The position numbers and the translations under genes are program-made. Below are positions 1 through 32,878 of a stretch of 32,878 nucleotides of DNA, piece by piece; position 1 is the first letter of the stretch, and each line of letters opens with the position of its first letter. The notes below the pieces were generated by a model, which did not search any database, was not told the origin of the DNA, and saw nothing but the letters and a program-made list of their open reading frames with translations. Origin of the DNA: Candidatus Staskawiczbacteria bacterium (lineage in GTDB: Bacteria > Patescibacteriota > Minisyncoccia > Minisyncoccales > Staskawiczbacteraceae); contig JAPLZF010000009.1 of NCBI GenBank assembly GCA_026395175.1, positions 146,083 to 178,960 on the forward strand. Reading direction: 5' to 3'.

Positions 1-243
1 AACTCCCCGAATATCCATTAACGCTTCAAAAAATTCCAAGCCTTCATAATTTAAAAACCCATACAAATCTAAAGCCTCTTCTTTAACATTTTGGTAAATA
101 AACAGCTTGAGATTTTCGCCAATTTCTGATAAAGTTAGCAGAGTTTGGCGGGACAAAAAAACCTTATAGCCAATACCAGCCACTTCTAATATAATAAACT
201 TATCCTTCTTTAATATAATTTTCCCGCTTAAATAAGATATCAT
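1..243 (-). CDS. ruvA: Holliday junction branch migration protein RuvA, N-terminal part (cut by window edge)
   Basis: RuvA binds four-way DNA junctions and loads the RuvB motor. Reading the minus strand from the ATG at 243 down to base 1 gives 81 uninterrupted codons starting MISYLSGKIILKK, followed by the RuvA OB-fold signature VAGIGYKVFLS (residues 21-31), the LYGF motif (60-63) that ends domain I, and ALMDIRGV (74-81), the start of the first helix-hairpin-helix of domain II. The rest of the gene lies outside the window. It is divergent from uvrB with only 24 bases between the two start codons, so the promoters must overlap or lie inside coding sequence. No Shine-Dalgarno sequence is visible. 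The match is by recalled family motifs, not by alignment; I am confident because start, spacing and motifs all agree with RuvA. Confidence 0.9.
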   Translation of the reverse strand, partial: MISYLSGKIILKKDKFIILEVAGIGYKVFLSRQTLLTLSEIGENLKLFIYQNVKEEALDLYGFLNYEGLEFFEALMDIRGV

Positions 244-267
244 ACGTATTACTATATATTATTGTAT

Positions 268-2226
268 ATGCAATTTGAACTAAAATCAAAGTTTAAGCCA
301 ACAGGCGACCAGCCGGAAGCCATAAAAAAGCTGACTGCCAATTTAAAATCTGGGGTAAAAGACCAGATACTTTTGGGTGTTACGGGATCTGGCAAAACAT
401 TCACTATGGCTAATGTAATTCAAAAAATACAAAAGCCCACCTTAATTATTTCTCCAAACAAAACTTTGGCAGCCCAGCTTTACCAAGAGTTTAAAGAATT
501 TTTTCCCAACAATGCTGTGCACTATTTTGTTTCTTATTACGACTACTACCAGCCCGAAGCATATATTCCGCAGTCAGACACATATATAGAGAAGGACTCA
601 AAAATAAACGAAGAAATTGATCGGTTAAGGCATTCTGCTGTACAAGATGTCTTGGCTAGAAAAGATGTAATTGTTGTGGCTTCGGTTTCTTGCATTTACA
701 ACATCGGCTCTCCGGAAAATTATCAAAATGTTTCTTTAGATTTAAAAACAGGACAAAAATTAAAAAGAAAAGATTTTATTTTGCATCTGACAACTTTGCA
801 ATACAAAAGAAACGACATAGATTTTAAACCGGGATCATTTCGCGTAAGAGGGGACTTGATAGAAATTTATTTGGTGACAGGTGAAAAAATATTAAGAGTT
901 GAATTTTTGGGAGAAAAAATAAATAAAATATCCGACACAAACCCGGGGTTGAAGCCAAGCTACAAAACAATAGATAAAAAATATACATTATTCCCAGCCA
1001 CTTTTTGGGTAGCTCCCCAAGACAAGTTAAACATTGCCATAGAAAATATAAAACTAGAATTACAGGACAGGCTAAAAGAACTAAAAAAACAAAATAAATT
1101 ATTGGAAATAGAAAGACTTGAACAAAAAACCAACTATGACTTGGAAATGTTGCAGGAAGTTGGGTTTTGCCATGGCATTGAAAACTATTCACGGCAGTTG
1201 GAATTTAGAAAAGCAGGAACAGCTCCATTTTCTTTAGTTGATTATTTTAATTATTTTAACCCCAACGGCTCTTTAATGTTTATTGATGAGTCTCACATTT
1301 CGGTTTCACAAATTAGGGCAATGTCTATTCAAGACAAAGTCAGAAAAGGAACTTTAATTGATTTTGGATTTCGGTTGCCTTCTGCTATAGACAACAGGCC
1401 ATTAAAATTTGAAGAATTTAAAGAACGCCAAAAACAAACAATTTATGTTTCTGCTACACCGGCAGACTACGAAAAAAATAAAGCTGGAAAAAATATTGTA
1501 GAACAAATTATAAGGCCCACCGGACTTTTAGAACCAAAAATTGAAATTAGAAAAACCGAAAACCAAATTCAAGATTTAATTGAAGAAATAAAAAAACAAA
1601 TTGCAAAAAAAGAAAGAACACTTGTTGTTACTTTGACAAAAAGATTGGCCGAAGAAATTTCTGATTATTTGGTTGATAGGGGAATTAAAACCCAATATCT
1701 GCACTCTGAAATTAAAACAATGGAAAGGCCAAAAATTTTAAAAGAATTCCGCGAAGGAAAGTATGACGTGCTTGTTGGAATAAATCTTTTAAGAGAAGGA
1801 ATTGATTTACCCGAGGTTTCGTTAATTGCAATTTTAGACGCAGACAAAGAAGGGTTTTTAAGAAACAAAACAACTTTAATACAAACAATGGGCAGGGCCG
1901 CCAGGCACCAAAACGGAAAGGCAATTTTATATGCCGACAAAACAACCTTTTCAATGCAAGAAGCTATAAATGAAATAAATAGAAGAAGAAAAATTCAGGA
2001 AGATTATAATAAGAAAAATAAAATAACGCCAGCTACAATTATTTCTGACATTAGAGAATGGGGCTTTTCCAAAAAAGAAGACATTGTTGAGGAATTTTTT
2101 GCAGTTCACGACAGAAAATTATTAGAAAAAGAAATGAAAATTGCCGCTAAAAACTTGGATTTTGAGCGGGCAGCAGAAATTCGCGATTTAATTGATAAAT
2201 TAGGAACAAACAAAAAGCCCGCATAA
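268..2226 (+). CDS. uvrB: Excinuclease ABC subunit UvrB
   Basis: UvrB is the damage-verifying helicase-like subunit of nucleotide excision repair, acting with UvrA and UvrC. The protein is 652 aa (family about 670). Visible: Walker A GVTGSGKTFTMA (residues 37-48), the beta-hairpin region YDYYQPEAYIPQSDTYI (about 91-107) that inserts between DNA strands, DESH in the DEAD-like box, motif V with LLREGIDLPEVSL, motif VI QTMGRAARH, and a C-terminal UVR domain (about 620-648) for UvrC contact. I place the start at the ATG at 268; a TTG two codons upstream at 262 is less likely because the family begins directly before FELKSKFKPTGDQP. A TATATT hexamer at 255-260 would put transcription start almost on the ATG, but no good -35 is seen. 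The last codons form one arm of the terminator hairpin. Confidence 0.97.
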   Translation: MQFELKSKFKPTGDQPEAIKKLTANLKSGVKDQILLGVTGSGKTFTMANVIQKIQKPTLIISPNKTLAAQLYQEFKEFFPNNAVHYFVSYYDYYQPEAYIPQSDTYIEKDSKINEEIDRLRHSAVQDVLARKDVIVVASVSCIYNIGSPENYQNVSLDLKTGQKLKRKDFILHLTTLQYKRNDIDFKPGSFRVRGDLIEIYLVTGEKILRVEFLGEKINKISDTNPGLKPSYKTIDKKYTLFPATFWVAPQDKLNIAIENIKLELQDRLKELKKQNKLLEIERLEQKTNYDLEMLQEVGFCHGIENYSRQLEFRKAGTAPFSLVDYFNYFNPNGSLMFIDESHISVSQIRAMSIQDKVRKGTLIDFGFRLPSAIDNRPLKFEEFKERQKQTIYVSATPADYEKNKAGKNIVEQIIRPTGLLEPKIEIRKTENQIQDLIEEIKKQIAKKERTLVVTLTKRLAEEISDYLVDRGIKTQYLHSEIKTMERPKILKEFREGKYDVLVGINLLREGIDLPEVSLIAILDADKEGFLRNKTTLIQTMGRAARHQNGKAILYADKTTFSMQEAINEINRRRKIQEDYNKKNKITPATIISDIREWGFSKKEDIVEEFFAVHDRKLLEKEMKIAAKNLDFERAAEIRDLIDKLGTNKKPA

Positions 2227-2237
2227 ACGGGCTTTTT
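2212..2237. terminator. Bidirectional intrinsic terminator, overlapping the uvrB stop
   Basis: A perfect 10-bp stem (AAAAAGCCCG at 2212-2221 with CGGGCTTTTT at 2228-2237) closes a six-base loop that holds the uvrB TAA (2224-2226). The A tract on one side and T tract on the other let it work on both strands, so it can also end the minus-strand gene that stops at 2241. Confidence 0.9.
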
Positions 2238-2240
2238 AAG

Positions 2241-2471
2241 TTAAACTTTATCTTCCACGGGCTTTTCCCAGTTGTCTTTTATTTTTTTAATTGCCTGTGC
2301 TTCTTCCTCATTCAAAAGATAAATGTCTTTTAAAGTTTTTAACAATTCTATTCTTTCCTGGCCATCCATTTGGGGCAGTTTATCAAGCAAAACTTTTTTC
2401 TGCCCTTCATCTATTTTCAGGGTTTCAATAAAATTCTTTAAATTGTCATTATTTAAAATAGGATTTACCAT
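2241..2471 (-). CDS. Small helical hypothetical protein (76 aa)
   Basis: I do not recognise this 76-aa protein. It is predicted to be soluble and mostly alpha-helical, rich in Lys, Glu, Leu and Ile, with no Cys, no signal peptide and no membrane segment. It starts at an ATG 12 bases after the stop of the 1083-aa gene and is read in the same direction, so the two probably form one transcript that ends at the shared hairpin at 2212-2237. Its persistence next to the large gene suggests a partner role, but that is inference only. The opposite-strand reading frame at 2323-2535 is a shadow of this gene. A real gene is supported by the tight spacing and by the terminator placed immediately after it. 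Confidence 0.7.
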   Translation of the reverse strand: MVNPILNNDNLKNFIETLKIDEGQKKVLLDKLPQMDGQERIELLKTLKDIYLLNEEEAQAIKKIKDNWEKPVEDKV

Positions 2472-2483
2472 GTCCTTAAAAAT

Positions 2484-5400
2484 TTATTTTATTTCTTTTC
2501 TTATATTTTTAATACCCCTTACAGCTTCCCTATAATTTATTTCACCTCGGCTAAATTTTCCTTGGATATCAGCCACTTTTGCATCAAATTCTCCGAGTTT
2601 TCTCTGTCTATCTTTGCGTATTTTTTCCATGCCATCGCGGGCATTTTTTATTGTCTTTTCCAACTCATCTTTTGCTTTTTCAACTGCTTCATGAGATATT
2701 TTAAGCTGTTCGTCCCTTTCTTTTTGTTTTGTTCTCTCTGATCCATATATTTTCATTGCTGTTATGAACATATCTTGCTTTAGTATTTCGGGCCAATCTT
2801 TATTCATAGCCTCTCTTAAACTATTAATAAGGATTTCCCCTAAATCATCTTTCGGCTCAGTTTTTAAAAATTCCTGAGCTTCTTTATATAATTTTTCATC
2901 TTCTTTAGATAATCTTCCTGCCTCTTCAACAATTTTCGGTTCAGCGGGTTTTTTAGGCACCGGTAAAGCTTCTTCCGGCATTATCACTGGCTCGTATTCT
3001 GCTATTTGAGGTGTTGATTCTACAGCAGGTTCTGCAACTGGTGTTGATTCACTAACCACGGGCGGTTCTGTTGGGCCAGGGGCTGGAGTTTCTTGAAGTT
3101 TTTTTGAAGATTTTTTAGACGCTCCTGGTAGTTTTTTTATAGGTTCGTCAAAAAGCCTTTTTCTTGCTTCAGCATACATTCTTTCCAAAACCGCCACAGC
3201 TATCATTTCGTACTGTTCTGTAGTAGGTATTTTCTCTTCTTTGCCTTCCATGAATTTTTCAAAATCTAAATCATCTATCACAGCATTAACTATTTGCTGT
3301 TTTAACGGGTCCACTGCCAACGCGTTAATTTTTTGCTCTATTTTTTTGTCTACTTGTTCTCGATGATATTTCTCCCATTGTTCTCCTAAATTACCTCTAA
3401 CTTTGCCTTCAATTTCTTGGTTATATTTTTCTTTTGCTTCCTGCACTATTCTTTGATACTCAGCTTCTGTAATTCCAGAATCTTCATTATTTCCAACTTT
3501 TGGAATAAAAATTTTTTCTTCTTTACGCCATTCCCAAAATTTTCCGTCTTTTTTTCTTTCAAGCAAATATGGCTTGTAATTTTGGTTCAAAAGGGCAAAA
3601 AATGTTTCGCCTCCTTGCCTGCCTTTTTCCCGCAAGCTGTTTTCAAAAACTTCTTGCGTAATTTCTCCTTCAAAACCAATAGATTTTTTATATGCTTCTT
3701 TCTGCTCAGCTGAAAGTCTTATCCATTGGCTTTTTATCAACTCTTCATTTTTTAAAAATCTAAAATTATCTTCTATATTTCTAATATTTGGGTCATTTTT
3801 TTGGCCGGCCCAATATTCAACAGCTTCATTTTTAGTCTGACGCCTTGCCTGGGTTTGCATTGCAAAAGATTCTTCTGCATCTTGCTTTACATCTTTTCCT
3901 AACATTTTTCCAGCCAGGCTAGCTCTTGTTAAACGCAACTCTTCCAAATATCTTTCCATTTGCTCAACTTCCGTTGTGTTGCCCGTTGCCCTCAAGCCTG
4001 CAATTTTTCTTTCCTGACGCCTAATGCTTGCCTGCATATAGTTTAACAATAAAAATAGTGTTTCGGGACGCACTTGGCCTTCTTTTACGTCCATTACAAA
4101 AACATCAATTTTTTTCATTCTTTTTTCCAGATTCTCATATCTTGGATCTTTTTCAATTTGCAGGGCAAAGGCCATGGCAGCGTGAATTTTCATCTCCTCT
4201 GAAGAACTTTCAGTTGCGCCTTTTCTAGCCATTTCTTGTTTGTTTCTTTCAAAAAAATCCAGGGCAAATTCTTTTTCTGCCTCAACTCTCTCCTTTTTCA
4301 AAAAATCATCAATACTGCCTTTAATATCTCCCAACTTGGTTTTTCTTATGTATTCATTTTCAATGTCTTTTGTTGCTCTTTCGCGATGCAAAGCAATTTG
4401 CGCTTTGGCTTTTTCCACCTCACTATCACGCAGTTCGGTTTTAGCGCTTGCCTTTGCTTTTTTTGCTTCCAATTTTTCTTCACCCGCAGTTTTTGCTTCT
4501 TCGCCGGTAACTGGCAAAGCAGTTTTCCCATTTGCTTCTTTTTCCTGTTTTAAATATTCTTTTAACTTTCCTGTTGCTTTAAAGTCTTTACCAAAAAATT
4601 CTGCAATAATGTCATTAAGCTTAACTTCTAAAGGCGCATTTTTATCAATTGGCTTTACAACCATATTTCTGTCCACCATGTGCGCTCCTTGCTTAAGGTG
4701 AAACCCAGGAGGGAATTTACCATCATTTACAAGACACAAGAAAAAACTATTTTTTTCTGGGTCGGGAGAATAATTCCAATATCCTTTATATCCCAAAGCT
4801 CTTGCTACTTGAACCCCAAATTTCATTTCTTTTCCAATGTCCACAATAATTTCATTATTAGCTATCATTCCGTTTTTTTTCTTTGCTTCTAAAATCTTTA
4901 CTGATTCTTCAATATTTTTTCTAACATCTTCACTCCTGTTTATTTTTTTGGGTTTTCCGGTTTCTCTATCTTTCTTTATTGTTTGTATTATACCCATCTT
5001 TTTCATTTGCCCCTCTGATAAAAATTTTCTAGAGTCGCCTCCATTTTTAAAAAAATCAAACAAGTCTTCTGGTTTTACACATTTATTCAAACCATAAAGC
5101 GATCTATGAAAATTTTGGAGGCCTCTAGAATTTAAATTATATGATTCATTGTCAACATCATTTACAAAATTAACATACTCATATAAATAATTTCTTTTAA
5201 TTTCTCCATCTGTATAATCAAAATCTTCAATTTTTATCCGCCCTAAAGCCACCATTTTTTCAAACATTATCTTTGTTGCGCATTTGCCGGCTTCTGCATT
5301 TTCGCCGTGATGGTCTGCGTGAAGTCTGCCTTCAGCCAATCCAAATCCTTGATAATTTCCGGTGTCTGCCATAACGTCATTTTTGTTTTCAGGAATATTT

Positions 5401-5735
5401 TCACTTGCTTGTCCGGGCCTAACAAATTTAACTTTATTTAAAAGTCCTGCTAATTCAAGCATTTTTAAAACGCCCCAAGCGTCATGGTCTCCTGGTTTTT
5501 CTACAAATTCTCCTTTTTCATTTATGTAACCGTGTGTAACAGCAGTCTCAAAAAGCCGTTTTAATTCTTCTTCATATTTTTCCTCTCCTTCTTTTATGTT
5601 GCCTGCCCAAAGCGGATGATTGCTTTTTTCATCATATTCGTTTAACCTGTCAAAAATCGCAGGCTTTGCAGCTTCATCAAATCTCTTTAGTTTTTCTTCT
5701 TTTATTTCCTCTGGAGACCTTCTTGTTTCTGCCAT
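2484..5735 (-). CDS. Large protein with divergent DHH-like N-terminal domain and coiled-coil tail (1083 aa)
   Basis: A 1083-aa soluble protein without signal peptide. The N-terminal ~220 residues hold a set of acidic and histidine motifs in the order found in DHH phosphoesterases: GDHDA (82-86, like motif I), ADTG (123-126, motif II), HADHHG (139-144, motif III, the name-giving DHH) and NDVD (192-195, motif IV). In that superfamily these residues bind two metal ions and hydrolyse phosphodiesters or polyphosphate. The middle (about 400-860) is rich in Lys, Glu, Ala and Gln and looks like long helices or coiled coil. A Pro/Glu/Val-rich linker follows at about 865-940, and a final charged coiled coil ends the protein. 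The gene heads a two-gene unit with the 76-aa gene downstream and has a good promoter at 5757-5784. Catalytic activity is inferred; the overall protein is not one I know by name. Confidence 0.72.
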   Translation of the reverse strand: MAETRRSPEEIKEEKLKRFDEAAKPAIFDRLNEYDEKSNHPLWAGNIKEGEEKYEEELKRLFETAVTHGYINEKGEFVEKPGDHDAWGVLKMLELAGLLNKVKFVRPGQASENIPENKNDVMADTGNYQGFGLAEGRLHADHHGENAEAGKCATKIMFEKMVALGRIKIEDFDYTDGEIKRNYLYEYVNFVNDVDNESYNLNSRGLQNFHRSLYGLNKCVKPEDLFDFFKNGGDSRKFLSEGQMKKMGIIQTIKKDRETGKPKKINRSEDVRKNIEESVKILEAKKKNGMIANNEIIVDIGKEMKFGVQVARALGYKGYWNYSPDPEKNSFFLCLVNDGKFPPGFHLKQGAHMVDRNMVVKPIDKNAPLEVKLNDIIAEFFGKDFKATGKLKEYLKQEKEANGKTALPVTGEEAKTAGEEKLEAKKAKASAKTELRDSEVEKAKAQIALHRERATKDIENEYIRKTKLGDIKGSIDDFLKKERVEAEKEFALDFFERNKQEMARKGATESSSEEMKIHAAMAFALQIEKDPRYENLEKRMKKIDVFVMDVKEGQVRPETLFLLLNYMQASIRRQERKIAGLRATGNTTEVEQMERYLEELRLTRASLAGKMLGKDVKQDAEESFAMQTQARRQTKNEAVEYWAGQKNDPNIRNIEDNFRFLKNEELIKSQWIRLSAEQKEAYKKSIGFEGEITQEVFENSLREKGRQGGETFFALLNQNYKPYLLERKKDGKFWEWRKEEKIFIPKVGNNEDSGITEAEYQRIVQEAKEKYNQEIEGKVRGNLGEQWEKYHREQVDKKIEQKINALAVDPLKQQIVNAVIDDLDFEKFMEGKEEKIPTTEQYEMIAVAVLERMYAEARKRLFDEPIKKLPGASKKSSKKLQETPAPGPTEPPVVSESTPVAEPAVESTPQIAEYEPVIMPEEALPVPKKPAEPKIVEEAGRLSKEDEKLYKEAQEFLKTEPKDDLGEILINSLREAMNKDWPEILKQDMFITAMKIYGSERTKQKERDEQLKISHEAVEKAKDELEKTIKNARDGMEKIRKDRQRKLGEFDAKVADIQGKFSRGEINYREAVRGIKNIRKEIK

Positions 5736-5756
5736 AATTTTTTATTATATTTGTTA

Positions 5757-5784
5757 ATTTTACCATTGCCACATAATAAGTCAA
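5757..5784 (-). promoter_or_regulatory. Promoter of the 1083-aa gene
   Basis: On the minus strand TTGACT (5779-5784) is separated by 16 bases from TAAAAT (5757-5762), which also carries an upstream TG as in extended -10 promoters. Transcription would start about 15 bases before the ATG at 5735. No ribosome-binding sequence lies in that leader. Confidence 0.7.
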
Positions 5785-5807
5785 TTTTTAGAAAATACTA
5801 CCGGCTA

Positions 5808-5836
5808 TTTACAATTTAAGGATAATTTGCTATCAT
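5808..5836 (+). promoter_or_regulatory. rpsT promoter giving a leaderless mRNA
   Basis: TTTACA (5808-5813), a 17-base spacer, and TATCAT (5831-5836). The usual start point seven bases on is about 5843, only two bases before the rpsT ATG at 5845, so the message would be leaderless or nearly so. Confidence 0.68.
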
Positions 5837-5844
5837 ATTTCTAT

Positions 5845-6108
5845 ATGGCAATAACAAAATCAGCTAAAAAAGCTATCAGACAATCTGCTGCCAGAAAAGA
5901 GCACAACATTGTCTACAAAGATAAAATAAAATCCCTTGTAAAAGAGGCTCGTGCCTTGGTTTTGGCAAAAAAAATGCCAGAAGCCAAAAAACTTTTACCG
6001 GCAATTTATACAGCATTAGACAAAGCTGCCAAAGTGGGAGTGATTAAAAAAAACAACGCCTCAAGGCGCAAATCAAGACTGACAAAATTGATAGACAAAA
6101 AAAACTAG
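5845..6108 (+). CDS. rpsT: Small ribosomal subunit protein bS20
   Basis: S20 binds 16S rRNA in the body of the 30S subunit early in assembly. The 87-aa product is very basic and helical and starts MAITKSAKKAIRQS, then ARKEHN, with the family's C-terminal pattern of an Ala-rich helix (LDKAAKVGVI) followed by KNNASRRKSRLTKL. I choose the ATG at 5845 rather than the upstream frame extension at 5827 because the family begins at this Met and because the -10 element lies at 5831-5836. The gene stands alone between its own promoter and a hairpin terminator that contains the stop codon. Length and motifs match bS20 closely. Confidence 0.95.
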   Translation: MAITKSAKKAIRQSAARKEHNIVYKDKIKSLVKEARALVLAKKMPEAKKLLPAIYTALDKAAKVGVIKKNNASRRKSRLTKLIDKKN

Positions 6109-6125
6109 GCTTAGCCTAGTTTTTT
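6099..6125. terminator. Bidirectional terminator overlapping the rpsT stop
   Basis: AAAAAACTAGGC (6099-6110) pairs with GCCTAGTTTTTT (6114-6125) around a three-base loop. The rpsT TAG (6106-6108) lies in the stem. The T tract on both strands also serves holA, which stops at 6127 on the minus strand. Confidence 0.9.
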
Positions 6126-6126
6126 G

Positions 6127-7059
6127 TTATATCTCGGCCAAAAACAAATCTAGCGCCAATTCCGGTTCAATCTTTCCCGACTTTACATCTAAATCTACCT
6201 GAAAAATCTTATGGTAGATTTTTTTTAGTTGGTCAATGCTAAACTGGTTGCACAGCCCAAAGCTCTTTTGGACCACAAAAGGATGAAGTCCGGATTTTTT
6301 TGCAATCTGCCCATACGGCTGGGTACTTTGCAGTTCCTTAATAATCAATAAGTTTCTAAATTGATAGGCAATCATTGTCAGCAAATAAAGGGAATTGTCG
6401 CCGTTATCCAAGTGCTTATGCAGTAAAGACAAGGCCAGCTTTTTATTTTTTGAAGCCAACGCATCTATGGTTTTAAAAATATCATTTTCAACATTTGGCT
6501 TCACCAGTAGCTCAACATCTTGGTGCGTTATTGTACCGCCTACTTTATAACTTGATAACTTTTTAACTTCGTTGGTCATCTGCCACAAATCATTCCCGAC
6601 AAAACTAATAAGCAAGTCTAAAGCATCGGAATTTATTTTTGCATTATTTTTTTCAAATTCTTGAGCCACCCATTTTTTAAGTGTAATGGGGGACAGGCAT
6701 TCAAACTCTTGGCACTTCACATTTTTTTGTAATGCCTTAAAAAATTTAGTTCTTTTATCTGCCGTGCAATCTTCATAAACAACAACAATGTCTTTTGAGT
6801 TTTCCAAGCTTTTTATGTTTTCTGAAAATTCTTCGCAAAATTTTATATCAGAAAAAACATTTTTTAAAATTATCAATTTCTTTTCTGCAAACATAGAAGT
6901 AATTTTAAGATTGCAATAAAAATCATCAAACTTTTTCTGCTTTGCATCAACATAAATTAAATTTAGTCCGGACTTATGGATTTTTTTGTAACCTAAAATT
7001 ATCTCTTCTAATTTCCTTTTTGACCTAAATGAATCTTGTCCGTAAATAAAATAAATCAT
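6127..7059 (-). CDS. holA: DNA polymerase III subunit delta
   Basis: The delta subunit is the wrench of the clamp loader that opens the DnaN ring during replication. The 310-aa protein starts MIYFIYGQDSFRSKRKLEEI, matching the usual HolA opening (structure-like FLYGEDxFLxxxxLxxI), with a middle segment containing CLSPITLKKWVAQEF and LDLLISFVGNDLWQMTNEVKKLSSY, typical of the second domain, and a C-terminal helical collar domain with LALSLLHKHLDNGDNSLYLL and the final LALDLFLAEI. Its ATG overlaps the UGA of the upstream 123-aa gene by four bases (ATGA), which indicates translational coupling. HolA is a fast-evolving family, so the call rests on length and the N-terminal and C-terminal patterns. 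Confidence 0.88.
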   Translation of the reverse strand: MIYFIYGQDSFRSKRKLEEIILGYKKIHKSGLNLIYVDAKQKKFDDFYCNLKITSMFAEKKLIILKNVFSDIKFCEEFSENIKSLENSKDIVVVYEDCTADKRTKFFKALQKNVKCQEFECLSPITLKKWVAQEFEKNNAKINSDALDLLISFVGNDLWQMTNEVKKLSSYKVGGTITHQDVELLVKPNVENDIFKTIDALASKNKKLALSLLHKHLDNGDNSLYLLTMIAYQFRNLLIIKELQSTQPYGQIAKKSGLHPFVVQKSFGLCNQFSIDQLKKIYHKIFQVDLDVKSGKIEPELALDLFLAEI

Positions 7060-7427
7060 TTAAAATAATTTGTTTTATTGTTTCTATCAATTAAATCGTG
7101 AGCTTTTTTCATTTCTTCTGGAGTGTTTATGTAAATTATCTTGAATTTACCTGAAGTAATCTGATTTTCATAATCACTGTTAATCTCCAAGATATGTATC
7201 AAACCCCAATATATCCATTTTTCATCTCTATTTTCAACCAAAAAATTTCTCACAGGTGGGATATTATATATTCTTACCTTAGGTTTATCTTTAAATTCGA
7301 ATATTTTGTCTTTAAAATCTTCTGTGCAATAAGGATTTTTCAAATGATCCTCTAATTTTAATTCCACAGGAAAACCTTGCTCTTTTGTTAATTGTAATGT
7401 GTCGTTTTTTTCAAATGTTCCTCCCAT
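7056..7427 (-). CDS. Hypothetical protein (123 aa) coupled to holA
   Basis: I do not recognise this protein. It is soluble and charged, starts MGGTFEKNDTLQLTKEQGFP, and contains mixed strands and helices, including the aromatic stretch EKWIYWGLIHILEI near the middle and KFKIIYINTPEEMKKAHDLI near the end. No Cys cluster beyond a single CTED, no signal peptide and no membrane span are visible. It ends in UGA overlapping the holA ATG by four bases, so the two are translated together; the UGA also shows that this organism uses UGA as stop. The upstream side is an 80-base gap holding a repeat hairpin. A role tied to replication is only suggested by position. Confidence 0.72.
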   Translation of the reverse strand: MGGTFEKNDTLQLTKEQGFPVELKLEDHLKNPYCTEDFKDKIFEFKDKPKVRIYNIPPVRNFLVENRDEKWIYWGLIHILEINSDYENQITSGKFKIIYINTPEEMKKAHDLIDRNNKTNYFK

Positions 7428-7480
7428 ATTTTTATTTTTTAATTATAATTTTTACTGGTTGACCACAAATTTTGTAGGAT

Positions 7481-7505
7481 TTGTAGGACTTCCGATGTCC
7501 TACAA
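7481..7505 (-). repeat. REP-like hairpin repeat, copy A (downstream of the transposase)
   Basis: A perfect 9-bp inverted repeat, TTGTAGGAC and GTCCTACAA, with a seven-base loop, lies two bases beyond the transposase stop codon. On the minus strand its left half AATTGTAGGAC and the later GAAGTC and CAA are shared with copies B and C, which point the other way. A partial extra TTGTAGGA sits just beside it at about 7472-7479. It lacks a T tract, so it is not a normal terminator. Confidence 0.8.
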
Positions 7506-7507
7506 TT

Positions 7508-8236
7508 TTATTCTTCTAAAAACAAACCTCTGTTTTGAGCAATGTTGTTTTTGTACTCTAACCAATTTTTAATAGCGTCTCTACACCCTCCCGCTTCACT
7601 CATAGATTCAAATAAAAAATTTCTTTCAGTTACAGATGAAAAATTCTTTTTCCCAATATAATCTTGATAACTCGACCACTTATAATTTTCTAAAAATTCA
7701 ATTGATTTATCAATATCACTAATTCCTTTTTCTTTCCATCCCGGCTCGTATAGAGAAAGGGGATTAACATGAATATAATTAAAAACAGTCATAAGCTGAT
7801 TGTCATTTTCTACACTGACCGATTTAAACGCATCCTGAAAAACATGTCCTTTTCTTTGATACTTTTTATTAAAATATTTACTTAGGCCAATACCAACTTT
7901 TTGCATAAATTTTGAAACACCGCCATCTTTTATTTGTTTTACTAAGAGATGTATATGATTTGGCATAAAGCAGAAGGCTAATACTTCCACAAATTTATCT
8001 CGCTCATCTAAAATTGTAGGACTCCCGAAGTCGCTCAATTTTTCTCTTTTCTTTTCAACTTTACGATCTCGTCGTCTAATAAAGATAGTTACGGGCTTAG
8101 AATTATTAAATTCGTAAATTGAAAAAATTCCACGAAAATAATCATTAGTGTTTTTAAAAATCAAATTGTCATCAAGCGCCCGCATAACAATGTGATAAAT
8201 ATCTCCTGTTATAAATTGTTCTTTTCTTCTTGGCAT
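7508..8236 (-). CDS. REP-associated tyrosine transposase (Y1/HUH, IS200-like family)
   Basis: Transposases of this family nick single-stranded DNA with one tyrosine and a His-x-His metal site, and the RAYT branch acts on short palindromic repeats. The 242-aa protein begins MPRRKEQFITGDIYHIVMRA, has the HUH motif MPNHIHLLV (H94, H96) and the pattern VFNYIHVNP with the likely catalytic Tyr154, plus GHVFQDAFKS between them. I start at the ATG at 8236, not the upstream frame extension at 8260, because the extension is encoded by the repeat copy C. A second repeat copy (B) lies inside the gene and encodes about residues 64-76, so the loop before the HUH motif is longer than usual. Flanking and internal repeats in both orientations support a RAYT rather than a classical IS element; no subterminal IS200 ends were identified. 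Confidence 0.88.
   Translation of the reverse strand: MPRRKEQFITGDIYHIVMRALDDNLIFKNTNDYFRGIFSIYEFNNSKPVTIFIRRRDRKVEKKREKLSDFGSPTILDERDKFVEVLAFCFMPNHIHLLVKQIKDGGVSKFMQKVGIGLSKYFNKKYQRKGHVFQDAFKSVSVENDNQLMTVFNYIHVNPLSLYEPGWKEKGISDIDKSIEFLENYKWSSYQDYIGKKNFSSVTERNFLFESMSEAGGCRDAIKNWLEYKNNIAQNRGLFLEE
8012..8045 (+). repeat. REP-like repeat, copy B, in frame inside the transposase gene
   Basis: The first 32 bases are identical to copy C except for one base (G at 8033 instead of A), and include the core TTGTAGGACTCCCGAAGTC. It lies inside the transposase coding sequence and contributes residues reading LSDFGSPTI on the minus strand without breaking the frame. The core GACT/AGTC can pair; the lower stem has three mismatches compared with copy A. 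Confidence 0.85.
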
Positions 8237-8237
8237 A

Positions 8238-8270
8238 AATTGTAGGACTCCCGAAGTCACTCAATTTTTT
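8238..8270 (+). repeat. REP-like repeat, copy C, between mutM and the transposase
   Basis: This repeat fills the whole 32-base gap between the mutM stop and the transposase ATG. It shares AATTGTAGGACTCCCGAAGT and the following CTCAATTTTT with copy B. With copy A on the far side in the opposite orientation, the gene is bracketed by inverted copies. Confidence 0.85.
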
Positions 8271-9177
8271 ATAATTTCTGGCAGTTAGGGCAATAAAATG
8301 CGCTTCTGCCGGCAAATTTTATTCTTTTAATTTTTGCTTTTTTGCACCTTTTGCAAAGTTGATTTTCTCTTTTATATACTTTTCTTTCTGTGTCGAAATC
8401 TCCTTTTGTGCCGTCTGGTTTTCTGTAATCTGAAAAGCTTTCTCCGCCAAGCTTTACAGCCAGTGCCAAAACCTTTCTTATGGCTTGGTAAAGCAATTCT
8501 AACTCTTTTCCACTCAACTTTGCAACACTTTTTTCAGGATGTATTTTTGCCTGCCACAAAGCTTCAGAAGCATAAATGTTTCCAATGCCGGCAATTACAC
8601 TTGGGTCCATAATTACTTGTTTTACTTTGCCCTGCCGAAGCGGGGTACCCTTTGGGTCTGAAGGCGGGCTCGGCCGCAACAATGCTTTTTTAAATTTTGA
8701 AAATGTAAAAGATTTTTCCAATGGTTCTGGCCCCAATTTTTCAAAATCTTTTAACAAATCATCTGTTTTCCATAATTCAACTTTGGCAAATTTTCTGGCA
8801 TCGGAAAGAGCAAGCATTTTTTTATTATCAAGAAAAAATATCAAATGCAAAAATCTGTTGTATGGGTCATTTAACGGTCCCGACTCGGTCGGGACCCAAT
8901 TCCCAATTTTCAATTCCCAATTCCCAACTAATAAATGTCCTGTCATTTTTTGATGAACCAAAAGCGAATAATTTTCAGACAAATCAAAAATGATATTTTT
9001 TGCCCGTCGCCAAACCTTTTTTATTTTTTTATTTTTTATTTCTTTTTTAAACTGCTCAAAATCTTTTGGTTTTTTTACAAGCTTTTTCCAGTCAGACCAA
9101 ACATCAACAAAGGCCCTTTTAAGGACCTTTTGTTTTAAACCGTCTACTGTTGTTTGTACTTCTGGGAGCTCGGGCAT
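8269..9177 (-). CDS. mutM: Formamidopyrimidine-DNA glycosylase (Fpg/MutM)
   Basis: MutM removes oxidised purines such as 8-oxoguanine and cuts the abasic site. The 302-aa protein begins MPELPEVQTTVDGL with the catalytic Pro2 and Glu3, has the Lys in HQKMTGHL (residue 78), the helix-two-turn-helix around MDPSVIAGIGNIYASEALW (190-208) and a C-terminal zinc finger with C275, C278, C296 and C299. All catalytic features are present, so it should be active. Two odd stretches interrupt it: residues 168-183 are encoded by a very GC-rich palindromic element, and residues about 84-102 by a second palindrome plus short CAATTCCCAA repeats; both fall in loops. It is 10 bases downstream of the HAMP gene and 30 upstream of the transposase. 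Confidence 0.95.
   Translation of the reverse strand: MPELPEVQTTVDGLKQKVLKRAFVDVWSDWKKLVKKPKDFEQFKKEIKNKKIKKVWRRAKNIIFDLSENYSLLVHQKMTGHLLVGNWELKIGNWVPTESGPLNDPYNRFLHLIFFLDNKKMLALSDARKFAKVELWKTDDLLKDFEKLGPEPLEKSFTFSKFKKALLRPSPPSDPKGTPLRQGKVKQVIMDPSVIAGIGNIYASEALWQAKIHPEKSVAKLSGKELELLYQAIRKVLALAVKLGGESFSDYRKPDGTKGDFDTERKVYKRENQLCKRCKKAKIKRIKFAGRSAFYCPNCQKL
8629..8676 (-). repeat. GC-rich palindromic element inserted in frame in mutM
   Basis: This 48-base stretch encodes MutM residues 168-183 (RPSPPSDPKGTPLRQG) and is roughly 70% GC inside an AT-rich gene. It contains perfect inverted repeats ACCC-TTT-GGGT (8647-8657) and GGGTACCC (8643-8650). Normal Fpg proteins go straight from the preceding helix to the K(V/I)KQxxMDxSxxAGIGNIY block, so the segment is extra. 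The length is a multiple of three. Confidence 0.75.
8876..8896. repeat. Perfect palindrome inside mutM
   Basis: GGTCCCGAC (8876-8884) and GTCGGGACC (8888-8896) form a 9-bp stem with a three-base TCG loop. It is followed by repeated CAATTCCCAA-like units to about 8928. Together they encode the Trp/Pro-rich insertion after HLLVGNW. Confidence 0.7.
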
Positions 9178-9187
9178 TTTTTATTTG

Positions 9188-9691
9188 TTAGTTTTTTTCT
9201 TCGGCTTTGTTTTTAACGGCTTCCTGCAATTTATTAGATTCTTCAAGCAATCTTTCCAACTCTATGGTTCGGTTTTTTACCTTTTGTTCTAACGCATTTA
9301 TTGTTTCTTCTAGCTCTTGAGTTCTGGCCTTTACTTTAATGCCAACAGATTTTTCCATATTTGCCTCCTGCTCACTGGTTTTTTGCAGTTCTTGGGCTAT
9401 TTTATTAAAAATATTGGCTAATTCCGAAAGCTCGTCTTCTGTTTCCAAATAAACCCTGCTGGATAAATTCCCTTGGCTTAACTCTATTGCTTTATCAAGC
9501 AATCTTCTAAGGGGAGATGTGAGATTCTGGCCGATTGCAAAACCGAAAAAAAACACGAAAATAACAAGAAACAATATTATTATATAAAAACTCGGCTCTA
9601 ATGTTTCATAATTTAAAGCGATAAAAATAATTATGGCAAATATGCCGACTAAAATTATAGGAATCGCTATTTTTAATGCGTGCTTAGCCAT
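9188..9691 (-). CDS. Orphan HAMP-domain membrane protein
   Basis: HAMP domains carry conformational signals from membrane helices to kinases, cyclases or chemoreceptor tips. This 167-aa protein has two membrane helices at about 7-26 and 34-54 with almost no loop between them, then a HAMP domain (about 56-106) with the typical SPLRRLLDKA start, a conserved ELSxGNL turn and DELSELANIFNKI second helix. A Glu/Lys-rich coiled coil fills the rest (about 107-165). There is no kinase, cyclase or receptor-signalling domain and no extracellular sensor. It sits between the exonuclease (17 bases upstream) and mutM (10 bases downstream) in one orientation. It may be a scaffold or a sensor whose output is a separate protein. 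Confidence 0.82.
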   Translation of the reverse strand: MAKHALKIAIPIILVGIFAIIIFIALNYETLEPSFYIIILFLVIFVFFFGFAIGQNLTSPLRRLLDKAIELSQGNLSSRVYLETEDELSELANIFNKIAQELQKTSEQEANMEKSVGIKVKARTQELEETINALEQKVKNRTIELERLLEESNKLQEAVKNKAEEKN

Positions 9692-9707
9692 ATTTTTTTA
9701 TTATCTG

Positions 9708-10595
9708 TTAATTATTATTTAATGACGACAAACGGCTGATTAATGAATTGAATTCCAATTTTCTGAAAATTTCTTCAACTTGATTTTTATTGAAATCTCC
9801 AAATTTGCAGTCTTCAATTTTAAAATTTATTTCAACGTCCTTTTTCATCTGCGACAGGTCTCGCGACATCAAAGCAGATTCCTTATTTTTTTTCAGCATT
9901 TCTTTTACCTTGGGTTTTAAAACAGCAGTGTCTGTTGAAAGCTCTTCATACAAATTTTTTATGTTGTCATATTTCTGGATTATTTCTGCAGCTGTTTTTT
10001 TGCCAATGCCTTCAACTCCCGGAATGTTGTCTGACGGGTCGCCAATTAAGGCTTTAAAATCTACCATTTGTTCGGGGCTCACGCCAAACCTTTCATGTAC
10101 CTTATTTATATCATAAATTACAGTATCGCGTATGCCTTTTCCCATTGTGTAAACCTTTGTATTCTCGTTAACCAATTGCAAGTTGTCTAAATCACCGGAA
10201 ACAATATAAACTTCCAAATTTTCCTCTTTTTTTGTCAGCTCGCAGATTGTGGCAATCAAGTCATCTGCCTCAACTCCTTCTTTTGCAAAAACAGGAATTT
10301 TGAAAGCCTCCAAGACTTCTTTCGTAATGGGAATTTGCGAAACAATTCCAGATGGAGTCACGGGTCTTTGAGCTTTATAATCTTTAAACATTTCGTGCCT
10401 GAATGTTGGCATTTTTGTGTCAAAACAAGCAACAATATAGTTTGCCTTCAAATCATTTATTGCCTTAAATAAGGTCAGCAAATATCCATAAACAGCTCCG
10501 GTTTCTTGCCCTGATTTATTTGTCAAAGGCGGAAGCGCATGAAAAGACCTGTGCAACAACGCGTTAGAATCAATAATAATCAATCTCTTTTCCAT
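9708..10595 (-). CDS. Stand-alone 5'-3' exonuclease (PolA N-terminal-domain type)
   Basis: This nuclease removes RNA primers and flaps during lagging-strand maturation and repair. The 295-aa protein matches the exonuclease domain of DNA polymerase I: IIIDSNALLHRSFHALPP (6-23), ACFDTKMPTFRHEMFKDYKA with an active-site Asp and the helical arch, GVEADDLIAT with clustered acids, IVSGDLDNLQLV, and GDPSDNIPGVEGIGKKTAAE with the helix-hairpin-helix. All acidic metal ligands look intact. The protein ends shortly after this domain, so the polymerase and proofreading domains are absent and must come from elsewhere if present. It lies 17 bases downstream of the protease gene and 17 upstream of the HAMP gene in the same orientation. 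Confidence 0.93.
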   Translation of the reverse strand: MEKRLIIIDSNALLHRSFHALPPLTNKSGQETGAVYGYLLTLFKAINDLKANYIVACFDTKMPTFRHEMFKDYKAQRPVTPSGIVSQIPITKEVLEAFKIPVFAKEGVEADDLIATICELTKKEENLEVYIVSGDLDNLQLVNENTKVYTMGKGIRDTVIYDINKVHERFGVSPEQMVDFKALIGDPSDNIPGVEGIGKKTAAEIIQKYDNIKNLYEELSTDTAVLKPKVKEMLKKNKESALMSRDLSQMKKDVEINFKIEDCKFGDFNKNQVEEIFRKLEFNSLISRLSSLNNN

Positions 10596-10612
10596 TCTTT
10601 AGTATATCACTT

Positions 10613-13600
10613 TTATTGATGAACCGCTGTATTTGATGACCAAATCACCTTGCCGGCTGTATCATAAATCACAAGATTACCATCTGGTTGCACATACAAA
10701 CCGCCGGCTGGCGTTCCAAATTTCATCGTAGCCCATAATGCTTTGCGGATAGTTGAATCAAGAGAATCATAAATCACAAGATTGCCGTCTGATTGCATAG
10801 TAAGCTTTGCCGAAGTTTTGCCAGCTGTATTCGTTGTATTGGAAGCCCATAAAACTTTATTAGAAACATTATAGAGCACTGCATTGCCGTCTTTTTGGAG
10901 GGTTAGTCTATATGTTCCATTACAAGACATGACAGACTGCCCAGGGGTAAGCGACGATCCAATACGAAGTATTCCACATTCAGCCACGCTAAAATAATTA
11001 TCCGATGAGTCATAAACTGATTTGTTATCGGCGTCAGTTATTTTTATCTTGAAATTATTGCCGCCAACCATGCTACTTGGGATGCTTGGATAATTGTAGG
11101 AACCAATATTGTCAGCCAATAAACTTATCATTATAAAAGGTGAATCATTTTTAGTAATTTCAATAGAAATCTTTGAAGATACTCCTGCAGATTTCCATGT
11201 AATTGGAATTGACTGATTTGAAGAAAACGTTTCTCCTCCATTTGGTGAAGTAACGGTAACGGGCGACCTACAATCATAACACCCTGTATGTTGGGAGTCG
11301 TGTTGCAACATCGGCCAATCCATCAATGATGAATCATAAAAAGCATATAGTCCAAAAATATAAATAAATTTTGAAGAAGTGGCTATTAGCTCTGTTTTAC
11401 CATCACCGTTAACATCAGATAGAATCATTGTTCCATTAGAAGGTGAATCTATTTTTTTAGGAAATCCACTAATAGGAGACCCGTTTAGATCATAGGCATA
11501 AATATTATTAGTTTGAGAAGAATTAACAACAATATCTTCTCCAATTCCGTTGTCTATATTAGCTATAAGAGGATCTCCATCAAGGAGGCCAGGCTCTGCA
11601 GGAATAGGAAAATTAGGTAATGGTTTCCCTATACGATCAACCAACTGTAAATTCCCAAGCCAATCGCTGTAAGCTATTTCTGGATAACCATCTTTATTAA
11701 TATCTCCAATTGCAAATCTTGAGATAACGCTGTCGTATTCCGTTCCATTATAAGTATACCTTTGATTAGTCCACCCGCTAAGATTGCTTCCATCGCCGTT
11801 AAGCGCATACCCATGATCGAATATTTCATATTTCCCGTCATTATTAATATCGGCTGAAGCTAACGACCAATTCCAAAGTTCATTGTTATGAAGAAAAATT
11901 TTATTGCCCTTATAGTCAAATGCCTCAACGGCACCACCTGTAAGATCTATTTTAATTAATCCACAAATAATTTCTTTATATCCATCATTGTTGATATCTG
12001 ATAAAACAGGTTCGCTTCTTGGCAGATAATTATTTGGAACACTAACTGGCCAGCCAGATAAAATTTTGCCTTTATAGTTAAATGCATATATTTTCGTTCC
12101 AACGTTGCCAGTTGACATCCCTGTTCCAACGATTATTTCATTATATCCATCATTATTAATATCACCTATGCTTGCCATCTGGGGTGCGTCGCCGGTGATT
12201 GGATCAATTATTTGAGGCCAGCCATTGAGTTCTGTACCGTCTGATGCAAAAACATGTACCCTGCTGTAAGGCCCGGCGGGATTTGTACTTTCGATAACAA
12301 TTATTTCTTTTTTTCCATCATTATTTATATCACTAACAAGTATACTCTTGACGGGCCATCCGATTAATTTCGGCCAGCTTGCAGAAAACTGTTTTCCCGT
12401 ATAATTAAGAATATTTAAAGATACATAGTTAGAGGAGTCATAATAGGAATAAATTATTTCTTGTTTTCCATCATTATTTAAATCGGCAACAGCTATTTTT
12501 GTAAGAGAATCACTCTCAATCGGCCATCCATCTAAAATATTTGGGTCGTGGACTAAACTCACATTCAAATTTGCGGTTGATCCTTCTTGAATATTTACAT
12601 TTAATATTACATCTGAGTATCCTGTTTTACTCACTTTAATTGTTCTACCGCCAATATTTAAACTTGTAGTCAATGGTGTCTGGCCACGATAAATATAATT
12701 GCCAATAGCCAGATCTTTAATATAGACATCTGCTCCGCTGATATTTGATATTATAGAAAGAATGCCGATTTTATTAGACGATATACCACAATTATCATTA
12801 TTAAGGATTTTAGAACTATCATCGCAATCTTCTATTATCTGATCTTTACAAGAATTCGGACATCCAATAGCTGGTTTTGGTCCAATGCCCCAATAACAGA
12901 ATTTATCCATATCATTATCAGTACAAATAACTGATTGTGAAGTTGGCGATTTTGGTCCATCAACTACAAAAGCATACCAGGAACTGATGTTTGAATCATC
13001 GGCATAAATTCTGAAATAACCGTTCTCACCCCAAGCAGTTCCCCAACTGTTTTTGACAATCCAATAGTCACGACCATCATTTTTACCAAAACCAACGATG
13101 GTAACAGAGTGAGCTCCAGAAGCAGCAAAACCATTAATATCATGCTGATAAATTCCACTCTTATAACTAAAAAAATCAGGGTAAACATACATACCGACAT
13201 CAACCGGTCCGTTTGTAATTAATGCTTTCTTGATTTTATTAATATTATCAGCTAAATTGTCAGTTAAATCAATTCTTTTGTAGCTTAAATCTTTCCAGGC
13301 GGTTTTTTGCCAATTTATCAATTTAGCTGAACAGGGAGTATCAGTGGTCGAGTAGGGAAAAGAGCTTTCAACGGCATTGCCGGTATTGACCCAATATGTT
13401 TTGAAAATAGTTTCAATTTGGTAATCATAAGCGCCTGAGCAGCCACCAACCCCATCACTGGAATAAGGAATAGCGCAAGAAACTAAATCTTGCTCAGCCA
13501 AATTAGGAATTAAATTTGGGTTATTGTAATAAGCCTGAATATGGCCTTCAAAAGTAGCATCTGCACCGAATGCCCAGCAACTGCCACAATTACCTTGATC

Positions 13601-14194
13601 TTTTACAGAAGTTATGTAATTTTTTCCACCGACACTGCGCCAATCATAAAAATCGGGCAAGGTCGGATCGCTTTTTACAGATTTCGACCCGGATTTTAAC
13701 ACTGGAGGTTTACCTAATAAACCGGTTAATTGCTTTTTTTGCGCATCAGTTAATATTATTTTCTCATTCCAGCCGACTTGCCAATCCAAACCATTGGTCG
13801 AAATAGCGATTTGAGTTTGTTTTAATTGATAATTCAATTCTTGTTGACGGGCCGAAGAAAGCGCCATTAGTTTAGCCTTTAAAGATGCTCCTACATTTGA
13901 TTTAGTATTAAATTGCGAATAATCAATATCACAACCCTTATAAATCTTAACACCGTTTACTATCGACAAAATCCGACAATTATTTGTATTATTCAAACTA
14001 TTTCCATAATTAGTAAGCGAGGCAGTTGATTTAGTTTTTATATATGATATTAATGTTGGAGATACTCTAACAATGTCTGCGACAGAAAAAGCAATGATCA
14101 AAAGACTACAAACAAGAAATGTAGTTTTAATAATCTTTTTCTGTTTATCTGGTTCAGGTGTTTCTTCAAATTGATTTCGCATATTATTTTGCAT
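10613..14194 (-). CDS. Secreted papain-family protease with PEGA, FG-GAP/VCBS repeats, Ser-Thr-rich and B-lectin modules
   Basis: A 1193-aa surface protein. N-terminal membrane helix at about 22-42; probable propeptide to about 175; C1 (papain-like) domain 180-412 with Gln200, Cys206 in QGNCGSCWAF, His362 in GAHSVTIVGFG and Asn382 in KNSWGTAWGENGYF, so the catalytic set is complete. Next a Cys-rich linker (424-469), a PEGA-like domain (about 474-548), then FG-GAP/VCBS-type repeats with seven clear Ca-binding loops of the form DxNxDGxxE (571, 622, 678, 733, 782, 831, 927) and a degenerate one near 879, likely a beta-propeller. A Ser-Thr-rich Kre9/GPI-type domain (978-1071, SPNGGETF start) and a bulb-type lectin domain (1073-1189) follow; the lectin has three intact QxDGNxVxY mannose-binding motifs (1100, 1134, 1169). 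Expected to be anchored outside the cell and to bind and cleave glycoprotein targets; the target is unknown. Confidence 0.92.
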   Translation of the reverse strand: MQNNMRNQFEETPEPDKQKKIIKTTFLVCSLLIIAFSVADIVRVSPTLISYIKTKSTASLTNYGNSLNNTNNCRILSIVNGVKIYKGCDIDYSQFNTKSNVGASLKAKLMALSSARQQELNYQLKQTQIAISTNGLDWQVGWNEKIILTDAQKKQLTGLLGKPPVLKSGSKSVKSDPTLPDFYDWRSVGGKNYITSVKDQGNCGSCWAFGADATFEGHIQAYYNNPNLIPNLAEQDLVSCAIPYSSDGVGGCSGAYDYQIETIFKTYWVNTGNAVESSFPYSTTDTPCSAKLINWQKTAWKDLSYKRIDLTDNLADNINKIKKALITNGPVDVGMYVYPDFFSYKSGIYQHDINGFAASGAHSVTIVGFGKNDGRDYWIVKNSWGTAWGENGYFRIYADDSNISSWYAFVVDGPKSPTSQSVICTDNDMDKFCYWGIGPKPAIGCPNSCKDQIIEDCDDSSKILNNDNCGISSNKIGILSIISNISGADVYIKDLAIGNYIYRGQTPLTTSLNIGGRTIKVSKTGYSDVILNVNIQEGSTANLNVSLVHDPNILDGWPIESDSLTKIAVADLNNDGKQEIIYSYYDSSNYVSLNILNYTGKQFSASWPKLIGWPVKSILVSDINNDGKKEIIVIESTNPAGPYSRVHVFASDGTELNGWPQIIDPITGDAPQMASIGDINNDGYNEIIVGTGMSTGNVGTKIYAFNYKGKILSGWPVSVPNNYLPRSEPVLSDINNDGYKEIICGLIKIDLTGGAVEAFDYKGNKIFLHNNELWNWSLASADINNDGKYEIFDHGYALNGDGSNLSGWTNQRYTYNGTEYDSVISRFAIGDINKDGYPEIAYSDWLGNLQLVDRIGKPLPNFPIPAEPGLLDGDPLIANIDNGIGEDIVVNSSQTNNIYAYDLNGSPISGFPKKIDSPSNGTMILSDVNGDGKTELIATSSKFIYIFGLYAFYDSSLMDWPMLQHDSQHTGCYDCRSPVTVTSPNGGETFSSNQSIPITWKSAGVSSKISIEITKNDSPFIMISLLADNIGSYNYPSIPSSMVGGNNFKIKITDADNKSVYDSSDNYFSVAECGILRIGSSLTPGQSVMSCNGTYRLTLQKDGNAVLYNVSNKVLWASNTTNTAGKTSAKLTMQSDGNLVIYDSLDSTIRKALWATMKFGTPAGGLYVQPDGNLVIYDTAGKVIWSSNTAVHQ

Positions 14195-14231
14195 ATTGTT
14201 TTATCTATTTCAATTTTATTGTTTGATTATA

Positions 14232-14672
14232 TCATTTTTTAAAAATAATTTCCCGTTTGTTTTTATCGATAAACCTAAAATTAATTAAAATTGTATTTTT
14301 TGGCAAAACTTTTTTGATGCGCTCGGGCCATTCAATTGCGACAATGTTTTTGGGATTAGAAATTATTTCTTTAAAATCTAATTCCAAAATATCCTTTTCG
14401 TTTTTTAGTCTATAGCAATCTATATGATAGAAATTTTTAAAATGCTTCATTACAACAAATGTCGGGCTTAGTATTTTTTCTTTAATGCCTAAGCCTTTTG
14501 CAAAACCCTGCAAAAAAGTTGTTTTTCCTCCGCCCAAATTCCCCTGCAAACCAAAAACAACCGAAGAGTTATTTTTGCCCTGAGTTTGTCGAAGGGCCAG
14601 AACTTCTCGAGCCAACTTTTCGCCTAATTTTTGGGTTTGCTTATAATTTTTTGTTATATATTTTTTATCCAC
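14232..14672 (-). CDS. tsaE: tRNA threonylcarbamoyladenosine biosynthesis ATPase TsaE
   Basis: TsaE is the ATPase that resets the TsaBD complex making t6A37 in ANN-decoding tRNAs. The 146-aa protein has Walker A LQGNLGGGKTTFLQGFAKGLG (residues 42-62), SPTFVVMKHF with switch residues, HIDCYRLKNEKDILELDF, and the EWPERIKKVLP motif, all in family order. The start is a GTG at 14672. Residues 26-32 (ALRQTQG) are encoded by a palindromic repeat that also occurs in the ComEA-like gene; this stretch has no counterpart in ordinary TsaE and sits in the loop before the P-loop strand. It is divergent from the DHH-like/pilB unit and 37 bases upstream of the protease gene. Confidence 0.93.
   Translation of the reverse strand: MDKKYITKNYKQTQKLGEKLAREVLALRQTQGKNNSSVVFGLQGNLGGGKTTFLQGFAKGLGIKEKILSPTFVVMKHFKNFYHIDCYRLKNEKDILELDFKEIISNPKNIVAIEWPERIKKVLPKNTILINFRFIDKNKREIIFKK
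14577..14597 (-). repeat. Short palindromic element in tsaE (CCCTTCGACAAACTCAGGG)
   Basis: On the minus strand the 19-mer CCCTTCGACAAACTCAGGG (14578-14596) differs by one base from the element at 20150-20168. With one flanking base on each side it is seven codons long and encodes ALRQTQG. The outer GCCCT/AGGGC arms pair. Confidence 0.85.
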
Positions 14673-14673
14673 A
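14665..14673 (+). promoter_or_regulatory. DnaA-box sequence over the tsaE start codon
   Basis: TTATCCACA is a perfect match to the consensus DnaA box and overlaps the GTG start of tsaE. A single box outside the origin could be a chance match in AT-rich DNA or could tie tsaE expression to DnaA. Confidence 0.4.
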
Positions 14674-14689
14674 GATTTTTGTTTGACTT

Positions 14690-14718
14690 ATTATACAAAA
14701 TTTTATAGGGTATATTAA
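14690..14718 (-). promoter_or_regulatory. tsaE promoter
   Basis: On the minus strand TTAATA (14713-14718), 17 bases, then a perfect TATAAT (14690-14695). Transcription would start near 14683, about 11 bases before the GTG. The -35 is weak. Confidence 0.55.
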
Positions 14719-14719
14719 C

Positions 14720-15277
14720 ATGGAAAATCAAGAAGCAAAAAATTTAATAGCTAATTCCAAAAATGTCTATTTGATAGCTTCAGAAGAGCCAGAGGCAATT
14801 ACTGCTGTATTGGCTCTTTTTTATACTTTAAAAGAATTAGGCAAAAATGTAAACCTGCTAATGGATACTTTGCCAGAAAACCTTAAATTTTTATCTCCAT
14901 CTTTAGACTTTATTTCTTATCCTAAAAATTTTGTAATTTCCGTGCCAAATAATGTTGCTAAAATTTCCCAAGTCTATTACGAAAAAAATGACGACGCGTT
15001 AAAAGTACATTTAACATTGGAAAGTGGTAATATAAAGAAAGACAACATTGCCTTTTATTTTTCAGAAGCAAAGCCTGACTTAATTATTACCGTTGGCATC
15101 AAAAATTATGTAAAAGAATTATCAGAAAAATTAAACTCTTTCGGCTTTTTACTGGATTCTCCAGTTTTGAACATAGATAATAATTCGCAGGAAAATCAAA
15201 AATTTGGTAAAATTAATTTGATAGAAGGCACGCCCTTGCTGGAAATTATCATGAAATTAATAATTAATTTACATTAA
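14720..15277 (+). CDS. Degenerate DHH-family protein upstream of pilB (185 aa)
   Basis: The fold pattern is that of the N-terminal DHH domain of NrnA/RecJ-like phosphoesterases: an opening strand and helix NVYLIASEEPEAITAVLALFY where motif I (HxNPDGDA) would be, LKELGKNVNLLMD after it, PDLIITVGI where motif II lies, and VLNIDNNSQENQKFGKINLIE (149-169) aligned with the usual NIDHHxxNxxFGxxNLV. The metal-binding Asp/His residues of motif I and the two histidines of DHH (here NN) are missing, so it should be catalytically dead. It ends one base before the pilB ATG, so the two are cotranscribed and probably translated together. A structural or nucleotide-sensing role with the pilus ATPase is possible; this is inference. 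Confidence 0.65.
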   Translation: MENQEAKNLIANSKNVYLIASEEPEAITAVLALFYTLKELGKNVNLLMDTLPENLKFLSPSLDFISYPKNFVISVPNNVAKISQVYYEKNDDALKVHLTLESGNIKKDNIAFYFSEAKPDLIITVGIKNYVKELSEKLNSFGFLLDSPVLNIDNNSQENQKFGKINLIEGTPLLEIIMKLIINLH

Positions 15278-15278
15278 T

Positions 15279-16613
15279 ATGGAAGAAAATAAAAAACTGC
15301 TGGGTTCTGTGACCATTTCTCCAAAAATTATCGGGGAGGTGGAAAAGGAAGTAAAAGATATTGCAGGATTCAAAAAGAAAATTGAAGAATATGTTGCCGG
15401 CAACATCACCGAACTTTTGGATGTTATTTTATACGGAGCAATTGCCCTTGATGTTTCCGACATACACGTTGAACCGCAAGAAAAAGATGCAAGGTTGCGA
15501 ATAAGGTTGGACGGCATCTTGCAGGATGTTATTTTTTTTAACCAGGATTCATATCACCATTTGCTTTCACGGCTAAAACTTCTTTCAAAATTAAAATTAA
15601 ACATTACAGACAAGCCTCAAGACGGCAGATTTACAATTGAAATTTCAGAATCCCTTATTGAAATTAGAACTTCCAGTTTGCCTTCAGAATATGGAGAATC
15701 AATTGTTATGAGAATTTTAAACCCAAAAAATTTAATTTCTTTGGACGACTTGGGATTGCGAGCCGACCTTTATAAAACTTTTCAAAAAGAAATTGAAAAG
15801 CCAAACGGAATGATAATTGTTACCGGCCCTACCGGTTCTGGAAAAACAACCACGCTTTACGCATTTTTAAAAAAAATACAAAACTCAGAAATAAAAATTA
15901 TAACAATTGAAGACCCAATTGAATATCATTTAAAAGGAATTTCTCAGACACAGGTGGCGCCAGAAAAAGGCTATGACTTTTCAGACGGATTAAGGTCAAT
16001 TGTCAGGCAGGACCCTGATGTTATTTTGGTTGGTGAAATCAGGGACTTGGAAACATCAAAAATAGCCCTTCAGGCAGCTTTAACCGGCCACCTGGTACTT
16101 TCTACATTGCACACTAATGACGCAGCAGGGACCATCCCAAGGCTTGTAGACCTGGGTGTGGAGCCGTCATCAATTGCGTCTGGCCTTAAAATGGCTGTGG
16201 CGCAAAGGCTGGTTAGAAAAGTTTGCAAAAAATGCTCTACTCTTGAAAAACCAACAGCTGACGAATTGTCAGAAATTAAAAAAGGGCTCAAAGCATTGCC
16301 CTCATCTTTAAAATTACCAGATTTGGACGAAGTAAAAATTGCAAAAGTCAAAGAAGGTGGATGCGCTTTATGCAATTTTACAGGATATAAAGGCAGGCAG
16401 GGGTTGTTTGAAGCATTTTTGGTTGATTCTGAAATGGAAAAATTTATTTTGACAAATCCGCCGGTTTCTTCAATTCGCGAACTGGCCATAAAAAAAGGAA
16501 TGGTAACAATGTACCAGTCCGGGTTGATTGACGTTGTGCTTTTAAAAACAACAATGGAAGAAGTATTGCGGGTAGTTGAGGAAGACGAAAAAAAACCCGA
16601 TGTAGCTGTATAA
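15279..16613 (+). CDS. pilB: PilB/GspE-type secretion ATPase (type IV pilus assembly)
   Basis: This hexameric ATPase drives pilin polymerisation at the inner membrane. The 444-aa protein carries IALDVSDIHVEP, Walker A GPTGSGKTTTLY (183-194), the Asp box EDPIEYH (211-217), Walker B DPDVILVGEIRD (245-256), the His box with LSTLHTNDA, and a four-Cys zinc site (C316, C319, C362, C365). It is shorter than E. coli-type PilB/GspE (about 500-570 aa) because most of the N-terminal MshE/GspE-N domain is lost, with about 40 residues left before the core. Other pilus genes (pilC, pilT, pilins) are not in the window. It follows the degenerate DHH gene with one base between them. PilB rather than PilT is favoured by the zinc site and the SDIHVEP N-terminal domain. 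Confidence 0.92.
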   Translation: MEENKKLLGSVTISPKIIGEVEKEVKDIAGFKKKIEEYVAGNITELLDVILYGAIALDVSDIHVEPQEKDARLRIRLDGILQDVIFFNQDSYHHLLSRLKLLSKLKLNITDKPQDGRFTIEISESLIEIRTSSLPSEYGESIVMRILNPKNLISLDDLGLRADLYKTFQKEIEKPNGMIIVTGPTGSGKTTTLYAFLKKIQNSEIKIITIEDPIEYHLKGISQTQVAPEKGYDFSDGLRSIVRQDPDVILVGEIRDLETSKIALQAALTGHLVLSTLHTNDAAGTIPRLVDLGVEPSSIASGLKMAVAQRLVRKVCKKCSTLEKPTADELSEIKKGLKALPSSLKLPDLDEVKIAKVKEGGCALCNFTGYKGRQGLFEAFLVDSEMEKFILTNPPVSSIRELAIKKGMVTMYQSGLIDVVLLKTTMEEVLRVVEEDEKKPDVAV

Positions 16614-16750
16614 AAAAACGGCTCTAGAGTTGTAGGTGTTCTTATGTCTGGGACATAAACAAAGATTTATCTGAGGAATAATCGAGCCGGAGCAAGATTA
16701 TCCGAAGCTGAGATAAGTCCAAATAAATACCTCCAACTCTAGAGCCGTTT
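16612..16750 (-). ncRNA. Unidentified structured RNA-like element (~140 nt), 6S-like shape
   Basis: A 17-bp perfect outer stem (16616-16632 with 16734-16750) is extended after one mismatch by a 7-bp stem (16634-16640 with 16726-16732). Inside are a 7-bp hairpin TTATGTC/GACATAA (16642-16648, 16652-16658) and a longer arm (TTATCT/AGATAA at 16667-16672 and 16711-16716, then ATAATC/GATTAT at 16678-16683 and 16696-16701). On the plus strand only three T follow the outer stem; on the minus strand the stem is followed by seven T, as for an intrinsic terminator, so a minus-strand RNA is favoured. There, the layout (closing stem, bubble with a small hairpin on its 3' side, apical arm) resembles 6S RNA, but I see no sequence match to 6S, SRP, tmRNA or a known riboswitch. 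It fills the gap between pilB and ruvB. A palindromic mobile element is the main alternative. Confidence 0.5.
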
Positions 16751-16835
16751 ATCGTTAGACACTACTTAATACGAAAAATACCACAATTTAACTGCAAGTT
16801 TTCAATATTTTTAATTGTATCACCTTTTAGCTCAC

Positions 16836-17840
16836 ATGTCAAGCATTCTGCCTAAAAAAGAAGACGAAGCGCTGGACTCAACTTTGAGGCCTAGTTCTTG
16901 GGCTGAATACGTAGGCCAGGACAAAATCAAGGACAACATAAGGATAATTATAACAGCGGCAAAGCAAAGAAGCCAGAGCCCGGACCATTTGCTGTTTTAT
17001 GGCAACTCAGGACTGGGCAAAACCACCCTGGCTTATCTTGTGGCAAACGAAATGGGCAAAACCATAAGAGCAACTTCAGGACCGGCATTAGAAAGAGCCG
17101 GCGACTTGGCTGCAATTTTAACAAATTTGTTCGAAGGCGATGTTTTGTTTTTAGATGAAATTCATAGAATAAACAAAACCATAGAAGAATATTTGTATCC
17201 TGCAATGGAAGATTACAAATTAAACTTGGTTTTGGGAAAAGGGCCAATGGCGCGCACCATGGAACTAAAACTGCCAAAGTTTACCTTAATTGGGGCCACC
17301 ACAAAACCAGGATTATTATCAGCGCCCTTAAGAAACCGATTTGGCGCCACTTTTCAGCTTAATTTTTATAATATAGAAGACGTAAAAAAAATTATTGAAA
17401 GGTCCGGCAGGCTTTTAAAAATAAAAATGGAGCCGGATGCAGTGCAGGCAATTGCCCAGCGCTCAAGATTTACTCCAAGGGTTGCAAACCGACTTGTAAA
17501 ACGCGTGCGTGATTTTGCCCAAGTTCAAAATGCAGAAATTATTACAAAAGAAATTGCAGAAACAGCTTTGGATTCTTTAGAGGTTGATATGATGGGCCTA
17601 GAACCAAGCGACAGAAATATTTTGAAGGCTTTAATTGAAAAATTTGGCGGGGGACCGGTTGGTTTGCAATCTTTGTCAGCAGCTTCAATGGAAGAAGAAG
17701 ACACAATTTTAGACATTTACGAGCCATATCTTATGCAATGCGGTTTAATTGAGCGCACCCCAAAAGGCCGAGTGGCAACAAACCTCGCCTACAAACATTT
17801 AGATCTCCAACACCTCAAAAAACAATCTAATCTGCTTTAA
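16836..17840 (+). CDS. ruvB: Holliday junction branch migration ATPase RuvB
   Basis: RuvB is the hexameric motor that moves Holliday junctions with RuvA. The 334-aa protein has LRPSSWAEYVGQDKIKDN at the start, Walker A GNSGLGKTTLA, the LAAILTNLFEGDVLFLDEIHR Walker B region, the beta-hairpin LDEIHRINKTIEEYLYPAMED, sensor 1 TLIGATTKPGLLSAPLRNRFG with the arginine finger, and the C-terminal winged helix (GGGPVGLQSLSAAS ... EPYLMQCGLIERTPKGRVAT). I use the ATG at 16836 because the family begins shortly before the LRP motif; a frame extension to a TTG at 16815 has no homologous residues. The gene stands apart from ruvA (window start) and ruvC (22 kb). It ends at a strong hairpin. Confidence 0.96.
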   Translation: MSSILPKKEDEALDSTLRPSSWAEYVGQDKIKDNIRIIITAAKQRSQSPDHLLFYGNSGLGKTTLAYLVANEMGKTIRATSGPALERAGDLAAILTNLFEGDVLFLDEIHRINKTIEEYLYPAMEDYKLNLVLGKGPMARTMELKLPKFTLIGATTKPGLLSAPLRNRFGATFQLNFYNIEDVKKIIERSGRLLKIKMEPDAVQAIAQRSRFTPRVANRLVKRVRDFAQVQNAEIITKEIAETALDSLEVDMMGLEPSDRNILKALIEKFGGGPVGLQSLSAASMEEEDTILDIYEPYLMQCGLIERTPKGRVATNLAYKHLDLQHLKKQSNLL

Positions 17841-17841
17841 C

Positions 17842-17869
17842 AAAAAATCACCAAGCCCAGTGATTTTTT
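17842..17869. terminator. Bidirectional terminator between ruvB and the cofE-like gene
   Basis: AAAAAATCAC (17842-17851) pairs perfectly with GTGATTTTTT (17860-17869) around an eight-base loop. The convergent minus-strand gene stops at 17878, so the hairpin serves both. Confidence 0.88.
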
Positions 17870-17877
17870 AGTTTAGT

Positions 17878-18621
17878 TTACTTATTTTTTCTTTTTTTCC
17901 ATTTCGCGCCTTTCAATACAGGTTCGTAAATGTCGTCATCTGGTTTTATTTTTAGAAAATCTTTTCTAGGTTTTTGAGAAGTGAATTTTATATTGCCGAC
18001 GTCTTCTATAATTGCCATTGGCGTTTGTTCAGCTCCCTCGCCCATTGCATAAACTGCCGAGGCCGATAAAGAATCTACAATATTTGTTTGAGACATTTTT
18101 AATTTTCTGCCAAAAATATCTTTTTTGTTTCTGTAATCTCGCAAAGGATAAAACCCATAATATGAAATTCCAATTCCCATAATTCCGGCTCGCAAAGGAG
18201 TTGTGTGACTGTCTGAAATTATAACGCCAAAGTTTTTTAGCTTAAATTCTTTTTTTATAAATTCATAAATTTCTTTAGCACATTCAAATGGTTTTTTGGG
18301 CCACAAAATATAATATCCGTTAGCATTACTTTCATCTATGCCTGCTGTTGGAATCAAAATATTATTTTTGATTGTCAGCATAACGTCATATTTTGGATGC
18401 GTGCTTTCTAAGTATAAATCTGCTTCTTGTTCTACCAGCTTATCTTTCTTTATCTTGTTTATCTTAACACAATCTCCTTTCCAGATAGAAACCACTTTTG
18501 AAGTAATAATAATTATAGATTTTTCTTTTACTTTATATTTCAAAAAACTTTGCTTAATAACAGAAAGCAAATCATCTTGAGGTGGAATTAACGGCCTTGT
18601 TTTAATTGCCGTGACTTTCAT
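17878..18621 (-). CDS. CofE-like gamma-glutamyl ligase (coenzyme F420-0:L-glutamate ligase family)
   Basis: CofE adds glutamate residues to F420-0 with GTP. The 247-aa length matches archaeal CofE, and the order of motifs agrees: TAIKTRPLIPPQDDL at the start, IIIITSKVVSIWKG (36-49), the segment ILIPTAGIDESNANG (family NAGIDxSN), GVIISDSHTTPLRAGIMGIGIS (family VTDTxGRPxRxGxxxxAIG), LRDYRNKKDIFGRKLKMSQTNIVDSLSASAVYAMGEGAEQTPMAII. The metal and GTP sites therefore look kept. No other F420 gene is seen, and the pathway is not expected in such small genomes, so the real substrate may differ. Its start directly abuts the stop of the upstream membrane protein gene, indicating a coupled pair. Confidence 0.85.
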   Translation of the reverse strand: MKVTAIKTRPLIPPQDDLLSVIKQSFLKYKVKEKSIIIITSKVVSIWKGDCVKINKIKKDKLVEQEADLYLESTHPKYDVMLTIKNNILIPTAGIDESNANGYYILWPKKPFECAKEIYEFIKKEFKLKNFGVIISDSHTTPLRAGIMGIGISYYGFYPLRDYRNKKDIFGRKLKMSQTNIVDSLSASAVYAMGEGAEQTPMAIIEDVGNIKFTSQKPRKDFLKIKPDDDIYEPVLKGAKWKKRKNK

Positions 18622-19305
18622 TTAAGCAAACGACTTAAAGAATTTTTGAGAAATGATATAGTTTTGGTTGACCAGTGGTTTTAAGAAGGCGACTACTTTT
18701 AAATTAGTTAATCTGTCTAAAACAGTGTTTAAAACCAAACAGCTTGTCCAAATTCCTAATGTAAAGACTCCTCTTTCTATAAATACAACCGGAATTAAAG
18801 CTATCCAAATTGCCGGAGTTAATGAAAATGTATAAAGAAAAATTACCGAACCCACTGCATGGGCTGTAAATGTAGCTCCCAAACTTTTTAGAATTAACCT
18901 TTTATTGAAAAATGTGGCAACAAACGGAATTAGCCAAATCATTGAATACATCCAAGCCTGCCTGCCAATTGGGTTTAACAAAAATAAAGCAATACAGATT
19001 GGAAAAATAATTGCTGTCTTTTTTTGTTTTAAGCCAAAATAAACTGCAGCAAGCATCATTGGCAAAAATCTAATTACTGTTAAAAGGTCTAACTTTTGGT
19101 GGAAAATAATTATGTTCAAAGCCCTGACAAAGAAAACAGAAATTGCACCCAAAATTGGCCCTAAAAACATTCCTCCAACAGGTCCCAGCAACTCAAACAA
19201 AGTAAAGCTTTGGCTTGAGCCGACAATTTTATTAACCACAACTTGAAAAGCTAATAAGCCTAAAATCGTGAATATTATTAAAAACAAAATTTTGCGTTTG
19301 TCCAT
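18622..19305 (-). CDS. Multi-spanning membrane protein, ECF-transporter S-component-like
   Basis: A 227-aa integral membrane protein with about six or seven hydrophobic helices (for example 7-25, 37-70, 78-97, 102-118, 120-137, 142-165 and 168-200). The early segment LFELLGPVGGMFLGPILGAISVFF resembles the second helix of ECF transporter substrate-binding (S) components, where a Gly-rich packing helix follows a short membrane helix. In that class the S protein captures a vitamin and docks on a shared energising module, which is not in this window. It is the first gene of a pair with the CofE-like ligase; the two coding sequences are directly adjacent. The family call is tentative and based on pattern only; a general small membrane protein is possible. 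Confidence 0.6.
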   Translation of the reverse strand: MDKRKILFLIIFTILGLLAFQVVVNKIVGSSQSFTLFELLGPVGGMFLGPILGAISVFFVRALNIIIFHQKLDLLTVIRFLPMMLAAVYFGLKQKKTAIIFPICIALFLLNPIGRQAWMYSMIWLIPFVATFFNKRLILKSLGATFTAHAVGSVIFLYTFSLTPAIWIALIPVVFIERGVFTLGIWTSCLVLNTVLDRLTNLKVVAFLKPLVNQNYIISQKFFKSFA

Positions 19306-19337
19306 ATTTTTATTTGTTACTTATATTGGTATTTCTA

Positions 19338-19366
19338 TTTATACTCTTTTTATTATAAAATACAAT
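19338..19366 (+). promoter_or_regulatory. Promoter of the ComEA/lamin-tail gene
   Basis: TTTATA (19338-19343), 17 bases, TACAAT (19361-19366). Start of transcription would be near 19373, ten bases before the ATG, leaving no room for a normal ribosome-binding site. Confidence 0.45.
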
Positions 19367-19382
19367 AATAACCAAGTTTAAT

Positions 19383-20354
19383 ATGAAGAAGATTTTATTT
19401 ATATTATTTTTTGTTTTAGTATTTGCCTTTTTATTGCCCCATTTTGTTTTAGCCGAACAAATAGATATTAATTCTGCGACATTGCCGCAACTGGATGAAT
19501 TGACCGGCATTGGACCAGCTTATGCTCAACGAATTATTGATGATAGACCGTATTCGTCAGTCGATGATTTGTTGCGCGTCAAAGGTATTGGTACCGCCAC
19601 ATTACAAAAAATTAAAGACCAAGGATTAGCCTGTGTGAACTGTGGTTCAACACAAGCGAATTTCGAAACCCAAATTTCGAATTCCGAAACAAATTCTAAT
19701 TCTCAAAATTCTAATGTTCAAAACACAATACCTAATACATACTCAAATGGAATTTATATAAATGAAATTTTGGCAAATCCCGCCGGAGCTGACGAAACCA
19801 ACGAATGGATTGAATTGTATAATTCCAACAATTCTGATGTTGATTTGTCGGACTGGCAAATTCAAGACACAGAAGGCACAGCAACAACTTTTACAATTCC
19901 GCAAAACACAAAAATTCTGGCAAATGGATTTTTAGTTTTCAAAAGGCCAGATACAAAAATAATGTTAAACAATGACGAAGACGGATTAAATCTTCTAGCT
20001 CCCGATAAAAAAACTATTGATTCTGTAAATTACACAAAAGCTTTGCTGGGACAATCGTACAACAAAACTTCTTTTGGTTGGGAATATAGCACAACATTAA
20101 CTCCTGAAACAAAAAATATTATTACAGCTGTTGCGACAAAAAAGAAAAGCCCTTCGACAAGCTCAGGGTCTGACGACTTGTCAAACGCAAAAAATTCTGT
20201 TAATAATAAGAATGCTGAGGCAGGATTAGCTGATTTAAGCCAAACCGCAAATCCTTGGTTTTTATTTTTTGCAGCTTTGGCAATAACAATAATTCTAGCC
20301 ATAATCGTATTATTTATAAAATTAAAAATATTTAAAAATCATGTCAGGACATAG
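19383..20354 (+). CDS. Surface protein with ComEA helix-hairpin-helix and lamin-tail domain, C-terminal anchor
   Basis: The 323-aa protein starts with a signal peptide (MKKILFILFFVLVFAFLLPH, cleavage probably after the following FVLA). Residues about 26-84 are a ComEA-type double helix-hairpin-helix (DINSATLPQLDELTGIGPAYAQRII and LLRVKGIGTATLQKI), which in ComEA binds incoming double-stranded DNA. After a Ser/Asn linker comes a lamin-tail domain (about 120-235, YINEILANPAGADETNEWIELYN). A low-complexity stretch and a C-terminal membrane helix (about 292-312) follow. DNA binding at the cell surface, as in natural competence, is likely. A copy of the CCCTTCGACAAGCTCAGGG element lies in the linker (residues 256-262). 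The stop overlaps yebC by 14 bases. Confidence 0.88.
   Translation: MKKILFILFFVLVFAFLLPHFVLAEQIDINSATLPQLDELTGIGPAYAQRIIDDRPYSSVDDLLRVKGIGTATLQKIKDQGLACVNCGSTQANFETQISNSETNSNSQNSNVQNTIPNTYSNGIYINEILANPAGADETNEWIELYNSNNSDVDLSDWQIQDTEGTATTFTIPQNTKILANGFLVFKRPDTKIMLNNDEDGLNLLAPDKKTIDSVNYTKALLGQSYNKTSFGWEYSTTLTPETKNIITAVATKKKSPSTSSGSDDLSNAKNSVNNKNAEAGLADLSQTANPWFLFFAALAITIILAIIVLFIKLKIFKNHVRT
20150..20168 (+). repeat. Short palindromic element in the ComEA-like gene
   Basis: CCCTTCGACAAGCTCAGGG, 18 of 19 bases identical to the element in tsaE but read in another frame, giving SPSTSSG here instead of ALRQTQG there. It falls in the unstructured linker before the membrane anchor. Confidence 0.85.
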
Positions 20355-21066
20355 TCATGCAAAAACAGTTATGGCCACAAAAATGGCCAATGCAGCTAAA
20401 AAAGGGAAAATATTTTCTAAATTTGGCAGATTGATTACAATTGCCGTCAAAGACGGTGGCGGTTCGGGAGACCCGTCAACAAATTCAAAGCTTAAGGCAA
20501 CTATTGAACAGGCAAAAAAAATGGACATGCCCAAAGAAAACATCGAAAGGGCAATTAAAAGAGGAACCGGAGAATTGGCCGGCGAGAGTTTGGAAGAAGT
20601 TTCTTATGAAGGTTTTGGTCCGGGCGGAGTGGCTTTAATAGTTGATGGCATTTCAGACAATTCAAACAGAACTTTGGGCGAAATAAGGTCAATTTTCAAC
20701 CAAAATAACGGCAAAATGGCAGGAGAAGGAGCTGTCAGATGGATGTTTGAAAGAAAAGGAGCCATAACTGTGCCGGTTGAAGGCAAATCAAAAGAGGATT
20801 TAGAGTTAATGGCAATTGAACTGGGAGCCGATGACGTAAAGTCTGATGGAAATAATTTAGATATTTATACAAAACCAGAAGAAATGGAAGCAATCAAAAA
20901 AGCTTTAGAGGAAAAGGGAGTCAAAATTGAATCTGCGTCTTTGGATTATGTAGCCAAAGAAGAAATTGAAATTTCTGAAAAAGAAAAAGAGCAGGTTGAA
21001 AGGCTATTTGATGCTTTGGATGAAAACGACGCTGTCAACGAAATTTACTCAAATATCAAAAACTAA
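20341..21066 (+). CDS. yebC: YebC/PmpR family protein
   Basis: YebC-family proteins act as translation factors that relieve ribosome stalling on difficult peptides, and some are described as transcription regulators. The 241-aa protein begins MSGHSHAKTVMATKMANAAKKGKIFSK with the conserved SKFGRLI and the GGGSGDPSTNSKLKATIEQAKKMDMPKENIERAIKRG block, followed by SYEGFGPGGVALIVDGISDNSNRT and GAVRWMFERKG. Length and all blocks fit. Its ATG lies 14 bases inside the end of the upstream gene, a coupled overlap. In many bacteria yebC is followed by ruvC and ruvA; here a terminator and dinD separate it from ruvC. Confidence 0.95.
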   Translation: MSGHSHAKTVMATKMANAAKKGKIFSKFGRLITIAVKDGGGSGDPSTNSKLKATIEQAKKMDMPKENIERAIKRGTGELAGESLEEVSYEGFGPGGVALIVDGISDNSNRTLGEIRSIFNQNNGKMAGEGAVRWMFERKGAITVPVEGKSKEDLELMAIELGADDVKSDGNNLDIYTKPEEMEAIKKALEEKGVKIESASLDYVAKEEIEISEKEKEQVERLFDALDENDAVNEIYSNIKN

Positions 21067-21076
21067 AAACGCAAAT

Positions 21077-21108
21077 AAAAATCCGCGAAGCTATGTTTGC
21101 GGATTTTT
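21077..21108 (+). terminator. Intrinsic terminator of yebC
   Basis: AAAAATCCGC (21077-21086) pairs with GCGGATTTTT (21099-21108) around a 12-base loop, followed by one more T. It lies 11 bases after the yebC stop. Confidence 0.88.
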
Positions 21109-21199
21109 TGTTAAAATAATTATTTTTCTTTTAGTTTACCCCCCACACAAGCAGTTTGTCAAATCAAACAAACAAAAAATCGCCTTTCTGTTAATTTTT

Positions 21200-21208
21200 T
21201 GGTAGAAT
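21200..21208 (+). promoter_or_regulatory. Extended -10 promoter of dinD
   Basis: TGGTAGAAT provides a TG-n-TAGAAT extended -10 element. I see no good -35. Transcription would start near 21215, 16 bases before the dinD ATG. No E. coli-type LexA box (CTGT-N8-ACAG) was found upstream; the stretch 21109-21199 has no other feature I can name. Confidence 0.5.
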
Positions 21209-21230
21209 AGAGATAAATTAAAATAATAAT

Positions 21231-22046
21231 ATGGATAAAGAAATAATAATAAATTCTCTTAATAAAGATTTTGAGAATATTAAAAAAATTGATAAAAATG
21301 GCGTGGAATATTGGCATGCAAGAGAACTATTGCCTTTATTAGGTTATCCAAATTGGCAGAAGGCAGAAGAAGTTATCGCCAGAGCAGCTAAAGCTTGTAT
21401 AAATAGCGGTCAGGCTGTGGATAACCATTTTAACCAACTGGTTAAAATGGTCGAAATAGGTTCAGGAACTGTCCGAGAAGTGAAGGATTGGAAATTAGAC
21501 AGATACGCCTGTTATTTAATCGCCCAAAATGGCAATTCGAAAAAATCTGAAATAGCCATGGCTCAGACATATTTTGCCATACAAACTCGAAAGCAGGAAA
21601 TATTTGAAACTCTTTCAGGAACTGATAAAAGGTTATTCATTAGGGGAGAAGTGTCGGCAGAAAATAAAAAGCTTTTTAGCACAGCAAAAGGAGCTGGTGT
21701 TACAAAATTTGGTTCGTTTAATGACGCAGGCTATAAGGGATTATATGGAATGCCACTTGCAAATATTGAAAGCAAAAAAGGTATAAAAAAGGGAGAACTT
21801 TTAGACAGAGCGGGCACAACCGAATTGGCGGCAAATTTGTTTCGCATTACTCAGACTGACGAAAAAATAAAAAAAGATAATATTAGAGGAGATGATATGG
21901 CATCAAGAACACATTTTATGGTTGGTGGAAAAGTTCGCCAAACTATAAAAGACATAGGCGGAACGCTTCCGGAAAATCTTCCGCCAGAGAAACATATTAA
22001 AGAGTTAAAAAGTGAAAAGAAAAAACTTTTAAAAAAGAAAAATTAA
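21231..22046 (+). CDS. dinD: DNA damage-inducible protein D (DinD)
   Basis: DinD was found as an SOS-induced gene in E. coli; the E. coli protein is reported to inhibit RecA filament activity. The 271-aa protein follows the family pattern: GVEYWHARELLPLLGYPNWQKAEEVI (a BRO-N-like start), AKACINSGQAVDNHF, RYACYLIAQNGNSKKSEIAMAQTYFAIQTRKQE, then GSFNDAGYKGLYGM, and the C-terminal ADDMASRTHF-like block (here GDDMASRTHFMVGGKVRQTIKDIGGTLPE). It starts at an ATG with no ribosome-binding site and ends five bases before ruvC, so the two share a transcript. DinD next to ruvC suggests joint control with recombination repair. Such genes are often acquired by transfer, but codon use here looks like the neighbours. 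Confidence 0.9.
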   Translation: MDKEIIINSLNKDFENIKKIDKNGVEYWHARELLPLLGYPNWQKAEEVIARAAKACINSGQAVDNHFNQLVKMVEIGSGTVREVKDWKLDRYACYLIAQNGNSKKSEIAMAQTYFAIQTRKQEIFETLSGTDKRLFIRGEVSAENKKLFSTAKGAGVTKFGSFNDAGYKGLYGMPLANIESKKGIKKGELLDRAGTTELAANLFRITQTDEKIKKDNIRGDDMASRTHFMVGGKVRQTIKDIGGTLPENLPPEKHIKELKSEKKKLLKKKN

Positions 22047-22051
22047 AACAT

Positions 22052-22549
22052 ATGATCATTATTGGGATAGACCCTGGATCGGTAATCACGGGTTATGCCA
22101 TTATCAAAAAAAATAGAGGAGTCGAACCATACTTTGAGGTTATTGATTTTGGATGCATAATTACAGACAAATTTGCCACAACCGGCGAAAGGTTAAAAAA
22201 AATCCACAAAGAAGTGACAAAATTAATTGAAAAACACAAGCCGAATGTGATGGCTATTGAAACTTTATTTTTCTTTAAAAATTTAAAAACCGTAATGCCG
22301 GTAAGCCAAACCAGGGGAGTTATATTGTTGGCTGCTGAAGAAAAAAAACTATTGGTTTTTGAATTCACGCCTCTTCAGATGAAAATGGCTATTGCAGGAT
22401 ATGGCAGAGCGGAAAAAAGGCAGATTAAAGAAATGATTAAAAAAACCATCGACATTGAGAAATTTGATTTGAAAAAAAATAACAGGAAAAAAGATGATGC
22501 TTTTGACGCCTTGGGAATGGCAATTTGCGCTTCGTTAAAAACTTACTAA
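22052..22549 (+). CDS. ruvC: Crossover junction endodeoxyribonuclease RuvC
   Basis: RuvC cuts Holliday junctions symmetrically. The 165-aa protein has IIIGIDPGSVITGYAII with catalytic Asp7, MAIETLFFFKNLKT with Glu70, and KKDDAFDALGMAI with Asp149 and Asp152, the four acidic residues of the RNase H-like site. YGRAEKRQIKEMI matches the family's (G)xGxAxKxQV block. The usual length is about 165-175. It lies five bases after dinD. The stop at 22549 is followed by a 93-base gap that contains the strong promoter of the next small gene. Confidence 0.95.
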   Translation: MIIIGIDPGSVITGYAIIKKNRGVEPYFEVIDFGCIITDKFATTGERLKKIHKEVTKLIEKHKPNVMAIETLFFFKNLKTVMPVSQTRGVILLAAEEKKLLVFEFTPLQMKMAIAGYGRAEKRQIKEMIKKTIDIEKFDLKKNNRKKDDAFDALGMAICASLKTY

Positions 22550-22578
22550 AAATAAATGCAGTTGTGGAGAAGACGCTA

Positions 22579-22606
22579 TTGACAATAATCTATGAAAAAA
22601 TATAAT
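22579..22606 (+). promoter_or_regulatory. Consensus promoter of the acidic microprotein
   Basis: TTGACA (22579-22584), 16 bases, TATAAT (22601-22606): both hexamers are perfect consensus, the best promoter I see in the window. Transcription would start near 22613, 30 bases before the ATG at 22643. Confidence 0.85.
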
Positions 22607-22642
22607 GATATTAATTATAATTAAAAATAAAAAAACAAAAAA

Positions 22643-22789
22643 ATGGAAGACGACTTTTTAACCAGGCTTATCAACGAAGACGACGATTTTGAGGATACTA
22701 ATTGGGATGACGACTCAGACGATGATAGCGATGACGTTGATGACGTTGATGAAGAAGACGAAGATGATGCTCCGGAAGAAGAAGTATAA
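22643..22789 (+). CDS. Extremely acidic 48-aa microprotein
   Basis: The frame MEDDFLTRLINEDDDFEDTN ... APEEEV has 48 residues, of which 29 are Asp or Glu and only one is basic (Arg8). The first ten residues could form an amphipathic helix (DDFLTRLI); the rest is a nearly continuous acid tail. It has its own perfect promoter and its own hairpin terminator, so it is a complete stand-alone unit likely to be strongly expressed. I do not recognise a family. Acid-rich small proteins can mimic DNA, buffer cations or bind basic proteins such as histone-like proteins or RNA polymerase, but nothing here shows which. The Ser-rich reading frame on the opposite strand is its shadow. Confidence 0.8.
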   Translation: MEDDFLTRLINEDDDFEDTNWDDDSDDDSDDVDDVDEEDEDDAPEEEV

Positions 22790-22800
22790 ATTAGCGATGA

Positions 22801-22826
22801 AAAACTCCGCATAAAAGCGGAGTTTT
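22801..22826 (+). terminator. Terminator of the acidic microprotein gene
   Basis: AAAACTCCGC (22801-22810) pairs perfectly with GCGGAGTTTT (22817-22826) around a six-base loop, followed by TATTTG. It begins 11 bases after the stop codon. Confidence 0.9.
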
Positions 22827-22872
22827 TATTTGTTTGCTCTTGCATTTTTGCGCTTTTTCTGTAAAATATGTT

Positions 22873-22901
22873 TTAGTAGTATAATAATTTAATGGTATAA
22901 T
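22873..22901 (+). promoter_or_regulatory. Promoter of the penicillin-binding protein gene, leaderless
   Basis: TTAGTA (22873-22878), 17 bases, TATAAT (22896-22901) with TGG in front (extended -10). The start point about seven bases on is 22908, which is the A of the ATG, so the mRNA should be leaderless. Confidence 0.7.
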
Positions 22902-22907
22902 ATATGA

Positions 22908-25016
22908 ATGCTTATGAAAAATAAAATTATAAATATTTTTGTAAAAAATAAAAAAATGTTGCTTACTGTCGGAAAATATCTGGCTTTTTTATTTTTGGCA
23001 GGATGCATGCTGATTTTGGCATTGTTTGTCTATTACACTTGGAATCTGCCCCAGCCGGAAAAATTCACAGAAACCCCTTTCATACAATCCACTAAAATTT
23101 ATGACAGAACAGGCAAGGTTCTCTTATATGACATTTACGGAGAAGAAAAAAGGGAAGTAGTTTCTTTCGACAAAATTTCCGATAATTTAAAACACGCTGT
23201 TTTAGCATCGGAAGATTCAAGATTCTACCAGCATGGAGGAATAGATATTGGAAGAACAATTAAAGCCGCATGGATTGATTTGACTTCCCAGTCAAAAGCG
23301 CAAGGCGGGTCAACTTTGACCCAGCAGCTTATAAGGTCTGTATATCTTACCAGCCAGAAAAGCATAACCAGAAAAATTAGGGAAATTGTCTTAAGCATAG
23401 AGCTGGAATCGAGATATTCCAAAGACCAAATTTTTGACTGGTATCTGAATAAAATTCCTTTCGGGCAGAATACTTATGGAGCCGAAGCCGCAAGCCAGAC
23501 TTATTTCAGCAAACCAGCATCCGACCTTTCTTTGGCCGAAGCCGCAACTTTGACTGCAATGATTCCTGCCCCAAGCCATTATTCTCCTTATGGCCCTTAT
23601 AAATCAGAATTATTGCAAAGAAAAGACAGCATATTGGATAAAATGCAGAAATTGGGATATATCACAGATGCGCAGTTGAAAGAAGCAAAAAGCGAAAAAT
23701 TGGTTTTTACCAAAAATATGGAGTCCATAAAAGCTCCTAATCTGGTTATGTATGTCAAAAATTATTTGGACAACAAATATGGAGAGGATTACTTAAAAGA
23801 AAAAGGGCTAAGGGTTTATACTACTTTGGATTGGGACATCCAGCAATATGCAGAACAGGTGGTAAAAGATGCTGACAAGACAAATATAAGCAAAGGCGCC
23901 AATAACGCGGCAATGGTTGTTTTAGACCCCAAAACAGGCGAAATTTTATCTTTAATAGGGTCAAAAGATTATTTTGCCGACCCTTATCCTGAAACCGGAA
24001 GCGTAGTATTCGACCCGAAATATGATGTTGCCACAATGGGACAAAGGCAGCCGGGCTCTTCTTTCAAACCGTTTGCATATGCCACCTTGCTAGAAAAAGG
24101 ATACACTGCAAATACTATTTTGTGGGATGTAAAAACTGAATTTAACCCAAGTTGCGACCCAAGTGGGAATTCTGTGGCAGGTTCAAACGGCAGCAGATGC
24201 TACAGCCCGGAAGATTACGATGGAAGGAACAGAGGTCCTGTAACTTTAAGAACTGCATTGGACTGCTCATTGAACATACCTGCTGTAAAAGTTCTTTATT
24301 TGGCCGGAATTCCGGATGTTTTGCAGACAGCTAAAAATTTTGGGATTTCAACTCTGACTGACACGAACAATTACGGCCTGTCTTTAGTTTTAGGAGGAGG
24401 CGATGTCAATTTATTGGAAATGACTTCAGCTTACGGAGTTTTCGCGACAGAAGGAAATTATATTCCGGCAGTGAGTATTTTAAAAATTACCGACTCAGAC
24501 GGCAATATTATAGAGCAAAATCAGAAACAGCCGACAAAAGTTTTAGATACGCAAATTGCAAGACAAATCAATGATATTTTATCCGACAATAATGCCAGAA
24601 CTCCGATTTTCGGCGCAAACTCAGCATTGTATGTTCCAGGATATCAAGTGGCTGCCAAAACAGGAACTACGTCAGATTTCCGAGACGGCTGGACAATGGG
24701 ATACACGCCATTTGCAGTTGTCGGAGTATGGACCGGAAATAGCGATAACTCCCCGACAAAAGACGAGGGCGTGGGAATTGCCGCTCCAATGTGGAATAAA
24801 GTTATGACAAAAATTGTGTCGTCAAGACCGGCTGAAAGTTTCACTCCGCCAGACCCAATCACAGACAGAAGCCCTGTATTATTAGGCCAATTGCCGGCAG
24901 GCGACACTCACACAATTTTGTATTATGTTGATAAAAATAGTTCGCAATATCCTTTGTGGCAGGCAGGAATTGACAATTGGGTTGCCACAGGCGGAAGAAC
25001 CAGCGTTTATCCATAA
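22908..25016 (+). CDS. Class A penicillin-binding protein (PBP1A-type transglycosylase/transpeptidase)
   Basis: This bifunctional enzyme polymerises and cross-links peptidoglycan outside the membrane. The 702-aa protein has a short cytoplasmic tail, one membrane helix (about 22-44), a GT51 transglycosylase domain with the catalytic Glu102 in LASEDSRFYQHGGID, the QGGSTLTQQLIRSVYL block and the RKIREIVLSIELESRYSK block, and a transpeptidase domain with Ser384-x-x-Lys387 (PGSSFKPF), the SxN motif in DCSLNIPAV and the KTG motif in AAKTGTTSDFRDGW. All catalytic motifs are intact. The start is the ATG at 22908 or the ATG two codons on at 22914; promoter position supports 22908. It converges with the propeller gene, two bases apart, with no clear terminator between. 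Confidence 0.95.
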   Translation: MLMKNKIINIFVKNKKMLLTVGKYLAFLFLAGCMLILALFVYYTWNLPQPEKFTETPFIQSTKIYDRTGKVLLYDIYGEEKREVVSFDKISDNLKHAVLASEDSRFYQHGGIDIGRTIKAAWIDLTSQSKAQGGSTLTQQLIRSVYLTSQKSITRKIREIVLSIELESRYSKDQIFDWYLNKIPFGQNTYGAEAASQTYFSKPASDLSLAEAATLTAMIPAPSHYSPYGPYKSELLQRKDSILDKMQKLGYITDAQLKEAKSEKLVFTKNMESIKAPNLVMYVKNYLDNKYGEDYLKEKGLRVYTTLDWDIQQYAEQVVKDADKTNISKGANNAAMVVLDPKTGEILSLIGSKDYFADPYPETGSVVFDPKYDVATMGQRQPGSSFKPFAYATLLEKGYTANTILWDVKTEFNPSCDPSGNSVAGSNGSRCYSPEDYDGRNRGPVTLRTALDCSLNIPAVKVLYLAGIPDVLQTAKNFGISTLTDTNNYGLSLVLGGGDVNLLEMTSAYGVFATEGNYIPAVSILKITDSDGNIIEQNQKQPTKVLDTQIARQINDILSDNNARTPIFGANSALYVPGYQVAAKTGTTSDFRDGWTMGYTPFAVVGVWTGNSDNSPTKDEGVGIAAPMWNKVMTKIVSSRPAESFTPPDPITDRSPVLLGQLPAGDTHTILYYVDKNSSQYPLWQAGIDNWVATGGRTSVYP

Positions 25017-25018
25017 GC

Positions 25019-26134
25019 TTAATCAGAAGTCGAGCACCAGACATCATTTTTCCATGTCCAATTTTTATCCATGCCGGCCATGATGCAAATTTTGTTTTTA
25101 AAAACCACTGCGCCAACATCTTCCCTGCCAGTCCAAAGAGGATCTTTTTCTGTTTTCTGCCAATTTTTGCCGTCTTCTGAATACCAGACATCGTTCGCAC
25201 CATTTCCATATAAAGGTACATTTAATCTGCTCACAACCCAAAGCCTGTTTTGATAATCAATCAACGCAAATCCCTGGCGCGTTTCAAAAGGAGGATTTTC
25301 ATTTGCCAATGTCCAATTCACGCCGTCTGAAGAAGACCAAACATCATTATAAAGCTTGTCTTTAAAAGCCATTCCGCCCACCACCCATAATTTATTGTTA
25401 AAAACTTCAGCCGCAAAATCCCACCTTGGAGACCACTCTGCATTTTTAACAGCTTGCTTCCAGCTGACTCCATCGTCTGAATACCAAACATCATTAAAAA
25501 GCTGGTTTCCTGTATATTTTACTCCGCCAATAAGCCATATCTTATTTTGAAAAACCAAAAGCTGATGCCCTTCTCTGGCAGGCCAGGCGGTGGATTTTGT
25601 TTCTAATTCCCAATTTTTTCCGTCTTCTGACGACCAAACATCGCTTCTGTAGCCAATATCCGGACCCCATCCGCCCATCAGCCACATTTTACCCTTAAAA
25701 TCAACAACCGCCATAGACCTCCTGTTTCCCCATGGAGCATTATTTAAAACAAGCTGCCAATTTTTGCCGTCTTCTGACGACCAAACATCGCTAAAATGCG
25801 GCGCATTTCCATAATCTACATTCCCAGGGGAAATAAGGCGTTTAGTTCCGTCTAACCCGCCCATCAGCCATATTTTATTTTTATAGACAACTACCGCTTG
25901 AGAATCCCTGCCTTCCCATGGAGCTGAAGAAACAACTTCTTCCCAATCTAATGAAGCGGGATGAAATGACGGATTGGGAAGTGTTTCAGCCGGTTCTTCT
26001 GTTATATTTTTTTGATTATTATTAATTAATTCTGTCGCGCTTTCTTTTTTATAATATACAAAAACTGCTCCGCCGATTGCGATTATTATAATTAAAATAA
26101 ATAAAATTATTAAGATCAAATTATTTCTTTTCAT
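25019..26134 (-). CDS. Membrane-anchored six-bladed Kelch-like propeller protein
   Basis: The 371-aa protein has an N-terminal membrane helix (about 5-28) and then six repeats of about 50 residues, each with the pattern DVWSS(E/D)DGxxWxxxxxxxxWxxRxxxxxxxFxxKxWxxGG. The Gly-Gly pair and following aromatic residues are typical of Kelch blades, while SxDGxxW resembles BNR/Asp-box turns. The sequence ends with a seventh partial strand DVWCSTSD, which would close the ring. Blade-like extracellular propellers serve in binding glycans or proteins, but the ligand cannot be read from the sequence. It is ten bases downstream of dnaN in the same orientation, though functionally unrelated. Confidence 0.85.
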   Translation of the reverse strand: MKRNNLILIILFILIIIIAIGGAVFVYYKKESATELINNNQKNITEEPAETLPNPSFHPASLDWEEVVSSAPWEGRDSQAVVVYKNKIWLMGGLDGTKRLISPGNVDYGNAPHFSDVWSSEDGKNWQLVLNNAPWGNRRSMAVVDFKGKMWLMGGWGPDIGYRSDVWSSEDGKNWELETKSTAWPAREGHQLLVFQNKIWLIGGVKYTGNQLFNDVWYSDDGVSWKQAVKNAEWSPRWDFAAEVFNNKLWVVGGMAFKDKLYNDVWSSSDGVNWTLANENPPFETRQGFALIDYQNRLWVVSRLNVPLYGNGANDVWYSEDGKNWQKTEKDPLWTGREDVGAVVFKNKICIMAGMDKNWTWKNDVWCSTSD

Positions 26135-26143
26135 TAAAATTTT

Positions 26144-27268
26144 TTATGTAGATTTAATCGGCATTACGACATATATATAGCTTGCGTCGCCTACAGGCTT
26201 TAATATGCAAGGACCTTCCTCTTTGCTCAAATCAAATATGACTTCAGAGCTTCTGATATTTAATAATCCGTCTGTCAAAAATTTATGGTTAAAAGACGCT
26301 TCTATCGATTCTCCCTCGATTTTAGCCGGAATACTGGACATACTTTCCCCGATGTCCGGAGATTCTGCAAAGATTTCAACTTCTTTGCCTGCTGGGTTTA
26401 TTTTTATTTTAACCTCGTTTATTCTGCCTGAAAAAAGCGACGCTGCCTTGATCTGGTTTAAAAATTCGTCTCTTTTTATAACAACATGGGTTTTGAATTT
26501 TTTAGGAATAATTTCTTCATAATTAGGATATTCTCCTTCTATCAATCGGGAAGTAATTTGCACTTGCGGGTGGTCGGCTTCTTTCATTGGAAACTCAAAC
26601 ATTGTCTGGTTAGCTGAAAAATATATTTTTAATTTTCCCTCTTTTTCGCCCAAGGTATTTATTATTTCCCTGGCTGGTTTTTGCGGCAGAATAAAAGAAA
26701 TATCTTTTTTTACCGCTTCGTCTAAGGTAATATTTTTTTCTGCCAGCCTGAAGCTGTCAGTAGCGACTATTTTCATTATATTTTTTGAAAAAATAAAATA
26801 AATGCCGGAAATTTCAGGCCTGGATTGAGAAGGAGAAGGCAAATCAACTATTTGAGCCAATCCCTGGCAGAATTTTTTATTATCAACTTCTAAAAATTCC
26901 AAATTTTTAAATTCCGGAATCAAGGGGAATTCTTCAGGATTAAATCCCTGAATCTTGTTTTTAAAGCTTTTACATTCAACATATAATCCTTGACTTTTTT
27001 CTTCCAAAACAATTTTTTCATTAGGCAATAAGGCAATAAAGCTTGAAAGAAATTTAGCAGGCACCACTACTTTGCCCTTTTTAATAATCTTGGTCAATAT
27101 CCATAACTTTATAGCAGTCTCCAAATCTGTGGAGCTTAAGCTTAAAAAATTATCTTCGGCGCTAATTAAAACATTGTCTAAAATAGGCAAAGATAAATTT
27201 TTCCCGACGATTTTTTCAACAACATTTAATCCGTTTTTTAAATTCTCTTTTAAGATTTCTGCTTTCAT
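26144..27268 (-). CDS. dnaN: DNA polymerase III sliding clamp, beta subunit
   Basis: DnaN encircles DNA as a dimer and tethers polymerase III. The 374-aa length is standard. Visible blocks: MKAEILKENLKNGLNVVEKIVGKNLSLPILDNVLI at the start, LSSTDLETAIKLW, FSKNIMKIVATDSFRLAEKNI in the second domain, the EGEYPNYEEIIPKKFKTHVVIKRDEFL block at the start of domain three, and the C-terminal CILKPVGDASYIYVVMPIKS, matching the family ending PxxxxxxxYVIMPxRx. It follows dnaA after a 209-base AT-rich gap that holds DnaA boxes. The start ATG has no ribosome-binding sequence. Confidence 0.96.
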   Translation of the reverse strand: MKAEILKENLKNGLNVVEKIVGKNLSLPILDNVLISAEDNFLSLSSTDLETAIKLWILTKIIKKGKVVVPAKFLSSFIALLPNEKIVLEEKSQGLYVECKSFKNKIQGFNPEEFPLIPEFKNLEFLEVDNKKFCQGLAQIVDLPSPSQSRPEISGIYFIFSKNIMKIVATDSFRLAEKNITLDEAVKKDISFILPQKPAREIINTLGEKEGKLKIYFSANQTMFEFPMKEADHPQVQITSRLIEGEYPNYEEIIPKKFKTHVVIKRDEFLNQIKAASLFSGRINEVKIKINPAGKEVEIFAESPDIGESMSSIPAKIEGESIEASFNHKFLTDGLLNIRSSEVIFDLSKEEGPCILKPVGDASYIYVVMPIKST

Positions 27269-27477
27269 GTTTTTATAATTAATTATTAATATATTATTAA
27301 ATTTATTGTTATTAGTGTTTTAATTTTTAAAGCTTTTTAAAAAAGATTCGCCCTTAAAATTTTCTGTTTACTCTTAAAATTCTTTGTGCAAATGCTGTGG
27401 ATAAATTAGTTGGATAAAAGGTGCAATTTATGATGCGTGTTTTCTGCTGTTAAAGTTATTATATTTTTTACACCAAC
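27269..27477. other. Probable replication origin region between dnaA and dnaN
   Basis: This non-coding gap holds a perfect DnaA box (TGTGGATAA at 27396-27404, minus-strand TTATCCACA), a 7/9 match beside it (minus-strand TTATCCAAC at about 27409-27417) and an 8/9 match TTATGCACT overlapping the dnaA stop at 27478-27486. A very AT-rich stretch at about 27269-27345 could be the unwinding element. Together with the dnaA-dnaN order this makes it the best oriC candidate in the window. Confidence 0.55.
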
Positions 27478-28833
27478 TTATGCACTATATATTCTCTGTT
27501 TTATCAAGTTTAATTCCTCGGTTAACTTGTTGTTTTCTTCATTTTCCTGCAGTATTTTTTTGTAAGCATAAATGGCGGTTGTATGGTCTTTGCCTCCGAA
27601 TTTCCGCGCTATTGCCGGAAAAGAATATTTCAATTCTTTTCTCAGCAAAAACATGGCAATCTGCCTGGGTTTTACAATTTCTTTGCGGCGCGTTGGGTCG
27701 AACAGATTTTTCTCTTCTAAATTATAGAACTTGGCGACAACTTCTATAATTTTTTTGTAATTTGCCACGTCAAACGGAGAAAAAATGAATCCTTTTAGCA
27801 GTTTTTTGGCTGTTTCTATGTTCAATTCCTGGTTGATTTTATTGTAAATCAATATTTTATTCAAAGCGCCTTCCAATTCTCTGATATTTTTCTTAACATT
27901 GGCGGCGATATAATCTAAAATGTCATCTGGCAAATCCATATTTTTTTCCTGAAGCTTTTGTTTTAAAATTACCAGCCTTGTTTCGTAGTCCGGCAGGCTG
28001 ACATCGGCAATCATGCCTCCTTCAAATCTTGATCTTAAACGGTCTTCCAGCTCTGCAATTGCATTTGGAGGCCTATCGGAAGAAAGGATTATCTGCTTGT
28101 TTTTTTCATATAAAGAATTGAAAACATGGAAAAATTCCTCCTGGCTTTTGTTTTTGCCCGCAATAAATTGGATATCGTCTAAAATTAAGACATCTATCGG
28201 AGCCAAGCTCGCCTTGAAAGATTCCATGCTGTTTGTCCTTATGGCTGAAACAATGCTGGAAACAAATTTTTCAGAAGAAATATATTTCACTTTTTTCTTT
28301 TTTGATTCGTCGCTTATTTTATTTCCGATTGCCTGTATTAAATGTGTTTTTCCCAATCCCGTGCCTCCGTAAATAAATAATGGATTATAAGTAAACCCCG
28401 GGCTATCAGACACAGCCAGCGCAGCCGCATGAGCCAGTTCGTTGAAAGAGCCGACTACGAAGCTGTTGAATGTATATCGCGGATTAAGGTTGGTTTCTTT
28501 GTTTGTTTTGAATTCTTCAAATTTCAATTGGACATCTTCCTGCCTCAGATTTTCCATATTTATTTTGGACGGAGTATTTTTTGCTGATTGCGGTTTTATG
28601 ACAAAATCCAATTCCTTTATGGAATCATCAATGTCATGCAAGGTTTTTAAGATTGATTTGTTATATTTGTTGCTCAGCCATTCCTTGGAAAAAGCATTGG
28701 GAACTGAAATTATTATTTTTTCGGCTTCTTTAGAAACAATTTCAGTATTTTGAAACCAAGTGGCAAAATTGGCTTTAGAAATATTAAGCTGCATTTGCGC
28801 TAAAACTGACTGCCAAAGTTCTTGATTGTTCAT
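27478..28833 (-). CDS. dnaA: Chromosomal replication initiator protein DnaA
   Basis: DnaA binds DnaA boxes and opens the origin. The 451-aa protein begins with the domain I block ELWQSVLAQMQLNISKANFATWF, has LNPRYTFNSFVVGSFNELAHAAALAV, Walker A GGTGLGKTHLIQAIGN, Walker B DVLILDDIQFIAGK, the sensor region RLRSRFEGGMIADV, and the C-terminal domain IV helix-turn-helix with ARKFGGKDHTTAIYAYKKI, the DnaA signature that reads boxes. All functional motifs are present. A weak purine stretch AAGGAAAAA lies about 10-18 bases upstream of the ATG. A DnaA box near 28903 could serve autoregulation. Confidence 0.97.
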   Translation of the reverse strand: MNNQELWQSVLAQMQLNISKANFATWFQNTEIVSKEAEKIIISVPNAFSKEWLSNKYNKSILKTLHDIDDSIKELDFVIKPQSAKNTPSKINMENLRQEDVQLKFEEFKTNKETNLNPRYTFNSFVVGSFNELAHAAALAVSDSPGFTYNPLFIYGGTGLGKTHLIQAIGNKISDESKKKKVKYISSEKFVSSIVSAIRTNSMESFKASLAPIDVLILDDIQFIAGKNKSQEEFFHVFNSLYEKNKQIILSSDRPPNAIAELEDRLRSRFEGGMIADVSLPDYETRLVILKQKLQEKNMDLPDDILDYIAANVKKNIRELEGALNKILIYNKINQELNIETAKKLLKGFIFSPFDVANYKKIIEVVAKFYNLEEKNLFDPTRRKEIVKPRQIAMFLLRKELKYSFPAIARKFGGKDHTTAIYAYKKILQENEENNKLTEELNLIKQRIYSA

Positions 28834-28902
28834 ATAATGTATTTTTCCTTTTTATCGGCTCTTTGTCAAATAGAAGTAAAACAAAGAGGGGTGTTATTAA
28901 GC

Positions 28903-28911
28903 TGTGTATAA
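28903..28911 (-). promoter_or_regulatory. DnaA box upstream of dnaA
   Basis: TGTGTATAA on the plus strand, TTATACACA on the minus, matches the TTATnCACA box. It lies in the divergent gap between dnaA and rpmH, where bipartite origins and dnaA autoregulatory sites are commonly found. Confidence 0.55.
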
Positions 28912-28951
28912 CTTGTGTTGTCTGTTTCAACGGAGACGCACAATAAACAGC

Positions 28952-28980
28952 TTGTAATTTGGGATATTTTAGGCTATACT
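28952..28980 (+). promoter_or_regulatory. Promoter of rpmH-rnpA-yidC-jag
   Basis: TTGTAA (28952-28957), 17 bases, TATACT (28975-28980). Transcription would start near 28987, 27 bases before the rpmH ATG; the leader is A/T only with no ribosome-binding site. Confidence 0.7.
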
Positions 28981-29013
28981 GGTTGTATTATACTAATTAA
29001 AATTTTTAATACA

Positions 29014-29154
29014 ATGAGCAAAACATACAAGCCGAAAAAGAAAAAAAGAGCCAATACCCACGGCTTTTTGAGGCGTAAAAAAACAAGAAATGGCAAAAAA
29101 GTGGTGCAGAACAGGAGAAGGAAGGGCAGGGCGAAACTAACTGTGTCAAAATAG
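29014..29154 (+). CDS. rpmH: Large ribosomal subunit protein bL34
   Basis: L34 is a small, very basic protein of the 50S subunit. The 46-aa product MSKTYKPKKKKRANTHGFLR ... RRRKGRAKLTVSK has the family pattern (TYxPKxxKRxxxHGFxxRxxTxxGxxVxxxRRxKGRxxLxV). I start at the ATG at 29014; the longer frame from 28915 runs back across the promoter and has no homologous residues. It begins the conserved rpmH-rnpA-yidC-jag order next to dnaA. Confidence 0.95.
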   Translation: MSKTYKPKKKKRANTHGFLRRKKTRNGKKVVQNRRRKGRAKLTVSK

Positions 29155-29169
29155 GCTTATTCAACTTTT

Positions 29170-29508
29170 ATGCTGCCTAAAATAAACAGGATTAAAAAGA
29201 AAAAAGACTTTGAAACAATTTTTAAAAATTCCAAGATTTTTAAAAATAACCTTTTTATTTTCAGAATGGCAAGAAATAATCTGGGGCTTAACAGGTTTGG
29301 GTTTGTAGTCAGCAAGAAGGTATCGAATAAAGCAGTAGTAAGAAATAAAATCAGGAGAAGATTATCGGAAATAATAAAAGCAGAAATAAATAATATAAAA
29401 AACGGAACAGACCTGATTATAATTGCCCTGCCTGGCATAGAAAAAAAAGAATTTTCTGAAATTAAAAAATCAATTGAAGAAGCTTTAACAAAATGTTTGA
29501 ATCTTTAA
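29170..29508 (+). CDS. rnpA: Ribonuclease P protein component
   Basis: RnpA helps RNase P RNA process the 5' ends of tRNAs. The 112-aa basic protein has KKKDFETIFKNSKIF at the start, RFGFVVSKKVSNKAVVRNKIRRRLSEII in the middle with the signature RNKIRRRL, and the ending expected of the family (DLIIIALPGIEKKEFSEIKKSIEEAL). It follows rpmH after 15 bases and overlaps yidC by 16, so all are cotranscribed. The RNA partner (rnpB) is not in this window. Confidence 0.93.
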   Translation: MLPKINRIKKKKDFETIFKNSKIFKNNLFIFRMARNNLGLNRFGFVVSKKVSNKAVVRNKIRRRLSEIIKAEINNIKNGTDLIIIALPGIEKKEFSEIKKSIEEALTKCLNL

Positions 29509-30239
29509 TAAATTTTTTTTATATAATATTATATCAGCCGCTGTTTAATTCGCTTGTGTTTTTGTATAACTTCATACCTGGCCATGATTTTGGAATAGCA
29601 ATAATTGCGTTAACCATAATTATCAGGATTATACTTTTCCCGGTTTCCATAAAAGCCGTCAATTCCCAGAGAAATCTTCAGAAATTGCAGCCAAAAATGC
29701 AGGAAGTGCAGAAAAAATATAAAGATGACAAGGAAAAGCAGGCAAAAGAAATTTTAGAACTTTACAAAAAAGAAAAAATAAATCCGTTTTCAGGCCTTTT
29801 ATTAGCCTTAATACAACTGCCGATATTAATAGCGCTTTACAGGGTTTTTTGGAACGGTTTAAAATCAAAAGAGCTGGCCGGATTATATGGTTTTATTTCA
29901 AACCCCGGTCAAATAAATCCTTTGTTCCTGCACATTATAGATTTGTCAAAACCCAGCATATTTTTTGCTATTTTAGCGGGCTTAGTGCAATATTTCCAGA
30001 CAAAAATGCTGACCCCGCAAAACAAACTAAACGCCGGTCAAAAAAGCAAAGAGGCTGACTTTTCCCAGGTTATGCAAAAACAGATGCTTTATTTTTTTCC
30101 TGTTTTCACCGTAATAATACTTGTAAATTTGCCGTCTGCTTTGGGGTTATATTGGATAACAAGCGGACTTTTTTCCATAGTCCAACAATATATAATTTTT
30201 AAAAAAAGCGATAAATTAGAAACAGAAAAAACGCAATAG
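29493..30239 (+). CDS. yidC: Membrane protein insertase YidC/Oxa1
   Basis: YidC inserts proteins into the cell membrane. The 248-aa protein is the short Oxa1-type form without the large periplasmic domain of E. coli YidC. Helices lie at about 19-29, 35-54, 102-118, 150-165 and 195-235. The IIRIILFPVSIKAVNSQRNLQKLQPKMQEVQKKYK block (44-79), with the conserved charged groove residues and coiled-coil loop, and the C-terminal LPSALGLYWITSGLFSIVQQYI are diagnostic. Its ATG lies inside the end of rnpA. It is one base before jag. Confidence 0.93.
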   Translation: MFESLINFFYIILYQPLFNSLVFLYNFIPGHDFGIAIIALTIIIRIILFPVSIKAVNSQRNLQKLQPKMQEVQKKYKDDKEKQAKEILELYKKEKINPFSGLLLALIQLPILIALYRVFWNGLKSKELAGLYGFISNPGQINPLFLHIIDLSKPSIFFAILAGLVQYFQTKMLTPQNKLNAGQKSKEADFSQVMQKQMLYFFPVFTVIILVNLPSALGLYWITSGLFSIVQQYIIFKKSDKLETEKTQ

Positions 30240-30240
30240 C

Positions 30241-30714
30241 ATGCTAGAACAAAAAGACATAGACAAAATTAAAAAAACAGCAGAAGAATTTTTTGAGAAG
30301 ATGACAGCGGAAATTCTTAATGTGGAAACCAGCTTGTCTTTAACAGATACAAATTCCGACGTTGTTGATTTATATATAAAAATGAATGACCCTCAAATTT
30401 TAATTGGCCAGCAGGGCCAGACGCTTTTTGAGATTCAGCGCCTTTTAAGGACAATTCTGAATAAAAAATTGCAGAAAGTTTTTTATCTTAATCTGGATAT
30501 TAATGATTATAAAAAGAAAAAAATAGAATATTTGAAAGACTTGGCTAAAGAGCTGGCTGACCAAGTTTCTTTAAACAAACAAGAAAAAGTTCTTTTACCG
30601 ATGTCATCTTACGAAAGAAGAATTGTACATGCAGAACTTTCTCAAAGGACAGATGTGATTACAGAAAGCCAAGGAGATGGTTTTGACAGGCACATTGTTA
30701 TAAAACCGCGGTAA
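30241..30714 (+). CDS. jag: KH-R3H RNA-binding protein (Jag/KhpB type), short form
   Basis: Jag (KhpB) is an RNA-binding regulator linked to cell envelope growth. The 157-aa protein has a KH-type domain with LIGQQGQTLFEIQRLLR (about 53-69), the GxxG loop here GQQG, and an R3H domain with SSYERRIVHAELSQRTDV (about 121-138). The N-terminal Jag-N domain found in Firmicutes proteins is absent: residues 1-30 hold only the helix before the KH domain. It directly follows yidC and converges with the surface protein gene two bases away. No terminator hairpin is visible here. Confidence 0.9.
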   Translation: MLEQKDIDKIKKTAEEFFEKMTAEILNVETSLSLTDTNSDVVDLYIKMNDPQILIGQQGQTLFEIQRLLRTILNKKLQKVFYLNLDINDYKKKKIEYLKDLAKELADQVSLNKQEKVLLPMSSYERRIVHAELSQRTDVITESQGDGFDRHIVIKPR

Positions 30715-30716
30715 AT

Positions 30717-32081
30717 TTATTTTTGTATTGGAATAATAATCATGCAATTAGGAACTACATTGCTATTATTCCTTATATTTTGCCATTTTATTTGCTGGGG
30801 ACCGAATTTGTTTGCATCTTTGCTGGTTGGAAATTCTTGGCAGAAAGTCCATGGCGTAATATTACAACTTTGTCCCGGACTGGCATAAGTGAATAGAACA
30901 ATATAATCATTGTGTATTATCATAGACGAAATGTTTTCTCCGCCCAGAGACGGCGAAATCTTGCTGATGCAATTTCCGCTTTGGCCATATCCTGCGCAAG
31001 GTTTTTCATTTTCCGGCACGTCATTGAATTGCAATGGATTATTTTGGTCGTCTAACGCATGGATATAAACCCCGGCGTTTTTGATTTCATCATTTGTCAC
31101 TTTATACCACCCGCCACTATCTTTTTTACATTGCGCAATTAAATCGCCGACACTATCACTATTGCCCATATTATCAACGCATATGCCAGTGCTTGTGTTG
31201 CAGGTTTCTCCATTAGTACAATCATCATTGGATGCGCAATAATGTTTGAGACATGATTTGCGGAAAAAATATACTCCGTCGTCATTTGCATCAAAATCAT
31301 ATTTATAAACAGATGCCGATGCCGCAAATGGGCTTACATTTTGGCAAGTTTCATTTGTATTTTCTTTAGTAGTGGTAATCTCCTGGCATTTTCCCCAAAA
31401 ATTAATATTATCATACAAAACAGTTATATAGGCAGTTTGGGTATCGGCATCTTGGACAATGCCTACTGAATTTATTTTGTTTCTCAAATTATCTCCTAAA
31501 TCTGGAATACTTGTTATGTTTGCTTTGGCGGTATTTTTAGGGTCGTCAGAACAGCCAGTTTTTTTGTAAAAATAAACGCCCGGAGCTTTTTTCGGCGAGC
31601 AGTCAGCATCTTTTAAGCAGGAAGCGCCTGTTCCGTCGGCAACACATTGGTTGTTGCTGTTGCAGGCCGTTGTCGGCAGTTCATCAAACTTAAAAAAACT
31701 AAGCTGGGGATTTATTGTTGTTATAATTAAATATGTCAATGTTAAAATAAGCAGGCCGGATATTGCTCCGCCAATTCTGTCTTTCGCTTCGCCCAGCAAG
31801 TCGGGTTTTGCCGGTGACAAAAGATACATTATTCCCGCGATAATTAAAGAAACAAGGACAGAAAAAAACCCAAGAAACATTCCGGCATCAAACAAATATT
31901 TTACATAAGCGGGCAATTTTGCGTCTGTCGCTAACGTTGTGGTTCCAATGGCAGGATATATTACTTCCAAGCCCGCAGCAGAAATTTTATTTATTGGCAA
32001 GCAAAAAAAACATACAGGCAAAAAAATTAAAAGATAAACCAGGGAGAAAACTTTTTTATTTTTTTTTATTATGTCATGCAT
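30717..32081 (-). CDS. Secreted two-helix membrane protein with beta/gamma-crystallin-like Cys-rich modules
   Basis: The 454-aa protein has a signal peptide (about 11-36), two membrane helices (about 62-88 and 102-124) in the arrangement of VirB2/TrbC-like pilins, and then a long Cys-rich outer part. Module 1 (166-236) resembles a beta/gamma-crystallin domain: PGVYFYKKTGC, then ITSIPDLGDNLRNKINSVGIV, then YITVLYDNINFWGKCQEI. A short Cys segment CASNDDCTNGETCNTSTGIC (282-301) follows, with GVYFF before it. Module 3 (about 336-416) contains SPSLGGENISSMIIHNDYIV and CQEF. The crystallin idea rests on the LxDLxD ... NKINS and LYxxxNFxGxCQ patterns; the Ca site is degenerate. It is five bases downstream of a gene with the same modules. 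Role at the surface is unknown. Confidence 0.7.
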   Translation of the reverse strand: MHDIIKKNKKVFSLVYLLIFLPVCFFCLPINKISAAGLEVIYPAIGTTTLATDAKLPAYVKYLFDAGMFLGFFSVLVSLIIAGIMYLLSPAKPDLLGEAKDRIGGAISGLLILTLTYLIITTINPQLSFFKFDELPTTACNSNNQCVADGTGASCLKDADCSPKKAPGVYFYKKTGCSDDPKNTAKANITSIPDLGDNLRNKINSVGIVQDADTQTAYITVLYDNINFWGKCQEITTTKENTNETCQNVSPFAASASVYKYDFDANDDGVYFFRKSCLKHYCASNDDCTNGETCNTSTGICVDNMGNSDSVGDLIAQCKKDSGGWYKVTNDEIKNAGVYIHALDDQNNPLQFNDVPENEKPCAGYGQSGNCISKISPSLGGENISSMIIHNDYIVLFTYASPGQSCNITPWTFCQEFPTSKDANKFGPQQIKWQNIRNNSNVVPNCMIIIPIQK

Positions 32082-32086
32082 AATGT

Positions 32087-32878
32087 TTATTTTGTAGGAA
32101 TTATATAAGCGCTGTTTATATGCGCAGAACTAGATGCTATAATTTGCTGTACATTTAAATTAGGAATATCTTTAGTAAATGTTTGGCAATATCCTCCTGA
32201 ACCGTCTGCATTGATACTTGAGTAAAGACCAACCAAATAACTGCCTTTTATTTTTACAGAACCCGGGCAATTTGCAAAAGATGGGCATATATCTTTATAT
32301 CGTAAAGGTCTGTCAACGCTTGTATGGTCAAAATTACTCATTGGAACCGCATTCGTCCCTGCCACAATAATATCAATTATATCTTTGTCTGCTAACCCAT
32401 AAGAGCTGGCTCTGGCTCCTGCATCCCAGCCATAAGGTTCGCTGTAGAAAGTTACGCCGTCTCCGGAAGCTCCGACATCTGTATTTATTTCAAAAATATC
32501 AGCAGCAGAGGCATCTATATTAACAGGCTTGCATCCTTCAGTTTTTCCTTCATCTAACGCTATCGGCACACTGCATTGCCCCCCATTTTCAAGGCCCGTT
32601 ACTTGGTGGAAGATAACGCCGTAATTATAATCGTTTTCCGGATTTTCAGCATCATTAACATTAACAATTCTAATACCTTTTATTTTCCCGGCAAACGGAG
32701 TTCCTATGTCATCCTGCGAGCCGAGATTTGCGCCAGACATATAACCGCTGCATTTACTTTTATCATCATTGCATTCTCCTAAACAATAATAAACACCCGG
32801 TGTCTTGAACGCTATTTTAAAAGAACCATAACCATTAAAAGACAAAGGGTCGTCATCACATTTTATTTCTGTAACTTT
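32087..32878 (-). CDS. Partial protein with beta/gamma-crystallin-like modules (5' end outside window)
   Basis: The frame is open from the window edge at 32878 to a stop at 32087 (263 residues visible), so the N-terminus is missing; a TTG at 32845 is not the start because the frame continues upstream (KVTEIKCDDDPLSFNGYG). The visible part contains TPGVYYCLGECNDD, KIKGIRIVNVND, GVIFHQVTGLENGGQCSVPI, DGVTFYSEPYGWDAG and YLVGLYSSINADGSGGYCQTF, the same module pattern as in the neighbour, with paired cysteines. It is probably secreted. The two genes are in one orientation, five bases apart, and look like duplicates of one architecture. Confidence 0.7.
   Translation of the reverse strand, partial: KVTEIKCDDDPLSFNGYGSFKIAFKTPGVYYCLGECNDDKSKCSGYMSGANLGSQDDIGTPFAGKIKGIRIVNVNDAENPENDYNYGVIFHQVTGLENGGQCSVPIALDEGKTEGCKPVNIDASAADIFEINTDVGASGDGVTFYSEPYGWDAGARASSYGLADKDIIDIIVAGTNAVPMSNFDHTSVDRPLRYKDICPSFANCPGSVKIKGSYLVGLYSSINADGSGGYCQTFTKDIPNLNVQQIIASSSAHINSAYIIPTK

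Follow-up and report, generated by a model that had tools for sequence, protein, structure and literature searches.

We found that a 32,878-nt stretch of a Candidatus Staskawiczbacteria genome (hereafter, the window) carries a REPtron-like element, in which a RAYT gene has a cognate REP just ahead of its start codon, another just behind its stop codon and a third lying in frame within the coding sequence. In this RAYT lineage the internal REP is a regular component: it sits mostly in one of two loops, its hairpin is kept, and it mostly matches the REP currently found at its own locus. A REP that lies inside a RAYT gene without breaking the frame is of an already known kind, described in PMC6006769. 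Our best reading of the sequence comparisons, to which we give about an even chance, is that the internal copy occupies a tolerated, resident site for REPs, which RAYT activity would overwrite again and again (self-targeting).

In the window, the RAYT gene (a TnpAREP-like Y1/HUH transposase of 242 aa) occupies positions 7508-8236 of the minus strand, between mutM/fpg (8269-9177, minus strand) upstream and holA, encoding DNA polymerase III delta, downstream (6127-7059, minus strand); both neighbours were identified with Pfam and are conserved in synteny, mutM in six genomes. The alignment places the RAYT start at the ATG at 8236 and the stop codon at 7508-7510; the mechanical open reading frame start (GTG at 8260) was rejected, as it lies inside the 5' REP. 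With this start, the 5' REP (copy C; 8238-8269, plus strand) falls in the 32 nt that separate the stop of mutM from the start of the RAYT, which leaves copy B (8012-8043, plus strand) as the only one inside the coding sequence; it encodes approximately residues 65-75 (KLSDFGSPTIL) of the loop preceding the HUH strand. Copies B and C share a single-foot layout (GTAG-hairpin-RCTC, with GTAG on the plus strand) and, as the initial annotation had observed, differ by one base over 32. Copy A (7481-7505) has the symmetric double-foot form GTAG...CTAC, a perfect palindrome with a 9-bp stem and a 7-nt loop that begins 2 nt past the stop codon; the perfect pairing and the position claimed for it earlier were borne out, but its description as inverted was not, given that the symmetric form leaves its strand ambiguous. 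A half-copy, TTGTAGGA (7473-7480, plus strand), directly adjoins it. All three copies fold as single-stranded DNA hairpins with z-scores of -3.3 to -5.7 (C, -3.3 to -3.7; B, -3.5; A, -4.3/-5.7), and the hairpins are strong on both strands. The 19-nt REP pattern has four matches in the window (copy A being counted on both strands) against 0.02 expected, and at up to one mismatch it is found in the 744-kb genome at 9 distinct places, and a reversed-pattern control has no matches; these counts exclude a chance origin of the window's REP copies. The further copies that the initial annotation had predicted thus exist, though they are mostly single and not in the inverted pairs it had expected.

The protein matches Pfam Y1_Tnp (E 9e-13), and its sole matching family in the NCBIfam library is NF047646, at 47.5 bits and below a cut-off of 80 that is a name-transfer threshold rather than a biological feature; we call it RAYT-like rather than an NF047646 equivalog. 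An AlphaFold model built from 28 relatives had a mean pLDDT of 87, and its best Foldseek match was 4er8, the E. coli TnpAREP bound to a REP hairpin. The Y1/HUH fold of the RAYT/TnpAREP family is present together with the HUH motif N93-H94-I95-H96 (7949-7960, minus strand; N93, H94 and H96 invariant in alignment A1) and the putative catalytic Y154 of the YIHVNP motif (7775-7777, minus strand), which, like H94 and H96, is invariant among the aligned relatives. Also present are the flanking cognate palindromes that recur elsewhere in the genome (copies A and C plus the dispersed copies). The loop encoded by copy B (residues 68-82 in the model) lies between a helix and the strand ahead of HUH and has lower model confidence. 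The initial annotation correctly placed copy B inside the transposase coding sequence, but its proposal that the copy adds 11-13 extra residues found no support, as the motif-to-HUH distance has a median of 47.5 aa in genes with the REP compared with 42-58 aa in four relatives without it.

The closest described arrangement is that of subclass 2.4 (RAYT group 4), of which frame-keeping REP insertions in tnpAREP are reported by Quentin et al. 2018 to be a unique feature (PMC6006769). In that report the insertions generally lie between HuH and Y, in a peripheral variable region where they are probably harmless; the proteins have WQ and YIxNNP motifs, ~194 aa, an enlarged core and no SS extension; and some subclass 2.8 genes also contain a REP. 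By comparison, our element shares the flanking REPs, the in-frame REP in the RAYT gene and the double-foot GT[AG]G...C[TC]AC REPs, but its insertions lie before HuH or after Y, and its proteins have ~240 aa, FQ, YIHxNP, SS after Y and normal HuH-Y spacing. Specifically, the window protein (242 aa, FQ, YIHVNP, an SS pair after Y, and a core with 61 aa from HuH to Y) shows neither WQ, nor YIxNNP, nor the ~194-aa, SS-less form, and its REP lies before HuH and not between HuH and Y. Its motifs and length agree better with subclass 2.1 (group 1), for which FQ, a Y[IV]HLNP-like motif, ~238 aa, an SS extension, an HTH-like C-terminus and an absence of REPs are reported; Pfam shows no HTH domain in the window protein. 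Judged by sequence motifs, this RAYT family thus appears to fit subclass 2.4 poorly and 2.1 better, though 2.1 is reported without REPs. The GT[AG]G foot is present in the window's REP but, on either strand, in only 7 of the 51 internal elements of relatives described below, meaning that the 2018 survey, based on GT[AG]G, would probably miss most of them.

The arrangement turned out to be far more general than the initial annotation, correct about a RAYT carrying its own target in frame, could see from one sequence. The same genome encodes another Y1 transposase, C19, for which a palindrome of different sequence, GTGGGACGTCSGACGTCCCAC, occurs on the upstream side, within the same loop (in frame) and on the downstream side. 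Relatives were found in 23 of 36 genomes of the same GTDB family, most with a locus-specific palindrome in 5', internal and 3' position. A scan of 84,980 species genomes yielded 80 loci, the majority in Patescibacteria; a few carry the labels Omnitrophota, Spirochaetia and Thermodesulfovibrionia. For the 74 loci with complete genes, we searched each coding sequence for a match of at least 16 to its own 150-nt flanks, with swapped flanks as the control, and found one at 58 of 74 loci compared with 22 of 740 controls. Seven of the 58 matches were C-terminal, were read as 3' copies overlapping the stop codon and were left out of the internal count, which leaves 51 of 74 loci with true internal copies: 41 at site 1 (the loop before HUH, centred 55-94 nt before it), 9 at site 2 (directly behind the Y motif) and 1 elsewhere. 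Among these 51, a 5' copy was present in 50, a 3' copy in 44 and all three copies in 43; the 5' copy lies a median of 16 nt ahead of the ATG, the 3' copy a median of 8 nt behind the stop codon. Compared with the 5' copy, the internal one had no consistent orientation. The in-frame REP of the window is one instance of an arrangement that recurs in Patescibacteria and in a small number of other MAGs.

It is not universal. A clade of 13 RAYT genes lacks the internal copy and has flanking REPs in most members, several of them with a 3' copy that overlaps the gene end, and several further RAYT genes outside this clade also lack it. On a quick tree the internal-copy label was clustered, requiring 11 changes for site 1 (shuffled mean 24.5) and 2 for site 2. 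The site-1 hairpin of the nine site-2 genes was absent in 5, degraded in 2, one mismatch from perfect in 1 and perfect in 1. A strict rule of exactly one internal copy was rejected: L109 has perfect copies at both sites, and L105 has a near-perfect one at site 1 as well.

What is conserved at these sites is a nucleic acid and not a peptide, given that the palindromes vary from one relative to the next and are translated in several frames. When relatives were aligned, as the initial annotation had proposed, the residues at the site were found to differ and to come from different palindromes, and each palindrome agreed with the flanks of its own gene. Peptide-level conservation or chance similarity is refuted by the different peptides in three reading phases and by the swapped-flank control, and has next to no probability; all that speaks for it are residues common within narrow clades with similar REPs. 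Pairing, on the other hand, is kept: in the nine homologous site-2 copies 99.1% of pair cells were paired and 9 of 12 pairs had changed on both sides (0 of 500 shuffles), and in 14 site-1 copies the values were 89.9% and 11 of 12. These shuffles are uncorrected for kinship and the structure was derived from the same sequences, which favours it; slid controls fall to 25-45% pairing. Stems were perfect in 38 of 51 internal copies. For subclass 2.4, neither pair covariation nor locus-wide concerted change was found reported in the available part of PMC6006769 or in a literature search that covered few subscription journals. A generic transcript hairpin acting in translation pausing, mRNA stability or termination, and unrecognised by the RAYT, would fit the strong hairpins on both strands and the T-runs that follow some 3' copies; it would not require the observed match to the locus's own flanking REP, and we consider it very unlikely. 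Separately, we asked whether REPs are optimised for open reading in six frames and set this aside as a weak effect only (mean 4.3 vs 4.0 in shuffled palindromes, P 0.03).

The kept pairing speaks for the main rival, a selected autoregulatory site, which we hold to be possible but clearly tentative. Here the RAYT would bind to the cognate hairpin of its own mRNA or coding strand and so limit its own expression or activity. The coding sequence might then double as an autoregulatory operator through which the RAYT senses the gene or transcript that encodes it, and which is rewritten when REP specificity changes. Besides the compensatory changes at both sites and the many perfect stems, this rival draws on the site-2 genes, whose mostly lost or degraded site-1 copies suggest that one copy suffices, on the 5' copy abutting the start codon, and on internal copies present where no dispersed copies were detected. 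In three genomes (G031, G037 and G048) all 3 detected copies, and in G045 both (with the contig ending just downstream), are at the RAYT locus, and three of four are in G007; these counts are bounded by mismatch limits and incomplete assemblies, such that diverged or unassembled copies could escape. The internal copy in the first four genomes is thus no spill-over from an abundant family, a point that also counts for the preferred reading. The site-2 pairing and L108 in G048, whose perfect 17-bp internal stem contrasts with the imperfect only other detected copies of that genome, look like selection on the internal hairpin and count against overwriting. However, the internal stems fall slightly short of the flanking ones in strength (9.8 vs 10.8, Wilcoxon p 0.018), which led us to reject the candidate claim that they are stronger, and autoregulation sits poorly with the 13-gene clade and the several other genes without an internal copy, and with the two perfect copies of L109.

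Evidence for the preferred reading, overwriting of a resident site, comes from the own-flank matches and internal copies counted above, from the in-frame REPs of other genes and from the orthologous locus. Six genomes (G000, G007, G010, G021, G023 and G024) have the RAYT placed between mutM and holA, with 50-66% identity to the window protein; its REP is different in each genome, yet the three copies match within each. Wholly different palindromes matched at three sites are implausible by independent point mutation, so that six orthologous loci with six REPs, each matched at three positions, call for a copying process. It is this concerted difference of all three copies that favours the self-targeting option of the two raised in the initial annotation. 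In G023, the site-1 palindrome of one RAYT (L047) is non-cognate to its own flanks, although L026, closely related to it, carries a cognate palindrome there; L069 has a different hairpin at site 1. Both L047 and L069 speak for overwriting, and the non-cognate copy of L047 speaks against autoregulation. Passive remnants, i.e., chance REP insertions by local hopping followed by drift, with neither ongoing overwriting nor selection, would accord with the loop-tolerated intragenic REPs known from PMC3733652 and PMC6006769 and with the dispersed in-frame copies seen here, but we judge them very unlikely: perfect palindromes kept over deep divergence with compensatory change already weaken this account, and so do three copies that differ together at an orthologous locus.

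Under the preferred reading, an ancestral REP would have taken over a tolerant surface loop, and RAYT action on REP hairpins (single-stranded DNA cleavage and strand transfer) would overwrite REP sites with the currently active REP. The RAYT gene would then be a resident target of its own element, subject to self-targeting and concerted evolution; a regulatory role would be unneeded but could be superimposed. Each replacement, however, would need to keep the frame, and dispersed copies are few where overwriting should be active. The REP occupies 2 to ~20 places per genome in the genomes tested.

In the same genomes, REPs also appear to have landed in frame in housekeeping-gene loops. Dispersed in-frame copies in G000 lie in ychF, a release-factor gene, an indolepyruvate oxidoreductase-like gene, argS, recR, uvrC, a tRNA-binding-domain gene, eno, tsaD, ligA and recG (names read off translations and not from family searches), with one clear intergenic copy. 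An rluD match (L013) with two mismatches was possibly due to chance and was set aside. Both REP families of G000 are found in frame within housekeeping genes (L001-L004, L009, L053-L055, L057, L060 and L061). In other genomes the dispersed copies are a mixture of intragenic and intergenic, and in densely coding genomes an in-gene location is by itself no evidence of targeting. Different palindromes occupy the ychF loop in 4 of 10 congeners and that of enolase in 2, and net length hardly changes; such turnover at fixed loops of host genes is in favour of overwriting and, as these genes have no such role, against autoregulation. The palindrome in one loop of one gene also varies by species at L143, L148 and L149 (ychF), L164 (eno) and L172 (tsaD), and REPs in argS (L004/L225) and recG (L061/L176/L219/L224) occur in distant lineages too.

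Two further systems invite comparison. Like the RAYT-REP systems (REPtrons) of Gammaproteobacteria (PMC2817692, PMC8266576), this one has cognate REP flanks, co-evolving REP and RAYT, and the fold of E. coli TnpAREP; unlike them, it has few copies, a third, internal copy and many intragenic copies. As with the Rickettsia palindromic elements, the in-frame palindromes are short and found in housekeeping genes, including repair and tRNA-related ones, whereas the CGTC/RPE elements are reported without a dedicated transposase and here the cognate RAYT is present and itself hosts the element (PMC3733652, where intragenic REPs and RPEs are described). In-frame insertion of the Rickettsia type into unrelated protein genes was found in ychF, argS, recR, eno, tsaD, ligA, uvrC and recG, and we claim no membership.

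Other repeats were also noted. In the window, mutM contains an in-frame run, RPSPPSDPKGTPLRQG (8632-8680, minus strand); LRQGSGQA-like and PAGRQG runs are found in other Patescibacteria proteins too (L158, L166), perhaps as another coding repeat family. A 25-nt inverted repeat at 16616-16750 is 92% complementary, with arms 85 nt apart, and the ~150-nt-spaced repeats within genes at 25160-25792 and 11818-12496 probably reflect repeat-domain proteins.

RAYTs are usually viewed as domesticated transposases with REP targets elsewhere. The transposase gene described here is a conserved site of its own REP, and three copies at one locus turn over together, which offers a natural system for studying how REP specificity changes and how one REP comes to be copied onto another. 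The in-frame palindromes in housekeeping genes of these reduced genomes are thereby linked to a cognate transposase.

Follow-up and report, generated by a model that had tools for sequence, protein, structure and literature searches.

What occupies the space between the convergent pilB-type ATPase gene and the divergent ruvB in a genome of Candidatus Staskawiczbacteria, and is it a gene in its own right or an appendage of its neighbours? The question concerns a stretch of 32,878 nt (the window, positions 146083-178960 of its contig), for which the original prediction, made from the letters of the DNA, had proposed an unassigned, terminated, minus-strand structured RNA at this locus, with a resemblance to 6S RNA. 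The inverted repeat on which that proposal was founded is real. Its 25-nt arms (16616-16640 and 16726-16750, 92% complementary) stand 85 nt apart, two inner arms are predicted within the hairpin at 16615-16750, and folding energy lies well below that of shuffled sequence on both strands: -55.5 kcal/mol for the minus-strand fold, where shuffled sequences give -29.1 ± 3.6 (z -7.3, none of 200 shuffles being as good), and z -7.4 for the plus-strand fold of the hairpin region. The A7/T7 tract is likewise located where it was claimed to be, at 16612-16618. Many dispersed genomic copies, named beforehand as something that would speak against such an RNA, are not found; the 744-kb, 95.5% complete assembly has one copy of the element, which is therefore not a dispersed repeat. 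Exact-pattern matches to it fall in Candidatus Staskawiczbacteria genomes and in one Patescibacteria genome, all of the Parcubacteria group.

Evidence from relatives bears on whether the fold itself has been selected. The 33 sequences of alignment A1 yield one consensus fold, a three-way junction of a closing stem (P1), a long arm (P2) that consists of two stacked helices flanking an internal loop, and a small hairpin (P3). Compensating changes, to which the original prediction had looked for a decision, are present at both levels of comparison. Among the 33 family relatives there are changes on both sides in 28 of 47 pairs (157 cells against 45 ± 6 for shuffled and 5-22 for slid controls), and for the order as a whole in 36/41 pairs (404 cells, where shuffled controls have 110 and slid ones no more than 113), the 57 sequences of this second alignment having been chosen with the help of covariance model R1 and aligned by MAFFT without structure. 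Compensatory base changes thus back one fold on one strand, which is the pattern by which a structured noncoding RNA gene may be recognised through comparison. Distant order members retain the fold and its core with few columns invariant. The most constant part is the P2 core, with UAG, GG and UCCUC(G/A) around the internal loop, together with the apical helix, which in many sequences is capped by UNCG-type loops; within the family the UCCCAGA loop of P3 is also nearly invariant. A pseudoknot between that loop and the P1/P2 junction is unsupported, the native pairing having an energy of -6.46 and permuted partners one of -6.61 ± 0.23.

Features of the pilB-ruvB locus, in window coordinates
Feature	Positions	Strand	Evidence or remark
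pilB-type ATPase gene, convergent, kept across the class	15279..16613	+	Pfam T2SSE, 383 bits; adjoins the RNA in 109/110 loci
Structured RNA: closing stem, long arm, short hairpin, U7 tail	16612..16750	-	R2 match 16615-16749, 97.9 bits; covariation
U7 tract of terminator	16612..16618	-	Sequence; overlaps pilB stop codon (16611-16613)
P1 closing stem, 3' strand; doubles as intrinsic terminator stem	16617..16637	-	Covariation
P3 short hairpin UUAUGUC-CCA-GACAUAA, 3' side of junction	16642..16658	-	Compensatory changes in 3/7 pairs (family)
P2 long arm, conserved core CUCAG...GGAUAAU...GCUCCGGC...AUUAUUCCUCAG (RNA sense), and tip loop, often UNCG-type	16663..16720	-	Alignments; core shared with class-level relatives
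P1 closing stem, 5' strand	16729..16749	-	Pairs with 16617-16637; compensatory changes in 12/20 pairs (family) and 20/20 (order)
Predicted 5' leader	16751..16807	-	From promoter position; start at about 16807, 7 nt past the -10
Sigma70-type promoter: -35 TTGACA (16842-16837), 17-nt spacer, -10 TACAAT (16819-16814)	16814..16842	-	11/12 consensus matches; TG before the -10
ruvB, divergent	16836..17840	+	Pfam RuvB_N/lid/C; adjoins the RNA in 82/110 loci

The strand is given by the kinds of pair that variation tolerates. In the family the ratio of G-U to A-C is 110:22 in the minus-strand fold against 30:28 in the best plus-strand fold, and in the order 239:41 against 31:82, an excess of G-U over A-C from which the minus strand is taken to be the RNA. 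An element of the plus strand is ruled out by this asymmetry and by the promoter. As to the latter, what relatives conserve is not the TGGTATTTT 'extended -10' that had been pointed out at 16770-16780 but the TTGACA-17-TACAAT arrangement at 16842-16814 (-). It is kept in almost all of them, and best scores, out of 12, average 11.2 in the order and 10.6 in both family and class, with controls averaging 8.2. The -35 runs into ruvB and shares sequence with its codons 1-3, start codon included (16836-16842). The -35 and -10 are conserved in two genomes despite the presence of other DNA between promoter and RNA. In these (G023 and G013) the two are separated by about 200 nt of extra DNA with both ends intact, and the insert in G023 contains repeat-like sequence (CATTGCGAGG...CTCGCAATGAC). 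A further observation is that ATGTCAAG-like ruvB starts recur among relatives, the picture being one of a divergent gene with a promoter in its opening codons.

From the promoter position, the RNA of the window would be preceded by a leader of about 55 nt. Leader sequence is variable, and many other families of the order have no leader or only a very short one; in other families the -10 is usually near the base of P1, and the RNA there should therefore be about 135-150 nt. At the other end, a run of at least four U behind P1 is found in 84/90 loci on the RNA strand and in 38/90 on the opposite strand. The minus strand is indicated alike by covariation, by the G-U/A-C asymmetry, by the promoter and by the U tract, and the central proposal, that of an unassigned structured RNA of this strand with a terminator, located between pilB and ruvB, is upheld.

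How widely is the element retained? By nucleotide search it is present in 33 of 35 family genomes (the genome of the window and a partial match in G026 being counted), and by covariance model R1 in 133/247 genomes of the order. Model R2 finds it in 150 of 383 class genomes; the order is represented among the 383 by 41 genomes, of which 36 have it. In a sample of the phylum the same model finds it in 9/379, all nine of which are within the class. The counts for order, class and phylum are probably minima, because strict filters were used and because a clear copy in G039 (86.5 bits) is outside the matches of the R1 search. The opposite situation is illustrated by G043, of the same order, in which pilB and ruvB nearly abut with no detectable copy between them; the RNA can therefore be lost and is not essential everywhere. 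Twenty class matches were taken from the weak end of the list (about 32-43 bits) to see where they lie. Context played no part in their selection, and the neighbourhood in which they lie therefore validates them independently: pilB adjoins all 20 (two of these pilB neighbours being partial matches at 34% identity) and ruvB 17.

With regard to identity, no Rfam 15 family reaches its gathering cut-off anywhere in the window, nor in 20 divergent relatives, and at E<=10 Rfam offers nothing convincing for the element. No description of the RNA was found in a literature search that covered only a minority of subscription journals. The resemblance to 6S RNA is one of outline, in that a closing stem, a junction with a hairpin on its 3' side and an apical arm are common to both, as are an own promoter, comparable length and single copy. 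An RNA of the 6S type, or a second such RNA that would bind RNA polymerase by mimicry of an open promoter, is nevertheless very improbable, and the resemblance did not survive comparison with the Rfam 6S model (RF00013), which has no match at E<=10 on 16550-16850 and none in the window's genome. Where 6S RNA has a large central bubble, the present RNA has a three-way junction, and in most order members outside the family only about 1-10 nt are left on its 5' side, so that no large open bubble exists. What the 6S model does pick up, in three genomes, is a different RNA (GGGAG...CACCCAC), over its full length at 26-33 bits with the cut-off at 46.4. It has its own promoter and terminator (an example is G022:C13:95198-95327 (+)), a model built for it (R3) matches in 90/383 class genomes, and it has the look of a divergent 6S RNA that has escaped annotation. 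It and the pilB-ruvB RNA co-occur in 27/41 order genomes, which argues further against the latter being 6S. In the window's own assembly, 95.5% complete, the 6S-like RNA was not found, also not after the adenylate-kinase-like gene that is its site in several relatives, so that coexistence is unproven there. The absence of a model score, the three-way junction and the separate 6S-like RNA were together the grounds for rejecting 6S identity.

Signal recognition particle RNA, like the present element, is small, structured and widely conserved, and a vacancy for it exists: neither bacterial model (RF00169, RF01854) finds SRP RNA in any of 38 family and order genomes, that of the window included. 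A divergent SRP RNA is even less probable than a 6S relationship, however, since none of the 38 has a detectable M domain of Ffh (PF02978), the part of the protein to which SRP RNA binds, with 14/14 controls positive. A search of the window's genome for SRP GTPase motifs found none, a result of little weight for want of a positive control. The joint absence of SRP RNA and Ffh M domain agrees with an earlier report that both ffh and ffs are undetected in Parcubacteria (PMC4508563). Nor does inspection of the alignments reveal the GNRA-loop/AGCAG signature of SRP RNA in the aligned core. With no match to either model and no detectable Ffh M domain, identity as SRP RNA was rejected.

The explanation considered rather likely is that of a gene standing on its own, whose product represents a new structured noncoding RNA family of the Parcubacteria class and probably acts in trans, binding protein through its P2 core. 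Its status as a new RNA family, and as a gene, is well supported by the comparative sequence evidence. A strong conserved promoter, an own terminator and single copy give it the gene structure of a stand-alone RNA that would be made constitutively. Transcription of the minus strand would start from its own housekeeping-type promoter and end at its own closing stem and U tract, and the transcript would fold into P1, P2 with its almost fixed core, and the small P3. As the P2 core is conserved beyond what base-pairing needs, a bound protein or complex is suggested, and the RNA would most likely be an abundant partner in trans of a conserved protein or complex that holds it via this core, in the manner of 6S or SRP RNAs.

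A counterpoint to a role in trans is that a single site beside pilB throughout the class is also what would be expected of a cis-acting element. pilB is tail-to-tail with the RNA in 109/110 loci, with a median of 6 nt between its stop codon and the 3' end of the match; in 82/110 the gene on the other side is a divergent ruvB, head-to-head with the RNA; and the ruvB start codon is covered by the -35 of the RNA promoter. Regulation of the pilB-ruvB locus in cis could take the form of competition between the RNA promoter and the ruvB start, together with a hairpin that ends or stabilises the convergent pilB mRNA; the RNA itself would then be a by-product, or would regulate pilB as an antisense RNA. 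This is possible, and the most substantial of the alternatives, though still unlikely. Neither a terminator nor a clash of promoters needs a near-invariant core within a covarying long arm, and the P2 core is far better preserved than terminator function requires. The U tract favours the RNA strand over pilB mRNA, and ruvB was not found adjoining the RNA in 26 of 60 order loci. An end region common to pilB and the RNA would, moreover, be enough to keep the genes adjacent, with no need for regulation of one by the other. The long, near-perfect inverted repeat could also bring to mind a mobile or palindromic repeat element, an origin to which almost no probability is assigned given the single copy, a locus fixed across the class and compensatory changes in a specific fold; the first two of these rule it out.

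Returning to a stand-alone gene, RNAs of this kind are known and it is the family that is new. Class-wide stand-alone structured RNAs are, to our knowledge, few in bacteria, and the best known, 6S, SRP, tmRNA and RNase P, are central. The pilB-ruvB RNA has no family in Rfam 15, and it extends, at one locus, through a class of reduced genomes without detectable SRP. It might, as a decidedly speculative and rather improbable extension, be a Parcubacteria-wide RNA machine without counterpart elsewhere that has taken over a core task, e.g. membrane targeting at the ribosome after the loss of SRP, or the control of the type IV pilus/DNA uptake system that its gene so constantly adjoins. From a practical perspective, it yields a concrete, testable RNA for bacteria that are hard to culture and mostly uncultured; the covariance models are usable for annotation, and use of the RNA as a metatranscriptome marker is possible.

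Parallels may be drawn with OLE, ROOL and GOLLD, orphan conserved bacterial RNAs. Like them, the pilB-ruvB RNA is a lineage-restricted structured RNA known through comparative genomics ahead of its function; unlike them, it is much smaller (about 135 nt), and Rfam yielded no related model. Cryo-EM structures of all three are the subject of PMC12286853.

Some other features of the window are also of note. At 7508-8260 (-) is a gene for a protein with an IS200-like Y1 transposase domain (Pfam Y1_Tnp), and at 17878-18621 (-) one for a protein of the F420-0:gamma-glutamyl ligase family (Pfam F420_ligase), in a genome of about 0.74 Mb. Between 10613 and 14194 (-) is encoded a protein of 1193 aa in which a cysteine protease domain of the papain type is combined with FG-GAP repeats, PEGA and a B_lectin domain (Pfam), an unusual architecture that is possibly that of a surface or host-contact protein.
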